From NCBI GenBank assembly GCA_025451215.1, contig JANWKU010000114.1, positions 1-64,000 on the forward strand: DNA of 64,000 nt, read 5' to 3'. The notes below the pieces were generated by a model. It searched no databases. It was not told the origin of the DNA and saw nothing but the letters and a program-made list of their open reading frames with translations. The DNA is from Terriglobales bacterium. Its GTDB lineage: Bacteria; Acidobacteriota; Terriglobia; Terriglobales; Acidobacteriaceae. The position numbers were made by a program, and so were the translations under genes. The number at the start of each line of letters is the position of its first letter. The first letter of the stretch is position 1. Below, piece by piece: positions 1 to 64,000 of the stretch.

Positions 1-1996
1 ATACGGAACTCCGCAAAGAAAGCTTGCGGGCAAAGAGATCCCACTTGGTGCCGACCTCAAAGGTGCGATTCGCCTCTGGCGCAACCTGCGCAGTGCTGGC
101 ACTTAAAGACAGAGACTCGGCGGAGGGATTGAATGAGGTTCCGTAATCAAAGTAAATGCTGCCATTCTGCGCTGGTTTGTAAACCAAAGCTCCGCGCCAG
201 CTTGGTTTCGTCACCACCTGCGTGAATGGAGGCCGCGGCCCGGGCGGCGGCGTAGCGGGAACGGGCGTAGTGAATTGATTAAAGCGGGCGTCGAACCAAT
301 CAATCCGAGCGCCACCTGTCACTTCCCACTTCTCGCCAATCCTTACCGTATCCAGGACATAAGCACCGGCGCTCAAGGCATCCACGTGTGTGAACGATGT
401 AGTGGAAATCGTCCCTTCGAACTGTTGGCTCGGGTCCGGATCCGCCAGGCTGGTGAATGGCGTGCAATTGGTCAAAAGCGTGGGCGTACACGTCACATAA
501 GTAGGCCGCACCGGCGCGGAGGTTTCCCTTCCCACTTCAACGCCCGTCACCGGGTTGTGCCGCAGAAAACCAGTATGGAAGCGGAAGCTGACGTCCACCT
601 GATCGTCAAGATAGGTTTCCAAACTCGTGGCCGCAATTTCATGGCGGTTGGCGACGATGTCGTCGAGCGGCGTGGATGTGCCTAGCGTGGCGCCGTCAAA
701 TGTTCCTGTGACTTGTGCCTCGGTGATGCGCAGGTCGCGGTTATAGTGCGCGTAACGCGCCTGATTGCGGAATGTCACGCTGGGGCTGAAATCATGTTCG
801 AACTTCGCGGTACCAATTTGCACGTTGGTCTTTAAATAATTCCCGTGCTCGAAGCCGTAATAGTTGTGGCGCTCGACCGGAGCCGGCCCGTTGAAAAGCC
901 ATGGAATTCCATAATCCGGCGTGTCGTCCGCCCACTGGTGAAGATAGCTCAGCGTAAAGCGCGTGGGTGTACCCAAGCCAAACGCCAGCGATGGCGCAAC
1001 TCCAACGCGGCGGCTTTCGGCTACATCGCGCCCTGCGACTCCGGAATCCTGGCCCATGAGATTAAGGCGGAAGGCAGCGCCCGTTCCCAGCAATGGCAGG
1101 GGTTTGTTGATGTCCGTGGTAATGCGCTTGGTTTTGTCGGTGCCGAAGTCCACATCGCCGGTAACAAAATTATCCAGCCCGGGAGTTTTGGTTTCCTGGT
1201 TCACCACCCCACCCGTGGATCCTCGACCAAACGTGACCGATGACGGCCCTTGCAGAACCGCAACCTCCTGCGTATCGAAAGGATCACGGTAGTAGCTGCC
1301 AAAGTCGCGCATGCCATCCACAAAAAGATCGTTGCGCGCAGTGAAGCCGCGGATGGTGAGGCTGTCGCCCTGTGCTCCGCCCTCGCCCGCCGCCAGGCTG
1401 ATGCCGGCGACGTTGCGCAGTGCGTCGCGCAAGGTGGTTGCGCCCTGGTCCTGAATAATGTGCTGCGGCACTACATCGATGGATTGCGGAGTGTCCACCA
1501 GCGGCTGCATCAGTTTCGGGAGTGTGTCCTGCAACGTAGTTGAGGTCACCTCGACAACTGTGGACACTTTTTCTATTCCAAGGGTCGCGGTCCGCGGCGC
1601 TGTGAAGTGATAACTGATGCCTGTGCCGTTCAGAAGCTGGCGCAGCGCGGATTCGGGTGTATAGAGGCCGCTCACGCCGGGCGAGGTGAGGTCCTTCATG
1701 GCGTCGTTAGGAATGATGACTTTGATGGGGGCCATTTTTTCGAAGCCTTGCAACACCGTGGAAAGCGGCCCCGGGGCAAGATCAAAGCGGCGCACCGTCA
1801 AGCCTTGCGTTTGTCCAGAAGAGACGGCGGCCGGACTGCCATGACGCCCCTGCTGCGCAAATGCGCCCGGCACAGCCTTGCTTCCGAAACTGGTGTAGGC
1901 GGCAAGAGTGCCCAGCGCCATCCAGTACATGGGACCGCGCGGCTTTCGCCTATTGTTCCTGACTTTCGCCTTGATCTTGATTCTTGACTGGCTCAT
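1..1996 (-). CDS. TonB-dependent siderophore receptor, 3' end outside window
   Basis: Outer-membrane receptor that would import ferric siderophores using TonB energy. Reading the minus strand from an ATG at 1996 gives an open frame to the window edge (about 665 codons seen, no stop). A basic N-terminus and signal-like stretch are followed by an STN domain (about residues 69-140, RRFDLAPGPLSTVLQGFE) and then a plug domain with TPQSIDVVPQ, LTIRGF and VLQGPSSVTFGRGSTGGVVN. Near the window edge EVGTKWDLFARKLSL is typical of the beta-barrel strands. GGAG lies about 10 bases before the ATG. The STN domain suggests a FecA/FpvA-type receptor that can signal to a regulator, but no sigma or anti-sigma gene is visible here. 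It diverges from the Fur-family gene and shares its operator-rich upstream region, so iron control is likely. Confidence 0.93.
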   Translation of the reverse strand, partial: MSQSRIKIKAKVRNNRRKPRGPMYWMALGTLAAYTSFGSKAVPGAFAQQGRHGSPAAVSSGQTQGLTVRRFDLAPGPLSTVLQGFEKMAPIKVIIPNDAMKDLTSPGVSGLYTPESALRQLLNGTGISYHFTAPRTATLGIEKVSTVVEVTSTTLQDTLPKLMQPLVDTPQSIDVVPQHIIQDQGATTLRDALRNVAGISLAAGEGGAQGDSLTIRGFTARNDLFVDGMRDFGSYYRDPFDTQEVAVLQGPSSVTFGRGSTGGVVNQETKTPGLDNFVTGDVDFGTDKTKRITTDINKPLPLLGTGAAFRLNLMGQDSGVAGRDVAESRRVGVAPSLAFGLGTPTRFTLSYLHQWADDTPDYGIPWLFNGPAPVERHNYYGFEHGNYLKTNVQIGTAKFEHDFSPSVTFRNQARYAHYNRDLRITEAQVTGTFDGATLGTSTPLDDIVANRHEIAATSLETYLDDQVDVSFRFHTGFLRHNPVTGVEVGRETSAPVRPTYVTCTPTLLTNCTPFTSLADPDPSQQFEGTISTTSFTHVDALSAGAYVLDTVRIGEKWEVTGGARIDWFDARFNQFTTPVPATPPPGPRPPFTQVVTKPSWRGALVYKPAQNGSIYFDYGTSFNPSAESLSLSASTAQVAPEANRTFEVGTKWDLFARKLSLRSSV

Positions 1997-2121
1997 TCGC
2001 TGACGTCTCCCCAGGCAGTATTCAATTTGTTTGTTAACGGCAGGCTAAAATTGGCCGCCACAACTGCGTTTCCCGTAAACAGCAATAGACAAAGCCAATT
2101 TTTTGATTTACACTTTTCATG

Positions 2122-2138
2122 TTGCAACCGAGTCGCAA
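2122..2138. promoter_or_regulatory. Operator copy 1, imperfect TTGCAA-N5-TCGCAA
   Basis: First of a series of inverted repeats in the 391-base gap between the receptor and the Fur-family gene. Left half TTGCAA and right half TCGCAA match in five of six positions around a five-base spacer. The right half is followed by CTGAACTT, which is repeated after the copy at 2259. It lies on the receptor side of the gap. Confidence 0.6.
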
Positions 2139-2155
2139 CTGAACTTCGAGCATTA

Positions 2156-2172
2156 TTGCGAATCGGTCGCAA
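2156..2172. promoter_or_regulatory. Operator copy 2, perfect TTGCGA-N5-TCGCAA
   Basis: A perfect 6-5-6 inverted repeat with spacer ATCGG. A degenerate relative (TTGCAA, four bases, TCGCAT) follows at 2190-2205. Because it lies between divergent iron genes and recurs, I infer it is the binding site of the neighbouring Fur-family protein. The binding itself cannot be shown from sequence. Confidence 0.7.
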
Positions 2173-2258
2173 CTTAACAGTGACGCTTATTGCAATCCGT
2201 CGCATCTAGCACCAGTACGTTCCCGAAAAATTGTCCTCGGGGGTGATGCAGGTAAGAG

Positions 2259-2275
2259 TTGCGAACCGGTCGCAA
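2259..2275. promoter_or_regulatory. Operator copy 3, perfect TTGCGA-N5-TCGCAA
   Basis: A second perfect 6-5-6 inverted repeat, with spacer ACCGG, about 110 bases before the start of the Fur-family gene. The flank CTGAACTTACGAC resembles the flank of copy 1. This suggests autoregulation of the regulator gene. Confidence 0.7.
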
Positions 2276-2339
2276 CTGAACTTACGACTTTTAGTTTCGC
2301 GTGAATGCGCTGCGCTGTCAATGCGCCGCGAATAATACC

Positions 2340-2358
2340 GTCGCAGCTTGTTTGCGAC
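2340..2358. promoter_or_regulatory. Operator-like inverted repeat GTCGCA-N7-TGCGAC
   Basis: Perfect six-base arms around seven bases, in the opposite half-site order to the copies upstream, ending 29 bases before the ATG of the Fur-family gene. The right arm is also part of a TTGCGAC half site. Its position over the ribosome-binding region would suit autorepression. Confidence 0.45.
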
Positions 2359-2387
2359 CAGTTGCCACACCAGGAAAAGGAGAAATC

Positions 2388-2840
2388 ATGCCGCTTCCCC
2401 AGACCGAAATCCCGGGCCGCCTGCAGGCGTATTTTTCCGAGCGTGGAATCCGCATGACCCAACAGCGGCGCGCCATCCTGCAGGTCATGGAAACCGCCAG
2501 CAAGCATCTGGACGCGGCACAGATTCTGCGCAAGGCTAAAAAGATTGATCCCTCGGTGGACAGAAGTACCGTGTACCGGACGCTAAAGCTGCTTAAGCGC
2601 AACGGGCTGATTGACGAGCTGGACCTGATGCACATCCACGGCGAGGGCCATTACTACGAGCGCAAGGTGAACCGCGACCACATCCACATGGCGTGCTTGC
2701 GTTGCGGGAAAATCATGGAATTTGTCAGTGATATTTTTGAGAACTTAAAACAGCAGGTGGAAAAAGACTGCCGCTTCAAAATTATGGTTTCGCGGCTGGA
2801 AATCGGCGGATACTGCACTGCCTGCCGGGCTCAGCAATAA
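2388..2840 (+). CDS. Fur-family metal-dependent transcriptional regulator
   Basis: A 150-residue DNA-binding repressor of the ferric uptake regulator family. The N-terminal winged helix includes GIRMTQQRRAILQVME and SVDRSTVYRTLKLLKRNGLI. The C-terminal metal and dimer part has YYERKVNRDHIHMACLRCGK and GGYCTACRAQQ, giving two CxxC pairs for structural zinc and the HxH region for the regulatory metal. An upstream in-frame ATG at 2301 would add 29 unconserved residues. I chose 2388 because AGGAG stands just before it and the family length fits. Its neighbour is a siderophore receptor, so Fur itself is the likeliest subfamily, though Zur or PerR cannot be excluded. Multiple inverted repeats upstream suggest autoregulation. 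Confidence 0.93.
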   Translation: MPLPQTEIPGRLQAYFSERGIRMTQQRRAILQVMETASKHLDAAQILRKAKKIDPSVDRSTVYRTLKLLKRNGLIDELDLMHIHGEGHYYERKVNRDHIHMACLRCGKIMEFVSDIFENLKQQVEKDCRFKIMVSRLEIGGYCTACRAQQ

Positions 2841-2855
2841 ATCCCGCAATCGCTC

Positions 2856-3428
2856 CTAGCGCCGCAGTTTCAGGCTGAATTGCGGCCGCTGCACCGGATC
2901 ATGCACCGCCCGCGCATAGAGTTCAGGCGTAGTGCGATAGCAATGCAGGATGCCGCGTTCATGCTTCACGTCGAGCGCGGGTGAATCCACGGAATATTTC
3001 AAATCGGCAGCCTGCTCGGTCACTTCATTCCCATTCATTTTTCGCACGGTCATTAATTGCCGCAGGCTCTCATCACAATTGGGATCGCGCAAGGCGCTCA
3101 ATTCATGGACCAGAGAATAATCCAATCCGTATTCCGAAAGGCGCGGCTGATAAGGAAGAAAGGAATACACCAGTTTCACCAGCCTTGATTCATCGTGACT
3201 GATTTGCATTTCTGCAATGAAGACTTCATCGGTGGTGAAAACGCTGGAGCGCGGGAACGATGTCGCGAGCGCCACGATCCTTACGCGCAGTTGCTCGCGT
3301 TGATCGGTTTCCCAATGCAACTCGGCCTGCGGCACGGGGCCTTTGAGCAAAAGCACGAGCGCCAGCAGAAGCGCCATTCGGGCTCCGCGCAACGCCGCGT
3401 TTTCCTTCTGCTGCCGACGATCCATCAT
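2856..3428 (-). CDS. Hypothetical protein with N-terminal membrane anchor
   Basis: A 190-residue protein I do not recognise. After a charged start (MMDRRQQKEN) comes one hydrophobic segment, MALLLALVLLL, so it is a secreted or singly anchored envelope protein. The rest is soluble and moderately acidic, with a cysteine pair near the C-terminus (NCDES and GILHCYRT). A longer frame starts at 3494; I prefer 3428 because AAGGA precedes it and because it puts the hydrophobic segment nearer the N-terminus. It converges on the Fur-family gene with a gap of only 15 bases. Confidence 0.7.
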   Translation of the reverse strand: MMDRRQQKENAALRGARMALLLALVLLLKGPVPQAELHWETDQREQLRVRIVALATSFPRSSVFTTDEVFIAEMQISHDESRLVKLVYSFLPYQPRLSEYGLDYSLVHELSALRDPNCDESLRQLMTVRKMNGNEVTEQAADLKYSVDSPALDVKHERGILHCYRTTPELYARAVHDPVQRPQFSLKLRR

Positions 3429-3607
3429 CCTGGGAGATCCTTGCCTGCCGCCGTGTCTATAGGATGCAACAAAATCAGCTTCGATGGGGCACATTAGTGC
3501 ATGGAATGCCCGAAATATGAAGGCATCAAATCCCTCGCGCCGTTTGCCTTAATACCACAAAGGCTTTGCTGAACTGCTAACATTCTGTAAAAAAGAGGGA
3601 TATTTTT

Positions 3608-4899
3608 ATGGACCGTAGCGCGACCCGGATTTTGCAGGCTTTGTTCGTTACATTGTGCGCAATATTTTTACCTTCTTTGACATCCGCGCAGACCTGGAAC
3701 CTCCGCTGGAGCGATGAGTTCAATGGTGCCGCCAATACCTTCCCCGATAGCAGCAATTGGGGTTATGAATATGGAAATCTCAAAGTCAACAACGAGCTTG
3801 AGTTCTATTGCGGTCCCACGGGCGATCCCAGCAACCACTCTCCGTGCACGAATGATTCCAATGTTTTTATGGACGGCAAAGGCCACCTCGTAATTCATGC
3901 TGTTCGTGTTGGCTCCGGCACTGCGCCGGGAAGCAATAGCTGGACATCCACGCGCATGGTCAGCAGTGGAAGGAAGTCATTCACCTATGGAAGGATCGAG
4001 GCCAGCATGAAATTGCCCACGGGCGCTGGCTTGTGGCCGGCGTTTTGGGCGCTGGGAACGAACATCTCCAGCGTGGGCTGGCCCAGCTCCGGCGAAATTG
4101 ATTTCATGGAAGATGTTCCTTCGCCTCCGGGAAATTTAGGCCCGGCGAAAATCAGCTCCACTCTTCACGGCGGAAAAGCGTTCGGAGATTGTTACTGCGC
4201 GGGAAATGGATTGGGCGGCGTTTTTACTTTTACGAATAGCGATGTGACTTCATTCCACACTTACGGGGCGATCTGGTCGCCGTATATGGTGCAGTTTTAT
4301 GTGGATGATCCGGCGAATTTTTTGAGGTGCGCACAGCCAATGACATTCCCGCAGGCCAGGCATGGAACTTCAATCATCCGTTCTATTTACTCTTGAACCT
4401 CGCCGTTGGAGGCACGGGAAGCTGGCCGGGCCCACCTGACAACAACACGCCAAGCCCTGCGCCCATGCTGGTGGATTATGTTCGCTACTATCAGGCTTCC
4501 GCTGTTGCGCCGCCGAGTTTTGCAGCTCCCGGCGCAATTACAGTGAAGGCGGGAGCGACTATGAGAAACATGACGACGGTAAATCTTAAGGGAACGGCTA
4601 TGGATGGCCGAGTCTATTTGAATTGCTCGACCAATGCTCTCAAGGCGAGTTGCTCCGTCTCTACTGCCGATCCGCTCAGCAAGTCCACGGTCAATCTTCG
4701 CGCTAAAGACACAGCAGCGGCGACGGTCACGCTCATCACAACGGCTAGTGGCGAAAGCAATGGCTCAGCAGGAAGCAGCGCGGGAACACCGCCAGGGACT
4801 TATGAGATCACGGTGAATGCATATGCCGAGACCAACGCCAGCCCGGCGAATCGGCCTGTGCCCGATGTGAGTGTGCAAATTCCCGTGACCGTTCAATAG
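3608..4899 (+). pseudogene. GH16 endo-beta-1,3-glucanase-like gene, split by a frameshift
   Basis: A secreted glycoside hydrolase family 16 enzyme (laminarinase type). The first frame (3608-4396) has a signal peptide ending TSAQ, the fold start LRWSDEFNG, and the catalytic motif GEIDFMED with both acid residues. It runs out of frame after FYVDDPANF. The family continues in another frame from about 4324, with DIPAGQAWNFNHPFYLLLNL and MLVDYVRYYQ, then about 130 residues of an Ig-like, serine/threonine-rich tail ending at 4899. The break is in a run of six T at 4318-4323; seven T would restore one frame of about 430 codons. AGAGGG before the ATG is a good ribosome site. It is either a recent pseudogene or a homopolymer sequencing error. 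Confidence 0.85.
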
Positions 4900-4932
4900 T
4901 GACCGATCCCAAAAATCGCTTGTTGTGATCGT

Positions 4933-6027
4933 TTATAGCGCCCGGCCGAGCTGGTTCCCTACCGGCTTCGCGGCGATTGAAGCCGCCGGAGCATGGATGC
5001 CAATTGCCGGAACTGTTCTTCCCACGACCGGCGCAATCTGGCGCACCTGGGTCATCAACTCCTCAAATTGCTCCGGATAGAGTGACTGCATTCCATCGGA
5101 GAGCGCTTTGTCGGGGTCGTGATGGACTTCGATAATCAGGCCGTCCGCGCCTACGGCAACTGCGGCGCGGGAAAGCGGGGTAACTTTGTTGCGCTTGCCG
5201 GTACCGTGGCTGGGGTCCACAAGAATGGGAAGATGGCTTAAGCGCTGCACGGCTGGAACAATGCTCAAGTCGAGCGTGTTGCGCGTATGGTCGGCAAAGG
5301 TGCGGACGCCGCGTTCGCAGAGCGCAACGTTGTAGTTCCCTTCACTCATTACATACTCGGCAGCCATCAGGAATTCTTCCAAAGTGGCCGCCATGCCGCG
5401 CTTCAGCAGCACCGGCTTGCGGGAGCGTCCAGCGCGCTTGAGCAGCGAAAAATTCTGCATGTTGCGGGCACCGATCTGGATGACATCGGCGTACTCCTCG
5501 ACCAGCGCGAGCGATTCGTGATCAATGGCTTCGGTGACAATCTTCAGGCCAAATTTGTCGCGTATCTCCGCCATAATGCGGAGTCCTTCTTCTTCCATGC
5601 CCTGGAACGAATACGGAGAAGTGCGCGGCTTGTAAGCGCCTCCGCGGAAAAATTGCGCGCCTGCGGCGTGTACCCTTTCGGCGATGATAAAAGCCTGTTC
5701 GCGGCTCTCAATGGAGCAGGGGCCAGCGATTACGGCAAGACCTTTACCGCCAAATGTAGCGTCAGTGCCGGGAAACGTGATGACTGTGTTTTCCTGTTTG
5801 CAGTCGCGGCTCACCAGCTTGTAAGGCTTGGTGACCTTAATCACTTCCTGCACACCGGCCATTTCATCCAGGGTACCGGGCTCGATTTCGCCCTTATTCC
5901 CGGTCACGCCGATAGCGGTCCGCTCCGCTCCGGGAATGGTGTGTGCGCGATAGCCGATAGACTCGATTTTTTGACAGACGGCGCGCACTTCTTCCGGCGT
6001 AGCATGGGCTTTCATGACAACTAACAT
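4933..6027 (-). CDS. aroF: 3-deoxy-7-phosphoheptulonate (DAHP) synthase
   Basis: Condenses phosphoenolpyruvate with erythrose 4-phosphate, the first step of the shikimate pathway to aromatic amino acids. It is the 364-residue KdsA-like (type I beta) form: an N-terminal ferredoxin-like regulatory domain (residues 1 to about 70) is followed by the TIM barrel with [55 protein letters not shown] and [14 protein letters not shown]. The Cys of GPCS and the HxDP stretch fit the metal site. AGGAG stands before the ATG. No other aromatic gene is adjacent, so it is probably transcribed alone. The N-terminal domain suggests feedback control by an aromatic amino acid. Confidence 0.96.
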
Positions 6028-6092
6028 GGGGAATCCTCTCCTAAGAACCTAAAGTGTATCCGTGAAAGGGGTTACACGGCAAACCGGGAGCG

Positions 6093-7241
6093 CTAGTGAA
6101 CCTGGGTCAGCCGCCGATTCCCTATAAAACATTGGTGCACGAATGGCGCGGAGAAACGCGTTACCGTCTCCGCAGGGATGGTGTTCTCATCCAATTGCTT
6201 GAATTCAAAGCGGATGGTGCCTACCGGTTCGTGGGCCGGGTTCACTGTGGCGAGCAGATAGCCATAGATATATTCCTTCGCTGCGTTAGCGTTCTCAACG
6301 CCGGGCGGCAACGGATACCGCTCCGCCCCCGCCGTTCCTACGATCCAGCCGGGAAGAACTCCGCCGTGCTTCTTCCAGTAATCCGTCTGGTAGGTTCCAT
6401 CCATAAAGTAATGGGAGTGGCTAGCAAGAACATACACTTTCTTTTTTGCGTCGTTCTGGGCCTTGAGCAGATCGTGATACACCTGCAAGCCGGTCTGTAC
6501 ACCGCGCGGCCACATGTTCATGCTGTGGTCGGCGGAGATGCTCTCCGGCAAAGCTTCGTGCATGCCGACCACGAGAGTATGAATGGAGGGATCACTCCCG
6601 TCGCGCTTCAAAATAGACTCCAACCATTGCAACTGGGCGGCGTCAAATTCTTCCTTGGACGCGTTGTCGAGATTGATAAAATCAATCCCGTCGCGGACCC
6701 AGTGATAGTAAGTTTTCACCGTGTGGTCGTTGGGATCGTCTTTGATCCGCTGCGCGCGCAGCTCCGTGGTATCGAGCCAGGGAGTAAATTGCGTGACGAA
6801 ATCAGAACGTGTTTTCGGAAAATACAATTCGTGGTTGCCGATTCCCACATAAAAAGGCATATCTCCAAAGGCCTTGGCCTGGCTTTGAACGAAATCATCC
6901 CAAGCTGTGCGGAGGTACGACGGATAATCCATGACGGAAAGGCGCTTGCCCTGCATCTCGGCCAACTGCCGGAAGTCCTGGTCCATATCCACGATCCAGC
7001 GCAGGTCGCCAAAATGCCAGTAGAATGCCGCGTCGTCGTGTTTCACTCCGGCGGCGATGGCGGGCATCACCACATCTCCGCAGTTACGCGAATCGCCAGA
7101 GACCGCGAAGTACCAGGTTTTTTCGCTTTTCGGAGGATGCGCGGCCCCGGGGCTGAGGGCGGCTTGGGACATTGCAACCGCGGAAATAATGAAGAAACCC
7201 GCGCAGAAAGCCAGCCAAAGAATTTTTCTCTGGCCGCGCAT
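6093..7241 (-). CDS. Secreted calcineurin-like metallophosphoesterase
   Basis: A 382-residue exported phosphoesterase of unknown substrate. A hydrophobic signal segment (ILWLAFCAGFFIISAVA) is followed by the metal-site series GDSRNCG, HFGDLRW, GIGNHELYF, VVGMHEALP and LASHSHYFMDG, matching the dinuclear metallophosphoesterase pattern. A longer frame starts at 7292, but it overlaps the pump gene. The ATG at 7241 has AGGAAA upstream and begins two bases after the pump stop codon, so the two genes look translationally coupled. Its place as last gene of an efflux operon is unusual and gives no direct clue to substrate. Confidence 0.85.
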   Translation of the reverse strand: MRGQRKILWLAFCAGFFIISAVAMSQAALSPGAAHPPKSEKTWYFAVSGDSRNCGDVVMPAIAAGVKHDDAAFYWHFGDLRWIVDMDQDFRQLAEMQGKRLSVMDYPSYLRTAWDDFVQSQAKAFGDMPFYVGIGNHELYFPKTRSDFVTQFTPWLDTTELRAQRIKDDPNDHTVKTYYHWVRDGIDFINLDNASKEEFDAAQLQWLESILKRDGSDPSIHTLVVGMHEALPESISADHSMNMWPRGVQTGLQVYHDLLKAQNDAKKKVYVLASHSHYFMDGTYQTDYWKKHGGVLPGWIVGTAGAERYPLPPGVENANAAKEYIYGYLLATVNPAHEPVGTIRFEFKQLDENTIPAETVTRFSAPFVHQCFIGNRRLTQVH

Positions 7242-7243
7242 GC

Positions 7244-10200
7244 TTAAATTTCCTGTTCGCGATTTACGTGCGTGCCGCCTTTTTCGCGCCATCCCTCAAT
7301 TATCAGATAAAGCACGGGAATAAAAAACAGGTTCAGCACGGTGGACATAATCATGCCGCCAAACACCGTGGTGCCTACGGAGTGTCGCCCTTTTTCTCCA
7401 GCGCCAGTCGCTAATACCAGCGGCAAAACACCAAGGATGAAAGCGAATGAAGTCATCAGAATGGGCCGCAGACGGATTCTTGCCGACATCACCGCAGCCT
7501 CTAGAAGCGACATGCCCCGTCCGCGAAGCTGTTCCGCGAATTCCACGATCAGAATGGCGTTCTTGCTGGCCAGGCCAATAAGCATGACCAATCCTATCTG
7601 GCAGTAAACGTCATTTTCCAGGCCCCGAATCCACTGTGCGGAGAGCGCGCCGAGCATGGCCATGGGAACCGCCAGCAACACGATGAACGGCAGCACAAAG
7701 CTTTCATACTGTGCCGACAGGGTGAGATAAATCACTAGCGTGCCTAAGCCGAACAGGATGATTGAGGTCGTGCCGGAAGCCAATTCTTCCAAAGACAGGC
7801 CCGTCCACTCATAGTTGAATCCCGGCGGCAATATTTTCTTGCTCAAGTCATCCATGGTCTGAATGGCCTGCCCAGAGCTGAACCCGGGCGCGGCTGAGCC
7901 ATCAATTTCTGCGGAGCGAAACAGATTGTAGTGGCTGATGACCTGCGGCGTGGTGGTCTGCGAAACAGCAATCAGGTTATCCAGTGGAATCATCGCTCCG
8001 CTGTCAGAGCGCACATAGTACTGGCCGATATCTTTGGCGGTAGCCCGGAATCGCTGGTCAGCCTGTACGTACACACGGTAGGAACGGTTATTGAAATCAA
8101 AATCGTTCACGTAGGAAGAGCCCATGTAAACGCCGAGAGCGTCTGTAATCTGCTGCAGTGGCACATGCAGGCTCTTGGCCTTCTCGCGGTCAATGGTGAC
8201 CAGGAATTGAGGGTCGTCCGCCGTGAAGCTGCTGTAGAGCCCGGTCAACGATTTGTCCGGCAACTGATTACCCGCGAGCGTCAGCTTCTGCGTGACCTGC
8301 GCCAGCTCTTCCAGGCTATGGCCTCCCTGGTCCTGCAATTCATACTGGAAGCCACCGAAGCTTCCCAAACCCTGTACCGCCGGAGGCGGAAACGGCAATA
8401 CCAGCGCTCCGGAAATTCCAAACAACGGTCCACGCACGCGTTGCACCACGGCATCCGCGGTATGCTCCTCGCCTTTGCGCTTTGAATAAGGCTGGAGGGT
8501 GGCAAAGATAATTCCGCGGTTCGGAGCCGAGCCGCTCAAACTGAAGCCGCGGATGAAAAATATGTTCCGGATCTCCGGCATTTTTCTTAGCACCACCGCC
8601 GCTTGCTCTCCAATGCTCTTGGTGTAATTGAGCGAAGCTCCCGGCGGCGCCTGCACCGCGATGATGAAATAACCCAGGTCTTCATTGGGCACAAATCCTT
8701 TGGGGACTTTTTGGAAGACAAAGTAGGTGACCCCCAAGCCCAGGAAGAAAAGTATGACCGCGACCAGGCGAAGCTTTAGAAAGCCGCGTAGTGCGCTCTC
8801 GTAGCCATGCGTGATGGAAGAGATAACTTTGTCCACGCCTCTGAAGAACCAGCCCTTTTCACCGTGGGCGTGTCCCAACAGCAACGCCGAAAGCGAGGGA
8901 GTAAGCGTGAGCGCGTTGAAAGCGGAGATGGAAATGGAAAACGCAATCGTCAATGCGAATTGGCGGAACAGAATGCCGGTGGTGCCGGGGAAAAACGCCA
9001 CCGGAACGAACACCGCTACCAGCACCAGTGACGTCGCGATGACCGCTCCAGTCACTTCCTTCATCGCCGCAGAAGAAGCTTTGCGGGCGTTGGTTTCGCC
9101 TTCCTGAATATGACGCTCAATATTTTCAATGACGACAATGGCATCGTCCACAACCAAGCCGGTGGCCAGGGTAATGCCAAACAAAGTAAGCGTGTTGATG
9201 GAAAATCCCAGTAGCTTGATGAACGCAAAGGTTCCAATCAGCGAGACGGGAATCGTAACCGCGGGAATGACGGTGCTGCGCCAGTCTTCGAGAAAAAGGA
9301 AGATCACCAGGATGACGAGAATGATGGCTTCGATCAGCGTGCTCAGCACGTCCCTGATAGATTCGCCGACGGCATCCGTTGTGTCGAAGGCGTTCTCATA
9401 AATCATTCCCGGCGGGAAGTGTTTGGAAAGCTTGTCCAACTCTTGCAGCGCGAGCCGGTCCACTTCCAGCGCATTGGCGTTGGAAAGCTGCGTGATTCCT
9501 ATGCCGACCGCGTCGTGCCCGTTGTATTCCAGACCAGAGCCATAATCTTCCGCTCCCAATTCCGCGTGGCCCACATCCTGCAGCCGCACGAGCGTTCCGT
9601 CTGCATTGGTCTTCAGGATAATGTTGTTGAACTGCGCGGGTTCGCTAAGCCTGACGATGGCCCGCACGCTGATCTGAAACGCCTGCCCCGCCTGAACAGG
9701 GGGCTGACCCACCTGGCCGGCGGCGATTTCCACATTCTGTTCCTGCAAGGCGCTAACCACGTCACCGGCGGTGAGGCTGCGGCTGGCCATGCGCCCCGGA
9801 TCCAGCCACAAGCGCATGGAATATTTGCGCTCGCCGAAGATGATTACGTTGGCGACTCCAGGGACGCGCTTGATCGCATCCACGACATACACGTCCAGAT
9901 AATTGCTCATGAACAGCGTGTCGTAGCGCTTGTCGGGAGAATAAATCGCCGCGCCAAAAACGAAATTGTTGGACGCTTTCGTGACCGTTACGCCCGTGGT
10001 TTTCACCGAGGCCGGCAGCACGCCTTCCGCAATGCTGGCGCGGTTCTGGATGTCCACGGCCGCGAGGTCTGGGTCGCGATTCAAATCAAAGGTCGCGGTA
10101 ATGGTGCTGCTGCCGTCATTGCCGCTGTCGGAGGTGATGTACTTCATTCCCTCCGCGCCGTTGATCTGCTCTTCCAGAGGAATGGTGACTGCGGTCTCCA

Positions 10201-10372
10201 CGGTCTCCGCGCTCGCCCCCACGTAAAAGCTGCTGACGGAAACCTGGGGCGGGGCAAGAGTGGGAAATTGCGCGATGGGCAGGGTGGGTATTACAACCGC
10301 GCCCGCGAGAATGATCATGAGGGCGCAAACAGTAGCGAACACCGGTCTTCGTATGAAGAAATCAACAAACAT
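7244..10372 (-). CDS. RND efflux pump permease, HAE1 (AcrB/MexB) family
   Basis: Inner-membrane proton-driven drug exporter subunit of 1042 residues, the normal family length. The start MFVDFFIRRPVFATVCALM is typical. Two periplasmic loops and twelve membrane segments are expected. The TM4 proton-relay motif is present as GLVVDDAIVVIENIERH, and the second-half motif as LVMLIGLASKNAILIVEFA. It works with the membrane fusion protein just upstream (gap 69 bases) and a TolC-like channel that is not encoded here. It is followed at two bases by a metallophosphoesterase gene. No dedicated regulator lies next to the operon. Confidence 0.96.
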   Translation of the reverse strand: MFVDFFIRRPVFATVCALMIILAGAVVIPTLPIAQFPTLAPPQVSVSSFYVGASAETVETAVTIPLEEQINGAEGMKYITSDSGNDGSSTITATFDLNRDPDLAAVDIQNRASIAEGVLPASVKTTGVTVTKASNNFVFGAAIYSPDKRYDTLFMSNYLDVYVVDAIKRVPGVANVIIFGERKYSMRLWLDPGRMASRSLTAGDVVSALQEQNVEIAAGQVGQPPVQAGQAFQISVRAIVRLSEPAQFNNIILKTNADGTLVRLQDVGHAELGAEDYGSGLEYNGHDAVGIGITQLSNANALEVDRLALQELDKLSKHFPPGMIYENAFDTTDAVGESIRDVLSTLIEAIILVILVIFLFLEDWRSTVIPAVTIPVSLIGTFAFIKLLGFSINTLTLFGITLATGLVVDDAIVVIENIERHIQEGETNARKASSAAMKEVTGAVIATSLVLVAVFVPVAFFPGTTGILFRQFALTIAFSISISAFNALTLTPSLSALLLGHAHGEKGWFFRGVDKVISSITHGYESALRGFLKLRLVAVILFFLGLGVTYFVFQKVPKGFVPNEDLGYFIIAVQAPPGASLNYTKSIGEQAAVVLRKMPEIRNIFFIRGFSLSGSAPNRGIIFATLQPYSKRKGEEHTADAVVQRVRGPLFGISGALVLPFPPPAVQGLGSFGGFQYELQDQGGHSLEELAQVTQKLTLAGNQLPDKSLTGLYSSFTADDPQFLVTIDREKAKSLHVPLQQITDALGVYMGSSYVNDFDFNNRSYRVYVQADQRFRATAKDIGQYYVRSDSGAMIPLDNLIAVSQTTTPQVISHYNLFRSAEIDGSAAPGFSSGQAIQTMDDLSKKILPPGFNYEWTGLSLEELASGTTSIILFGLGTLVIYLTLSAQYESFVLPFIVLLAVPMAMLGALSAQWIRGLENDVYCQIGLVMLIGLASKNAILIVEFAEQLRGRGMSLLEAAVMSARIRLRPILMTSFAFILGVLPLVLATGAGEKGRHSVGTTVFGGMIMSTVLNLFFIPVLYLIIEGWREKGGTHVNREQEI

Positions 10373-10441
10373 GTAATGAGTCCGTAATTGACAGCAATAA
10401 ACTGGAACTGAGAATCAGGAACTTAACTGCGAATCGGGCGG

Positions 10442-11560
10442 CTAACTCTGCGGGGCCACCGGCATGCCTTCCACCAGGAATTGCGTGCCTGAAACAATGA
10501 CTTTGTCGCCGGGCTTAATTCCGTCGAGCACGACGTAGTCATTGCCATCCATTTGGCCCACGCTGACCGGTTGCTGGTGCGCAATATAAGACTCGCCTTT
10601 GGGTTGTGCGACAAATGCGAAGTATTGTCCGCCCAAGCGCGACACCGCAAGCACCGGGACCAGGGGTTGGTTCGTAGTACCCCACACGATGCGGGCGCGA
10701 ATGAACTGCGCATTGCGTAGCTTGTCATTGCTGTTGGCGATGCTGGCCTTGGCCAGCACCGTTTGCGTTGTGTTGTCCACCTGCGGAGAAATGAACGTGA
10801 TCCTGCTGTCTGTGAGCGGATTGCCGTCCTTATCCACAATTTGCACGCGCAGTCCCGGCTTCAATTCCGGAGCGCGCTCCACCGGAACATAAATGTAAGC
10901 TTCCAGGCTGCCGGGTTTGTCCACAGTGGTAAGTTGCGTGGAGCTGGTCACGCGATCGCCGACCCGCACGGGAATATCGCCAACAATTCCGTTGGTGGGC
11001 GCGTTGACCCGGTAATAGTGAAGTTGGACTTGCTGTTCTTTGAGTTGCGCCTGAAGAGCGCTCAACTGCGCCTGCGCGGCATCCAGGCCCGACTTCGCCT
11101 GGTCCATCTCCTGCTTGCTCACCACCCCAGCCTTAAACAATCCACTGGTGCGCGTGTACTGCTGCTGCGCGTATTCAAGATTTGCCTGCTGGGCGGCGAG
11201 CGCACTTTCCTGGCTGTTGACCGTCGCTTCCTGCTTGCTGGGATCAATCTGCATGAGCGGGGCGCCGGCTGAAACATGTTCGCCGGAATGCACGGAAATC
11301 TGGGTGACACGTCCATCCACCTCAGGCATAATGACAGCCGAATCGCGCGACTTCAGAGTAGCGACATACTCTGTCGTATCCTGCACAGGGGCCAATTTGG
11401 CGATTTCCACCTTTACCGGAAAAGCCTGCATCGAGGCCTGCGCTCCGGCTTTGGCTTCGCCGCCTCCGCAACTCGCCGCAGTAACCAGCCCGGCAAGCGC
11501 GATCATTAAAGAGAATTTTGAAAATCTTTCGCGCACAGGTTCCAAGTGTGTTGCCCTCAT
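10442..11560 (-). CDS. RND periplasmic membrane fusion lipoprotein (AcrA family)
   Basis: A 372-residue adaptor linking the RND permease to an outer-membrane channel. A signal segment ends in a possible lipobox (VTAASC) with a glycine spacer after the Cys. Then come the lipoyl half motif (MPEVDGRVTQISVHSGEHV), an alpha-hairpin rich in Q and A (EALAAQQANLEYAQQQYTR-like region about residues 115-175), the second lipoyl half (VNAPTNGIVGDIPVRVGDRV), and beta-barrel and membrane-proximal domains. It is first gene of the pump cluster and probably carries the promoter. Ribosome-site match before the ATG is weak. Confidence 0.94.
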   Translation of the reverse strand: MRATHLEPVRERFSKFSLMIALAGLVTAASCGGGEAKAGAQASMQAFPVKVEIAKLAPVQDTTEYVATLKSRDSAVIMPEVDGRVTQISVHSGEHVSAGAPLMQIDPSKQEATVNSQESALAAQQANLEYAQQQYTRTSGLFKAGVVSKQEMDQAKSGLDAAQAQLSALQAQLKEQQVQLHYYRVNAPTNGIVGDIPVRVGDRVTSSTQLTTVDKPGSLEAYIYVPVERAPELKPGLRVQIVDKDGNPLTDSRITFISPQVDNTTQTVLAKASIANSNDKLRNAQFIRARIVWGTTNQPLVPVLAVSRLGGQYFAFVAQPKGESYIAHQQPVSVGQMDGNDYVVLDGIKPGDKVIVSGTQFLVEGMPVAPQS

Positions 11561-11749
11561 TCCAATAAACTAGCATGCGGCTGGGTGGCATGCGCCATCC
11601 AGAAAAACACTGCTGGAATTATGAAGTCTTTAAAACGAAAAATCTTAGACGAAATTAAAGATGCTACGTAAGCTGGCAAGGATTCGATTTTTGTTTGGGG
11701 GGAATATACCAGGAGAGACTGAACGGCAACCAAGCTGCCAGACGGCCAA

Positions 11750-11992
11750 CTATTCGCTGAGGCTGCCGCGTTTGCTCGAACCGACCGCCAATAGAATAAG
11801 CCCAAGCAGACCCTGCCCCGCCACCCACCACACATACATGAAAGAGCCGCTGCGAATCCCTACGTAAACAAACGCCAGCAAGATGCCGTCAAACCCCAGC
11901 AAGACTTTTCCCAGAGTCATGAGGAACAGCCCTTTACGCTGACTCTCCACCATGCCAGCTTCTTCCATGCGCAGCAGTTGTTTTCCGATCAT
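11750..11992 (-). CDS. Small two-segment membrane protein
   Basis: Eighty residues with a charged N-terminus (MIGKQLLRMEEAGMVESQRKG) and two hydrophobic spans, about residues 22-46 and 50-70, followed by a short basic and serine tail. No family is recognised. The clear membrane pattern and charge placement favour a real gene, but no good ribosome site precedes the ATG. It is upstream of, and in the same direction as, the efflux cluster, 189 bases away, and is probably independent. Confidence 0.55.
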   Translation of the reverse strand: MIGKQLLRMEEAGMVESQRKGLFLMTLGKVLLGFDGILLAFVYVGIRSGSFMYVWWVAGQGLLGLILLAVGSSKRGSLSE

Positions 11993-12118
11993 AGAAATAT
12001 TCTAAACGGCTTTGTTCATTTTGAACACAGTTTCGTGAATCGAAATAGTTAAATTCACGCTTAATGAAGGCGTTCAATTAAACCGGGCTTAGGAAACGCG
12101 GTTTATTCAATGCGGGCT

Positions 12119-12292
12119 TTAGTCCTGATCGCACAACGACTGCGGCTTGTCCGGATTCTTGTGCCTCTCGATGATGACATCGGCGAGATGGAGCCAGCGG
12201 TCGAATGGAGACTCCAGAAATTCAGGTTCGGAAAATAACGTTTCACTGGGAGCGCCCTGGGGCTTCGCGTCGAAATTCGTATTGGGGAGCAT
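12119..12292 (-). CDS. 57-residue hypothetical protein
   Basis: An ORF on the minus strand starting MLPNTNFDAKPQGAPSETLF and ending RHKNPDKPQSLCDQD. It has a protein-like composition with an amphipathic middle (FDRWLHLADVIIERH). AGAGG lies seven bases before the ATG, and an in-frame TAG just upstream fixes the start. The function is unknown. It could be an independent small gene or a remnant of a longer one. Confidence 0.5.
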   Translation of the reverse strand: MLPNTNFDAKPQGAPSETLFSEPEFLESPFDRWLHLADVIIERHKNPDKPQSLCDQD

Positions 12293-12392
12293 CGTCAACC
12301 TCTACAAGCTCAGATGGAAACGGGCTCGGGATGGTTGCTGTTTTTATGTTACGGAAATACCGGATTACTGCTGATTACCCTCTATGTAGTGT

Positions 12393-12476
12393 GTCATCCT
12401 GATCGCAGCGAAGGACCTATGCGCTTTTGCCGCCGCAAGTTGCATGGGTTCCTCGCCTCGCGAAGAATGACAAAAC
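12393..12476. repeat. Dispersed palindromic repeat, GTCATCCTGA...GAATGAC type
   Basis: About 84 bases beginning TCATCCTGATCGCAGCGAAG and ending AAGAATGACAAAAC. Imperfect inverted ends (GTCATCCT and AGAATGAC) bound a core with GCAGCGAAGGACCTATGCGC. The core recurs on the other strand at 58777-58812, and the same end architecture recurs at 32281-32385. It lies in a gene-free stretch (12293-12489). It looks like a REP- or MITE-like non-coding repeat. Confidence 0.65.
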
Positions 12477-12489
12477 CATCGGGCAGTAA

Positions 12490-12765
12490 CTACTCGGTGA
12501 AAACCACCGATTGCACGCCGGAGATATCAAAGCGCTTTCGGCAGCGCATGTTCTTGCAGACCATCAGGTCATCCCGGCGCAGCATGTAAGAGCGCGCCTT
12601 TGCGAAACGCGCGCGGTCGCGCTCGTCGGCCCGAGGTGGAAGCTGCCGCTTTTTGGAGCGGACGAGCCAGGTCACTTCATATTCAGCGGATTCATGGCAA
12701 TGGGGACAATTCAGGGAAGCCGGCTTTTTCTCCGGCCGCTCATCGAAAAATTCACGTTCTTCCAT
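12490..12765 (-). CDS. Zinc-ribbon hypothetical protein
   Basis: A 91-residue soluble protein. An acidic N-terminus (MEEREFFDERPEKKPASL) is followed by CPHCHESAEYEV and, near the end, VCKNMRCRKRF. The paired cysteines fit a zinc ribbon split by a basic helix-like segment rich in R and K. A GTG 33 bases upstream would lengthen it; the ATG at 12765 has AAGG at good distance. No family name is recognised. A role in nucleic-acid or protein binding is only inferred from the zinc ribbon. Confidence 0.7.
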   Translation of the reverse strand: MEEREFFDERPEKKPASLNCPHCHESAEYEVTWLVRSKKRQLPPRADERDRARFAKARSYMLRRDDLMVCKNMRCRKRFDISGVQSVVFTE

Positions 12766-12855
12766 AAGCTGACCTTCCGCTGCCAGGCAGTAGTTCACTG
12801 GCTTTGTAAATTATTGCACTTCTTGCAGCGTTGTAGCTATGGCAAGATAAGCGAA

Positions 12856-13023
12856 ATGCCCAAAAGACGGAAACCAAAAACATTTCGCGCCGTGGAGGCG
12901 GTTAAGGCGCTTGCGCGCGAGCGGATCGGAGAGCCTCCTGCAGCCCAAGTCATCCCCAATCGGAAGAAGAAGATCAAGCAAAAACACAAGAAAAGCTTGG
13001 ATGATCTTCAATCCGAATCGTAA
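12856..13023 (+). CDS. Short basic hypothetical protein (55 aa)
   Basis: Starts MPKRRKPKTFRAVEAVKALA and continues RERIGEPPAAQVIPNRKKKI with a lysine-rich end. The strong basic bias and the pattern of a short helix (AVEAVKALARERIG) resemble small conserved proteins I associate with acidobacterial genomes, though I cannot confirm that here. It diverges from the zinc-ribbon gene by 90 bases and converges on the lipoprotein gene. Ribosome site is weak. It may bind nucleic acid. Confidence 0.6.
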   Translation: MPKRRKPKTFRAVEAVKALARERIGEPPAAQVIPNRKKKIKQKHKKSLDDLQSES

Positions 13024-13029
13024 ATCTGA

Positions 13030-13668
13030 CTAGTTGATCGTCAGTGTAACTGTCCGCGAAGCATTTAAAAGCACTGTACAACTCTGGCCTGTGACAGCAT
13101 CACAGCCTGCCCAACTCGCAAAGTTGGAGCCGCTATTGGCAGTCGCTGTTAGCGTCACCGTTGCCCCTGCGGTAAAGCTCGAGCTACAACTTGCCGTACA
13201 GTTAATTCCAATTGGGCTACTTGTGACAACTCCAGTGCCGGATCCAGCGAACAATACTGTAAGTGCGGGCAAAGTGCCTCCGGGGCATCCCTGACTACTT
13301 GGCCCATCAACCGTTACGGCCATTGTCCCGGTAACTTGGTTGTCGCGGGGCTGATTAGTTTTCATGCTCGCAGTAATGTTAGCAATTCCGCAGGTAAGAT
13401 TTGGACTGACAATTCCGGCGGTCGTCACTTGTGCGACCTGTGTAATGTCAGATGTCCAAGTCACTTGACTAGTAATATCTTTCGAGGCCGGGGGATGAAC
13501 GTATGTACCCGTCGCAGTTAACTGAGCTTGCAGTATAGGATCTGCCGCTCCAAAAGTGACAGTAGAAGGCGTGACTTGAATTGAAACCAGTCGCTGACCG
13601 GTCCCGCAACTGGGAAGCCAAGCTACCGCTACACTCAAAGCCATTAAACCAAGAAACTTCCTAATCAT
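13030..13668 (-). CDS. Lipoprotein with Ig-like and InlB-type repeat domains
   Basis: A 212-residue exported protein. The signal peptide ends in a lipobox (LPSC). Residues about 28-120 form a bacterial Ig-like (Big-2 type) domain (VSIQVTPSTVTFGA... ITSQVTWTSD... GIVSPN). Residues about 135-212 match the divergent InlB B-repeat type (GTGVVTSSPIGINCTASCSS, FASWAGCDAVTGQSCTV) with paired cysteines. Such proteins are cell-surface and structural or adhesive in nature; the ligand is unknown. The frame ends right after the last repeat strand. Confidence 0.8.
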   Translation of the reverse strand: MIRKFLGLMALSVAVAWLPSCGTGQRLVSIQVTPSTVTFGAADPILQAQLTATGTYVHPPASKDITSQVTWTSDITQVAQVTTAGIVSPNLTCGIANITASMKTNQPRDNQVTGTMAVTVDGPSSQGCPGGTLPALTVLFAGSGTGVVTSSPIGINCTASCSSSFTAGATVTLTATANSGSNFASWAGCDAVTGQSCTVLLNASRTVTLTIN

Positions 13669-13747
13669 TAAACTCTCCTGCGAGAACTCATCGCAATTCA
13701 GCGATTGGCCGTCACTCTAGTAGAACAAATCCGAAAAAGCAATATCT

Positions 13748-14800
13748 TTAGGCTCCAATGATTCCAGCGGCGAAGCGAACGAAAGCTCTCACGTCATCCT
13801 CCGTGGTATCAAACGAGCACATCCAGCGCACGACGGATTCTTCTTCATTCCAAACGTAAAAAAAGTAACGCTCCTGAATGCGCGCGATGGCGGCCTTCGG
13901 GATTTGCGCGAACACTCCATTGGCTTCCACCGGGTGCATGATTTTGAGGGCTGGAATCTTGCGCAGCTCCTGCTCCAGCAATCTGGCCATCGCGTTGGAG
14001 TGCTGTGCATTCTTCCGCCACAAATCATCGGTCAGCAGAGCGCCCAATTGGGCTGACACGAAGCGCATTTTTGAAGAGAGCTGCATACCCTGCTTGCGCA
14101 GAAAGCGGAAATCACGGCTGGGGTTTTCGCCATATTCGAGCTTCTGATCAAAAAAGACGATCGCCTCGGCGCCCATAGCACCGTTCTTGGTCCCACCGAA
14201 CGAAAGCACATCCACGCCCAGGTCGCGCGTGGCCTGGCGGAGTGTAAGTCCGGAACTTACGGCGGCATTGGAGATTCGCGCTCCGTCCATGTGCAGGAAT
14301 ATTTTTCGTTCGTGGGCGAAGTGGGAAAGTGCCTTGATCTCGTCCGGCTGGTAAACCGTGCCAACTTCGGTGGCCTGGGTAATGGAGATCACACGCGGCT
14401 GCACGTGGTGCTGGTCGCCGATTCCGTGGTAAACGTGGCTTACGGCTCCTACCGTTAATTTGCCCTCAGGCGCGGGTACTGGGATCAGCTTGCATCCGGT
14501 AAGCCGCTCCGGCGCGCCGCATTCGTCCACGTAAATATGGGCACCCTCCGCGCAGATGACCGCATCGTACGAATGAGTGAGGGCTTGCAGCCCCAGGCAA
14601 TTTGCCGCCGTGCCGTTGAAGACAACGAACACTTTGGCATCATCGCCGAAATGCTCGCGAAACCTGGCCAGCGCGGCATCCGTGCAGGGATCGTCTCCAT
14701 AGCCAACGGCGTGGCCATGGTTGGCGGTGGCGATGGCCTTGAGAATTTCCGGATGCACCCCGGCGTTGTTGTCACTGGCAAAGCTGCGAATCGGTTTCAT
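13748..14800 (-). CDS. ltaE: Low-specificity L-threonine aldolase
   Basis: PLP-dependent cleavage of L-threonine or L-allo-threonine to glycine and acetaldehyde. It has 350 residues, the usual length. Seen are the start RSFASDNNAGVHPEILKAI, the GYGDDPCTD substrate loop, NGTAANCLGL, HIYVDECGA, LHMDGARISNAAV and the PLP lysine motif SFGGTKNGAMGAEA. The gene stands alone between a lipoprotein gene and a short ORF. It supplies glycine, which ties it loosely to glyA and purU elsewhere in the window. Confidence 0.92.
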   Translation of the reverse strand: MKPIRSFASDNNAGVHPEILKAIATANHGHAVGYGDDPCTDAALARFREHFGDDAKVFVVFNGTAANCLGLQALTHSYDAVICAEGAHIYVDECGAPERLTGCKLIPVPAPEGKLTVGAVSHVYHGIGDQHHVQPRVISITQATEVGTVYQPDEIKALSHFAHERKIFLHMDGARISNAAVSSGLTLRQATRDLGVDVLSFGGTKNGAMGAEAIVFFDQKLEYGENPSRDFRFLRKQGMQLSSKMRFVSAQLGALLTDDLWRKNAQHSNAMARLLEQELRKIPALKIMHPVEANGVFAQIPKAAIARIQERYFFYVWNEEESVVRWMCSFDTTEDDVRAFVRFAAGIIGA

Positions 14801-14964
14801 GGCGAGAACACTTTAGCAGAGCCAGGCGCTCGTGCTCATCCGGGAAATAAGGCATTTGACAGCCGCAAGCGCCTCTGAGGAGGTATTCACTCAGTACCTT
14901 AGTGATCTTGAACAGGCGATAAAACAGCGTTAACTTTGCTTGATCTGCACAATTTGGAGTCAGT

Positions 14965-15075
14965 ATGGTGGTAATTTCGGTTGGAGTAGTTGTACTCGCT
15001 TTTGCTTTGCTCGATCTGGCCGTGGCCACCGAAGAGCGTCATATCCGCGCCTTCTTTCGCATCCGCAAGCGCTGA
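14965..15075 (+). CDS. 36-residue small membrane protein
   Basis: ATG at 14965 with GGAG six bases upstream opens MVVISVGVVVLAFALLDLAV, a full membrane span, followed by ATEERHIRAFFRIRKR, a basic tail, and a TGA. This is the classic layout of a small inner-membrane protein with a positive cytoplasmic end. It is too short for family recognition. It lies between divergent ltaE and moaA. Confidence 0.5.
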   Translation: MVVISVGVVVLAFALLDLAVATEERHIRAFFRIRKR

Positions 15076-15119
15076 TACTCACCGCCTATCTTGATCTCAT
15101 CCCTTCTATAATGAATTCT

Positions 15120-15183
15120 TGCATTTGGCATTGGGCTGTTGGCATTTGGCCCAACTTCGCCATAAGCCGAATGCCAAGTGCTA
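15120..15183. repeat. Short repeat cluster of TTGGCATT units
   Basis: Before moaA the sequence contains GCATTTGGCATTGGGC and then GGCATTTGGCCC in direct order, followed at 15165-15182 by an inverted copy (CCGAATGCCAAGTGC). The units can fold on each other. It may be a REP-like element or part of the moaA leader. Confidence 0.4.
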
Positions 15184-15198
15184 AACCCCTACTGCTGT

Positions 15199-16188
15199 AT
15201 GCTTCTTACCGACAAATTCGGCCGCGCGATCACCGATCTGCGGATTTCCGTGACCGACCGCTGCAACTACAAGTGCGTCTATTGCCGCACGGGAAACGAA
15301 GGCGCGCTCTACGGCGATCTTCCCTTCCCGGACTACTTCCGCATGGCGCGTATTCTCACAGGCCTTGGAATCCGCAAAATCCGTATTACCGGAGGCGAAC
15401 CTCTGCTGCGTAAGGGATTGATTGAGTTCATCCACGAGTTGGGCCAACTGCGGGATGTGGATGGCAACGCTCTCGACCTGGCACTGACCACGAATGGCCA
15501 CTTGTTGGCCGAAATGGCACAGCCGCTTAAAGATGCGGGCCTACGGCGCGTTACCGTCAGCATGGACGCTGTGGATCCCGACCGATTCTCGCGCATTACC
15601 CGCGTGCCCGGCGGCTACGACAAAGTATTGGCTGGCGTTCGCGCCGCGCGTCGTGCCGGATTGTGGCCGCTCAAGGTAAATTGCGTGCTCATGCGCGGAT
15701 TCAACGAGGACCAGATCATTCCCTTTGGAATGTTTGCCCGGGAAGAAGGCGTGATCCTGCGCTTTATCGAGTTCATGCCGCTCGAGGAAGACCGCGTCTG
15801 GGCACCCAATACCGTGGTGACGTTAGAAGAAATTATCAGCCGCATGGGCGAGTACCGGCCTTTGGTGGAAATTCCCCATGAACGCAGTGAAACGGCGCGA
15901 CGCTATCGCTTTGACGACGGCATTGGCGAGATTGGAATTATCGCGCCCGTCTCGCACCCTTTTTGCGGACATTGCAGCCGCATCCGCATTACCTCCGACG
16001 GAAAAATTCGCACCTGCCTGTTTTCCGTGTGGGACCACGACCTCCACGAATTGATGGCGCGAGGCTCGTCCGATGAAGAGTTATCGAATTTCATTTGCGA
16101 TGTGGTCCAGAAGAAAGAAGAACGCCACCACATCGGCGAGGCGGATTTCGTGCCCGCTTCGCGGACGATGGTCCATATTGGGGGTTAG
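15199..16188 (+). CDS. moaA: GTP 3',8-cyclase, molybdenum cofactor biosynthesis
   Basis: Radical SAM enzyme that rearranges GTP in the first step of molybdopterin synthesis. In 329 residues, the N-terminal cluster motif is VTDRCNYKCVYCRTG (CxxxCxxC) and the SAM-binding stretch is RITGGEPLLRKG. The C-terminal second cluster has HPFCGHCSRIRITSDGKIRTC. The end is a paired glycine (VHIGG), needed for activation in the family. I chose the ATG at 15199 over one 21 bases upstream because MLLTDKFGRAITDLRIS matches the family start. No other moa or mog genes are nearby. Confidence 0.95.
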   Translation: MLLTDKFGRAITDLRISVTDRCNYKCVYCRTGNEGALYGDLPFPDYFRMARILTGLGIRKIRITGGEPLLRKGLIEFIHELGQLRDVDGNALDLALTTNGHLLAEMAQPLKDAGLRRVTVSMDAVDPDRFSRITRVPGGYDKVLAGVRAARRAGLWPLKVNCVLMRGFNEDQIIPFGMFAREEGVILRFIEFMPLEEDRVWAPNTVVTLEEIISRMGEYRPLVEIPHERSETARRYRFDDGIGEIGIIAPVSHPFCGHCSRIRITSDGKIRTCLFSVWDHDLHELMARGSSDEELSNFICDVVQKKEERHHIGEADFVPASRTMVHIGG

Positions 16189-16217
16189 AGTTGTGCGGCG
16201 GTAAATGCAGCGAGTTT

Positions 16218-17735
16218 TTAGACCGCGCCGCTGGCCACGGTTTTCTGTTCGTCAGAGCGGGAAAGGGTTTTGGCCGCCAAGTCACTGCAATCGCGCAATC
16301 TCTTGAGGGATGCCTGGATGGCCTCCGATTGCGCGGTCTGGCTCTGCTGCGCGGCGAGGTTGGCGACCCGTCCCGCACTCTCTCCCACGCTGCGAGCGAT
16401 TTCCAGCAACACAATCAATGAGTCAGAGTGCATCTTCCATAAGGAAGGCGAATTCCCGCAGCGCTTCAGTTCTTCCAGTTCCGTATTGATGCGCGCTCCA
16501 ATTGCCACCAGCCGCAGCAGCACCCTGGATACCCCCGCGCGCAGGCTCTTTTCTTCCAAATAGTCGGCGCAGTAAGAGTCGGCTTCGGCGGCCGTGAGCG
16601 TGAGGTTAAAGAATCGCATGGGCACGACCTGCCGGAACTTGGGATCAGCGACGCGCACGAAAATGCGGATGGACTCTTCAATTTTCAACAGCTTGGTTTC
16701 TTCTCCGGAAACCTGCTGGGGAGTTACGTTGGCTCGCATCGCGGGCACATCCACCGCCGGCGGCTCCCACGTAAGCGAAGGTCTTGCCGCCGCTGGGCGG
16801 GGCTTTACAGGCACGGGCGCGGGTGTGGGACGCGTAACGCGGCGAATGGGAGGCCGACGCTCCAAAGCCTTCTTTAGCCGGGATACGCGCGTAAATTTAT
16901 CGAGCGCTTGCCCGTAATCTATTTTGAGCAATTCGTTTTCTTTCAAGCTGGCTACGTGTTCGACAGTCACGTCAATGCCGTCCACATTGCCCAGGATGCT
17001 TCCACCCTGTTCCTGCAAGGCCTCAGCAAAAGTCTTGATTTCCATGGCAGCCTTGCGGAAAAGTTCATCGAATTTCTTTCCGAAGGCCGCATTGTAGGGC
17101 GCAATCGTAGCCAGCACGCCGGGATGGTAAAACGACAGCTCAAATGCCTGCTTGAGATCGCGCACACGGGAAATGATTCCCGATTCCATGAGCGTATTCA
17201 GATCGCGAAAGGTCTCGGCTTCTTCGCAAAGTGGGTCAAACCTGCGCAGCAGTTGCAGGTGGTCTTCAGGAAGCGATGGGGCCTCTGAGTCGGCCAGAAT
17301 TTCCAGGAGCGCGATTTCAAAGGGGGACAAAGGAAGCGAGCCATCCAGCCCATAGCCTCTCCGCTCCCATTGACCGGGGACGCGGGGATGGGTATAGAGG
17401 AAGGTAGCCACCAGATCGGTCTTATCGCGGTTAACAGCGCCCAATTCCTTGCGGCGCGAGAAATATCGCAGCAACGCTTCGGCGATTTCCGGATCGGTAT
17501 CAAGCGTGAGGGCACGGCGCAACATGGCGGGAGTAATCGCCATATCGAGCAGGCGCAGCCAGCGACGCATTTTGGTCAGAGTCTGGTTGACATCAGCGTC
17601 ATCGCTTTGCAGCGAGACCGTCTCCAGCCCTGATGGAATTGGAACTTCGCCTTCTACCGATTCCTGCAAGAGCTTTTCATAAAAGCCCTGTACAGTCGCT
17701 AGAATGGCAAGTTCCCACTTCGGATCCTCACCCAC
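16218..17735 (-). CDS. Hypothetical protein, 505 residues, two helical parts with proline-rich linker
   Basis: A soluble protein with no signal peptide or membrane span. Residues 1 to about 280 are helical and acidic. About residues 290-335 form a Pro/Arg/Ala-rich linker (RPPIRRVTRPTPAPVPVKPR). The remainder is again helical and ends RSDEQKTVASGAV. The length, composition and even codon use show a real gene. I do not recognise the family. It converges on moaA with a 29-base gap. Confidence 0.75.
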   Translation of the reverse strand: MGEDPKWELAILATVQGFYEKLLQESVEGEVPIPSGLETVSLQSDDADVNQTLTKMRRWLRLLDMAITPAMLRRALTLDTDPEIAEALLRYFSRRKELGAVNRDKTDLVATFLYTHPRVPGQWERRGYGLDGSLPLSPFEIALLEILADSEAPSLPEDHLQLLRRFDPLCEEAETFRDLNTLMESGIISRVRDLKQAFELSFYHPGVLATIAPYNAAFGKKFDELFRKAAMEIKTFAEALQEQGGSILGNVDGIDVTVEHVASLKENELLKIDYGQALDKFTRVSRLKKALERRPPIRRVTRPTPAPVPVKPRPAAARPSLTWEPPAVDVPAMRANVTPQQVSGEETKLLKIEESIRIFVRVADPKFRQVVPMRFFNLTLTAAEADSYCADYLEEKSLRAGVSRVLLRLVAIGARINTELEELKRCGNSPSLWKMHSDSLIVLLEIARSVGESAGRVANLAAQQSQTAQSEAIQASLKRLRDCSDLAAKTLSRSDEQKTVASGAV

Positions 17736-17934
17736 GCTTTAACCCCTCAAGCAAAACCTTCCCCCCAGCGTGCCTTGGGATGGGAAGCCGTAAATCTAAG
17801 TAAAACCTAATGTTGTGTTGCGCACAAGCCTCTCGTCGGGCCATGTACCAACATCGCAAGCGTCTTTCGGAAGGAAATCCCGAAGCAAATCCGCTACCTG
17901 TCGGCACGTCATTCGTATTGGATTTACTCAGCAT

Positions 17935-18804
17935 TTAATCGAACACAACCGTTCTTTTGCCGTACAACAAAATTCGGTTCTCAACGTGCCAGCGCACCGC
18001 GCGTGAAAGCACTATCTTTTCCAGATCGCGGCCTTTTTGCAGCAGGTCGTTCACGGTGTCGCGGTGAGAAATTCGGACAACATCCTGCTCGATGATGGGA
18101 CCGTCGTCGAGAACTTCCGTGACGTAGTGGCTGGTGGCGCCAATCAGCTTTACGCCCCGCGCAAATGCCTGGTGATAAGGCTTTGCGCCCACGAACGCAG
18201 GCAGGAACGAATGATGAATATTAATCACGCAGCTGGGATACGCGGCCACGAATTGATCGGAAAGAATCTGCATGTAGCGCGCTAAAACAATGAAGTCCGT
18301 GTTGTGCTCTTTCAGCATCGCCAGAATCTTTTGCTCCGCTTCCTGCTTATTGCGGTCATCGACGGGTACGAAGAAGAACGGGATTTGGTAAAAATCGGCG
18401 ATCGGTTTGGTATCCGGATGATTGGAAATGATCAGCGGAATGTCGCAATGCAACTCGCCGCTCTTGTGCCGGTAAAGCAGGTCCACCAGGCAATGATCGT
18501 ATTTTGAAACCAGGATCGTCATTTTCGGCCGGTAGCTGGACTGTGCCAGTCTCCAATTCATGCCAAGTTTGCCCGCGATTGGAGAAAAATGGCGGGTAAA
18601 CTCAGACAACTCAATATCAAACTCTGACGGGTCAAACTCCACCCGCATTAAAAACAAGCGCGATTCCGGGTCGCCGTGCTCGTCCGCATGCAAAATATTG
18701 CCGTTGTGCTGTAGTACAAAGTCGGCAATGGCAGCCACCAGACCCTTACGATCCGGACAAGTCACTAACAGGATGGCGGTATTCTTCACGGAACCCGTGT
18801 TCAT
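17935..18804 (-). CDS. purU: Formyltetrahydrofolate deformylase
   Basis: Hydrolyses 10-formyl-THF to formate and THF, balancing one-carbon pools and feeding formate to PurT. It has 289 residues: an N-terminal ACT domain (ILLVTCPDRKGLVAAIADFV, residues about 10-80), then the formyltransferase-type catalytic domain with VARYMQILSDQF-like and the active-site NIHHSFLPAFVGAKPYHQA, ATSHYVTEVLDDGPIIEQDV. A longer frame reaches 18951 but adds unrelated residues; MNTGSVKNTAILLV at 18804 fits the family start. Confidence 0.95.
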   Translation of the reverse strand: MNTGSVKNTAILLVTCPDRKGLVAAIADFVLQHNGNILHADEHGDPESRLFLMRVEFDPSEFDIELSEFTRHFSPIAGKLGMNWRLAQSSYRPKMTILVSKYDHCLVDLLYRHKSGELHCDIPLIISNHPDTKPIADFYQIPFFFVPVDDRNKQEAEQKILAMLKEHNTDFIVLARYMQILSDQFVAAYPSCVINIHHSFLPAFVGAKPYHQAFARGVKLIGATSHYVTEVLDDGPIIEQDVVRISHRDTVNDLLQKGRDLEKIVLSRAVRWHVENRILLYGKRTVVFD

Positions 18805-18931
18805 GTGACGGTAATAGTACAAGAGTATGACTTTGGCCCAAAGAGAACACGTCCTTCCATGAATGGGAGGAAACCGAAGTAACCTATCGAAAGACGCGGG
18901 AGCCAGCCTGCAAGACTGCGAATGAGGACGC

Positions 18932-19102
18932 TTAGCCCATCCCCAACTCATCAGAAGATTCCAGAGGCGTGCCGCAGCGCCGGCAGATGACAGCAGAACA
19001 GTCTCCGCAGGTGAGGGGATCGGATGCCTCTGCGGCGCAATTGGGACAGTAGAAAAGTACCTCCGCTTTTTGCTCTGGGCTGGAATCAGGCGTTTTGGTC
19101 AT
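18932..19102 (-). CDS. Small double zinc-ribbon protein (56 aa)
   Basis: Starts MTKTPDSSPEQKAEVLFYCP. The cysteines are arranged as YCPNCAAEASDP, LTCGDCS and VICRRCGTPL, so two treble-clef or ribbon-like zinc sites fill most of the chain. GAAGGGG lies seven bases before the ATG at 19102. Upstream of purU in the same direction; the function is unknown. Confidence 0.75.
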   Translation of the reverse strand: MTKTPDSSPEQKAEVLFYCPNCAAEASDPLTCGDCSAVICRRCGTPLESSDELGMG

Positions 19103-19247
19103 AAAAACCCCTTCTGGATATGAAGACGTCTCAGAATAAAACATTTTCGCGGTTGTCAGTTGCCTTCAGGATGTAAATCTCGACAGAGACTTTCTGCATC
19201 TTAAATTTACGGCATGATTTTGCCGGTGCGAACCACAGGAGAGAACC

Positions 19248-19526
19248 ATGGAGAACTGGAAGCACGCATTGATCGCGGGAAGCGTCGGTGTTGGCGCGTT
19301 GCTTTTGTTGCGTGGGAAACGGCCCGCAGGATTGGTCTGCGCCGGTATCGGGCTGGCCACCCTGGCTTCCGAATATCCCGAGAAGTTTCGCGATATCCGC
19401 ACCAACTTTCATGAATACGTCGAACAGGGAGCCACGCTCCTTGACGTAGCCTCAAGAGTAGGAGAGCGCATATCGGATATGAGTGAGACTTCGGCGTCCT
19501 CTTGGTATCGCTTTCTGGCGGGATGA
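19248..19526 (+). CDS. Small membrane-associated hypothetical protein
   Basis: Ninety-two residues with a hydrophobic, glycine-rich first half (HALIAGSVGVGALLLL and GLVCAGIGLATLA, two short spans) and a helical second half (FHEYVEQGATLLDVASRVGERISD). GGAGAG six bases before the ATG is a strong ribosome site. The layout resembles small proteins of the cell envelope, but no family is recognised. Confidence 0.7.
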   Translation: MENWKHALIAGSVGVGALLLLRGKRPAGLVCAGIGLATLASEYPEKFRDIRTNFHEYVEQGATLLDVASRVGERISDMSETSASSWYRFLAG

Positions 19527-19696
19527 GCGAGGCCAACCCGCTGGCTCAGCCGTGCAGCCGCTCCGTGCCCACTGGTTCTATGGCGCGCCGCCTGAATTCT
19601 TTAGGCAGTATCTCCAAAGCTTCATCTCCAAAGTATTCTCCGCAGTAATATAGTTCGCGCTTGCGCGATGATGATACGCGCCTAAGGAACGGAACC

Positions 19697-20413
19697 ATGG
19701 AAGCCGACGCCCGAAAGAAAATTCAGATTTTTCTAGCCATTGCCATCGCGGTGGCCGCTGCTCGTACCGCATACGTGCTGCATGAAAGAAAAGCAGAATC
19801 GGAGCAGGTCCAAAAGCAGGCACCGCCTCTCGATCCCGATGATTACGTTGTCCCCAAAAAGCTCTATCCCTACGACTTGAAAACCGCGAAACAACTCACC
19901 AAGCAGCCGGTATGGGTGAGGTTGGGTTACCGCATTGCTTTTTATCCCTACAGCGAAGCGCAGCACCGCTCAGATTTTGCGCACCAAAAGGGCACACTCG
20001 GACCAATCCAAAAGCTTAATATCAAAAACGTCGTGCTCGACGCTTCGCCGGGAACTCCCGGCGAGCGCCAGATCATGGCCCTCTTCGAACAAGATGGGCG
20101 GACGTATTCATTTCCCATTGGGGCGGTCAAAGACGGCGACTTTCGCTTCTACTCCAACGACATGCTGTTCATTCAGGACCCGCACGAGCTTTACAAAGAC
20201 TGGCCGGCGGACGTCTGGACAGCGATTGATAGACATGAAGCAACACCTGGGATGAACCAGTTGCAAGTCGGTTTTGCGTTGGGGATGGGAAGCTCCGAAG
20301 GTTCCGGAGACGCTGACAATGGCACGATGTACTACGCAAATGGCGGCAAGCCTATCTCGGTAACCTACAGCAACGGAAAAGCTGTGGAGGTAAAAGCGGC
20401 CCCGGGAACTTGA
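19697..20413 (+). CDS. Hypothetical protein with N-terminal membrane anchor
   Basis: A 238-residue protein. Residues about 8-24 (IFLAIAIAVAAARTAYV) are a single hydrophobic span, and the rest is soluble, with PVWVRLGYRIAFYPY, SPGTPGERQIMALFEQDG and FYSNDMLFIQDPHELYKDWP. AAGGAACGG precedes the ATG at 19697; a further ATG at 19661 is less likely. Family unknown. It is likely anchored in the cytoplasmic membrane facing the periplasm. Confidence 0.7.
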   Translation: MEADARKKIQIFLAIAIAVAAARTAYVLHERKAESEQVQKQAPPLDPDDYVVPKKLYPYDLKTAKQLTKQPVWVRLGYRIAFYPYSEAQHRSDFAHQKGTLGPIQKLNIKNVVLDASPGTPGERQIMALFEQDGRTYSFPIGAVKDGDFRFYSNDMLFIQDPHELYKDWPADVWTAIDRHEATPGMNQLQVGFALGMGSSEGSGDADNGTMYYANGGKPISVTYSNGKAVEVKAAPGT

Positions 20414-20453
20414 AATTTAATTCCCATAACCAACAATCGCGAATTCAATTGTC

Positions 20454-20921
20454 TTATTTCACCACCGGCGAATGTTCATCCGCCGCTCCCTGATCGTTTC
20501 CATGAATCGCACCTTTTTCGTCCGCATAAAACGAACGATGGTCGGCGTCCACCTGGGTGGGCGTCATGGTCAGCTCAAATCCGTCTTTGTGCGAGCGGAA
20601 CGAAGCCGTGTAGTCGCCGCGATGAGTGTCCACCATCCGCCGGGTAAATGAGCCGGTATGGACCAGGTTCATCAAGGAAGTTGCATAGTGCCCGTTTTTC
20701 TTCTCATAGATCCTTTGTGCCCGCAATATGGTGCGCATATAGCCCAAGGCGAGAGCCTCGGAGTCGGAATGGGCGGGATCGCCAGGAAATTTTGGCTGGT
20801 AGGCAGTAGTAGCAGTTTGCGCCCCTGCCATAACCACACCCGCCAATAGCAGGACACAACCCTGAAAAACGGTTCGGAATCTCAGTTTCACGCGTTTAAA
20901 CCTCGGTTTGGTTGGATGCAA
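20454..20921 (-). CDS. Secreted hypothetical protein, pilin-tail-like
   Basis: A 155-residue exported protein with a basic start and a hydrophobic signal segment (GCVLLLAGVVMAGAQT). The mature part contains SEALALGYMRTILRAQRIYEKKNGHYATSL, which recalls the C-terminal globular part of type IV pilin-like proteins, where a helix is followed by an aromatic GHYA turn. It lacks the prepilin cleavage site, so it is not itself a pilin. The function is unknown. Confidence 0.65.
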   Translation of the reverse strand: MHPTKPRFKRVKLRFRTVFQGCVLLLAGVVMAGAQTATTAYQPKFPGDPAHSDSEALALGYMRTILRAQRIYEKKNGHYATSLMNLVHTGSFTRRMVDTHRGDYTASFRSHKDGFELTMTPTQVDADHRSFYADEKGAIHGNDQGAADEHSPVVK

Positions 20922-21017
20922 CCCATGTTACTGCCGTAATCCCAATGTATTACCGATTCTTCCCTCGCGGGGATGTTCTGGTTATTCTAGATCGAGTTTC
21001 CCTGTGCAGGAGAGCAT

Positions 21018-21692
21018 ATGAAGGCTGCAACTGCGATGAAAGCCGCTCCGTCTAAGAAAGAGCCGATCCGTATTGCCGTGGTGGAAAGTGATCCGCTACG
21101 CTTCGTTGGCTTCCGGGCTTTGTTTGATACGGAGTCGGATTTTGAATTGATCTCGGCTACCATGGCGGATGTCAGCACCCTGCAGAATACCGATCTCATC
21201 CTGCTCGGTAATCGCGCGGGACAAAATCTGTTCGACGTGATGGCCAGCCTGAAGGCTTCGCGTCCCGACCTACGAATTATTGTCACCGGTTCCGGCATGG
21301 ACGAAGAGACGATTTTGAAGGCCATTGCCGCCGGGGCCAAAGGCTATGTGGATGAAGCAGCATCGCCGCAGGAATTTGTGCAGGCCATCCGCATTGTCAA
21401 TCAAGGCTCAGTTTGGGCCCCGCGCCATGTACTTTCCACTTTCATTGAACGCGTGACTTCCGCGCCCGGACGAATCTTTCCCGCCGGCCGCGTCACTTTC
21501 ACCGACCGCGAAAAAGAAGTTTTGGAAATGCTGGTCGTGGGCCGCTCCAATAAAGAAATTGGCAGCGTGCTCGGGATTGAAGAACGCACCGTAAAAGCGC
21601 ACGTCGCCAAATTGATGCGAAAGGTCGGCGTGCAGAACCGCATAGCGCTCTCCGTTCATGCCATCACGCATTCGCTGGTCACTGCGCGATAA
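21018..21692 (+). CDS. LuxR/NarL-type regulator with degenerate receiver domain
   Basis: A 224-residue transcription factor. The N-terminal receiver-like domain (residues about 18-135) starts RIAVVESDPLRF with the acidic residues, and the Lys is kept in AAGAKGYVDEA. Where the phospho-acceptor Asp is expected after the third strand the sequence is DLILLGNRAGQ, a Gly in place of Asp. The C-terminal helix-turn-helix is canonical: FTDREKEVLEMLVVGRSNKE, SVLGIEERTVKAHVAKLM. It likely acts without classical phosphorylation. No histidine kinase lies beside it. Confidence 0.88.
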   Translation: MKAATAMKAAPSKKEPIRIAVVESDPLRFVGFRALFDTESDFELISATMADVSTLQNTDLILLGNRAGQNLFDVMASLKASRPDLRIIVTGSGMDEETILKAIAAGAKGYVDEAASPQEFVQAIRIVNQGSVWAPRHVLSTFIERVTSAPGRIFPAGRVTFTDREKEVLEMLVVGRSNKEIGSVLGIEERTVKAHVAKLMRKVGVQNRIALSVHAITHSLVTAR

Positions 21693-22041
21693 CTTTGCAC
21701 GCTGTCCACAAGAATCCCACGGCGGACGCGCATTTTTACTACGCATTCCATTTCCCGCGGAAATTAACCTTCCGAATCTCCGCCATTACTTCCGGACAAT
21801 GACCTAGGTAATCTTGTGGCCCAATATCGCTTGACGCATACTCGCGTCACCTACCACAGAACCTGGGAGACGGGGTTGGAAGTGGAGATTTAGGGTCGCC
21901 GCTACCAGCCCCGATTTTTTTGTCCCCAAATCAGTCAACAACCTCTTCAAAGATACTTCGGATAACCATTTTTTTCACCTGCGAATCTCTTACAATCAGC
22001 TACATACAATTTTGACCCAAAGATTCAACCAGGAGAAGTCC
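21693..22041. other. Gene-free stretch before the SYLF gene
   Basis: About 350 bases with no ORF I can support. It must hold the promoter of the SYLF gene. The last part is AT-richer and ends with AGGAG before its ATG. I see no convincing repeat, hairpin or operator here. Confidence 0.6.
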
Positions 22042-22731
22042 ATGAGAAAGCTTTACGTGGCAGGGGTAGTGGTTTGTCTGGCAGCGATGGCCTGGGCAGC
22101 CGACGGAAGTGGCACTAAATCGGCGCAGCGTGTGGAGGCCGCCTCAAAAGTGCTCGACCAAATCCAGTCCGCTCCCGATACAGGAATTCCAGCGGAAGTA
22201 CTAAGCTCCGCAGAGTGCGTCGCAGTGGTGCCTTCGATGTTGAATGGCGGATTTGTCATCGGCGCGCGTTACGGACGCGGCGTCGCCAGCTGCCGCACAG
22301 CCAAAGGCTGGAGCGCTCCCGCATTTTTCGCCATCAAAGGCGGCAGTTTTGGATTGCAAATCGGCGGCCAGGCAATTGATTTGGTCATGCTCATCATGAA
22401 CCGCGAGGGCATGGACAACTTGCTTTCTTCCAAATTCAAGCTGGGGGCGGATGCCAGTGTGGCCGCCGGGCCGGTCGGACGGCATGCCGCCGCCGATACG
22501 GATTGGAAGATGCGCGCCCAGGTACTCTCTTATTCTCGCGCCCGCGGCGTTTTCGCTGGTCTCGCACTGAACGGGGCGGTCATCAACGAGGACAAAGACA
22601 GCACGCAAGAATTCTACGGAAAGATCGTGCCGTTCAAAACATCCTTGACCGGTGGGATGGAAGCGCCGCAAGCGTCTTATCCGTTCTTGAGCACTCTCGC
22701 GAAATGGGCCAAGGTGGCAGGGACTAGATAA
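22042..22731 (+). CDS. SYLF (YSC84/DUF500) domain lipid-binding protein, exported
   Basis: A 229-residue protein with a signal peptide (LYVAGVVVCLAAMAWAADG). The SYLF domain fills the mature part: VLSSAECVAVVPSMLNGGFV, GARYGRGVASCR, GWSAPAFFAIKGGSFGLQIG, LVMLIMNREGMDNLL, KLGADASVAAGPVGR and SYSRARGVFAGLALNG. Family members bind phosphoinositide or other lipids; in bacteria the role is open. AGGAGAAG precedes the ATG at 22042, so the upstream in-frame ATG at 22012 is not used. A strong terminator follows the stop codon. Confidence 0.93.
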   Translation: MRKLYVAGVVVCLAAMAWAADGSGTKSAQRVEAASKVLDQIQSAPDTGIPAEVLSSAECVAVVPSMLNGGFVIGARYGRGVASCRTAKGWSAPAFFAIKGGSFGLQIGGQAIDLVMLIMNREGMDNLLSSKFKLGADASVAAGPVGRHAAADTDWKMRAQVLSYSRARGVFAGLALNGAVINEDKDSTQEFYGKIVPFKTSLTGGMEAPQASYPFLSTLAKWAKVAGTR

Positions 22732-22752
22732 TCCTGGATCAGAGAAATTGTG

Positions 22753-22788
22753 ACAAGGCGCGGCCAAAATCGCGCCTTGTTTGCTTTT
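22753..22788 (+). terminator. Rho-independent terminator of the SYLF gene
   Basis: A perfect ten-base stem (ACAAGGCGCG paired with CGCGCCTTGT) with an eight-base loop begins 22 bases after the stop codon and is followed by TTGCTTTT. It is the clearest intrinsic terminator in the window. Confidence 0.85.
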
Positions 22789-22837
22789 ACTTGGTTACTT
22801 TTAAAGACCTGGACCGTTTGACATTGATTTTCCGTGA

Positions 22838-23761
22838 ATGGTACCGTCACGCTTCTCCTTAATGCGGCAGCGACTCGAATACGCGCTGGTCTGGCCGTTT
22901 ATCACCATTCTCGGGCTGCTTCCCCGCCCGCTGGCGCGGGCCATTGGCATTTCGCTGGGACAAACGATTTATCTTCTGCATGCCCACCTGCGGCATGTTG
23001 GCATGCGCAACCTGAAGCTGGCATTCCCGGAAAAGAGCCGCACCGAGCGCTCCCGCATCCTGCGCGGTGAATTCACCTCGTTAGGACGACAATTGGCAGA
23101 GGTCTGCCGCTTTCCCAAATACACTCTGCAGAATTTGAATAACGTCATTGTGTATGACGGATTTGAGAACTACGAGCAAGCCGTGGCGCAAGGAAAGGGC
23201 ATTCTCTTCCTGACTGCGCATTTTGGCGGATGGGAGCTTTCCGCCTTTGCCCACTCCATGCACGGTCATCCCATGCACATTGTGACCCGCCCGCTCGATA
23301 ACATTTACCTGGACGCTCTTGTCCGCAGCTACCGAACCATGCATGGCAATACCGTAGTGGACAAAAGCGACTTCGTTCGCGGTTTGCTTTCGGCTATGAA
23401 CAAGGGAGAAGTGGTGGGCATCCTGATGGACACCAACATGACTCCGCCGCAGGGAATTTTCGTGAATTTCTTCAACATTCCCGCCTGCACGGCCAGCGGA
23501 CTGGCCCGCATTGCATTGCGCACCGGAGCCGCGGTGGTGCCGGGATTTACCATTTGGGACCCGGCCCTCAGAAAGTATCGGCTGCGCTTCGATCCCGCTG
23601 TCACTTTGGTCCGTAGCGACAATAACGAAGCGGACATCACCGCCAACACCCAGATCTTCACGAAAATTATTGAGGATTACGTGCGGCGTTATCCCGACCA
23701 GTGGCTGTGGGTGCACCGCCGATGGAAGACGCGCCCTGAAGGAGAACCACCGCTGTATTAA
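22838..23761 (+). CDS. Lysophospholipid/lipid A acyltransferase (LpxL/HtrB family)
   Basis: A 307-residue membrane-associated acyltransferase, likely adding a secondary acyl chain in lipid A or related lipid synthesis. Seen are an N-terminal hydrophobic segment (ALVWPFITILGLLP), the HX4E-type catalytic motif FLTAHFGGWELSAF, the family stretch GILMDTNMTPPQGIFVNFF, and PDQWLWVHRRWKTRP at the end. It precedes lpxD, with a short opposite-strand ORF between them. A second in-frame ATG at 22862 is possible. Gene symbol withheld because the exact acyl acceptor is uncertain. Confidence 0.88.
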   Translation: MVPSRFSLMRQRLEYALVWPFITILGLLPRPLARAIGISLGQTIYLLHAHLRHVGMRNLKLAFPEKSRTERSRILRGEFTSLGRQLAEVCRFPKYTLQNLNNVIVYDGFENYEQAVAQGKGILFLTAHFGGWELSAFAHSMHGHPMHIVTRPLDNIYLDALVRSYRTMHGNTVVDKSDFVRGLLSAMNKGEVVGILMDTNMTPPQGIFVNFFNIPACTASGLARIALRTGAAVVPGFTIWDPALRKYRLRFDPAVTLVRSDNNEADITANTQIFTKIIEDYVRRYPDQWLWVHRRWKTRPEGEPPLY

Positions 23762-23774
23762 GTTTTTCTGCTCT

Positions 23775-23798
23775 TGTAGCGCCGGACTTTAGCCTGGC
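23775..23798. repeat. GTAGCGCCGGACT-type hairpin repeat
   Basis: TGTAGCGCCGGACTTTAGCC followed by TGGC can fold into an imperfect hairpin just after the acyltransferase gene. A close relative stands at 30512-30537 and the same stem type at 32401-32421, so this is a dispersed intergenic element that may double as a terminator. Confidence 0.5.
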
Positions 23799-23840
23799 AA
23801 ACGTCAGTCGGGGAAACCCTCGCTCACCCTTGCTCCTACC

Positions 23841-23984
23841 CTAAAACCAATCACTCCGATAAGCAACCCACCAGCTCACATAAGCGATGGGGACCGTCGC
23901 CGCCAGACACCACCAGATGGATAGTTCAAAATCCGCAATCAAGCCCAGCACACTGAACACGATCCAGAAAATCTTCTTCTGCAT
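23841..23984 (-). CDS. 47-residue aromatic-rich membrane protein
   Basis: Starts MQKKIFWIVFSVLGLIADFE and ends WWVAYRSDWF. The chain is two short membrane spans rich in Trp, with a dibasic start. The dense hydrophobic pattern over the whole length is unlikely by chance and looks like a conserved small membrane protein. No good ribosome site is seen. It is antisense to and between the acyltransferase and lpxD. Confidence 0.68.
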   Translation of the reverse strand: MQKKIFWIVFSVLGLIADFELSIWWCLAATVPIAYVSWWVAYRSDWF

Positions 23985-24040
23985 GCGGTTATTGTAGTCT
24001 GCGGCTTTTCTTTCCTCTCGTAAACGTATAAAAAGAGTCC

Positions 24041-25036
24041 ATGAAAATTTCCGTAAAAGAGATTGCGGAATTCGTGCAAGCGCAAGTAGTAGGAGATGGC
24101 GAGGTCGTCGTCTCAGGAATTGCCAGCTTGCAGTCCGCCTCCCCGCAAGACCTTGTTTTCGTGGAAGATGAAAAACACTTGCGGGCCGCGTTCACATCTT
24201 CGGCGGCCGCGGTACTGGCAGGCGATTTTGCGGCGGGCAAAAATTCACCCAAGCCATTGCTGATCGCGAAACATCCCAAACTGGCTTTCGCCCGTGCGGC
24301 CCGGCTGCTTTACCCTCGCCCGGATGCAACTGCCGGGATTCACGAATCAGCCACGGTAGATCCTTCGGCAAAGCTCGCCGCGGACGTAACGATTGCCGCC
24401 CGAGCAGTGATTGGACCAGGAGTCCAAATTGGAACCGGCTCGCGCATCGCCGCTGGCTGCGTGATTGGTGCGGGAGTATCGATCGGGCAGGACTGCGAGA
24501 TTTATCCCAATGTAACGATCTATCCCGGAACCACGCTGGCCAAACGCGTGATTGTCCACGCGGGCGCCGTGCTGGGCAGCGATGGATTTGGATATGTCCG
24601 TGATAAGGCCACGGGCCATTACGAAAAATTCCCGCAGATTGGACGGCTCGAAATTGCCGACGACGTTGAGATCGGAGCCAATGCAACGATTGATCGAGGA
24701 GCGCTAGAGGTCACGCGCATCTCGCGCGGCGCGAAGATTGACAACCTGGTGCATATCGGCCACAACTGCCAGCTCGGTGAAGATGTCGTCGTCGCCGCGC
24801 AAACGGGGCTCTCGGGAAGCGTCACTCTGGAAAAGAATGTTCTGCTGGGCGGCCAGGTGGGTATCGGTGAAGGCGCGCGCATTGAGGAAGGGGTAATGCT
24901 TGGAGGCCAGGGCGGAGTGCTGCCCGGAAAAGTCCTTCGTGGCAAGGGCGAAGCTTTTTGGGGAACGCCTGCGCGCCCGCTCAGGGAATATCTGAAGCAA
25001 CTAGCGGCTGTGGCGCGATTCGCGCGGCGTGGTTAA
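24041..25036 (+). CDS. lpxD: UDP-3-O-acylglucosamine N-acyltransferase
   Basis: Transfers an R-3-hydroxyacyl chain from ACP to the 2-amino group of UDP-3-O-acyl-glucosamine, the third step of lipid A synthesis. It has 331 residues: an N-terminal uridine-binding domain (MKISVKEIAEFV... ASLQSASPQDLVFVED), then a left-handed beta-helix of hexapeptide repeats (ATVDPSAKLAADVTIAARAV...), the catalytic His region VHIGHNCQLGEDVV, and a C-terminal helix. No lpxA, fabZ or bamA lies beside it, so it is separated from the usual lpx cluster. Confidence 0.95.
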   Translation: MKISVKEIAEFVQAQVVGDGEVVVSGIASLQSASPQDLVFVEDEKHLRAAFTSSAAAVLAGDFAAGKNSPKPLLIAKHPKLAFARAARLLYPRPDATAGIHESATVDPSAKLAADVTIAARAVIGPGVQIGTGSRIAAGCVIGAGVSIGQDCEIYPNVTIYPGTTLAKRVIVHAGAVLGSDGFGYVRDKATGHYEKFPQIGRLEIADDVEIGANATIDRGALEVTRISRGAKIDNLVHIGHNCQLGEDVVVAAQTGLSGSVTLEKNVLLGGQVGIGEGARIEEGVMLGGQGGVLPGKVLRGKGEAFWGTPARPLREYLKQLAAVARFARRG

Positions 25037-25108
25037 GTGGTTAAACGGAACCAATCAACGGGAGCTGCTTTGTAAAAGCTCCCGGCGTGATTCGCCGCAG
25101 TTGAAAGT

Positions 25109-27505
25109 TCAGGAATTTCCTCCAGAAGGATCCGTGGGATTGTCCTCTTCGGCGCGACTAGAACGACTACCGCCCGGAGCAGGCGGCAAAGACTGCGTTT
25201 TAATCGGCTCGGCTTTTTTCTCGGTAATCCCAGTGGCGCGGCGCAAGTCCTGCACGATTTGATCGTGCTCATGTCCAGCATAGTCGCGGGCAAACCTAGT
25301 CAGCGCTTCGGTGAGAATATCGTGATGATGAAGTTTGTCCAGCCCGGTTTCGTGAGTGATGTTCAGCCACAGGCGGTGCACCAGATGCACATCCTCGGTC
25401 TTCATGGAGGGCGTATGCGGCCCAATCCGATACGTATCCACCTGCAAATTGGGATATACAATCTGCACCACGAATTGACGTTTCGGGTCCGGGGCGCTCT
25501 CCCATGCGCGGCCCAGTTCGAAAGCCTGTTCCTGCGTCGTCATTTTGCCGGAGACCCCAGTGACCACGGCGGAGGACTCAAGGTTGTTCGCCGTCTGCAC
25601 AATCGCCGACCACACGTCGCGAGCCGGGACCACCAGCAAGGAAATCTTTTTCCCTGAACTTTCCGCCACCGAGACTGCGCGCGTGAACAGGCGCTGCTCG
25701 TAATCGCTAAAAATCTGTTCGGTCGAAAGATCGTACGCTGCCGCGCCAAACGGACTCACACGGGCCGACATCACCACAATGTCCTGATCTTTTGTATCAA
25801 TCCGTTGCAGCGCCCATTTCAGATGGTTGAGCGTGTTGTAATCGCGGGCTGTGATCAGCACATTGCCAGGACGTATACCGATTTCTTCCCGATCCACCGT
25901 CGCGCTCTGCTGCAACTGGAAGTGTTCCTTCATCTCCAGTTGGGCCTGCGCATGCTTACGGTGATTCACTTTTTCGGAGATCGTGAAGATCAGGAAAAAT
26001 GACCCCGCGAAAGCAACTCCCGCGATGGTCGCTACTGACTTCGTAAAGAGGTTCACAATCGCGGTGGAAAACAAAACCAGGAACACGGATAAGAGGCCCA
26101 GCGGAATTTCCGTCTTTCCGATGGTTATGTTGGGGGGGACCTTCCAGCCACGCTCGCCCTTGTACTTGAAACGCAAGACCAGCATCGCCAGAGCATTAAA
26201 CGTAAAACTCCAGATGACTCCGAAGGCGTAGGCTTCGCCCAGCAGATACACATCACCCTTGCTCCACAGAATGGTGACCAATTGCAGGATGACCACCATG
26301 TTTATGATTCGGTAACTGGTGCCGAAACGTTTGTGGGGCTGCCGGAACCAGTCGCTAAGAACGCCATCTTCCGAAACGCGGTTTAAAACGCCATTGGAGC
26401 CGATGATGGCCGTGTTCACAGCGCCGGAAAGGATCAGAAATCCTACGACGACCACGAATGCGCGGAACACCAGCCTGAGTAATTGCGGGCCCCACATGTA
26501 CATCGCAAGGCCGGCGATTAAATTGTCTTTGTAAATCGGCACACGCACCGCGTCGGGAATGATCATCACAAACAGCAGCGCGGTGAGGCCGGTAAACATG
26601 AAACTGTAAATCGCAATGATGATGGCGGCCCGCTTCAGGTTCTTCAGCTTGGGATGGGCAAGTTCGCGGTTGACCTGGGCCAGCGATTCCTCACCGCTCA
26701 TGGCGAGTACCGAGTGGCCGAAGGCAATCAAGATTCCCAGCAGGCCAAACTTCCGGGCCAGGTTGGAAGCCAGGTCCGTATGCTTCAGGAACCCCAGCGC
26801 TTCCTTGCTGAAGTGGAGGTTGCCGGGCGTCGGGAACGGAACAGTCTGGTATCCCTGTTTGAAAATCGTGAGCGCCGACCACGCCAGAAGTATGACTACC
26901 ATGACTGTGGTGATCTGCATGACGCGCAGCGCCTTTTCACTGGACTCTTGAATGCCCTTGGTGTTTTCCCACCAAAAGTAGACAGTCACGGCAAGCGCGA
27001 ACACCACGGAAGTCCAATTCTCATTCACGTGCGGCGTGCCGTGCGTCATCATGTGCAACGCGCGCGGCACCCAACCGTGGACTTCCGCGGTTTGCAGAAT
27101 GGAATTGATGAGTCCTGCAATGTACTGCCCGGCGGAAACTCCGGAAATGGGCCCAGTCAGGATGTAGTCGAACATCAGCGCCGAGACGCTGACTTTTGCA
27201 AGGGTCCCTCCCAGCGCTTCTTTTACAACCTTGTACACGCCGCCCCGGACAAACATCGAGCAGCTTTCCACATACACCGCCCGCACCGTGAATGAGAACA
27301 GCATGACCCCGACGATGAACCAGGGCGCGGACTTCCCTACCGCCTGTTCCGCGATCCCCGCCGCATAAAACGCCGACGAACCCAGGTCATTGAGCACAAT
27401 GGCGGCAGCGCGCCAGTACGAAATGAAAGTGAGCATGACCGACGTGGCAACCACAATGCGCACGCGGTCTGACGTGGTGGAACCAGGTTGAAAAGGGCTA
27501 GCCAT
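25109..27505 (-). CDS. APC-superfamily permease with C-terminal cytoplasmic extension
   Basis: A 798-residue inner-membrane transporter, probably for amino acids or polyamines. The first 520 residues hold about 12 spans; ESCSMFVRGGVYKVVKEALG early in the chain, GHSVLAMSGEESLAQVNREL and GSNGVLNRVSEDGVLSDWFR are typical of this group. The last 270 residues are soluble, with a Rossmann-like region (NVLITARDYNTLNHLKWALQ, SLLVVPARDVWSAIVQTANN) resembling a universal-stress-protein domain, and a charged tail. The substrate is not evident. A 50-residue ORF lies eight bases upstream in the same direction. Confidence 0.88.
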   Translation of the reverse strand: MASPFQPGSTTSDRVRIVVATSVMLTFISYWRAAAIVLNDLGSSAFYAAGIAEQAVGKSAPWFIVGVMLFSFTVRAVYVESCSMFVRGGVYKVVKEALGGTLAKVSVSALMFDYILTGPISGVSAGQYIAGLINSILQTAEVHGWVPRALHMMTHGTPHVNENWTSVVFALAVTVYFWWENTKGIQESSEKALRVMQITTVMVVILLAWSALTIFKQGYQTVPFPTPGNLHFSKEALGFLKHTDLASNLARKFGLLGILIAFGHSVLAMSGEESLAQVNRELAHPKLKNLKRAAIIIAIYSFMFTGLTALLFVMIIPDAVRVPIYKDNLIAGLAMYMWGPQLLRLVFRAFVVVVGFLILSGAVNTAIIGSNGVLNRVSEDGVLSDWFRQPHKRFGTSYRIINMVVILQLVTILWSKGDVYLLGEAYAFGVIWSFTFNALAMLVLRFKYKGERGWKVPPNITIGKTEIPLGLLSVFLVLFSTAIVNLFTKSVATIAGVAFAGSFFLIFTISEKVNHRKHAQAQLEMKEHFQLQQSATVDREEIGIRPGNVLITARDYNTLNHLKWALQRIDTKDQDIVVMSARVSPFGAAAYDLSTEQIFSDYEQRLFTRAVSVAESSGKKISLLVVPARDVWSAIVQTANNLESSAVVTGVSGKMTTQEQAFELGRAWESAPDPKRQFVVQIVYPNLQVDTYRIGPHTPSMKTEDVHLVHRLWLNITHETGLDKLHHHDILTEALTRFARDYAGHEHDQIVQDLRRATGITEKKAEPIKTQSLPPAPGGSRSSRAEEDNPTDPSGGNS

Positions 27506-27513
27506 TCGGTTGG

Positions 27514-27666
27514 TTAGGTGGTCTCGTGAAAGGTGGATCTGCCTGATGGCAATTGAATTTTAAGGTCTTTAATGGCGCTTGAAAACTGAAACACGATCGC
27601 TCCAATTACGCTCGTGGCGACCGGAATTTCCAGCAAACGAACGCCTATAGTAGTCACAATTGCCAT
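27514..27666 (-). CDS. 50-residue ORF directly upstream of the APC permease
   Basis: Starts MAIVTTIGVRLLEIPVATSV, with one possible membrane-associated hydrophobic stretch, and ends SGRSTFHETT with a stop eight bases before the permease ATG. Such spacing suggests a leader peptide or co-translated small membrane partner. Ribosome-site match is weak and no family is recognised, so confidence is low. Confidence 0.38.
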   Translation of the reverse strand: MAIVTTIGVRLLEIPVATSVIGAIVFQFSSAIKDLKIQLPSGRSTFHETT

Positions 27667-27769
27667 CGATTGGCAATCTTAGCCGATAGCCGCGAATTTC
27701 GCATAGTTGGAAAAATTGATAGGGGCCATATGTTTTGGCCGATATCGGTGGCGCGGACTAGTCAAAGAG

Positions 27770-29398
27770 ATGATTTGTTATTCTTACCGCGTGGGAAAGA
27801 TTCATCAAAACGCCTGGATCCTGGTTTTCATCTCCGCCATCCTGCAAATTCTGATTTTCCCGCTTCCCAATCTCTATTTCCTAGGGTGGATTGCGCTTGC
27901 GCCTTTGTTAATCGCTCTCTTGCGAGCTCGTCGGCCGAACACCTTGCAATTTACTGAAGGCGTGAAGCTGTTGCCCGCGACCCCGCTACAAGCCTTTCTA
28001 CTGGCTTATATTTGCGGGATCCTATGGTATGCGGGCACTTGTTATTGGATTTACAGCACCATGCACCAGTATGGCGGACTCAGCGCCACAGCCGCATTCG
28101 GCGTTCTCATCCTGTTCTGCCTCTATCTAGCTCTTTACCACGGTTTGTTCGGGCTTATCGTGAGCCTCTTAGCGGACAGTAGCTCATTCAGCCGCAATGC
28201 TTTACTGCTGGCGCCTCCCGTTTGGGTTGCAGTGGAACTGGCCCGTACCCGCATTACTGGATTTCCCTGGAACTTGCTGGGAATTTCGCAGGTGGACAAT
28301 ATTCCGCTGTCGCGTATTGCCAGTTTCACCGGTGTATATGGCTTATCGTTTGAGATTCTGGTGGTGAACGCCGCATTGGCCGCCGCATTGCTGGTGCGTC
28401 GCGAAAAAAGGACCTCGCTGCTCATCGCGGCGATTGGCGCTGCCATTGTTTTGCAGGCAGGCAGTCTGGTAAGCGCGCCAGAGTTTCCCGCCGATCATAG
28501 TGCCACGCTGGTGCAGGCGAATATTCCCGCCATTGATGAACGTGACTGGACTCGCGAATACTTTCAGACCACGTTGCAAGAGCTTACAAACCTCAGTGCA
28601 CCCAAACTCGGCGCACCGAGTCTTGCCACGCCCGACGCAGGCTCCGCGAAGCGCGCTGGTCTGGTCGTCTGGCCCGAATCCCCCGCGCCCTTTTACCAAG
28701 ACGATGCTCGATTTCGTGGCGCGCTAAGCACCGTGGCGCGGCAAACCGGGAGTTGGGTGCTGGCTGGCGACGTCACGGTTTACGACGAGGGAAAGCCAGG
28801 GCAGACGTTGTTCAATTCCGCGTCGCTGGTAAGTCCCGCAGGTGAATGGACCGCGCGCTACGACAAAGTTCACCTCGTCCCCTTTGGTGAATATGTCCCT
28901 TTCAAAAACATCTTCTCGTTTGCTGGAGGCTTGACGCAGCAGGTTGGCGACTTTTCTTCCGGCAGTTCCCGTCAACCTTTGCAGGCGGATGGAACTGGCC
29001 TCGGCGTATTCATCTGCTACGAGTCAATCTTTCCGGATGAGGTCCGCCAATTTGCGAAAAACGGAGCGCAGGTTTTCGTGAATCTTTCCAATGACGGCTG
29101 GTATGGCGACAGCGGCGCCTACGCGCAGCATTTAAAGCAGTCGCGCATGCGTGCCGTGGAAAATGCCCGCTGGCTATTGCTCGACACCAATACCGGCGTG
29201 ACCGCGTCGGTTGATCCCTACGGACGAATCGTGGCCAGCGCGCCGAGAAAAGCACGCACCGCTTTGCAGGCGCAGTATGCGCTCTCCCGTGAAACTACTT
29301 TCTACACCCGGCACGGTGACTGGTTCGCTTATCTCTGTGCGATAATTTCTCTAGCGGCGCTATTCATGCGCTTGCCATTTCTAAAGAGGAAATCCTAG
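27770..29398 (+). CDS. lnt: Apolipoprotein N-acyltransferase
   Basis: Adds the third acyl chain to the N-terminal Cys of lipoproteins in the inner membrane. The N-terminal half has about eight spans, and the C-terminal half is a periplasmic nitrilase-type domain with the three catalytic sites visible: Glu in VWPESPAPFYQ, Lys in YDKVHLVPFGEYVPF, and Cys in VFICYESIFPDEV. FVNLSNDGWYGDSGAYAQH is also characteristic. The start is uncertain: codons at 27707 and 27791 are alternatives, and I took the ATG at 27770 to give about 542 residues. prfB starts five bases after its stop. Confidence 0.93.
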   Translation: MICYSYRVGKIHQNAWILVFISAILQILIFPLPNLYFLGWIALAPLLIALLRARRPNTLQFTEGVKLLPATPLQAFLLAYICGILWYAGTCYWIYSTMHQYGGLSATAAFGVLILFCLYLALYHGLFGLIVSLLADSSSFSRNALLLAPPVWVAVELARTRITGFPWNLLGISQVDNIPLSRIASFTGVYGLSFEILVVNAALAAALLVRREKRTSLLIAAIGAAIVLQAGSLVSAPEFPADHSATLVQANIPAIDERDWTREYFQTTLQELTNLSAPKLGAPSLATPDAGSAKRAGLVVWPESPAPFYQDDARFRGALSTVARQTGSWVLAGDVTVYDEGKPGQTLFNSASLVSPAGEWTARYDKVHLVPFGEYVPFKNIFSFAGGLTQQVGDFSSGSSRQPLQADGTGLGVFICYESIFPDEVRQFAKNGAQVFVNLSNDGWYGDSGAYAQHLKQSRMRAVENARWLLLDTNTGVTASVDPYGRIVASAPRKARTALQAQYALSRETTFYTRHGDWFAYLCAIISLAALFMRLPFLKRKS

Positions 29399-29403
29399 TC
29401 GCC

Positions 29404-30502
29404 ATGGTCGGAGAACTCGAGCAGGAATACGCGGTACTAAAGAACAAAGTCCACGACCTTCGGGAGTATCTTTGACGCGGGTAAGAGCCGTGAGCAACTA
29501 ACCGAAGTTGAAAAGCAATCCGCGGACCCGAATCTGTGGTCCAATCCGCAAAAATCCCAGCAGGTGATGCGCGAGAAAAAGCGCCTGGAAGATGTGTTGG
29601 CCACCGAGGCTGACCTGGTACGCCGCGGCGACGACATCTCCGCTTACTTCGATCTGTCCCGCGAGGGCGAAAATGTGGACGCCGATTTGCGCCGCGAGCT
29701 TGATGCGCTGCGGGCTGTGGTGGAAAAGCTGGAGACACAGAGTTTACTTTCCGGACCGAATGACCGCCTCAATGCCATTGTGACCATCCATCCCGGCGCG
29801 GGTGGAACGGAGTCACAGGATTGGGCTGACATGTTGCTGCGCATGTATTTGCGATGGGCCGAGCAGCGCAGCTTTCAGACTGTCGTTTATGACTACCAAC
29901 CGGGCGAAGAGGCGGGAGTAAAGTCCGTAACTTTCGCGGTGAATGGCGAATATGCCTACGGGCTGCTGAGCAGCGAGATTGGCGTTCACCGGCTGGTCCG
30001 CATTTCTCCCTTCGACCAAGCCAAGCGCCGCCATACGTCATTTGCCAGCGTTTATGTTTCTCCGGAAATTGATGACAGCATTGAAGTCGTCATCAAGCCG
30101 GAAGACATTCGCACCGACACTTATCGCTCTGGCGGTAAGGGCGGGCAGCATGTGAACACGACCGATTCGGCGGTTCGCATCACGCATATTCCTACCGGAC
30201 TCGTGGCCAGTTGCCAGAATGAACGCTCGCAGCATAAAAATCGCGAACGGGCCATGAAGATGTTGCGTTCAAAGATTTATGAATTTGAGATGGAGAAGAA
30301 GCGCGAGGCCACCAAGAAGATCGAGGACTCAAAGCTGGACATTGATTTCGGATCGCAGATCCGTTCTTATGTTTTGCAGCCTTACCGCATGATCAAAGAC
30401 CATCGCACAAAAACTGAAGTCGGCGACGTGGATCGAGTGATTGACGGCGATCTTCAGCCGTTTATCACCGCTTATCTGAAAATGCGTCGGGACGGAAATT
30501 AG
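29404..30502 (+). CDS. prfB: Peptide chain release factor 2, with programmed +1 frameshift
   Basis: Recognises UAA and UGA and triggers peptide release. The first frame is 23 codons from the ATG at 29404 and ends at a UGA (29473-29475). The main frame begins with GAC at 29474 and runs to 30502. The protein has the release-factor core with VRISPFDQAKRRHTSF (the SPF anticodon-recognition tripeptide) and the catalytic GGQ in SGGKGGQHVNTTDSAVRITH. Members regulate themselves: low RF2 lets the ribosome pause at UGA and shift. Here the gene directly follows lnt, probably in one transcript. Confidence 0.95.
29459..29476 (+). promoter_or_regulatory. RF2 autoregulatory +1 frameshift site
   Basis: The sequence TTCGGGAGTATCTTTGAC has an internal Shine-Dalgarno-like GGGAG, a short spacer, the slippery CUU and the in-frame UGA followed by C. 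It matches the classic prfB site in all parts. Translation in the zero frame stops here; a one-base slip on CUUU joins the two frames. Confidence 0.93.
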
Positions 30503-30511
30503 CGCTGCGAG

Positions 30512-30537
30512 TGTAGCGCCGGGTCTCCGACCCGGCG
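30512..30537. terminator. Hairpin between convergent prfB and ilvD
   Basis: GCCGGGTC-TCC-GACCCGGC is a perfect eight-base stem with a three-base loop, ten bases after the prfB stop and 19 bases before the ilvD stop. There is no T tract, so it is a candidate bidirectional barrier rather than a proven terminator. It belongs to the GTAGCGCCGG repeat type also seen at 23775. Confidence 0.5.
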
Positions 30538-30555
30538 GGTCGTTCAGCAACCTAC

Positions 30556-32226
30556 TCAAGCCTTCGTAATCGCACCTTCGCCTGCCGACGCTACCAGCGC
30601 TGCATACTTCGCAAAAACTCCGGTCGTGTAACGCGGCGGCTTGGGTTTCCATTCTTTCAGACGTTTATCCATTTCTTCTTTGCTGATTTCTACGTCAACT
30701 ACACGTTTATTGACGTCAATGTTGATGGTGTCGCCTTCTTTGACAGCAGCAATCGGCCCGCCGAGTGCGGCTTCTGGCGCGACGTGGCCCATCATCAAGC
30801 CGTGAGTGGCACCGCTGAAACGGCCATCGGTCATAAGCGCCACCGAACTACCCAAACCCTCGCCCACAATAGCTCCGGTCACGCTCAGCATCTCCCGCAT
30901 GCCCGGACCGCCCTTGGGGCCTTCATTGCGAATCACGACTACGTCACCGGCTTTAATTTTCTTTCCCGTAACCGCCGCCATCGCTTCTTCTTCCGATTCA
31001 AACACTCGTGCGGGGCCGCGATGCGAAAGCCGTTCGTGACTGCTAATCTTGGCCACGCAGCCATCCGGCGCGAGATTGCCGCGAAGAATTACGAGGCCGC
31101 CGGTTTTTTTCAAAGGACGATCGAGCGGCGCGATGACTTCCTGTCCAGCAGTTTCCTTCGCGGCATTTGCTTCTTCTGCAAATGTTTTCCCGGTCACGGT
31201 CAGCGTTGAGCCGTCAACATGTTTGCCGTCGAGCAGACGCTTGGCGATGACGGGAATGCCTCCGGCTTTATCCACGTCGGTGGCAACGAACCGCCCCGAG
31301 GGTTTCAGATCGCAAAGCAGCGGCGTGCGCTCGCTGACTTTTTGGAAGTCATCAATCTGCAATGGAAGTTCGGCTTCTCGCGAGATTGCGAGCAGGTGCA
31401 GCACGGCATTAGTCGATCCGCCTGTAGTGGCAACACCCGCAATGGCGTTTTCAAAAGCTGCGCGGGTCAGAATATCTCGCGGACGAATTCCCTTCTTCAA
31501 GGCATTCATCACCACTTCACCGCAGCGGAATGCGATTTCATCCTTGCGAGCTTCCATGGCGGGAACGCTGTTGAAGCCCATCGGTGACAGGCCAATGAGT
31601 TCCATTACCGTGGACATCGTGTTCGCGGTGTATTGTCCGCCGCACGCGCCAGCAGCGGGGCAAGCATTGTTTTCAACTTCCAGCAAGTCAGCGTCGCTCA
31701 TTTTGCCAGCGGCGTTTGCGCCTACCGCTTCGAACACATCCTGAATGGTGATGTCTTTACCACGAAATTTTCCCGGAGCGATGGTGCCTCCGTACAGAAC
31801 CAAACCTGGCAGGTTCATGCGCGCAAGAGCCATGCCCGCGGCAGGAATAGTCTTATCGCAGCCCACAACACAGACGACCGCATCGAACAACTGCCCGCGG
31901 CAGACCAACTCAATGGAATCCGCGATCACCTCGCGGCTCACCAGCGACGCGCGCATGCCTTCGGTACCCATGGTTTCGCCGTCGGAAATCGCAATGGTGT
32001 TAAATTCCATCGGCGTGCCGCCTGCCGCGCGGATCCCTTCTTTCACCTTGGCCGACAATCGGCGCAGATGAAAGTTGCAGGGCATGGTTTCGATCCAGGT
32101 ATTGGCGACGCCAATGATCGGCTTGGCCAGATCGCTGTCAGAAAACCCGATTGCCTTGAACATGGCGCGCGCCGGGGCCTGATCGCGTCCATCGGTGATG
32201 CTACGGCTGCGGTGTTTTAGGTCCAT
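30556..32226 (-). CDS. ilvD: Dihydroxy-acid dehydratase
   Basis: Iron-sulfur dehydratase in branched-chain amino acid synthesis, turning 2,3-dihydroxy-isovalerate or -methylvalerate into the keto acids. It has 556 residues, the family length. Cluster and substrate motifs are [53 protein letters not shown], and [20 protein letters not shown] with [20 protein letters not shown] at the C-terminal part. It lies downstream of ilvC in the same direction with a repeat between them, so the two may form an operon. Confidence 0.97.
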
Positions 32227-32280
32227 AAAATATCTTTCAGAAAATGAAACTGACCATGTCTAGTTATTCATTAAGAACTT

Positions 32281-32385
32281 GTCATTCCGAGCGAAGCGAG
32301 GAATCTGCTTTTGATAAACGCAAGGTCCCTCGACTAAACATGAGCTTCTTTTCAGAAGCTCATGTCGTCACTCGGGATGACAAAG
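32281..32385. repeat. Palindromic repeat, GTCATTCCGAG...CTCGGGATGAC
   Basis: Outer arms GTCATTCCGAG and CTCGGGATGAC (one mismatch when paired) enclose GCGAAGCGAGGAATCTGC and a perfect inner hairpin ATGAGCTTCT-TTTC-AGAAGCTCAT at 32340-32363. It lies between ilvC and ilvD. The ends match the architecture of the repeat at 12393-12476. It looks like a non-autonomous dispersed element. Confidence 0.7.
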
Positions 32386-32400
32386 TGTGAGATAAGCAAA

Positions 32401-32421
32401 ACGCCGGACTAAGTCCGGCGT
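32401..32421 (-). terminator. Perfect hairpin just downstream of ilvC
   Basis: ACGCCGGACT-A-AGTCCGGCGT is a ten-base perfect inverted repeat around one base, ten bases past the ilvC stop codon. With so small a loop the central pairs must open. A weak T-rich stretch follows on the minus strand (TTTTGCTTATC). It may attenuate reading into ilvD. Confidence 0.5.
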
Positions 32422-32431
32422 ACACATACGA

Positions 32432-33445
32432 TTACGCGCTGGCTTTCTTTCCGCCCGGCAGCCACGACATCATTCCGCGAAGTTGTTCTCCTACCACTTC
32501 AATCGGATGCTGCTTTTCTTTTTCCCGCAGCGCGTTGAAATTCGGGCAGCCTTTCTTGTTCTCTTCAATCCATTCGCGGGCGAATTCTCCACTTTGAATC
32601 TGGCGAAGAGTTTCCTTCATCGCCTGGCGCGTGGTGTCTCCAACCACACGCTCGCCGCGAGTCAAGTCACCGTACTCAGCCGTGTTGGAAATCGAGTAAC
32701 GCATGCGCGCGAGACCGCCTTCGTAGATCAAATCCACGATCAGCTTCACTTCATGCAAGCATTCGAAGTAGGCAATCTCCGGCGCGTAGCCTGCTTCCAC
32801 CAGCGTCTCGAATCCTTTTTTGATCAGCGAAGTCAGGCCGCCGCAAAGAACCGTCTGCTCGCCGAACAAATCGCTTTCCGTCTCCTCGCGGAAGGACGTC
32901 TGCAAAACTCCGGCGCGGGTCGCGCCAATTCCGTAAGCGAAAGAAAGCGCCAATTCCAAAGCCTTGCCACTCGCGTCCTGATAAATCGCCACCAGCGCCG
33001 GCACTCCGCGGCCTTCGGTGTACACGCGGCGGACCAAATGCCCCGGCCCCTTGGGCGCGATCATGACCACGTCCACGTCTTTCGGAGGAACGATGGTCTT
33101 GAAATGAATGCTGAAGCCATGCGAAAAGCTCAGCACTTTGCCCTCGGTCAAGTGCGGCTTGACCTGCTTTTCAAAAAAATCACCCTGGGTTTCGTCCGGG
33201 GTAAGAATGTGAATCCAATCGGCGCGCTTGGCTGCTTCCGCGGGGGCCAGAACTTCCATGCCGTCAGCTTTCGCCTGCGCGGCGCTCTTGCGCCCCGGAT
33301 CAAGCCCCACGATCACCTCGTATCCACTGTCGCGCAGATTCTGCGCTTGAGCATGCCCCTGGCTGCCGTATCCGAGCACCGCAATGGTCTTGTCCTTCAA
33401 CACGCCAGGATTGGCGTCGCGCTCATAAAAAATAGTTGCTGCCAC
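32432..33445 (-). CDS. ilvC: Ketol-acid reductoisomerase
   Basis: NADPH- and Mg-dependent isomerisation and reduction of acetolactate in valine, leucine and isoleucine synthesis. This is the class I (short) form of 337 residues: Rossmann motif [20 protein letters not shown], the acidic metal site in [12 protein letters not shown] and [18 protein letters not shown]. The frame is open to an ATG at 33469, but GGAGG stands four bases before a GTG at 33445, and [19 protein letters not shown] fits the family start, so I place the start there. Followed by ilvD. Confidence 0.95.
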
Positions 33446-33559
33446 TTTTCCTCCGATGGATGGGGCCATATCACAGCCGCCTTGTTTTGATAGTGAAAAC
33501 CCTTAATTCTATATGCAGATAGCGAATAAACGCGACGGAAGGGCCACAAAACTCAAGAA

Positions 33560-33573
33560 ACCGACCGGTCGGT
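33560..33573. promoter_or_regulatory. 14-base perfect palindrome ACCGACCGGTCGGT
   Basis: A perfect palindrome 114 bases upstream of the ilvC start and 100 bases before the beta-propeller gene. Its form is like operators of TetR-family repressors. A TetR-type gene is present at 37722, but no copy of the palindrome is seen before that gene. It may control ilvC. Confidence 0.5.
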
Positions 33574-33672
33574 CTGTTTCGCTATATTTTAGGGGGTGAC
33601 GTCAATTAAGTCAATAAATCATAATTTGTGCGCAGCCGAACAATATAAGGATTTTTACTTTAGTATCTGCAT

Positions 33673-34846
33673 ATGCGATTTCTTCGATTTAGTTTTGTAT
33701 TGTATATCTGGGGAATAGTATCAATAAGCCTTTCAGGATGCGGCCGGGGCTCATCCTCACCAACTGCGCCAATTTCCCCACCTATCCCTCCTGCGCCAGC
33801 TTTACCCGCAGAGGTAATGTACGTTGCTGGACAGGGAGCTATTGTTCCACTTGTAATCAATTCTGACGGTTCGTTGACCACGCTCACTCAGGTGGTTGGT
33901 CCTGGAAATGGCTTCACATTAACCAATAGCATTGCCATTTCTCCCAATAAGAAATTCCTTTTCGCGGGCGATTCTGGACACAATACCTATAGATGTTTTT
34001 TCTATTGCGAGTAGCGGCAATTTAAGCACAGTTAGTGGATCCCCTTTTTCGGGTGGTTCTTCGAATATTTTTGCGGGTGGAGTAATTATTGACCCTGCTG
34101 GAAAATTTCTTTATTTCAGCACCCGAAATGGATTCGAAATCTTCACGATCGATGATCAGAGTGGTTCGCTGGAGGGAATCGCTGGTTCACCGTTTAACGA
34201 ATCCAATCAGGCAGTTCAATCTGTAATGGATACTTCTGGGAAATTTATCTATACGAACAACAACCCTACAGATGGAATGGCTGTTTCTGGTTTTGCAGTA
34301 GATTCAATTTCTGGGACGGTAAGTGTCTTACCGAATTCTCCATTTGCCACTATCCCAGATTCCACTGGTGCGCTCTCTAATTTGTTAATTTCAGGTCAGT
34401 TTCTTTTCCATAATTCTCCAGCCAACAATGAAATTGAGGCGTGGAGGATTGATGAAAGTACGGGAAACATTACGTCGGTGCCCGGATCCCCTTTTGCTAC
34501 AGGTATGAACCCTTCTTTCTTTGTTGCAGACCCAGAGGGAAAGTTTTTGTATGTACTGAATGTAAGCGACGCAACGATTAGTGTTTTTAGTATTGACCCG
34601 ACAAGTGGTGTTTTAGCCCAAATCAGTGGATCTCCTTTTTCGGCCGTATCTGGAACAGGAATAACAATTGATCCATCCGGAAAATTTCTTTATGTAATCA
34701 CGCCAAACGGAATAGACCATGATTTTATTACTGGTTTTAATTTGGACACTACAACCGGTAAGCTCACGGCATCTTCTCAATCACCGTATCAAGCGTTTGT
34801 GACTGTTATTGGCTCGGGACAGCTCCTTCCTGTGAAATTGCATTAA
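33673..34846 (+). pseudogene. Beta-propeller (lactonase/YVTN-like) lipoprotein, frameshifted
   Basis: An exported seven-bladed-type propeller. The first frame (33673-34014) has a signal peptide with lipobox (SLSGC), a Pro/Ser linker and the first blade (NKKFLFAGDSGHNT). The family continues in another frame as IDVFSIASSGNLSTVSGSPF and repeats of the type GSPF... PSGKFLYV... ISVFSIDPTSGVLAQISGSP up to 34846. Removing one base near 33988 would join them (NT-IDVF). The gene is much AT-richer than its neighbours, suggesting transfer. Either a recent pseudogene or a one-base error. Function unknown. Confidence 0.8.
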
Positions 34847-35035
34847 GAGTACTTGTGAGGATTACGTTTAACAGAGTTTTCAATCTGATCTTTAATTTGT
34901 TCCAATTTCGAACACCTATTTGAATTTTTGAACAAGATTGATGTTCCCGAAAGTTTCTCCTTGTTGATTTTCAATAACTTATATGTTTTGCGCTTGGCGA
35001 AAAGATTGCGTGGCTAAAATCAGGAGAATCACGAA

Positions 35036-35314
35036 ATGCTTACACTTCTCCAGTATCTTCGCTATGCACTTCGGCAGCTCAGAAAAAATCCCGGATTCAC
35101 CGCCGCTGCCGTACTCACGCTCGCTCTAGGCATCGGCGCGAACACCGCAGTCTTCAGCACACTAAATGCTCTCTTGCTCAAGCTGCTGCCGATCCGCGAC
35201 CCGCAACGCGTATACACCGTGACGCTCGAAAATGGAGGCACGCAGCCACCGAACACGGACGGAACCGGAGATGGAAATACTTCTTTCTCCTATCCGGTGT
35301 TTGCCGCGCTGCTG
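35036..35314 (+). pseudogene. N-terminal fragment of an ADOP/MacB-type ABC permease
   Basis: About 93 codons matching the start of acidobacterial duplicated orphan permeases: [39 protein letters not shown] (first membrane span), [11 protein letters not shown], and FSYPVFAAL. After that the frame enters unrelated residues and stops at 35341; full members have about 800 residues. The missing next part of the protein lies inverted on the other strand from 35761 leftwards. A plausible ribosome site (GGAG) precedes the ATG. Confidence 0.8.
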
Positions 35315-35315
35315 G

Positions 35316-35762
35316 GTTTTCCGATACAAAACCAATTTTAGTTTGGCTTAAAATCATTCACTCCGCAGGGCTGCCCTAGGCATTTAGCTCCGGGCGATTT
35401 TGCAAAGGGATCCAAAAATCCACTGTGCTTCCCGCCTTCACGCCGAAGAACTTCGGCGCGGCCACGCCTGCAATTGTGAATGGCACGCCCTTGATATAGA
35501 GAGTTTTTCCCATCACGTTGGGATCGCGCGAGAAGGTATCCGTCCAAAAGCCGTAACTCAAAACCACCACCGAACTGTGGTTGCGTTCGTCCTATTCATT
35601 GAGGCCAAGCCCTCGCCACATGGGCACGCCGAGGCCAGAAAAATAGTTTCCACTGACTTCCACGCCGGCTTTTTCAATGGGAATGTTCCCATAGCGCACT
35701 GGAACTTTGCCGTATCCGAGCGGCACGTGCGCGATGAGGTCGGTGAAGATGCGATGTTGCTC
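35316..35762 (-). pseudogene. Inverted periplasmic-domain fragment of the same permease type
   Basis: Read on the minus strand from 35762, one frame gives EQHRIFTDLIAHVPLGYGKV, VSGNYFSGLGVPMWRGLGL, then an in-frame stop, then DERNHSSVVVLSYGFWTDTF, NVMGKTLYIKGVPFTIAGVA, PKFFGVKAG, VDFWIPLQNRPELNA, a second stop (TAG, where the family often has Trp), and GSPAE. Beyond it another frame continues weakly (NDFKPN). These are consecutive parts of the MacB periplasmic core domain. Two stops and a shift show decay. The start joins in frame to the end of the plus-strand piece if the segment is flipped. Confidence 0.75.
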
Positions 35763-36873
35763 CAGGGACCCGTAATCCTCGGGCCCAGGTTCCGATTTTG
35801 TCTCCGTTTATATCTTTCACTGCGATCTCCAGCCGATAGAAACCCGGTCGCAGAGGAACTGCATTTTTCAAGTTAGCGAAATGATCTGACAAATTTGAAA
35901 GTTGTTCGCGGGGTTGGTTCACTTCGAGGTCCCCCTCGAACTCGTCCACCATTTGGCCTCCTGTGTCGACGATGCGTCCGAACATATTCAATCTGCCTGT
36001 CAATTGCCTTCCATCGTCCGAAAATTTAACGTTCGCGTCATTTACGGTAATCATGATATGAGCAAGCGATGTGGCGTCGGTCACTTTCTCGAATGTTGTT
36101 TCTACGTCGAATGGCAAAAAATTGTAGATGATCTTGTGAAGAATTACTTCTTCAAGATTTTTGAATTTGATGACAGGTGGAGATTCCAGAACGTTGATAT
36201 CTAAAATGCGCGTATCGTCTTGTGCAGCCGCCTCCGTATTCGGGTAACCTCTATCTCCGCGGGGCGCGCGTAGAAGCTCGGCCTTCATAAGCGGATCAAC
36301 CGTCATTCGAAAATCGTCGCACATGCATGTATCCACAAATCCGATTTTTACGTTCTGACCAATCTCATGCAAGGACCGATAAAACCATATCTCTTTGGGG
36401 AATGCCGTATTTAGATTGTCTGCCAGAGGTGCGTTCGCTACGCTACCGGCAGGAAATGATTCGACCTCGTCTGGCGGGCCATAGACGATATAAATGCGGC
36501 CCCGGTCCGTATTCCATCCAGCAATATCCGCGCTACCAAAATGCTCATTGACATAGACAAGCCTCCGATAGTGCTCATCTTTGAACGCATTTTCTAACAC
36601 ATCAGGAGTCGGGTTGCGGCGATTCCAGAACAATTCAATGAAGTGATCGCGCTCCTCATCATTCTCTAGTAAAAGAAACGAAGCTCGTTCGTTGTCACTG
36701 ATGATCCATCGTGCATCTTGGTTGAGCCAGGAAGAGTAATACGGTTTCTCCCCATCCATCTGAAACCGTTTCGCATTGTTACTAATCTGCTGTGAAAATG
36801 CCGACGGCATAACGACACACACCAGCAGCGTGAAGCCGAACGAAAGGAACCTCTTGGATTCAGCCACTGTCAT
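35674..36873 (-). CDS. GWxTD-domain protein, 3' end replaced
   Basis: An exported protein of the GWxTD family found in Acidobacteriota and relatives; function unknown. A signal peptide (FGFTLLVCVVMPSAFSQ) is followed by the characteristic section: WIISDNERASFLLLENDEER, FIELFWNRRNPTPDVLENAF, RRLVYVNEHF, then GWNTDRGRIYIVYGPPDEVE. A beta-rich second half ends GDKIGTWARGLRVP at about 35764. The last 29 residues (GATSHLHRP...) come from reading the inverted permease fragment in a wrong frame, so the natural C-terminus is lost. It may still be expressed. Confidence 0.8.
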   Translation of the reverse strand: MTVAESKRFLSFGFTLLVCVVMPSAFSQQISNNAKRFQMDGEKPYYSSWLNQDARWIISDNERASFLLLENDEERDHFIELFWNRRNPTPDVLENAFKDEHYRRLVYVNEHFGSADIAGWNTDRGRIYIVYGPPDEVESFPAGSVANAPLADNLNTAFPKEIWFYRSLHEIGQNVKIGFVDTCMCDDFRMTVDPLMKAELLRAPRGDRGYPNTEAAAQDDTRILDINVLESPPVIKFKNLEEVILHKIIYNFLPFDVETTFEKVTDATSLAHIMITVNDANVKFSDDGRQLTGRLNMFGRIVDTGGQMVDEFEGDLEVNQPREQLSNLSDHFANLKNAVPLRPGFYRLEIAVKDINGDKIGTWARGLRVPGATSHLHRPHRARAARIRQSSSALWEHSH

Positions 36874-36992
36874 AAAAAGGCCGCTTAACGAGAGTCATCT
36901 CACAACTTGCTGACTAAATTGTTGGATGCGCGCGATACTACAGCTGTTTGCGAAATTCCGGCTTAACCCAAGCGGACCGTAATCGGCGCAGT

Positions 36993-37487
36993 TTAGATCG
37001 GACCTGCATCTTCCCGCCGCGCGTCCGTAATGTTGTCGGAGGTCCCTGAAAATGACGTACCGGGAGCGTGCGCCACTTTTTCGTATCTTTCGCCGACCCT
37101 GCGGATTACGTCTTTCCATCCGTCATCCCAGCTGATGTGGGCCTCGCCGTCAACGACGATCCAGGTTCCATGCGTGGAACCCAAGGATTTTTCAGCGGCG
37201 CCATTCCGCTTCAGGTTGATGGTAAAGTCGCTGTTCATTCCGCGCCCTTCGCCCACCGTCCATTTGCCTAAGAATCGGTTGATTCCCACCTCCGTGGACG
37301 CAGCCACGGCTGGCGTACTGAATTCAATGCGGGCGACATCTGCCATAGGGATGGTCTGCTGATGACCGTCCTTAAACACGATTACGAGAGAATCGTTTGC
37401 CGGACGGGTGGAATTGGATTTGGGAGCGGCGAACGCAGGAAGTGCAAATACTCCGAGAAGGCAAATGATTCTAGTCAGCTTGGACAT
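36993..37487 (-). CDS. Secreted hypothetical protein
   Basis: A 164-residue exported protein. The signal peptide ends ALPAFAAP. The mature part contains DSLVIVFKDGHQQTIPMADV, RIEFSTP, and a beta-rich section FLGKWTVGEGRGMNSDFTIN, GTWIVVDGEAHISWDDGWKD, which resembles a small ligand-binding or lipocalin-like fold assessing sample weight GKW...W motifs. No family is recognised with confidence. Good codon use; it is isolated between the broken island and the TetR gene. Confidence 0.7.
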   Translation of the reverse strand: MSKLTRIICLLGVFALPAFAAPKSNSTRPANDSLVIVFKDGHQQTIPMADVARIEFSTPAVAASTEVGINRFLGKWTVGEGRGMNSDFTINLKRNGAAEKSLGSTHGTWIVVDGEAHISWDDGWKDVIRRVGERYEKVAHAPGTSFSGTSDNITDARREDAGPI

Positions 37488-37721
37488 GGGTCCTCCTAAG
37501 GACGCGTGTTCAGTAATTGGTAGCGCGAGATACCGCCATAACGCCTAGATGTTATACGCCAAACCGGTGATTTCAGTTCCCAGAGATTTGAGGAACAGAA
37601 ATTTGTAGGCGTCCGGAAGTCTGAATCGACGTCTTTTGCCTACCTCCGGGTTTCGGATATTGGGGCTTCTTACCTGTCAAAATTGGCATTCTTCGCCTGC
37701 TCTGTATATCCTGTCCCATTC

Positions 37722-38309
37722 ATGATCCGCGAGACCCTTACCGACTCCCGCCAGGAAATTCTTCGCGCCGCCGCGCGCCTTTTTCAACAGCAGGGCTATG
37801 ACGCCACTTCCATGAACGATGTGGCCGCCGCGCTCAAACTAAGCAAGGGCGGCCTGTATCACCACTTCCAGAGCAAAGACGAAATCCTGTTCAACCTGAT
37901 GGACCATGCCATGACCATCACACAGGAACGCGTGGTCAACGCCGTGCGCGGCATTCCTGATCCGGAAGAGCGCCTGCGTACGCTGATTCGTTTGCATATC
38001 GGAGTCGTTCTGAGCGCGACCGACCGCGAAATCACGGTCATGCTGCACGAGAACCATCCCCTGCCGCCCGCATTGCGCAAAAAGATCAATTCCCGCAAAA
38101 AGGATTACATCCACTTCGTCGAGAACCTGGTTGCCGAAGTGCAGCGAGTGCGCCAGTCGAAAGGAAATGTTGCTCCCCGTGCCGCGGCTTTCGCGCTGCT
38201 GGGCATGATCAATTGGGTATACCAGTGGTACAAACCGGACGGAGTGCTACAAGCGGACAACCTGGCCAAGCAGTACACGGAAATATTTTTTGGCGGGGCG
38301 CTCCAGTAG
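37722..38309 (+). CDS. TetR-family transcriptional regulator
   Basis: A 195-residue repressor. The N-terminal helix-turn-helix is clear: RQEILRAAARLFQQQGYDAT, SMNDVAAALKLSKGGLYHHF, QSKDEILFNLMDHAM. The C-terminal ligand domain (residues about 70-195) includes LRTLIRLHIGVVLSATDREI and GMINWVYQWYKPDG, a pattern seen in regulators of fatty-acid or lipid catabolism (KstR2-like), so an acyl-CoA-type ligand is a guess. I start at the ATG at 37722 (MIRETLTDSRQEIL). A small gene follows at 43 bases. Confidence 0.9.
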   Translation: MIRETLTDSRQEILRAAARLFQQQGYDATSMNDVAAALKLSKGGLYHHFQSKDEILFNLMDHAMTITQERVVNAVRGIPDPEERLRTLIRLHIGVVLSATDREITVMLHENHPLPPALRKKINSRKKDYIHFVENLVAEVQRVRQSKGNVAPRAAAFALLGMINWVYQWYKPDGVLQADNLAKQYTEIFFGGALQ

Positions 38310-38351
38310 ACAAGCGAAATCCAAGGGATCTTTTTGCGAGGATTCACCCGT

Positions 38352-38618
38352 ATGCAAACAACCGTAACTCACGTGCGAAACCCGCTGGCGGGTTGGGACA
38401 TTTCAGTTTCCGCAAAGGCAGGCGACAAAGAAACCATCAACGGCGCGCGAATCCTCGTAAATGGGTTTGCCCAATACGATGAAACTTTTGACGCTCCGCT
38501 CGACCAGTGGCAGCAGCAGCTTTTGCAGCAAGGTGATTTTCCGGAAGAAAACACAGTGCTCGTCGAAATCACGAACGGCAACGGTGACGTCATCCGCACA
38601 CAGGACTCCTGGAAGTAA
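38352..38618 (+). CDS. Hypothetical protein downstream of TetR regulator
   Basis: An 88-residue soluble protein beginning MQTTVTHVRNPLAGWDISVS, with an acidic glutamine-rich middle (APLDQWQQQLLQQGDFPEEN) and ending DGDVIRTQDSWK-like. GAGG stands ten bases before the ATG. The gap of 43 bases to the TetR gene suggests co-transcription. No family recognised. Confidence 0.65.
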   Translation: MQTTVTHVRNPLAGWDISVSAKAGDKETINGARILVNGFAQYDETFDAPLDQWQQQLLQQGDFPEENTVLVEITNGNGDVIRTQDSWK

Positions 38619-38633
38619 GCGAGTCCGCGGGCC

Positions 38634-39425
38634 TTACTTGCCGTGCTCTTTCGGCGGAATCCAATAAACTTCTTCCCGCATGGACTCCTTCACAAACCCG
38701 GCCCGCTTCAAAATCCCCTTGCCGTTCTCGATCATGTCCGGATGTCCGCATAAATAGGCGGTGGTGTTGTCACCGGCCATGCCCCACATGTCGGCATATT
38801 TGCGCAGTAACTCATCCACGCGCCCAGTCTCGCCCTTCCAGTTGGCGTCTTCCCAGGGACGGCTGACGGTCGGAACATACTTAAGCCAGGGAATTTCCTG
38901 CGCAAATCTTGCCAGCTCTTCCTGATATCCAAATTCCCACGAGCGGCTCGCGCCATTAATTATGAAAAGTTTGTGCTCGCCGCCAAAGCGTCCTTCCTTC
39001 CAGTCTTTATGCATGGTGCGGACGAAGCTCACAAACGGGGCCAGCCCCGTGACCGTGCAAACCAAAAAGTGGTTCGTATGGCCGCTCTTTTTATCGAGCG
39101 TGAACAAGCCCTTGGGAGATTTCCGCATTAACACTTCGTCGCCGACCTGAAGCGCATACAGTTTTGGCGTCAGCTCGCCTTCCGGAACCAGCTCGAAGAA
39201 AAATTCCACTTCGTTTTCGTAGGGAGAAGACACGATGGAGTAGGCACGCTCAATCCGCTTTTCAGGAGTCTGCACGCCGAGAGTCGCGTATTGTCCGGGA
39301 GTGAATTTGAAATCCGCGCCAATGTTCACTCTGATCGTCCACAGGTCAGAAGCGAAATCGGCGCGCTTAGTGATTTTGGCGTGGAAAAACTTGTCTTCGA
39401 CGGCGGGCGTCTGCGGAGCACTCAT
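38634..39425 (-). CDS. Ferredoxin/flavodoxin-NADP+ reductase family protein
   Basis: A 263-residue flavoprotein that moves electrons between NADPH and ferredoxin or flavodoxin. FAD-binding features are FKFTPGQYATLGV and ERAYSIVSSPYE (RxYS); the nucleotide-binding features are LVCTVTGLAPFVSFVRTM and AYLCGHPDMIENGKG. The end MREEVYWIPPKEHGK is longer than the aromatic end of classic FNR. The frame opens with a TTG at 39452, but AGGAGG stands upstream of the ATG at 39425, so I use that one. It probably belongs to the bacterial fpr group. Confidence 0.9.
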   Translation of the reverse strand: MSAPQTPAVEDKFFHAKITKRADFASDLWTIRVNIGADFKFTPGQYATLGVQTPEKRIERAYSIVSSPYENEVEFFFELVPEGELTPKLYALQVGDEVLMRKSPKGLFTLDKKSGHTNHFLVCTVTGLAPFVSFVRTMHKDWKEGRFGGEHKLFIINGASRSWEFGYQEELARFAQEIPWLKYVPTVSRPWEDANWKGETGRVDELLRKYADMWGMAGDNTTAYLCGHPDMIENGKGILKRAGFVKESMREEVYWIPPKEHGK

Positions 39426-39492
39426 GCGGGCGAGATCCTCCTGGTGCGGCAAGAACCAGACAGTGTACAGGATAGCGTTTTGATTTGGGCAG

Positions 39493-40791
39493 CTATTGTG
39501 CCGCTGGACTCGCGTCAGCCGGCTTTGCAGCGGAGGAAGGGCTCATTGTGTTTGCTTTTAGTTTAGACAACTCCGCTTGCAGCTTTTCCCAATCTTTTTT
39601 CTTCTTTTGCGTGGCCACCGGCCCTTTTGGGTCAGCATAGAAATCGAGCACCGACTTCCGCAGATCGGCGGACACCGGTCCCGAAGCCTTTTTGGAGAGA
39701 TCGTCCACCAACCGAGCGTAGGTTTTATCCGCAAGATGATATTCGCCCGCCCGAGTATCGTGGCCTGTATCCAGATCGCGGTCGGGGAAATCGAAAGACG
39801 CGCCGCTCACTTGCCGCAACAGCGCAGAATAATTTTCCACCGTCAGGTTCACGCTCTTGATGTACATGTCCTCGGTCTGCTGCGTGGGAATCTCAAACTT
39901 CGTAGCGCTCAACGGGCCCACTTTCGGAAGAATTCTCAGAAGAAACGCCAGAATGCGCGTGCCCACCCCCGGCTTGCGGTAGTGCGTTCCCCAGTCGTGC
40001 TCGTATTGCTTGCGGGAAAGATAATAGAGAAACTTTTTCTTGTCGAAGTTGGGTGTGTCTTTTACCAGCTCTTTACGTTCTGACAGTAACGCGATGCGCG
40101 TCATCGCTGGAATCCACACGCTCACGCCGCGGCGGTAACTGCCAATCGCCAGATCGGGATCGCCAAACACGTCGTCGAGCTTCACGTCATAGGTATCAAC
40201 GAAAGCGCGCTCCAGCAGAGGCTTAGCTACTTCAAATCCAATGAAGTCATGGTAGCGGTCCGAGGTGTAACGGTTCTTGGCCACCTGCTCCATATCAAAA
40301 CCAAATTCCGTTCTGATGTGGGCCTTGGGATCATTCTCATAGGTGACCTCGTCGCCATATTTCCGGTGCAACTTAGGAAATTCGATGGCCACCACGCGAT
40401 TAATCGTAGGATGACCAGAAATGTCTGACGCATAGTGCGCCAGCGCCCCCAGCGCGAAAGCATATTCGTTCAAGTCTGAAGCATCGTGCAACAAAGCTTC
40501 GACGAAATCGCCGCTACGCACGTAGTGCACCAGATCGCTGAAATACTTGCTGCCGAAAGGGTAATATCCCATATCCTGAATCACGCAGCCGCCGTAGGCA
40601 AAGGCGTGCGCCTGGCGCAATTCATCCGGCGTAGCATGCGGATACCGCTTCAACAACAGTGGCTGTATCTGGTCCTTCCACAGTAGGTCCACAACTTCTT
40701 CGTGGGAGAGCACGGAGTATCCGCTGCTTAAGCTGGAGAGCATAAGCAGCAAAAACGATATTGCGATGGCGGGATAAAGGTGTTTCATCAT
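39493..40791 (-). CDS. Exported zinc-dependent phospholipase C-like protein
   Basis: A 432-residue secreted protein. A signal peptide (ISFLLLMLSSLSSGYS) is followed directly by SVLSHEEVVDLLW, and by HAFAYGGCVIQDMGYYPFGS, FALGALAHYASDISGHPTIN and ATLDVEH-type spacing in NDPKAHIRTEFGFDM. The scattered His and Asp residues match the zinc-dependent phospholipase C fold. The C-terminal 100 residues are helical and end in an Ala/Pro/Ser-rich tail. Substrate unknown; it may act on host, prey or own phospholipids. Confidence 0.82.
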   Translation of the reverse strand: MMKHLYPAIAISFLLLMLSSLSSGYSVLSHEEVVDLLWKDQIQPLLLKRYPHATPDELRQAHAFAYGGCVIQDMGYYPFGSKYFSDLVHYVRSGDFVEALLHDASDLNEYAFALGALAHYASDISGHPTINRVVAIEFPKLHRKYGDEVTYENDPKAHIRTEFGFDMEQVAKNRYTSDRYHDFIGFEVAKPLLERAFVDTYDVKLDDVFGDPDLAIGSYRRGVSVWIPAMTRIALLSERKELVKDTPNFDKKKFLYYLSRKQYEHDWGTHYRKPGVGTRILAFLLRILPKVGPLSATKFEIPTQQTEDMYIKSVNLTVENYSALLRQVSGASFDFPDRDLDTGHDTRAGEYHLADKTYARLVDDLSKKASGPVSADLRKSVLDFYADPKGPVATQKKKKDWEKLQAELSKLKANTMSPSSAAKPADASPAAQ

Positions 40792-40797
40792 GAAGAA

Positions 40798-40917
40798 TTA
40801 ATTTTGCATCACGAAAGCCACGCTAGCCATTGTGAGGCACAGCAGCAGGAAAGTCGAGATCGTAGGCCTCGGCGTTAAGTGATCGAGGAATTCCTTCCGC
40901 GAAAACCGGTCATGCAA
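40798..40917 (-). CDS. Possible 39-residue membrane peptide upstream of the phospholipase
   Basis: From a TTG at 40917 the frame reads a basic N-terminus (HDRFSRKEFLDHLTPRP) and then one membrane span (TISTFLLLCLTMASVAFVM), ending six bases before the phospholipase ATG. There is no ATG, and the ribosome site is weak. Position and tail-anchored pattern support it only modestly. Confidence 0.3.
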   Translation of the reverse strand: MHDRFSRKEFLDHLTPRPTISTFLLLCLTMASVAFVMQN

Positions 40918-40992
40918 TTCTTGCTGTAAAATCGAACGCTCCAAAGATTCCGCTACGGCACACCAAATAAAACATTGAGGAGAGAAGCTTTG

Positions 40993-41745
40993 ATGCATTA
41001 CGCTGCCGTACTTTTCAGCTCCGGATTTCATCCGCCAACCGACTTCAACACCAATTTTTTGATGCTCGTCCGCTGGATTCATTTTCTGGCCGGATTTACC
41101 TGGCTTGGGCTGCTTTATTTTTTCACCCTGGTCAATGTCCCTTTGATGAGCCAGTTGGATTCCGCCACTAAGGGTAAGGTTTTCCCTGCCCTCATGTCGC
41201 GCGCCTTGTGGTGGTTCCGCTGGGCGGCAGTGGTCACCGTGCTCATGGGTCTGGCGTACTGGGGCAACATCGTGGCTGCCGACGCGCACAACGCGCAAGC
41301 CTCCAGCGGCATGGCCATGGGCAGCTTTTTTCTAATCTGGACAATTGTTTGGGCCCTTCTCTACGCGTTGTTAATTCCCGGTAAAGGCACTCTCAACAAC
41401 GGATGGGTGCTGGGGCCCATGGTTGCGATCATCGTGATTGCGGCTGCGTGGCTATTCCTGCGATTGAACGACCACGGATGGGAGAGCAACCGCCTCCTTT
41501 CCATTGGCATCGGCGGTGGGCTGGGCTGGGTCATGCTGCTGAACGTCTGGGGCGTCATTTGGCGGATCCAGAAGCGAATCATCTTGTGGACGCGCGCTCT
41601 CGCCGAGGATGGAACGCCGGTGCCGGAGAAAGCTTCGCGCATGGCGCGTATGTCTTTCCTTTGCTCGCGGATCAATGCGTGTCTCTCGCTTCCCTTGCTG
41701 TTTTTCATGGCGGCGGCGAGCCACTATCCGATGTTTGGAAAGTAA
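40993..41745 (+). CDS. PuuD-like (urate oxidase N-terminal type) membrane protein
   Basis: A 250-residue integral membrane protein with about seven spans. It matches the membrane part of the urate hydroxylase PuuD group: FNTNFLMLVRWIHFLAGFTW, GLLYFFTLVNVPLMSQLD, ALWWFRWAAVVTVLMGLAYW, LLNVWGVIWRIQKRII. The C-terminal cytochrome c domain of full PuuD is absent. The paired His and Trp residues could hold haem. AGGAGAG precedes the ATG at 40993. No purine genes are nearby, so urate oxidation is not secure. Confidence 0.75.
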   Translation: MHYAAVLFSSGFHPPTDFNTNFLMLVRWIHFLAGFTWLGLLYFFTLVNVPLMSQLDSATKGKVFPALMSRALWWFRWAAVVTVLMGLAYWGNIVAADAHNAQASSGMAMGSFFLIWTIVWALLYALLIPGKGTLNNGWVLGPMVAIIVIAAAWLFLRLNDHGWESNRLLSIGIGGGLGWVMLLNVWGVIWRIQKRIILWTRALAEDGTPVPEKASRMARMSFLCSRINACLSLPLLFFMAAASHYPMFGK

Positions 41746-41780
41746 TAACTTTGCATGTGAAAAATGTTGACGGGGCGTCA

Positions 41781-42245
41781 ATGTCATTGCTGCCAGAATT
41801 CGACCGCGAACGGGATGGATTTCTCATCAGCACTGATCGGCGTCGCGTTAACGTGGACGTGGTCCACGAATTCCTCACCCATTCTTATTGGGCCGCCGGG
41901 ATTTCCCGCGAAATAGTGGCCCGTTCAATTGAGAATTCATTATGTTTCGGAATTTACAGGAATGATCAACAGGTAGGCTTCGCGCGGGTTATTTCCGATT
42001 ACGCGACTTTCGCCTACCTTGCCGACGTGTTCGTGCTGGAAGCGTTTCGCGGCAAAGGACTTTCGAAGTGGTTGATGCAATGCATCGTCGAACATCCCGA
42101 CCTTCAAGGCTTGCGGCGATGGGTTCTCGGCACTAAAGATGCCCACGTTTTATACGCGCAATTTGGGTTCAAGCCCCTACAGTCCCCGGGAATCTTCATG
42201 GAAATACACAATCCCGACGTGTATAAAACCCGGCAGCAGGAGTGA
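41781..42245 (+). CDS. GNAT-family N-acetyltransferase
   Basis: A 154-residue acetyl-CoA-dependent acetyltransferase. The fold is visible as VDVVHEFLTHSYWAAGISRE, SLCFGIYRNDQQVGFARVIS, the central strand FAYLADVFVLEAFRGKGLSK with the acetyl-CoA loop (Q/RGKG type), and RRWVLGTKDAHVLYAQFGFK. The same frame is open further upstream over the PuuD gene, but the family start fits the ATG at 41781. It follows the PuuD gene by 35 bases and may be co-transcribed. Substrate unknown. Confidence 0.9.
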   Translation: MSLLPEFDRERDGFLISTDRRRVNVDVVHEFLTHSYWAAGISREIVARSIENSLCFGIYRNDQQVGFARVISDYATFAYLADVFVLEAFRGKGLSKWLMQCIVEHPDLQGLRRWVLGTKDAHVLYAQFGFKPLQSPGIFMEIHNPDVYKTRQQE

Positions 42246-42273
42246 CGCTCGCTTCGCGCTTTCTGCGAACAAT

Positions 42274-43194
42274 CTACCGACGCGCGCGATGAATCGGCTG
42301 CAATGACTGGACGAGAGATTGAAAATCCGGCGGCATCTCGCAGTCAATTGAGACACTCTCTCCCGAGCGGGGATGCGTAAATTGTAGTCGCGCCGCATGC
42401 AGGGCTACACGGGCAATGCGCGACTCCGACGCTTCCTTCGAATGATATTTCCTGTCGCCGATGACCGGGTGCCCGAGCGCTGAAAACTGCACGCGGATCT
42501 GGTTCTGCAACCCCGTCACCAGCGTTACGCGAACAAGCGACGCATCGCGAAGCGAGCGCTCCACCCGATAGCGAAGTTCCGCGCGCGCCGCTTTGCGGTC
42601 CCTCTCATTGCTCAATTTTTGAAATTGTCCTTCGCGCCGAAAATAGTGAACCAGCGTCCCCTCTTTGGCTGACGGATGCCCGCGCACGACCGCCAGATAT
42701 TCCCTCACCGGAGTGTGTGCAAGGAACTGACGGATGAGAGCTTCGCGGTCCATTTGGCTCTTGGCAAAAAGCAAAACCCCGGAAGTGAACCGGTCAATGC
42801 GGTGCACCACGTACGCGCGTCGCCGCTGCGGCTTCAACTCCGCGATAAGAAGCGCTAGCGCGGAAGGCGTATCGGAACCCTCGACCGGCACGGCCAATAG
42901 TCCTGCAGGCTTGTTGATGGCCAGCACGGCATCATCCTGATAGAGCACGGCCACTTCGCGGGAAAAACGGGGCGGCCGCCGCTCTGTTTTTCGGCCATGC
43001 TCACGTGGATCGTGCTTTCGTGGGTCGTGTTTTCGCGGATCGCGCTTTCTTGAATCATGCAATCGCGACTCATGTTTACGCGAATCATGCTTCGCTGGTT
43101 CACGTTTTGCCGAACCACGGCCGCTTTTGCGTAATGGCTTCTTCATCTCTCGAGATGTTACCAAGATTTCGCTTGCAGGGCGGCAATCCTCCAT
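42274..43194 (-). CDS. RluA-family pseudouridine synthase with repetitive basic N-terminus
   Basis: Isomerises uridine to pseudouridine in RNA. The catalytic core starts at about residue 80: AVLYQDDAVLAINKPAGLLA, the active-site Asp motif VVHRIDRFTSGVLLFAKS, VREYLAVVRGHP and VTGLQNQIRVQFSALGHPVI. The end is LQFTHPRSGESVSIDCEMPP. In place of an S4 domain the first 75 residues are a low-complexity basic tail of pentapeptide repeats. The start is uncertain: ATG at 43194 overlaps the PaiB stop by one base, and another ATG lies at 43146. Confidence 0.88.
   Translation of the reverse strand: MEDCRPASEILVTSREMKKPLRKSGRGSAKREPAKHDSRKHESRLHDSRKRDPRKHDPRKHDPREHGRKTERRPPRFSREVAVLYQDDAVLAINKPAGLLAVPVEGSDTPSALALLIAELKPQRRRAYVVHRIDRFTSGVLLFAKSQMDREALIRQFLAHTPVREYLAVVRGHPSAKEGTLVHYFRREGQFQKLSNERDRKAARAELRYRVERSLRDASLVRVTLVTGLQNQIRVQFSALGHPVIGDRKYHSKEASESRIARVALHAARLQFTHPRSGESVSIDCEMPPDFQSLVQSLQPIHRARR
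42988..43092. repeat. 15-base tandem repeats coding KHD(S/P)R units
   Basis: Inside the RluA-family gene about seven degenerate 15-base units encode pentapeptides such as KHDSR, KHESR, LHDSR, KRDPR, KHDPR, KHDPR and EHGRK. The units differ at synonymous and nonsynonymous positions, so the array is not freshly expanded. The result is a His/Arg/Lys/Asp-rich tail that could bind RNA. Confidence 0.8.
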
Positions 43195-43862
43195 CACGGC
43201 AAGTCAGATTCAGGCTTCTTCCGAGTGTCGAGCAGCGTGTCGAGCATGAGCGCCTTCATCGCTTGGCTCTCCGCTGTGTTCAAATCCTCCAGGCCTTTCA
43301 CGACACTCTCTCTATGCGCTTCGGAATGGTTCTGGCTGGCTTTCCACTTTCCCTCCAGCCGCTGAATAGACAACTCCAGACCAACAATGCCCTTTGTGAG
43401 CGATTCGATATATTCCGCGGGCGCATCGCTTATTTTCCAAGGCGCGGGAAACGACGCCTCATGAATGTTGACCAGGCTCTCCAAATGGGCCAGAAGCCAA
43501 TCGGTGTTCTCGATCACTTTCAAATGTCCGTATGCGTGGACGACAGCATAGTTCCAGGTGGGAACCACCTTCCCCGTTTCCTGTTTCTCCGGATACCACG
43601 ATGGACTGATGTAATGTTGCGGGCCCGAGAAGATTGCCAGCGCTTCAATCTCAGGAGAAAAATCGCGCCATTGCCGGTTCGCTCGCGATATGTGCCCCTT
43701 CAATCGCCCGAGCGGTTGGCCCTCTTTCTGCAACACCATCGGAATGTGCGTCGCAAATAAGCCCGCGGGTCCCATCGTGACCAGAGAGCAAAACGGTTGA
43801 GCCTCAATCAAGCCGTACAGAACTGGAAGTCGCGTTTCTTCGTTAGCTTTTGGAATGTACAT
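43194..43862 (-). CDS. PaiB-type FMN-binding negative transcriptional regulator family
   Basis: A 222-residue protein of the FMN-binding split-barrel PaiB family, named for a Bacillus repressor of sporulation and protease genes. Motifs: MYIPKANEETRLPVLYGLIE, GLFATHIPMVLQKEG, LKGHISRANRQWRDF, AIFSGPQHYISPSWYPEK, VVPTWNYAVVHAYG. Start at the ATG 43862, which has AGGAG just upstream; a TTG five codons earlier is less likely. Its stop touches the start of the RluA gene, so the two are probably translated together. Confidence 0.9.
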   Translation of the reverse strand: MYIPKANEETRLPVLYGLIEAQPFCSLVTMGPAGLFATHIPMVLQKEGQPLGRLKGHISRANRQWRDFSPEIEALAIFSGPQHYISPSWYPEKQETGKVVPTWNYAVVHAYGHLKVIENTDWLLAHLESLVNIHEASFPAPWKISDAPAEYIESLTKGIVGLELSIQRLEGKWKASQNHSEAHRESVVKGLEDLNTAESQAMKALMLDTLLDTRKKPESDLP

Positions 43863-44107
43863 GCCGCTCCTCTTCAATTCCTCATTCCAACAATGTCCTC
43901 TATTTAGCCATACACAGCTTTATGGTTGCATGGCAAGGCTGGTTCTTGCTCATTTCATGATGTTTGCGGCATTCCGGGCCCGTTGACGGTAAAGATGACC
44001 GCGATGATGACCACGAATCGGAAAGCGGGCCAGAATCGCCCAGACATTGACTGCCGAAATCCGTTCAAAATCGTTATACTGAATGGGCAATTCCCGCCGG
44101 AGCCCCA

Positions 44108-45397
44108 ATGAAAAATAGCAGAATGTCGCGCCCCATTCATGAAGTTGATCCCGATATCGCCCTGGCCATTGACAATGAAGCTCGCCGCCAGCACGAAGGC
44201 CTGGAGCTGATCGCTTCGGAAAATTTTGTCAGCGAGGCTATTCTCGAAGCCGCCGGTTCGGTTTTTACCAATAAATACGCCGAGGGCTATCCCGGAAAGC
44301 GCTACTACGGCGGATGCGAATACGCCGACGTTGTTGAGACGCTGGCCCGCGACCGCGCCAAGCAGTTATTCGGCGCCGAGCACGCCAATGTGCAGCCGCA
44401 TTCCGGTTCGCAGGCGAACATGGCGGCATATTTTTCCGTGCTGCAACCGGGCAATACCATCCTCGGCCTGAATCTCGCGCACGGCGGCCATCTAACCCAC
44501 GGCCATCATCTTAATTTTTCCGGCAAGACTTATAAAGTGGTGCCCTACGGCGTCACTAAAGAAACCGAAACCATTGACTACGACGACCTGGAAAAGATCG
44601 CCGAGAAGGAACGTCCCAAGCTGATTATCGGCGGCGGCAGCGCTTATCCGCGCATTATTGATTTCGCCCGCATGCGCCAAATCGCCGACAAAGTTGGTGC
44701 TCTCTATCTCGTGGACATGGCGCACTTCTCGGGACTGGTTGCCGGTGGCGTGCATCCTTCGCCCGTGCCTCACGCGCACATCGTTACCTCCACAACTCAC
44801 AAAACGTTGCGCGGACCGCGCGGCGGAATGGTCCTTTCCAAGGCGGAATTTGCCGCCGCCATTGATAAAGTTGTTTTCCCTGGCATTCAGGGAGGTCCGC
44901 TCGTCCATATCATCGCGGCAAAAGCGATTTGCTTCCTGGAAGCAATGCAACCCGAGTTCCGCGAGTACGCGCGTCAGGTAGTTGCCAACGCCAAAGTGCT
45001 TGCGGAAACGCTGGCCAAAGAAGGCTTCCGTATCATCTCCGGAGGTACGGATACGCACCTCATGCTGGTAGACGTCTTCTCCAAAGGCATGCTGGGCAGC
45101 GAAGCTGAAAAAGCCCTCGGCGAAGCCGGCATCACCGTGAACAAGAATGCCATTCCGTTCGATACGAATCCGCCTATGAAGCCGAGCGGCATTCGTATTG
45201 GCAGTCCCGCGCTCACCACGCGAGGAATGAAAGAAGCTGAAATGCGGCAGGTCGGCCAGTGGATCAGTGAGGCGCTGAACCATCGCAGCGATGCCGGCGC
45301 ACTGCAAAAAATCCGCCGTCAGGTGCTTGAACTGGCGGAAGGCTTCCCACTTTATGCGGAACGCCGCGCCAAAGCCGAAGCTGAACTGAGGGCATAA
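44108..45397 (+). CDS. glyA: Serine hydroxymethyltransferase
   Basis: PLP enzyme converting serine and THF to glycine and 5,10-methylene-THF. It has 429 residues, near family length. Seen are [20 protein letters not shown], the [20 protein letters not shown] stretch, [40 protein letters not shown] and the PLP lysine motif [20 protein letters not shown] five bases before the ATG at 44108 supports that start over the ATG at 44123. A glycosyltransferase gene follows 78 bases later. Together with purU and ltaE it covers one-carbon and glycine supply. Confidence 0.97.
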
Positions 45398-45475
45398 TTC
45401 CCAATGCGTCTTCGCTGAGTCAGTGCCCGCCGCGCCGCGTGGCCCGAAGCTTAGTTGTTGTGATTAAATTCTCTC

Positions 45476-46660
45476 GTGAACATTGCCATTGACCTGCGAC
45501 GAATCACCGAGTTCGGCATTGGCACTTACACGCGCAATATTGTCCGTGCACTGGGCCGCCTCGATCAGGAAAACAGTTACTACCTGATTGGCGCGCCGGA
45601 AAGAATTTCAGAGATTGGTTCCCTTCCCGCGAACTTCCATTCCGTCCCGCTGCTTGAACAGGACACGACCGCCAAAGGCTATTTGGAATGCCGTCGTCTG
45701 GTGAAGGGCTTGAACTGCGACCTAGTGCACATCCCGCATCTGTTCTGGCTTCCCCGCAACTTGCCCTGTCCCTATGTGATGACAGTGCATGACGTGCTTG
45801 AGCACTTATATCGTGCTCGCGATCGTTCAGGAGCAAAACGCCTGATGCACTTTCACTTGACCCGGCGCGTTCTGAACGGAGCTTCGCGGATTTTCGCAGT
45901 CTCCAGTTTCACCAAGATTGAAATCGAAAAGCTCTTCGGCGTGCCCAACGGTCAAATACAGGTGATTTACAACGCGATTGACGAGCGCTTCCTGCACGGC
46001 CATGCCAGTGAAAGCGACCGCCAGTTGATTGCCGAACGCTACCAGGTGAATTATCCGTTCCTGCTCTACGCGGGAAAAATCAGCCCCCAGAAAAATGTGG
46101 TGCGCATCATCGAGGCATTCTCGGCATTGAAAACCGAATTGGCCAAGGCCGAGCAATATCCCGACCTGAAGCTCATCATCATTGGAGACGAACTCTCCAA
46201 GCATCCCGACCTGCGCCGTACGGTCATCCGCAGCGGCGTGCAGAATGACGTTCGCTTTCTGGGCTTCGTTCCGATTGACACACTGCGCATTTTTTACGAT
46301 GCCGCCAAGGTCTTCATCTTCCCTTCCCTGTACGAAGGTTTCGGACTGCCTCCGCTTGAAGCGATGGCTCACGGCACGCCAGTGCTCACCTCCAACACTT
46401 CTTCCCTGCCGGAAGTCGTGGGAAATGCGGCGGTGCTAGTGAATCCGGAAAATGTATTTGAAATGCGGCGCGCTTTGCAGCGCGTGCTTCTGGACCAGAA
46501 CCTGCGCGCCAAGCTTAAAGAGCGTGGCTACGAGCAGGTACAGAAATTTTCCTGGGAAGCCTCGGCGCTTTCCGTTCTGGACGCTTATCGGGAGATTAGC
46601 AACCGTCGCGGCGGAAAATCAAAGCCGCAGCAAGCCACGCAGTTGGTGTTGAACTCATAG
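45476..46660 (+). CDS. Glycosyltransferase family 4-type (GT-B)
   Basis: A 394-residue cytoplasmic sugar transferase starting at GTG (MNIAIDLRRITEFGIGTYTR). It has the two-lobe GT-B fold: a first lobe with PYVMTVHDVLEHLYRARDRS and SRIFAVSSFTKIEIEKLFGV, and a donor-binding lobe with PFLLYAGKISPQKNVVRIIE, LIIIGDELSKHPDLRRTV, FIFPSLYEGFGLPPLEAMAH (the EX7E motif) and TPVLTSNTSSLPEVVG. The substrate is not evident; capsular, LPS or glycolipid synthesis are options. No other sugar genes are adjacent. Confidence 0.93.
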   Translation: MNIAIDLRRITEFGIGTYTRNIVRALGRLDQENSYYLIGAPERISEIGSLPANFHSVPLLEQDTTAKGYLECRRLVKGLNCDLVHIPHLFWLPRNLPCPYVMTVHDVLEHLYRARDRSGAKRLMHFHLTRRVLNGASRIFAVSSFTKIEIEKLFGVPNGQIQVIYNAIDERFLHGHASESDRQLIAERYQVNYPFLLYAGKISPQKNVVRIIEAFSALKTELAKAEQYPDLKLIIIGDELSKHPDLRRTVIRSGVQNDVRFLGFVPIDTLRIFYDAAKVFIFPSLYEGFGLPPLEAMAHGTPVLTSNTSSLPEVVGNAAVLVNPENVFEMRRALQRVLLDQNLRAKLKERGYEQVQKFSWEASALSVLDAYREISNRRGGKSKPQQATQLVLNS

Positions 46661-46680
46661 CCGCGAAGTCAGGCGGAAAA

Positions 46681-46860
46681 TCAGGCTTTCTTCGCGAGGG
46701 TGGTTCCCGGCGAGACCAAAGCCTGGCGGCGCAGTTGCGCCTCAATCTTCTCCCGGTCGGCGGAAGACGATGCCTTGGTGAGCCGATTGCGAAGCTTCAG
46801 GATTTTTTCTTTCCTCGTGCGGCGACGGCGAATTTCTGGACGACGGCTGGGTGCTGACAT
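46681..46860 (-). CDS. Short basic hypothetical protein (59 aa)
   Basis: Starts MSAPSRRPEIRRRRTRKEKI and continues with a charged helix (LKLRNRLTKASSSADREKIE) to a basic end LAKKA. AAGGAG at good distance before the ATG at 46860 is one of the best ribosome sites in the window. It resembles short DUF6800-like proteins, though I give that name only as a suggestion. It converges on the glycosyltransferase gene with a 20-base gap. Possible RNA or ribosome association. Confidence 0.78.
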   Translation of the reverse strand: MSAPSRRPEIRRRRTRKEKILKLRNRLTKASSSADREKIEAQLRRQALVSPGTTLAKKA

Positions 46861-47164
46861 AAGTACTCTCCTTGGAAGATTGCTCGGGAAGATGATCGCG
46901 GAGCGTTTTTGGAATCCGCCGCGAATAAAAATCTTAACAGAAATAAATTTTTCCCGATGAATCCGGATTCTTCCGAAGTTTTCATTCGCGCGCGAATAAC
47001 GATTCCCTATTGTTCAAATCGCCGTGCCGGAGTGGTATGCTCGAAATACTAGTCCGGACATGGAAGCGCTACGAATTCTCCGGGCCTCCGTCGTGGTATG
47101 GCTCAATACCCGGCGGTCTTGGTACGAACTGCATATTTAACGCCAGTTCAGCAGTCAGCACGCA

Positions 47165-47560
47165 ATGGAAGACATACCTGCACAACGAGAGGTGGATGAG
47201 TTCATCCTCCAGCGGATTGACAGCGTCCCGCATCTTGAGGCGCTGCTATTGCTCTGGACAAACCAGTCGCGCCAGTGGTCGGTGGACGACATGGCCAAAG
47301 CTCTGTATGTTCGTACGGATATGGCGCAGGCGATTCTCGATGATTTGGCGCGACGCGAACTTATCTCTATTGTTCCCAATCAACCGCACCAGTACAGGTA
47401 CGCCGTACATTCCGACGGTCAGAACGAATTAATGCAGGCCGTGGACAGGACTTACCGTCACGAACTGGTGCGAATCTCCACCATGATCCACTCCAAGGCC
47501 TCGGCCCTGCGCGATTTCGCTCGAGCCTTTCGTTTTACAAAAGACAAGGACAAAGAGTGA
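47165..47560 (+). CDS. Winged-helix-like hypothetical protein
   Basis: A 131-residue soluble protein, first of a three-gene set. After MEDIPAQREVDEFILQRIDS the sequence HLEALLLLWTNQSRQWSVDD, MAKALYVRTDMAQAILDDLA, RRELISIVPNQPHQYRYAVH looks like a winged helix with recognition helix and wing. A long helix follows (HELVRISTMIHSKASALRDF). It may be a regulator of the two downstream membrane proteins. The ribosome site is weak. Confidence 0.72.
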   Translation: MEDIPAQREVDEFILQRIDSVPHLEALLLLWTNQSRQWSVDDMAKALYVRTDMAQAILDDLARRELISIVPNQPHQYRYAVHSDGQNELMQAVDRTYRHELVRISTMIHSKASALRDFARAFRFTKDKDKE

Positions 47561-47582
47561 TGGTTCCTGAGGAAAACAACTG

Positions 47583-47840
47583 ATGGGTCCTGCTGTTTAC
47601 ATTCTCGGAGCTTTGGTCACGCTCGCCTGCGGCATTCTCCTCATGCGCGGCTACCTGCGAGGAAGGAAAAAGCTATTGCTATGGAGCAGCCTCTGCTTTT
47701 TCGGGCTCTCCATTTCCCACGTGTTTGTTTTGCTGGATCTAGTCGTTTTCCCCGACATAAATTTCTATCCTTGGCGTTTGGGATCGGCGGTGGTTGCCAT
47801 GCTTATCCTGCTCTACGGACTGATCTGGGAGGATGAATAG
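47583..47840 (+). CDS. Small membrane protein, DUF5985-like
   Basis: An 85-residue protein with three hydrophobic spans: YILGALVTLACGILLMRGYL, KLLLWSSLCFFGLSISHVFV and AVVAMLILLYGLIW. It ends in EDE. The stop codon overlaps nothing, but the next gene starts immediately after it at 47841. Its pattern, together with the next gene, matches the DUF5985 type of small membrane proteins; role unknown. Confidence 0.8.
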   Translation: MGPAVYILGALVTLACGILLMRGYLRGRKKLLLWSSLCFFGLSISHVFVLLDLVVFPDINFYPWRLGSAVVAMLILLYGLIWEDE

Positions 47841-48101
47841 ATGATCGAAGGATTTCTGCTCGGCGTCATCGCGACTTCGTCGCTCACGGCAGGGGTATTT
47901 TTCCTAAAGTTCTGGAGACGCACCCGCGACCCCTTGTTTCTGGCATTTGCTGTGGCTTTCCTGATTGAAGGGGTAAACCGCACTGCCCTGCTGTTTGTGG
48001 CAAATCCCAATGAAGGCAGCCCGGCGGTCTACATCGTTCGCCTCTTCGCATTCCTGCTGATCCTCGCAGCCATCCTCAGAAAGAACTTCGCGGCGGAATG
48101 A
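47841..48101 (+). CDS. Small membrane protein, DUF5985-like, second copy
   Basis: An 86-residue protein with three spans (GFLLGVIATSSLTAGVFFLK, DPLFLAFAVAFLIEGVNRTA, IVRLFAFLLILAAILRKNF). The ATG follows the stop of the previous gene without a gap, so the pair is translated together. It is similar in size and layout to its partner, suggesting an old duplication or a heteromeric membrane complex. Function unknown. Confidence 0.8.
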   Translation: MIEGFLLGVIATSSLTAGVFFLKFWRRTRDPLFLAFAVAFLIEGVNRTALLFVANPNEGSPAVYIVRLFAFLLILAAILRKNFAAE

Positions 48102-48301
48102 TAAGGAGCTTTGCTCGCGCGCTAACCAAGCCCATAAGCACATCAAACACTAAACATTGCGGTCCAAAGCGAAGCGAAGTATCCCTACAATCTTCCGGCT
48201 GCATGCACGAAATACCGTTATGCAACGCGGCTTGAACAAAGTAATATAAGTCGCAATGAGCAAGAATTTTCATCCGGCACATTAGCACTGGGAGTTTTTC
48301 A

Positions 48302-50071
48302 ATGCTGTTACGCCGTAGTTGCCTTCTGCTTTTTGCTGTGCCGCTTGCCGTCATTTCTCTTTGGTCCCAAACGACGGGTGACAATCTTCCAACCCCGGCA
48401 AACCCGGCCCCTGCCACCGTTACCAGCGACCAGCCCACATTTCAGTCCAAAGTGCGAGTTGTACTCGTGGACGTCGTTGTCACCAAAGGAAAGGGCGATC
48501 CCGCGCCGGGCCTACATAAACAAGATTTCCAGGTTCTTGAAGACGGCAAGCCGCAGAAGATCTCGTTTTTCGAAGAGCACAAGGGAGCGCAGCCCACGCA
48601 GGTGAAATTGCCGCCCATGCCCGCCGGCGTTTACACCAATTTCCCCGCCACCAAAACCGCTGACTCCGTCAACGTGCTGCTGCTCGACTCGCTCAACACC
48701 GAACCCAAAGACCAGGTGTATGTTCACAAGCAGATGCTGAAATTTTTGCAGAACGCTCCGCCCGGAATGCGCATCGGCATCTTCACGCTGGGCTCGCGGT
48801 TGCGCATGATCAAAGGTGTTACAGCGGATTCCTCAGGTCTACTCAATGCCCTTAACGCCAAAACAGCGGAAAACAATCCGCAGTATTCGCGTTTGAATCC
48901 TACCGCTCTCCAGAAAGATACCGACAAGGAAATTATCAAGATCATGGAGATGAATCAGGAGGCCCCGGAAGCCATTGAGTCCCTAAGAGAATTCCAGGCT
49001 GAAAATCAGGCCTATCAGGCAGATGCCCGCGTGCAGATTACATTGCAGGCTTTTAAACAGTTGGCCCGCTACCTCGCCAACATTCCCGGACGAAAGAATG
49101 TGATGTGGTTGTCCGGATCATTCCCCATCAACGTATTTCCGGACGCGAACATGCCGCGCCAGTTCAAGGGAGATATTCAGGAGACCGCCGATCTGCTTAC
49201 CGCCGATCAAGTCGCGGTCTATCCCATCGCCGCGGGTGGACTGGTGGGCTTCGACCAGAACGACACCAGTGTTTTTAATTTCATGTCCATTCACGATCAG
49301 AACGATGCGCGCAGCTCCACTCAACTCTCCATGGTGCAACTCGCGCAGGATACCGGCGGGCAAGCATTTTTCAACGTCAACGGACTTACCGAAGCCGTCG
49401 CGCAGGCGATGAACGACGGCTCCCACTACTCCACGCTGACTTACACTCCAACCAATAAAGACCTGGACGGAAAATTCAGGCGCATTCAGGTAAAGCTTCC
49501 CAAGGGCGACTACAAGCTCTCGTATCGTCGCGGCTACTATGCCGAAGATCCCAAGGCTCGAGCGGTGGCTGCCGACCAGAAGCCAACTGTCGATCCGCTG
49601 CTTCCGCTCGTGGGCTTCGGCATGCCAGATTTTTCACAGATACTTTATAAAGTGCGCGTGCTGCCCCTGAGTCCCCAACCTGCGACTGATGCGCCCGTCG
49701 CCGGCAGCAACGTGGACCTGAAAAAACCTACCACGCGTTACGGAGTGGATTTCGCCATCTCGGTGGATGATTTGAAACTGCAACTCGCGCCTGACGGCAT
49801 TCGCCACGGCAGTTTTGAATTGATCCTCGTTGCCTATGACGCCGATGGCAAGCCCCTGAACATGGTGACCCAGGACAGCGACGTGCTGCTCAAGCCGAAA
49901 GTTTATGCCTCCATGCAACAGGTTGGACTTCAGCTCCACAAGGAGATTGACGTGCCTCCGGGCGAAGTGTTTCTGCGCACGGGCATCTATGACCGAAGCG
50001 CCAGCAACGCCGGAACGCTCGGGATCACGATCCACAGTGGCGCCGCATCCGCGTCGGCGCCCACCAAGTAG
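48302..50071 (+). CDS. VWFA-related acidobacterial domain protein, exported
   Basis: A 589-residue secreted protein of the group typical of Acidobacteriota. The signal peptide is CLLLFAVPLAVISLWSQ. Near residues 60-115 lies the VWFA-associated beta domain (VRVVLVDVVVTKGKGDPAPG, DFQVLEDGKPQKISFFEEHK). The VWA region is VNVLLLDSLNTEPKDQVYVH, where the DxSxS metal site is changed to DSLNT, as common in this group. IPGRKNVMWLSGSFPINVF and LTYTPTNKDLDGKFRRIQVK follow. The last 150 residues are a beta-rich domain. The partner protein and role are unknown. Confidence 0.88.
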   Translation: MLLRRSCLLLFAVPLAVISLWSQTTGDNLPTPANPAPATVTSDQPTFQSKVRVVLVDVVVTKGKGDPAPGLHKQDFQVLEDGKPQKISFFEEHKGAQPTQVKLPPMPAGVYTNFPATKTADSVNVLLLDSLNTEPKDQVYVHKQMLKFLQNAPPGMRIGIFTLGSRLRMIKGVTADSSGLLNALNAKTAENNPQYSRLNPTALQKDTDKEIIKIMEMNQEAPEAIESLREFQAENQAYQADARVQITLQAFKQLARYLANIPGRKNVMWLSGSFPINVFPDANMPRQFKGDIQETADLLTADQVAVYPIAAGGLVGFDQNDTSVFNFMSIHDQNDARSSTQLSMVQLAQDTGGQAFFNVNGLTEAVAQAMNDGSHYSTLTYTPTNKDLDGKFRRIQVKLPKGDYKLSYRRGYYAEDPKARAVAADQKPTVDPLLPLVGFGMPDFSQILYKVRVLPLSPQPATDAPVAGSNVDLKKPTTRYGVDFAISVDDLKLQLAPDGIRHGSFELILVAYDADGKPLNMVTQDSDVLLKPKVYASMQQVGLQLHKEIDVPPGEVFLRTGIYDRSASNAGTLGITIHSGAASASAPTK

Positions 50072-50162
50072 TCTTTTCTTCCTTAATAAAGCTGCCTTAC
50101 GTCTAATCCATCCCGCAGGCGCGTGTCCGTGATGAGTACTTGCGCTATGCTAAAGTGCCTCC

Positions 50163-50978
50163 ATGGATCAGCCCGCAATCGCGACCGAATCCCTCACCCG
50201 GCGTTTTGGAGAATTTATTGCGGTGCAGGACGTAAACCTTCGCGTGGAAGCTGGCCAGTTCTTCGGCTTTCTTGGCCCTAACGGCGCGGGAAAATCCACC
50301 ACCATCAAAATGCTGACTGGTCTGCTAGCGCCCACTTCCGGCAGCATTCGCATTCTGGATTTCGATCTGAATGAGCGCCCCATTGAGGTGAAGCGGCAAA
50401 TCGGCGTCGTCCCTGAAGACATGGCCCTCTTCGGACGCCTCACTGGCTCCGAATATCTGAACTTTGTCGGCCGCATGTATGGCCTTGACCGCGAAACTGC
50501 CTCCCGGCGAACGGCGGAGCTGCTCGACTTCATGCAACTCGCCGACAATCCAAAAAAACTGGTCATGGATTACTCGCACGGAATGCAGAAAAAAATCGCC
50601 ATGGCCGCGGCTGTAATACACGGGCCGAAGGTCCTTTTTCTCGATGAGCCCTTCGAAGGCGTGGACGCGGTCGCCTCCGGAACGTTGAAGGCGATGCTGC
50701 AACGCATGATTTCCCATGGCGCCACGATTTTTCTGACGTCACATGTCCTTGAGATTGTAGAGCGGCTTTGCAGCCACGTCGCCATCATCCATAAAGGCCG
50801 CCTCGTGGCCCAGGGCTCGCTCGAAGAACTTCGCGCCGGAGTGCAAGCACAGGCAGCGCCTGCGAATGACAACGGAGACAATCTCTCCTCCGCACAAAAA
50901 CTCACGCTCGAAGAAATCTTCTTGCGGATTGTCGGCGGTTCGCAGAGTGCACAGGAAGAACTTTCCTGGCTCGGTTAG
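50163..50978 (+). CDS. ABC transporter ATP-binding protein
   Basis: A 271-residue ATPase that would energise the permease encoded next. Walker A is GFLGPNGAGKSTTIKMLTGL, Walker B is KVLFLDEPFEGVD, and the switch His is in LTSHVLEIVERL. The signature is degenerate: DYSHGMQKKIAMAAAV in place of LSGGQ, which is the usual form in this ABC-2/NatA-like group. The last 40 residues are an extension (LEEIFLRIVGGSQSAQEELS). The permease ATG is three bases after its stop. Confidence 0.93.
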   Translation: MDQPAIATESLTRRFGEFIAVQDVNLRVEAGQFFGFLGPNGAGKSTTIKMLTGLLAPTSGSIRILDFDLNERPIEVKRQIGVVPEDMALFGRLTGSEYLNFVGRMYGLDRETASRRTAELLDFMQLADNPKKLVMDYSHGMQKKIAMAAAVIHGPKVLFLDEPFEGVDAVASGTLKAMLQRMISHGATIFLTSHVLEIVERLCSHVAIIHKGRLVAQGSLEELRAGVQAQAAPANDNGDNLSSAQKLTLEEIFLRIVGGSQSAQEELSWLG

Positions 50979-50981
50979 CGT

Positions 50982-52646
50982 ATGCAAACACCAGGTTCGA
51001 CTCCGGGTTTCCTCCAAATGGACCGCCTTTCCGCCCTGGCCGCCATGCGCTGGCAAATGTTCCGCCATTCGATCGAGACGGTCCGCGGCCGTCTCGAACT
51101 ACTCTCACGCATCCTTGTCGGGCTACTCTTCACGTTGCTCGCAGTGGGCGGCGCAATTGGATACGGCGCAGCGGCGTGGTATTTCGTTAGTCGCGGACAT
51201 ACCCAATACCTCGCATTTCTTCTTTGGCCCATATTGCTGTTCTGGCAAATTTTCCCGATCATGGCGTCGGCGTTCAGCGAAAGCCCCGACTCTTCCTATT
51301 TGCTCCGCTTCCCGCTCAGTTACCAGTCTTATTTTTTAGTTCGCATTTTCTACGGGTTACTCGATCCCGCCAGCTTCGTTGGTGGATTTTGGCTCATAGG
51401 CATGACCCTCGGCGTGGGTGTTGCGGCCCCAGTGCTACTGCCCGGGGCCGCGGTGGTCCTGTTTGTTTTCGGGATGTTCAATGTGCTGTTCACGCAAATG
51501 ATTTTTATTTGGGTGGAAAAATGGCTGGTGCAGCGGCGAACACGCGAAATCATCGGCGTGTTGTTCTTCCTGCTGTTCATGAGCATTCAATTCATTGGAC
51601 CGCTCGCCAATCACTACGGCCATGGCGCCAGGATTGCAGTCGCCCAAATTGCCACCCGGCTTTCAACTTCACAGCAGTTTTTTCCTCCCGGAGCATCGGC
51701 CAATGCCATCGCGGGGATGCAAAGTCTGGAATGGCATTCATCTCTTGCCTCATTCCTCTTGTTATCAGGCTATGCGGCGATCGTTTTTTGGCTCTTGAGC
51801 ATACGCTTTCGCGCGCAATATCGCGGCGAGAACCTCAGCGAGACCGGCGGTCACGAAAAATCGAAAACCACAAAGCAAGCGCCACGCGCGGGATGGAGCG
51901 TGCTGGGAGCGCCGGGCCCGATTGCCGCCACCTTCGAAAAAGAAATCCGGTACCTGGCGCGCAGCGGCCCTTTGCTGTTCTCGCTGGCCGTACCGCTCAT
52001 TATGCTGGTCTTCTTTCGAGTGCAGGGAACAGGCAACCACGCGGGATTTTTTGCCCGTTCCCCTAGCCTCGTGTTTCCCATCGGAGCGGCCTATGCCCTG
52101 CTGCTGCTCACCAATTTGAGTTACAACACCTTCGGCGGAGACACCGGCGGCGGCGTACAGTTCTTTTTTGCCGCGCCCGTGCGCCTGCGGGACGTGTTGA
52201 TTGCAAAAAATCTTGCTCACACTTTCGTTTTTGCCGTCGACGTACTCGTCATTTGGTTGGGGGTGTGGTTGTTGTACCAGCGCCCGGTAATCTACGTGAC
52301 TCTTCTTACCCTGGCCGCGGCACTATTCGTCCTGCCAGTTGATTTCGTGGCGGGCAATGTGTTTTCGATTTATTCTCCTAAAAAAGCAAACCCCGGCAAG
52401 TTCCGCCAGCAGCGCGCTGCGCAAGTCACCGTACTGGCAAGCTTCGCGCTTCGCGCGTTGCTTCTCGGACTGGTCGCGTTGGTCGTGTGGCTATGCCGCG
52501 AGTATGGCAATCCCTGGCTGGCGGGGCTAATACTGCTCTTGCTGGCGGGCTGCGCTTTTGCTGGATACGCTGCTTTACTCGGCCGCACGGAAAAGCTCGC
52601 GCTCGAACGAAGAGAAGTGCTCATCGCGGAGCTGGGAAGAAAATAG
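50982..52646 (+). CDS. ABC-2-type transporter permease
   Basis: A 554-residue integral membrane protein with about 12 spans (for example ILVGLLFTLLAVGGAIGYGA, AFLLWPILLFWQIFPIMASA, GVWLLYQRPVIYVTLLTLAA). A central cytoplasmic loop is highly basic and Gly/Lys-rich (ENLSETGGHEKSKTTKQAPR). It starts three bases after the ATPase stop, so they form one exporter. The substrate is unknown; family members export antibiotics, lipids or peptides. The start could also be the ATG at 51021. Confidence 0.88.
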   Translation: MQTPGSTPGFLQMDRLSALAAMRWQMFRHSIETVRGRLELLSRILVGLLFTLLAVGGAIGYGAAAWYFVSRGHTQYLAFLLWPILLFWQIFPIMASAFSESPDSSYLLRFPLSYQSYFLVRIFYGLLDPASFVGGFWLIGMTLGVGVAAPVLLPGAAVVLFVFGMFNVLFTQMIFIWVEKWLVQRRTREIIGVLFFLLFMSIQFIGPLANHYGHGARIAVAQIATRLSTSQQFFPPGASANAIAGMQSLEWHSSLASFLLLSGYAAIVFWLLSIRFRAQYRGENLSETGGHEKSKTTKQAPRAGWSVLGAPGPIAATFEKEIRYLARSGPLLFSLAVPLIMLVFFRVQGTGNHAGFFARSPSLVFPIGAAYALLLLTNLSYNTFGGDTGGGVQFFFAAPVRLRDVLIAKNLAHTFVFAVDVLVIWLGVWLLYQRPVIYVTLLTLAAALFVLPVDFVAGNVFSIYSPKKANPGKFRQQRAAQVTVLASFALRALLLGLVALVVWLCREYGNPWLAGLILLLLAGCAFAGYAALLGRTEKLALERREVLIAELGRK

Positions 52647-52774
52647 GTCAGCTACTTCCTAACAATTTCCAAATGAACGCACACCGATAGAGGAAACATT
52701 TCCTTTCGAATCTGAGTCGCAGCAAAATTGCTGGGGCTCCCCACCGCTACCGATTTGAGAAGTAGTCAGGCGCA

Positions 52775-53332
52775 TTAGGCCCGCTTCCACTTGATGTTGC
52801 AACCCACGCTTGGCTTCTGGTCCGCGCGAACACTCTGGCCCGCCAGTACCGCGTCCACCGCGCTGCGCATGTCCGCGCCAGTTACGGGAATCGCATTGCC
52901 CGGACGGCTGTCATCGAACTGTCCGCGATAAACGAGCCTGCGCTCACGATCGAATAAATAAAAATCCGGCGTGCAGGCAGCGCGATAAGCCTTCGCCACC
53001 CCCTGACTTTCGTCGTAGAGATAAGGAAATGTGTAGCCCGCCAGCTTGATCTCCTCCGCCATTTTCTCCGGACTATCTTGCGGATAATTCTCCACGTCGT
53101 TGGAATTGATGGCGACAATTCCCACGCCCTGCGCCTGGTATGCCTTCGCGAACGCGGCAAATTCCTTGCGAATATGCTTTACAAACGGACAATGATTGCA
53201 GATGAACGCCACCAGCAACGCAGGCGCGTCTTTGTAATCGGCAAGCGACACTCGCTTGCCGCTGGGATCAGAAAGGTTAAAGTCGGGCGCGGTCGTGCCC
53301 AGCGGCAGCATTGTGGAACGGGTCTCAGCCAT
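52775..53332 (-). CDS. Thioredoxin-family (AhpC/TSA-redoxin type) protein
   Basis: A 185-residue cytoplasmic thioredoxin-fold protein. Typical are PLGTTAPDFNLSDPSGKRVS, the CxxC motif ALLVAFICNHCPFVKHIRKE (CNHC), VGIVAINSNDVENYPQDSPE and the cis-Pro region RAACTPDFYLFDRERRLVYR. The group is often annotated as a thioredoxin-like or redoxin-domain protein; it may reduce disulfides or peroxides. It stands alone and converges on the ABC permease gene. Confidence 0.9.
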   Translation of the reverse strand: MAETRSTMLPLGTTAPDFNLSDPSGKRVSLADYKDAPALLVAFICNHCPFVKHIRKEFAAFAKAYQAQGVGIVAINSNDVENYPQDSPEKMAEEIKLAGYTFPYLYDESQGVAKAYRAACTPDFYLFDRERRLVYRGQFDDSRPGNAIPVTGADMRSAVDAVLAGQSVRADQKPSVGCNIKWKRA

Positions 53333-53419
53333 AGAATCCTCTCTTCAAAGTTAGCGGATTTCGGGGATAGGAGTCTAGCTGTCAGCCTTCGCCAGCGCGA
53401 AGGCCATTGCACACGGCGA

Positions 53420-54187
53420 CTATTGCGTCTCTTGCAGCCACCGCTTTTTTTGTTCCTGGATGATTTCGTAGCAATTGCAAGAGGCGTGCTCGAGTTTTGC
53501 TCGATTCAGGATGGTCACACTGCCGCGTGTATAAGAGATCGTCCCTGCCTGCTGCAACTGTCCCGCCGCTTCGCTCACTCCTGCCCGACGGGTTCCCAGC
53601 ATTTGGCCCAGAAACTCATGCGTCATAGGCATTGTTTTGCTGTCAACGCGGTCCTGCGTCATCAATAGCCATCGAGCCAATCGTTCGCTGACATTATGCA
53701 GGCGATTGCAGGCGGCAAGTTGGGTGGTCTGCATGCCCAGGATCATTGAATAACGCTGAAGCTGAAGCTGCAGAACAGGACATTGGGGAAGCGCCTTCAG
53801 CAAGACCTGCGTGTCCATCCGGTAGGCAGTCGCGTCCGCCTGTGTGACAATCCGCAAGCCGCTTGACTTAAATCCAAAAATGACCGGCAACCCGACAAAT
53901 CCTTCTCTGCCCACCAACGCTACCTCAACGCTCTTGCCATCGGGCTGAACGACTAAAACCGAACCGATTCCCTCGTTCAGGAAATATACGGAGCGAATGG
54001 TGTCTCCCACTTCATGCAAAACCTGGCGAAGCCGCAACCGGACAAATTCCAACGAGGAGACAAGCAGGGCACACTCTTTGCGGGGAAGGTTTCGCAGAAT
54101 AAGATTTCCAATTTGATTGCCGTCGCCATCCGAGCCCACGGACAGGTTGGAAGATCGTGGTGTGCGCGAAATGGGAATGTTCGCCAT
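53420..54187 (-). CDS. Crp/Fnr-family transcriptional regulator
   Basis: A 255-residue regulator. An N-terminal cyclic-nucleotide-type effector domain (LEFVRLRLRQVLHEVGDTIR, YFLNEGIGSVLVVQPDGKSV, ALVGREGFVGLPVIFGFKSS) is joined by the dimer helix to a C-terminal helix-turn-helix (MPMTHEFLGQMLGTRRAGVS, EAAGQLQQAGTISYTRGSVT). There is no Fnr-type N-terminal cysteine set; single Cys residues occur near the end (ASCNCYE). The ATG at 54187 has AAGGA upstream. It diverges from the orphan receiver gene. Confidence 0.93.
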   Translation of the reverse strand: MANIPISRTPRSSNLSVGSDGDGNQIGNLILRNLPRKECALLVSSLEFVRLRLRQVLHEVGDTIRSVYFLNEGIGSVLVVQPDGKSVEVALVGREGFVGLPVIFGFKSSGLRIVTQADATAYRMDTQVLLKALPQCPVLQLQLQRYSMILGMQTTQLAACNRLHNVSERLARWLLMTQDRVDSKTMPMTHEFLGQMLGTRRAGVSEAAGQLQQAGTISYTRGSVTILNRAKLEHASCNCYEIIQEQKKRWLQETQ

Positions 54188-54549
54188 CGGTTCCTTACGC
54201 GGCACAAAGTGCCATCTGATTTCGCAAGGGACCGTCAGCCGAACTTGCGCGGGACGATGCTAGAAGAGACCCCTTAACCCTACGCCTATTGGCATCGCTT
54301 GTATGCTCTATTACGAGCATATGAATGGTCGTTTTGAGCAGAACCGGCAAACATTACATTGTCGTAATAAGGACATGTATCTGTACGAATACAGACATAT
54401 TCCTATTGTGTGGCCGCCCTACGAGTGTCTATAGTCGTTTTCAGGTTCTTCGCTGGCCGCTTCTGCCGAGCCTGTAGCCCAACTTTTGGGCGCTCTCTTA
54501 TCACAAGCCAACCAACGCGGTCCCGTTCTTGCGGGACAGGAGATGGCTC
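54188..54549. other. Intergenic region between the Crp/Fnr regulator and the orphan receiver
   Basis: About 360 bases holding the divergent promoters. One visible inverted repeat is TGTAT-N8-ATACA at about 54374-54391. It has roughly the right dimension for a Crp-type dimer site but does not match the TGTGA consensus. At the end, AGGAG at 54538-54542 is the ribosome site of the receiver gene. Confidence 0.5.
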
Positions 54550-54957
54550 ATTTCCATAAGAATTTTGATTGCGGATGATAACGATCCATTGCGCCGGAGC
54601 TTGCGCGAGGCGATTGAGTCCAATCCTGCATGGCAGGTGTGCGGCGAAGCAGCGAATGGCGCAGAAGCCGTGGAGATGGCAAAGAAACTGAATCCCGATC
54701 TGGTGATTCTGGATCTTGCCATGCCCGTAATGAATGGGCTGGATGCGGCCGAGCGACTTTCCGGGGAGATGCCGAACGTGCCTTTGCTGCTTTGTACTCT
54801 CTACGCAACAAAAGGTCTCGCCCCACACGCAAAAAGGGCCGGTATTTCTGGATTAATCTCCAAGTCCGCAGGGCTCGACGGAAACCTGACAGCTGCCATA
54901 AGGGCAGTTGCCGACGGCAAACAATTCTTTCCTACAAGTTGGAACGACGAAGATTAG
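54550..54957 (+). CDS. Single-domain response regulator, probable ATT start
   Basis: A 135-residue receiver protein without output domain. Seen are RILIADDNDPLRRSLREAIE with the acidic pair, the phospho-acceptor in DLVILDLAMPVMNGLDAAER, and the switch and Lys regions (LLLCTLYATKG, AGISGLISKSAGLD). The frame has no ATG or GTG near its natural start. The first in-frame start codon is a TTG at 54529. However AGGAG stands seven bases before an ATT at 54550, and reading from it gives MSIRILIADDN, just what the family begins with. I therefore place the start there. The end overlaps a small opposite-strand gene. Confidence 0.85.
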   Translation: MSIRILIADDNDPLRRSLREAIESNPAWQVCGEAANGAEAVEMAKKLNPDLVILDLAMPVMNGLDAAERLSGEMPNVPLLLCTLYATKGLAPHAKRAGISGLISKSAGLDGNLTAAIRAVADGKQFFPTSWNDED

Positions 54958-55106
54958 TCCTTCACTTGGGGCATGGAGATCGGCGATCCGTTCTTTATCT
55001 GTTGCTGCGCCAGTCGCAGATCGGTACAGGATTTGCAATTCGGATCAGAACAATAAGGCGAACCTGCCGTTACGGGATGGAAGGGTGGAATGGGCTTGGC
55101 TGCCAT
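54954..55106 (-). CDS. 50-residue cysteine-containing protein
   Basis: Starts MAAKPIPPFHPVTAGSPYCS and continues DPNCKSCTDLRLAQQQIKNG, ending SMPQVKD. The three cysteines (CSDPNCKSC) fit a small metal-binding loop. AAGGAG seven bases before the ATG is an excellent ribosome site. The stop codon overlaps the stop of the orphan receiver gene on the other strand by two bases. No family recognised; it is probably real. Confidence 0.75.
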   Translation of the reverse strand: MAAKPIPPFHPVTAGSPYCSDPNCKSCTDLRLAQQQIKNGSPISMPQVKD

Positions 55107-55157
55107 AAACTACTCCTTGCTTGAAGAATGAACACTATAAGAAGAACGAGGGCAGCG

Positions 55158-55325
55158 ATGTCCGCTTCCGTACAGGACAATGCTCTTTTCGTTCATCCCG
55201 GAAATCAACGGCTTGGATTAGTGACCCCTGACGGGCGCATCATTTCAAAGTCGAGAATGCGCAATCTAGTGATTTTCCGGCGCAAAACTGGCCGCAAGAT
55301 AAGGGCAAGTCTGTCGGAAAATTAG
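55158..55325 (+). CDS. Possible 55-residue protein next to rnpB
   Basis: Starts MSASVQDNALFVHPGNQRLG, continues LVTPDGRIISKSRMRNLVIF and ends basic (RRKTGRKIRASLSEN). GAGGG five bases upstream of the ATG at 55158 is a fair ribosome site. The frame ends exactly where the RNase P RNA gene ends on the other strand. An upstream ATG at 55128 is an alternative. It diverges from the 50-residue cysteine gene. Confidence 0.4.
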   Translation: MSASVQDNALFVHPGNQRLGLVTPDGRIISKSRMRNLVIFRRKTGRKIRASLSEN

Positions 55326-55727
55326 CAGCCGGGCCTGTAAGCCGAATTTTGTCTGCGGAATTGCTCCCGCAGGACGGCCATTCCTCTGGGACGCGCATTG
55401 CTGCTCGCCTCTAGCGACCTACCCGAAGGTTTGACGCACCGAGCCGGCACGTTCCGCAGCCGAAGCCGCGTCTTCCTTCCTATTTGGTCTTGCTCCGTGT
55501 GGGGTTTGCCCTGCCCGCTGCATTACTGCCGCGGCGGTGCGCTCTTACCGCACCTTTTCACCCTTACCCCGGCATTGCCGCCAAGGCGGTATATTTTCTG
55601 TGGCACTTTCCGTCGAGCGGACTTGAATCCACCCTCCCGGACGTTATCCGGCACACTGCTCTGCGGAGTTCGGACTTTCCTCCCCTATCCTCGACGGATA
55701 AGAGCGGCCATCCGGCCCAGCTGCCAA
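55326..55727 (-). ncRNA. rnpB: RNase P RNA, bacterial type A
   Basis: The catalytic RNA that trims tRNA 5' leaders. On the minus strand the gene begins near GGCAGCTGGGCCGGATGGCC, with the conserved core GAGGAAAGTCCGAACTCC-type stretch (55664-55683), then CCGGATAACGTCCGGGAGG, AAAGTGCCACAGAAA, later AGGGTGAAAAGGTGCGGTAA, and GGGTAGGTCG-type elements. The end is ACAAAATTCGGCTTACAGGC CCGGC, pairing with the 5' end. The length of about 400 bases fits. Long ORFs crossing it on the plus strand are not genes. Confidence 0.96.
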
Positions 55728-55788
55728 CTGAATCATTATATTCGACGCGACAGTTCAATATTGATATTGGGCCCTACCAAGGAATAGA

Positions 55789-56856
55789 TTACGGATTAAG
55801 GTGATATTGGACTTGGATTTCAAGAGTAATTTCTACGGGCTTATGGTTCGCCACGTAGGGCCGGAACTCCCATTGCTTCACTGCATCGAGTGCAGATTGT
55901 TTTAATAGCAATGGTCCGCGGATGAATTCCGGATTCGTAATGCGACCATTTTTATCAATAATCACCTTTATCGTGACTACTCCTTCGAGTTTCTTCTCCC
56001 TTGCAGCTTCCGGATATTGTGGCGAAGGACTCTTTAATAGATAATGTTCGCTAGTTCCAGACACTACTCCCAATCCTGTCAAATCGGGGGGTAGTTTCTT
56101 CGCGTCATTCGGAGGAACAAACTCCGCTTCATTGATGTCTACCAGATTTTCAATTTGATCAACTTTAATATTTGCCACAGGTCTCTGTTGATCCGCCACG
56201 CGAATGTCTTTCGCGATGTATTGATCTCACAGGCGGACGATGCTGTTGTACCACTTTTGGTAAAACCCATATTCAGTCAACGCTGCGCGCAGGGTAAGAT
56301 GCTCAGGGTCAACGCAGTACATATGACTAATTGGAACCACGGGGTTGTCTTTGTTCCATGTCAAAACAACACATTTCAAATGCAGATTTCCCAGTTGCTG
56401 ATCATGAATTTCAGGTGTGAAGTCATTAAAATCTTCTTCACTGAGCGGTCGAACCAATGATTTAATTTGCTCGGGACCAATGATTCCAGGATCTTTGCCT
56501 GTTTCAACGCGAAACACTCCTTGATCAGTGAAATAGTCTGTTCTGGAAAATCCATTCCCCGCAAAAGTGTGCTTGTTCTTTTTCGAGTTGACCCACCATT
56601 CTTCATAAGTGCCCGTACGCTTTGACGGTCCTTGCGCGCCGAAGATTTCGTAAGTTGCTTTTATGTGCCAGGGTCGAACTCCATCCTGCTCGAGGTTGTT
56701 GGCCTTGGCAATTGATAAAACGGTATTCATGGCATCGTTTGCCGGTTGTAAGTGCTGGCCTTCCGGGGTCTGGCAAAGGGCCTCAGGCGTTATCAGTATG
56801 AGAAATGCCCAAGAAAGGGCGAGATTGGGAAGTATGGAATTCAGTCTCTTATTCAT
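55789..56856 (-). pseudogene. TonB-type energy transducer protein with in-frame TGA
   Basis: One frame of about 355 codons interrupted once by TGA (56227-56229). The N-terminal part starts at ATG 56856 (MNKRLNSILPNLALSWAFLI, a signal or anchor), then a domain with RPWHIKATYEIFGAQGPSKR, TYEEWWVNSKKNKHTFAG and GFYQKWYNSIVRL. After the stop, still in frame, come DQYIAKDIRVADQQRPVANI, KVDQIENLVDINEAEFVPPN and a typical TonB C-terminal domain (SPSPQYPEAAREKKLEGVVT, QSALDAVKQWEFRPY). Such fused proteins occur in Acidobacteriota. A nonsense mutation, readthrough or an error are possible. Confidence 0.82.
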
Positions 56857-56989
56857 TTTATTGAATGAATACAGCCGGGAATTGTAATTGAGCAAAATCG
56901 CACCGGGGAACAAATAATTATTTTTTTAGCGGCTAAGTGAAAATGCTTATTTTCACTCTCTGTTATTCGACGTGGCTGCGGATGCGTAT

Positions 56990-57757
56990 TTAATTGCGCC
57001 GTTTGTAGAGAATGGAGAATTCAAATCCCGGATTCGGCGGAAACAATTCCGTCACTTTGCGCAGGCGATCTGCCATTTGCGCCGGCGCGAGCAGAGGATA
57101 ATCGCGCTCGCGCAAGTCGTAATAATCCACGTCGAGAAAGAGCGAAAGCAGGTAGATGGAAATCGCGTCGGAAAATGTCGCGGCAAAGTATTCGTTCTTG
57201 TGTTTTTCGGTCTCGGGACCTTGCGTGGTGGCGAGCTTGCGCGACTCCCAGGCATCGAGCGAAGTTTCTCCGCGCACATTTCCTTCCACCTGCTTCCACA
57301 CCAGATCAGAAAATTCGCGCGAGACTCCTGCGCGTTCCACGAGCGCGTGTCCGACGTTGATGTAGAACTCAAAGGCCACGGAAAACTTGTCGTCCATCAG
57401 GCGTGTGGAGATGAAGACGCACTGCGAGTCGCCAAGATCAAGATTGCGATGGCAGACGGCGTTGTCGCTCAGAGCGACATCGTAGCGATCGGCGATGACG
57501 GTTTCGTCTCCCTGATTCACAGTAAGCGGAACAAAATAATAGGCCTTGCGCTGCAACGCGGTGGCGATGGCTCGAGGAACGGTGGCAACCATGCGCTCCA
57601 GATCAACGGAGGAAATGGTGACATCGCCGGAAACTGCATAACAGACGCCGTTGGGCGCCTGCGAGACGGGAGTGAGACGAACAACCTCAGCCGGGGGCCG
57701 CGTAATCGCGGAGGCAACTTGCGACATAAACATCATTGTAGCGCAGCAGGTAAGCAC
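56990..57757 (-). CDS. Secreted hypothetical protein, 255 residues
   Basis: Starts at GTG (or an ATG at 57736) with a short hydrophobic signal-like segment (ATMMFMSQVASA). The mature part has VCYAVSGDVTISSVDLERMV, ATALQRKAYYFVPLTVNQGD, CHRNLDLGDSQCVFISTRLM and FLDVDYYDLRERDYPLLAPA. Family not recognised. The length and the even reading frame with no shadow conflict support it. It diverges from a small membrane protein gene 48 bases away. Confidence 0.72.
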   Translation of the reverse strand: MLTCCATMMFMSQVASAITRPPAEVVRLTPVSQAPNGVCYAVSGDVTISSVDLERMVATVPRAIATALQRKAYYFVPLTVNQGDETVIADRYDVALSDNAVCHRNLDLGDSQCVFISTRLMDDKFSVAFEFYINVGHALVERAGVSREFSDLVWKQVEGNVRGETSLDAWESRKLATTQGPETEKHKNEYFAATFSDAISIYLLSLFLDVDYYDLRERDYPLLAPAQMADRLRKVTELFPPNPGFEFSILYKRRN

Positions 57758-57805
57758 GCGCCGCGCGCGAAAAATAGTATAGTGAGAGCAGAGCGTTTCC
57801 CGAGC

Positions 57806-58108
57806 ATGGCTACTGCCAACACATCACTACGCGCCCCGCACTGGTATTTGGTGCCGGTCAAGGCCATGGCGGTGACTTTTCTGCTGACCGTGCTTTCGTT
57901 CGCTCTGGGACTGCTGCTGGGCATTATTGGAACTCTGATTCGCGGATTGATTCTGGGTGTCCATGCGAATATGACGGCGGCTTATCGAGATGTAGCGTTG
58001 CCGGTGGCGATTGCCGCGGCGGTAATTGTTTTCGTAGTCTCGCTGGTGGTGGAAATCCGCCGTTACCGTCAGGAAAAAGCGCTGGTCGAGATTGAGAACG
58101 CCGGTTGA
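57806..58108 (+). CDS. Small two-span membrane protein
   Basis: A 100-residue protein starting MATANTSLRAPHWYLVPVKA. It has two clear spans (AVTFLLTVLSFALGLLLGII and VALPVAIAAAVIVFVVSLVV) separated by a Leu/Arg loop and ending in a charged tail (EIRRYRQEKALVEIENAG). An uninterrupted frame further upstream overlaps the opposite-strand gene and is not used. Function unknown. It stands before bacterioferritin with a 93-base gap. Confidence 0.72.
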   Translation: MATANTSLRAPHWYLVPVKAMAVTFLLTVLSFALGLLLGIIGTLIRGLILGVHANMTAAYRDVALPVAIAAAVIVFVVSLVVEIRRYRQEKALVEIENAG

Positions 58109-58201
58109 GTCGAAACCATCCCGAAAAACTATCCGCAATCCATCCTTAGATTTTTGATCTTGCTTTTGATCCTGCGCCGATTTGTGGCATACTCCTTTCT
58201 C

Positions 58202-58681
58202 ATGAAAGGCAATCCTAAAGTTATCAACGAACTCAATAAGGCCCTTCGCGAAGAGCTTACCGCCATCAACCAGTATTTCCTGCATGCCGAGATGTGCGAA
58301 AACTGGGGCTACCGCAAACTTTCCGACTACATCAAGAAGCAATCCATCGGCGAGATGAAGCATGCGGAGTCGTTGCTGGAGCGCATTCTATTCCTGGACG
58401 GTATTCCCACGATGGAGCCGCTGAAGCTATCGGTCGGTTCATCGGTGAAGGACATGATCCAAGCCGATTTGGAGCTGGAAATTTCAGCGGTGGGGCAATA
58501 CAACACTGCTGTTCAGATCGCGACGGAGCTGAAGGACAATGGCTCGCGCGATTTGCTGGTGCAACTCCTGAAAGACGAAGAAAGCCACGTGGACTGGCTC
58601 GAAGCTCAGGTGCATCAGATGAAAGAGATGGGCTACGAGCGGTATTTGACGATGCAGACCGGAGAGTTCGAAGAAGAGTAG
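58202..58681 (+). CDS. bfr: Bacterioferritin
   Basis: Haem-containing 24-mer iron store and ferroxidase. It has 159 residues. Ferroxidase ligands are visible in ELTAINQYFLHAEMCENWGY, YIKKQSIGEMKHAESLLERI (with the haem-ligand Met in GEMKHAE) and LEISAVGQYNTAVQIATELK, RDLLVQLLKDEESHVDWLEA. An ATG at 58154 would add 16 unrelated residues; 58202 fits the family start. No bacterioferritin-associated ferredoxin is adjacent. Iron control by the Fur-family protein is possible but no operator copy is visible before it. Confidence 0.95.
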   Translation: MKGNPKVINELNKALREELTAINQYFLHAEMCENWGYRKLSDYIKKQSIGEMKHAESLLERILFLDGIPTMEPLKLSVGSSVKDMIQADLELEISAVGQYNTAVQIATELKDNGSRDLLVQLLKDEESHVDWLEAQVHQMKEMGYERYLTMQTGEFEEE

Positions 58682-59133
58682 TTGCGTTGCCGACAATTGC
58701 TGCGGGGGGCGGATTGAACCTACAGCGCAGATTACTCCTACCTGTGCCGCAATCGCGTTCCCACAAGTTTTTCTGCAAGATGCATAGGTCCTTCGCTGCG
58801 CTCAGGATGAGAGATTTTCTGGTCGGATTAAAAATATCTGCCTGTCCTTTGAAGAGAAAAAATCATCTCTCCCGGCTACTTTCCCATCTAATCACTTGAG
58901 GCCTTTTAGATTTTCAATGTCCACCGCAATGTAAGAATTTGAGCGCGGCAAACATGTGCAAAAGCACTAGTTGCGTCCGGATGACCTTCTGAGTGCTCCT
59001 TTTGTAACTTGGCACATTTCAAGCACTTCTTTAAAGTCGGAAGGTAAGCCGTAAACATAGCTTCCGCCCTTGACGCTCTTCGGCCCCCTACGTGCATCTT
59101 AAGTAGGAAGTACATCGCCGGAGGCGTGTCGGC
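58682..59133. other. Gene-poor stretch with a dispersed repeat
   Basis: About 450 bases between bfr and the second VWA gene. It holds the inverted copy of the AAGGACCTATGC repeat at 58777-58812. A 50-residue minus-strand ORF ends at 58906; I do not call it. GGAGG at its end is the ribosome site of the next gene. Confidence 0.55.
58777..58812. repeat. Dispersed repeat core, inverted relative to 12393
   Basis: GATGCATAGGTCCTTCGCTG followed by CGCTCAGGATGAGAG is the reverse complement of the core at about 12396-12426 with few changes (ATCCTGA, GCAGCGAAGGACCTATGC). Only one half of the element is present here. Confidence 0.7.
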
Positions 59134-60138
59134 GTGAAATTATTGGATGGTTTGGGAATGAAGTACATGGGTCGAGTCGCGGTTTTCGTGATGAGCGTAT
59201 TGTGGGCAACCTTGCCGCTCTGCGCCCAAAGTTACCAAGCCCCACTCAACACTCTCATATCCAACGCTTCGGCTTCCGCGGTCATCAACCAACCTGACGA
59301 TTCCCTGCTCACGATCACCAAGCGCGTGGATGAAGTTAACCTGCTTTTTATTGCAACCGACAAGCACGGCAAATTCGTCCGCAACCTGAACCAGAACGAT
59401 TTCAGCATTCTTGACGATCACAAGCCGCCGGAGTCCATCATCAGCTTTCGCAGTGACACAGACCTGCCGCTGGAAATGGGATTGCTTGTGGACACAAGCG
59501 GATCAGTGCGCGAACGCTTTCACTTTGAGCAGGACGCTGCGACCGGGTTTCTGGAGCACATTGTTCGTCCAAAGTTTGACAAGGCATTTGTCGTGGGCTT
59601 CAGCAGCCATGCGCAGATGACGCAGGACTTTACCGACAACCCTGTTCTGCTCTCAGCGGGCGTCCTTCGCATGCGGGATGGCGGCGGCACTGCGCTCTTT
59701 GACGCGATTTATCATGCCTGTAAGGACAAATTCAAAGACAATCCCGATCATGCTGTGCGGCGCGCGCTGGTGATTGTGAGCGATGGCGAGGACAATCAAA
59801 GCGAATTTTCAGAGGCGCAGGCGATTGAAGCGGCGCAACGCGCGCAAGTGACTATTTACACCATCTCCACGGATGACAGCGGATTGATTCTTCGCGGCGA
59901 TCAGGTGATGCAGCAGATCGCGGAAGCTACCGGTGGGCGGGCGTTTCTTCCCTTCAAGATGAAAGACATTACGAAATCGTTTTCCGCGATTGAAGATGAA
60001 TTGCGGAGCCAGTACGTGGTTTCATACCGGCCGGCAGATTTCAACGCCGACGGACGCTTCCGTCCGATTGAAATTACCGCGCTCAAGAAAGACCTTACGG
60101 TCAGGGCGCGCATGGGATACTACGCGCCGCGACCTTGA
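59134..60138 (+). CDS. VWFA-related acidobacterial domain protein, exported
   Basis: A 334-residue secreted VWA protein. After a signal segment (VAVFVMSVLWATLPLCAQ) comes the beta domain (VNLLFIATDKHGKFVRNLNQ, DFSILDDHKPPESIISF) and then a full VWA domain with an intact metal site: EMGLLVDTSGSVRERFHFEQ (DxSxS), GGGTALFDAIYHAC and ALVIVSDGEDNQSEFSEAQA. The end DLTVRARMGYYAPRP is family-typical. The GTG at 59134 has GGAGG nine bases upstream, which favours it over ATGs at 59158 and 59167. Compare the first VWA gene at 48302, where the metal site is altered. Confidence 0.9.
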   Translation: MKLLDGLGMKYMGRVAVFVMSVLWATLPLCAQSYQAPLNTLISNASASAVINQPDDSLLTITKRVDEVNLLFIATDKHGKFVRNLNQNDFSILDDHKPPESIISFRSDTDLPLEMGLLVDTSGSVRERFHFEQDAATGFLEHIVRPKFDKAFVVGFSSHAQMTQDFTDNPVLLSAGVLRMRDGGGTALFDAIYHACKDKFKDNPDHAVRRALVIVSDGEDNQSEFSEAQAIEAAQRAQVTIYTISTDDSGLILRGDQVMQQIAEATGGRAFLPFKMKDITKSFSAIEDELRSQYVVSYRPADFNADGRFRPIEITALKKDLTVRARMGYYAPRP

Positions 60139-60180
60139 TTGTCTCTCTTTCAATTATCAAAAAATTGGGCGTAAGGAATT

Positions 60181-60233
60181 GACGGGCGAGGACGCCCGTC
60201 GCTCCATTTTGCTTTGCACGGGCGGGACGCCCG
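60181..60233. repeat. Double hairpin of GGGCG/CGCCC type
   Basis: GACGGGCG-AGGA-CGCCCGTC is a perfect eight-base stem, followed by CGGGCG-GGA-CGCCCG. The two hairpins lie between the VWA gene and the convergent AhpD-like gene. Such paired GC-rich hairpins look like REP elements and could also end transcription. Confidence 0.55.
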
Positions 60234-60249
60234 CGCCTACTCAAAATCA

Positions 60250-60759
60250 CTACGTAGAGCTAACGCCAGTTAACTCCTGGGATTTTTCTTGAGTCTTTTG
60301 CTGTGCCTTTGGCGGCTGGTATGTGCCGGGAACTACGCGGAAAGAGATGCTCAGGCGGTTCCAACTGTTGATGGTGACCACGCCCATGGTGAGGTCCACG
60401 AGTTCTTTCTCGGAAAAATACTTGCGGGCTTCTTCGTATACGTCATCTGGGACATGGGTCTCGCTGACCAGGGTCACGGCCTCGGCCCAGGCAAGCGCGG
60501 CGCGTTCACGATCGGTATAAAAAGGCGTTTCACGCCAGGCGTCGAGCGAGTAAAGGCGCTGGTCGCTTTCGCCGTCAACTTTCAGGTCCTTCCAGTGCAT
60601 GTCGAGGCAATAGGCGCAGCCGTTGATTTGCGAGACGCGCAAGTCAATCAGGTGAAGAAGTTTCTTTTCAATGCTGGAATGATTCAGGTACGTAACCAGC
60701 CCGTACATCGCCTTCAATGCGTCGGGTGAGGCGCTGGTGTATTCAATGCGAGCTTTCAT
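60250..60759 (-). CDS. Carboxymuconolactone decarboxylase/AhpD-like protein
   Basis: A 169-residue alkylhydroperoxidase-D-fold protein. The redox motif is CxxC followed by His: RVSQINGCAYCLDMHWKDLK. Helices LKAMYGLVTYLNHSSIEKKL, ERAALAWAEAVTLVSETHVP and LVDLTMGVVTINSWNRLSIS match the family. GGAGG before the ATG at 60759 fixes the start; the frame is open 66 codons upstream but those residues overlap the divergent gene. It probably reduces peroxides or acts as a CMD-type carrier. Function in detail unknown. Confidence 0.92.
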   Translation of the reverse strand: MKARIEYTSASPDALKAMYGLVTYLNHSSIEKKLLHLIDLRVSQINGCAYCLDMHWKDLKVDGESDQRLYSLDAWRETPFYTDRERAALAWAEAVTLVSETHVPDDVYEEARKYFSEKELVDLTMGVVTINSWNRLSISFRVVPGTYQPPKAQQKTQEKSQELTGVSST

Positions 60760-60864
60760 GATGACCTCCAAGATTGTTTTATAAGGGTTCTGATTCCATG
60801 CCGCTGTGGATTGATACATTTTTTGCCGGAGGTTTTCGGGTGTAAAATCCGGGTAGGGTTTCAT

Positions 60865-61641
60865 ATGGGTAGGGTTTCTATTTTCTGCGCCGCGCTCTTC
60901 GTTGGTGCTCTGTTGTATGTTCCCGCGCAAGCCGCGCAGGGAAAGCACAAGTCTCATAAGGTCACGGCAAAAGAACCAGCGCCACCGCCCCAGGCCGTCG
61001 CACCAGCTGCGCCGCCAGCGCCTTTGACGCTTGCGAACATGCCGGCGACTCCCGCGCAGGTAACCTACCAGAACAGCCAGCTCACTATTCTGGCGAGGAA
61101 TTCAACCGTGGGCGACATTTTGCGCGCGGTGCGGAAACAGACTGGCGCGAATGTGGATGCGCCTCCTAACGCCACGCAACGCGTTGTAGGCCAGTTTGGG
61201 CCTGGATCGCCTCGGGATGTTTTGGCGTCCGTGCTGGACGCTTCCGGATTCAACTATGTGCTACTGGGATCGCCGTCAAATCCAAATGGTTTGGAGCACG
61301 TCATCATTACGGCGAAGTCGAATGAGCCGGTCACCAACGCCGCTGTGAATACGCCGCCCCAGCCCGCAGACGCTGACACGGGACAGAATGATTCCAGCGA
61401 TGCGAATGATGCGCAGGAGCCAGAACAGAGCGCTCCCAGCGAATCATTTGTGCCGCAGGACAATCCCCCTGCGGATGATGACAACTCGCAAGACCAATCG
61501 CAGAATCCTCAGATTAAGACCCCCGAGCAATTGTTGCAGGAACTGCAGCGACAACAGCTATTGCAGCAGCAACAACAACAGCAGAACCAGAACCAGGGGC
61601 AGCCGGGACCGTCGGAGCAAATGCATCCAATCCAGCGTTAG
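60865..61641 (+). CDS. Secreted protein with STN domain and Q-rich C-terminus
   Basis: A 258-residue exported protein. A signal segment (VSIFCAALFVGALLYVPAQA) leads to a basic and Pro/Ala-rich linker. The STN (secretin and TonB N-terminal) type domain is about residues 70-150: QLTILARNSTVGDILRAVRK, GANVDAPPNATQRVVGQFGP, DVLASVLDASGFNYVLLGSP. The last 90 residues are acidic and then Gln-rich, with long runs of Q. It may be a pilot or partner for a secretin or receptor. Start at the ATG at 60865. Confidence 0.78.
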   Translation: MGRVSIFCAALFVGALLYVPAQAAQGKHKSHKVTAKEPAPPPQAVAPAAPPAPLTLANMPATPAQVTYQNSQLTILARNSTVGDILRAVRKQTGANVDAPPNATQRVVGQFGPGSPRDVLASVLDASGFNYVLLGSPSNPNGLEHVIITAKSNEPVTNAAVNTPPQPADADTGQNDSSDANDAQEPEQSAPSESFVPQDNPPADDDNSQDQSQNPQIKTPEQLLQELQRQQLLQQQQQQQNQNQGQPGPSEQMHPIQR

Positions 61642-61729
61642 TCCACACAAGGTAAGGCAAGCCGCGGTACATCAAGCTCTACATGTAAAACGATAATCAG
61701 GAATTGAAAGGCGATTTCAGAAGACGGCG

Positions 61730-61912
61730 TTAGTCGCCGCTGACCATGCTTTGACTGGTCGCAAGGACGGCGCGCACGGGCGCAGGTTGAGAGATGTCCG
61801 GGGCCAAAACAGAGAGGATGCTGAAGATTGTCCCGTAGGCGGCTGCAATTCCAAAGACCAGTACCGCCAGTACCGTGCCAAAGAGTATGAGTGCGCTCAC
61901 TAAGTTTCCCAC
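61730..61912 (-). CDS. Small hydrophobic membrane protein (about 60 aa)
   Basis: From a GTG at 61912 the frame gives NLVSALILFGTVLAVLVFGI, AAAYGTIFSILSVLAPDISQ, then PAPVRAVLATSQSMVSGD. One long or two short spans fill the first 40 residues. GTG at 61900 with GGTGGG upstream is an alternative start. Function unknown. It converges on the STN-domain gene. Confidence 0.55.
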   Translation of the reverse strand: MGNLVSALILFGTVLAVLVFGIAAAYGTIFSILSVLAPDISQPAPVRAVLATSQSMVSGD

Positions 61913-62120
61913 CTACTTGCCTTCCTTCAGATGCTGCTTATAAAAGCCAGTTTGTATGGCGAACCGGCCCGATTATGAGTGCGCAAACCCAATCTACTGT
62001 TCGTTGACGCTCTTAGTTGTTGGCGACTAAGATACGTGAGTAGAAGTGCGCAACTACACTCTCTAACATTTCTGTGGCCCCGTCCACATTACGGAAGGAC
62101 AATCCGCTCGTCCGGTATTC

Positions 62121-64000
62121 ATGCCGATTACCCAGATTTCAGTCCGCGGGGCGCGCCAGCACAACCTGAAGAACATTAGCGTCGCGATCCCGCGGAACAG
62201 CCTCACGGTGATCACCGGGCTAAGCGGATCGGGCAAGTCATCCCTTGCATTTGACACGATTTACGCGGAGGGACAGCGGCGCTATGTAGAGACGCTTTCC
62301 GCCTACGCACGGCAGTTTCTGGACCAGATGGAACGGCCGGATGTGGACTCTATTGATGGTCTGAGCCCGGCGATTTCCATTGAGCAGAAAACCACCAGCC
62401 GCAGTCCGCGATCCACGGTTGGAACGATCACCGAAATCTACGATTATCTTCGACTTTTATTCGCTTCTATCGGTATTCCGCATTGCCCTAATTGCGGGCA
62501 GGCAATCTCGCGCCAGTCCGCGGACCAGATTGTGCAGCGCGTCATGGCGCTGACTCCGGAAGACCGCGTCATGATTATGGCGCCCAGTGTGCGAGGGCGA
62601 AAAGGCGAATTCAAAAAAGAGATGGAAAAGCTGGTGCAACACGGCTTTACCCGCGCGCGCGTGGATGGCGAACTGGTGAGCCTGGAAGAAGACCTGCAAC
62701 TCGACAAACGCAAGAACCATACGATTGAAGTGGTGATTGACCGTTTGCTGGTGAAGCCGGGAATTGAACATCGGCTGGAGATGTCGGTAGCGCTGGCCAT
62801 GAAGCTGGCAGGCGGACTGGTGCAAGTAGGGATTGTGGGAGGCGAGGAGCAGCTTTATTCCGCGCGGCTGGCGTGTCCGGATTGCGGCATCAGCGTGCCG
62901 CAGATGGAGCCGCGTTCATTTTCGTTCAACAGCGCTTACGGAGCTTGCCCGGAATGCCACGGCCTGGGCAGCCGTTATGACTTCGATCCGGCGAAGGTAG
63001 TGAATGACTGGTCGAAGCCGCTGCTGGAAGGCGGGCTGGGGCCGGGATCGGCGTCGCAGAATTTGATTCATCAGCTCCAGATCGTTGCGGAGGCGCATGG
63101 CATTGATTTGCGCACTCCAGTGGAAAAGCTTTCGGAGAAAACCCAGAACTTGCTGTTCTATGGTGAGAGCGCGAAAAACGGCAAGACCGGGTTTCTTGGC
63201 ATCGTTACCTATTTGAAGAACGCTATGGAGGAGTCCAGTTCCGAAGGCTACCGCGATTTTCTGATGGATTACATGTCGGCTACGGAATGCCCGGCGTGCC
63301 ATGGGAAACGGCTGCGACCGGAGAGCCTGGCCGTGAAAGTGAATGGATTGTCCATTGCGGATTTCACGGCACTGCCTATTTCGCAAGCTCTTGAGGCGGC
63401 GAAGAAAATTCAGTTGAGCGGGCGTGAAGCCATCATCGCGGGACGGATTGTGCATGAGATTGTGGAGCGCTTGCAGTTTTTGAGCGCCGTAGGATTGGGG
63501 TATTTGTCGCTGAATCGTTCGGCTGCGACGCTCTCCGGCGGCGAAGGCCAGCGCATTCGGCTGGCAACACAGATTGGATCGAAGCTGCGCGGCGTTTTGT
63601 ATGTACTGGATGAACCTTCCATCGGCCTGCACCATCGCGACAATGGACGGCTGCTCGCGGCACTAGAAGAGTTACGCGAACTGGGCAATACCGTGCTGGT
63701 CGTCGAGCATGATGAAGAGACGATCCGGCGGGCGGATTACGTGATTGATTTGGGGCCGGGTGCGGGACGCCACGGTGGCGGTCTCGTAGCGCACGGCACG
63801 CCGCTGGAGATTGAACAATCACAGGAATCGCTGACGGGAGCTTACATTTCAGGGCGGCGGCGAATTGAGATGCTCTCCGAACGTCGGCAACCCAACGGTG
63901 CTGGCATTGGCATTCTGGGCGCGCGGGAAAATAACCTGAAGAATGTGGATGTGGTGTTTCCGCTGGGCGTTATGACGGTGGTAACAGGAGTTTCCGGCTC
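62121..64000 (+). CDS. uvrA: Excinuclease ABC subunit A, N-terminal two thirds
   Basis: DNA damage-recognition ATPase of nucleotide excision repair; its 3' end lies beyond the window (627 codons seen of about 940). The first ABC module has Walker [41 protein letters not shown] and [17 protein letters not shown]. Zinc modules follow: [19 protein letters not shown]... CPECHGLG and CPACHGKRL. The signature is [17 protein letters not shown] and Walker B is [12 protein letters not shown]. The second Walker A begins at the edge (VTGVSGS). I see no clear LexA-type box upstream. Confidence 0.97.

Follow-up and report, generated by a model that had tools for sequence, protein, structure and literature searches.

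The window analysed here is the 64,000 bases at the start of contig C114 from a draft Terriglobales genome (3.85 Mb, 90% complete). Near its left end, a divergent intergenic region of 391 bp (1997-2387) lies between the gene of a TonB-dependent receptor (ATG at 1996, minus strand) and a gene of the Fur family (ATG at 2388, plus strand), whose product we refer to as paralog A, or A. The features of the locus are as follows:

2..1996, minus strand: TonB-dependent siderophore-type receptor with STN domain, 665 aa (Plug, barrel and STN matches); the contig end cuts the gene
2122..2138: putative operator site 1, TTGCAACCGAGTCGCAA, found by pattern; matrix score 31.3, rank 1 in the window
2156..2172: putative operator site 2, TTGCGAATCGGTCGCAA, 34 bp past the start of site 1; matrix score 21.4, rank 3
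2190..2205: degenerate copy TTGCAA-TCCG-TCGCAT with a 4-base spacer, 34 bp past the start of site 2, read from the sequence
2259..2275: putative operator site 3, TTGCGAACCGGTCGCAA, 129 bp 5' of the Fur-family start; matrix score 22.5, rank 2
2341..2368: two weak overlapping copies offset by 11 bp, at -47 and -36 of the Fur-family gene
2388..2837, plus strand: Fur-family regulator (paralog A), 150 aa (PF01475, 7.2e-28)

The nearest NCBIfam model to the receptor is Fiu, with 317.7 bits, under the cut-off of 686. Searching the 391-bp region with the pattern TTGCRA-N5-TYGCAA returned exact matches at 2122, 2156 and 2259. Two of them, 2156-2172 and 2259-2275, are perfect copies of TTGCGA-N5-TCGCAA; 2122-2138 has one mismatch to this sequence and none to the relaxed pattern. 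An earlier note on this DNA had described a multi-copy inverted repeat with two perfect and further degenerate copies in partly shared flanks. This description holds, with a near-perfect copy at 2122, weaker ones at 2190 and 2341/2352, and the flank CTGAACTT common to 2139-2146 and 2276-2283. The copy at 2190..2205 was missed by the 17-bp pattern search and is possibly a weak site. Of the two overlapping copies, 2341-2357 reaches a matrix score of 4.3 and 2352-2368 has three mismatches; a relative of the same genus (L017) carries a better copy, with two mismatches, at the matching place.

Scoring with a matrix of 107 sites from relatives, the window's own not among them, places the sites at 2122, 2259 and 2156 first to third in the window, followed by a match at 13.0. 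When the region was simulated 20,000 times with a first-order Markov model, one exact relaxed site arose in 22 of the copies and two or more in none, against three observed. Across the window there is no excess of matches with up to three mismatches (35 found, 48.6 expected). The signal is a cluster of near-perfect sites, with no enrichment across the window. TRF found no tandem array behind the 34-bp spacing, and the direct-repeat copies around the sites are 65-85% alike over 26 nt. Sigma-70-like matches (2 found, 0.6 expected) do not give a convincing promoter position relative to the sites. Terminator-like matches are present at close to the expected number (2 found, 1.4 expected), and one of them overlaps 2340-2358 on the minus strand. 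No match to the repeats was obtained in Rfam, nor any match among plasmid records.

Paralog A matches PF01475 over profile positions 1-120 of 121 with 97.6 bits (cut-off 23.1). Residues H40, H98, H100, C103, C106, E111, C143 and C146 are invariant in 27 aligned proteins, two of which are of the B type described below, and E91 is present in 80 of 80 A proteins. The cysteines and histidines among these positions correspond to the structural zinc cysteines and regulatory metal histidines of the Fur superfamily. Among the matches listed, A reaches the cut-off of none of ten NCBIfam equivalog models for Fur, PerR, Zur and Irr; its best score is 80.3 bits against a cut-off of 220 (Fur, Bacillus type). 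The residue that aligns by eye with D104, the oxidisable Asp of PerR, appears to be a glutamate (E111), which speaks against PerR. Comparing A with solved structures places 5fd6 first with 77 bits and 3eyy tenth with 54 bits, below other Fur chains. We assume that 5fd6 and 5fd5 are of the alphaproteobacterial Fur/Mur type, that 4ray is Magnetospirillum Fur and that 3eyy is Nur, although its structure listing says only putative iron uptake regulator.

The genome encodes three Fur-family genes: A, a gene on contig C84 and a gene on contig C125. The C84 gene is truncated by the contig end and falls in a canonical-like group that we call B; A and B differ at 21 well-conserved positions. The C125 gene (in locus L064, G000:C125:4273-7083) lies immediately 5' of a peroxidase-family gene, which we take to be of the catalase-peroxidase type, and its product is PerR-like as judged by this gene context. 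A or an ortholog (at least 46% identity) is present in 28 of 61 genomes, the window's own included.

The repeats recur at the loci of A orthologs. The ortholog set consists of the best 80 of at least 591 relatives in named genomes, one labelled Bacillota and the others belonging to acidobacterial groups; 77 of these loci, each with at least 250 bp upstream, form the footprint sample. De novo counting of 5-mer dyads in the 77 upstream regions, without the motif being supplied, ranks registers of the motif at the top. The top dyad occurs in 17 loci, and any dyad in five mononucleotide shuffles in three at most. A site with at most one mismatch is found in 40 of the 77 upstream regions (450 bp; 57 sites in total), and both controls, the reversed motif and the first 440 bp of genes, gave none. 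Most close orthologs retain a site at about -121 to -135, the position of the window site at 2259. Since the repeats recur at these promoters, autoregulation by the neighbouring gene product, as proposed in the earlier note, appears likely. It would not be universal, because 15 A orthologs (L165, L166, L170-L182; 57-61% identity) have no site at their own gene. Multiple sites per promoter are common in relatives: 34 of 67 promoter clusters contain at least two. Of 35 successive distances above 15 bp, 22 measure 76-94 bp, and six site pairs overlap at an 11-bp offset. The spacings in the window (34 bp and 69-103 bp) are its own arrangement.

When the downstream promoter is included, the motif is present in 60 of the 80 ortholog loci (best 80 of at least 591), and its presence goes with that of an outer-membrane partner gene. 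The partner is either divergent from A or lies in tandem downstream, where it has separate sites near +480 and +560. Loci with an outer-membrane or other large partner carry the motif in 55 of 57 cases, made up of 34/34 with a conserved barrel (two of these being weak profile matches, E 3e-5 and 6e-5) and 21/23 with another large neighbour, against 5/23 without a partner (Fisher 1.5e-11; the loci are related, hence not independent).

A motif model for wider scans was built from 46 sites, each with at most one mismatch to the pattern, selected from the 107 at named A loci. The window sites were absent from this training set, which drew on A loci only and never on FTR1, FeoB or orphan barrel loci. 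Matches of the model at the A locus arise partly by construction, because training used A loci and some of the scanned genomes are seemingly the same assemblies. All these scans scored only the best candidates of each genome and can miss weak sites.

Within the window's own genome, the model (E ≤ 10, best 150 of 1,327 candidates) returned four places: the three window sites, with site 1 (2122..2138) as the top match at E 5.5e-4, and C129:938. The last of these (L066) is a perfect inverted repeat with 14-base arms; its core reads TTGCAA-N5-TTGCAA, and it falls within a frame of 75 residues that has cysteine pairs. The short pattern has three other exact matches in this genome, all inside open reading frames of a simple caller, one of only 75 residues. 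Allowing one mismatch gives 57 places, and 29 for the reversed control; of nine such places that were read, eight are coding. By itself the short pattern is thus not specific, and the twofold excess may come from codon bias. The earlier note had proposed to test whether hits cluster upstream of TonB receptors and iron genes throughout the genome, and had named random occurrence or an equal rate in coding DNA as the refuting outcome. In the own genome the signal proved to be local, confined to the receptor and A, and the remaining exact matches are coding, although the model singles out the window sites plus one place. Among relatives, away from A, the motif precedes FTR1, FeoB and siderophore-type receptors or other outer-membrane genes.

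Across 61 genomes the strict pattern TTGCRACNNNGTYGCAA is matched 17 times, in 14 genomes, and the reversed control twice; of the 17 places, 12 are at the A locus, two at FTR1 and three in coding DNA. Scanning the 61 genomes with the motif model (E ≤ 0.01, best 122 candidates per genome) gave 22 places in 16 genomes, all of which have A. Eighteen of the places are at the A locus, three at FTR1 (G028, G010, G056) and one at FeoB (G014). The 33 genomes without A yielded no strong match among their best 122 candidates. In a class-wide draw of 299 genomes (E ≤ 0.002, best 24 candidates per genome), 38 genomes matched, adding 38 further regions, of which 21 lie beside A and nine before FTR1. The remainder comprises three barrel genes without A nearby, two receptors, one FeoB gene 1.25 kb away, one contig end and, lastly, a contig on which the site of one of these receptors recurs beside a catalase-like gene. 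In L324 and L325 (G196:C595 and C652), the motif lies between a receptor-type gene and a catalase-like gene, named by eye, and the site sequence is common to the two contigs.

The earlier note had further proposed that the repeat would define the acidobacterial Fur site. This claim did not survive: the canonical-like B co-exists with A, and both FTR1 genes of the own genome carry TTGAAATTCATTTTCAA and no TTGC box. Of 21 genomes, nine contain the pattern TTGAAANTSANTTTCAA, at 11 places in all (none for the control); in the own genome it marks just the two FTR1 promoters. Because TTGC and TTGAAA boxes are only two mismatches apart, each FTR1 box was assigned its type from exact 5-base arms, up to 380 bp away from the REGxE motif. 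We read 33 of 35 strong FTR1 rows (34 genomes, G000, the window's own, appearing twice), leaving out G058, which has no readable start, and G043; 12 weaker rows (E 4e-11 or weaker) stand outside the count.

The type of FTR1 box follows the regulators that a genome encodes. With B present, the window's genome included, the box is TGAAA-N5-TTTCA in 17/17 and TGCRA-N5-TYGCA in 0/17. Among nine genomes with A and no detected B, five have TGCRA-N5-TYGCA (G030, G028, G010, G049, G056); in G055 this box contains one mismatch, G005 carries TGAAA, and neither box is present in G015 or G025; a missing B may reflect incomplete assembly in G049 (75%), G025 (75%) and G010 (88%). In genomes with neither regulator, FTR1 is without either box (6/6). 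The association gives Fisher values of 1.8e-4 without G055 and 5e-5 with it, the genomes being related. The A-only genomes with TTGC boxes span four families. G005 is 99% complete, and with A present and B undetected its FTR1 and FeoB genes both carry TGAAA boxes; this points either to a B missing from the assembly or to another factor that reads the TGAAA box.

A comparison of 21 FeoB loci, two of them unreadable, points the same way. With B, the TGAAA box is present in 4/5 (none in G033); with A and without B, G014 has a TTGC box, G005 has TGAAA, and G034, G020 and G054 have none. No box is present at four loci whose B-type gene is distant, nor at four of the five with neither regulator; the fifth (G051) has a one-mismatch TTGC match. 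FeoB agrees in direction with the FTR1 box switch and is too thin to serve as a replicate.

Taken together, we consider it likely, with good confidence, that the repeats are operators of the adjacent paralog A, a metal-loaded and most likely iron-loaded repressor of the receptor and of its own gene. A would thus probably be an iron-type autoregulator. Dimers of metal-loaded A, with iron the likeliest metal, would occupy the sites; bound there, A would repress both the siderophore-type receptor and itself; when iron is short, A would leave the sites and both genes would be expressed. What the comparison shows is the sites themselves, their recurrence at ortholog promoters, their association with outer-membrane partners and their presence before FTR1, FeoB and outer-membrane genes elsewhere; binding by A, repression, the role of iron and joint action of the sites on one promoter are inferences. 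Iron is the likely signal because the recurring targets of known substrate are the iron permeases FTR1 and FeoB.

Of the alternatives, a different metal survives best, though we regard it as unlikely: A would sense zinc or manganese, its outer-membrane partners would import that metal, and FTR1 and FeoB would be secondary. The partner genes lend this some appeal. The commonest partner is an uncharacterised outer-membrane barrel of about 290 residues, present at 34 loci (e.g. L143:3596-4456) and often followed by a cytochrome gene, which has no known substrate. It carries PYFVTYDHHLEEPGNLEIE and an invariant CxxC, and two copies scanned with the relatives' profile gave no Pfam match. Its predicted fold is a β-barrel (pLDDT 77.7) closest to FapF and COG4313 channels, a modelled likeness that gives no substrate. 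A small CxxCH cytochrome-like frame is present in the same locus at 19 of the 34 barrel loci, and the operon of barrel and c-type cytochrome stands out as a probable metal-uptake system. Orphan copies of the barrel gene carry the motif with A not nearby (L305, L317, L334). Of the other 23 large partners, ten were scanned and all are TonB-type or OMP_b-brl_4. In favour of manganese, alphaproteobacterial Fur relatives have switched to this metal, according to PMC9409073. However, the recurring targets of known substrate are iron transporters, and the FTR1 box tracks regulator content, both of which argue against this reading.

We rate it as less likely still that A is a Nur-like nickel regulator, which would repress metal receptors in response to nickel. 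Nur controls nickel transport. The Nur of Streptomyces coelicolor is, like A, a member of the Fur family, and its operator has the same half-site and spacer as the A sites. It belongs, however, to another phylum, and its chain is not the closest solved structure to A (3eyy, taken as Nur, is tenth at 54 bits, against 77 bits for 5fd6). The targets of the A sites also speak against nickel, as they are iron transport and outer-membrane genes (FTR1, FeoB, siderophore-type and others), unlike the superoxide dismutase and nickel transport targets of Nur. The consensus of the relatives' sites, TTGCAACTnAGTTGCAA, is nevertheless the same as the Streptomyces Nur box, given as tTGCaa-N5-ttGCAA in PMC3919588. 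It seems, then, that a Nur-like box does not always signify nickel.

The closest solved relatives of A are instead alphaproteobacterial Fur/Mur chains (77 and 67 bits), with which the TVYRT helix is conserved. The box of that class, quoted as TG(C/A)-N-A-N8-CA(A/T) in PMC9409073, resembles TGCRA-N5-TYGCA. The box of the Acidobacteriota is stricter: its C is invariant, and it occurs at few places per genome.

Marginally less probable than the nickel reading is that another protein, B or the PerR-like C125 product, binds the sites and A is merely their neighbour. The genome does hold three Fur-family genes, and a single base in each half-site separates one kind of box from the other. Yet strong matches are found only in genomes with A (16/16, and 0/33 without it, among the best 122 candidates per genome), and B genomes have TGAAA at FTR1. 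The two paralogs also differ at position 22: R22 is present in 79 of 79 A proteins having a residue there, and K22 in 19 of 19 B proteins. Position 22 aligns here with Lys15 of Magnetospirillum Fur, where A has Arg; this lysine enters the minor groove, according to PMC4506495. R22 versus K22 may set the specificity of A and B. Very improbable, finally, is that the repeats are RNA hairpins or a mobile palindromic repeat and no protein sites at all, for although they are inverted and a terminator-like match covers 2340-2358 on the minus strand, Rfam gives no match, and the sites precede genes in both orientations, track the partner promoter and are few per genome.

Returning to A as the regulator, the FTR1 comparison suggests a wider reading: two Fur paralogs with boxes one symmetric base pair apart would share out the regulon, A controlling itself and the local receptor and B the permease, and in genomes lacking B the permease promoter would bear the box of A in place of that of B, promoters having been rewired between the paralogs in several families. 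We infer TTGCRA-N5-TYGCAA as the box of A and TTGAAA-N5-TTTCAA as that of B. B would accordingly read the TGAAA box, which lies upstream of the B-type gene itself in only 1 of 23 cases. We give this split of the regulon a chance just short of even, rated slightly down for two reasons: of the six TTGC boxes one is imperfect, and TGAAA is assigned to B indirectly.

The classical Fur box is GATAATGATAATCATTATC. The A sites resemble it in being inverted repeats of about 17-19 bp before iron genes, with 11-bp overlapping pairs occurring. They differ from it in their half-site, TTGCRA with a conserved C, whereas the AT-rich one is the TTGAAATTCATTTTCAA before FTR1 in B genomes. The recurrence of the A sites before iron-uptake genes in many relatives suggests a second, separate iron switch, one base per half-site away from the usual one.

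Acidobacteriota are abundant in soil. Among the matches listed, no open-licence full text describes an acidobacterial iron regulon or Fur box. Our analysis gives a concrete putative operator, its likely protein and a short list of targets for this phylum. What appears to be new is a candidate Fur-family operator and regulator with an unusual box and a small regulon, along with sequence evidence of box exchange between paralogs. The latter amounts to a natural experiment: a single base pair in each half-site changes in step with the Fur paralog that a genome retains.

Two minor observations concern the assembly. The FTR1 genes L072 and L073 (G000:C54 and C225) share 395 of 415 residues, the same TTGAAATTCATTTTCAA box and similar flanks, and represent either a duplication or two strains within the draft assembly. 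Downstream of A, a GH16 glycoside hydrolase gene (3608-4899, plus strand) is split into two frames that overlap (3608-4396 and 4327-4899), apparently through a frameshift or an error in sequencing.
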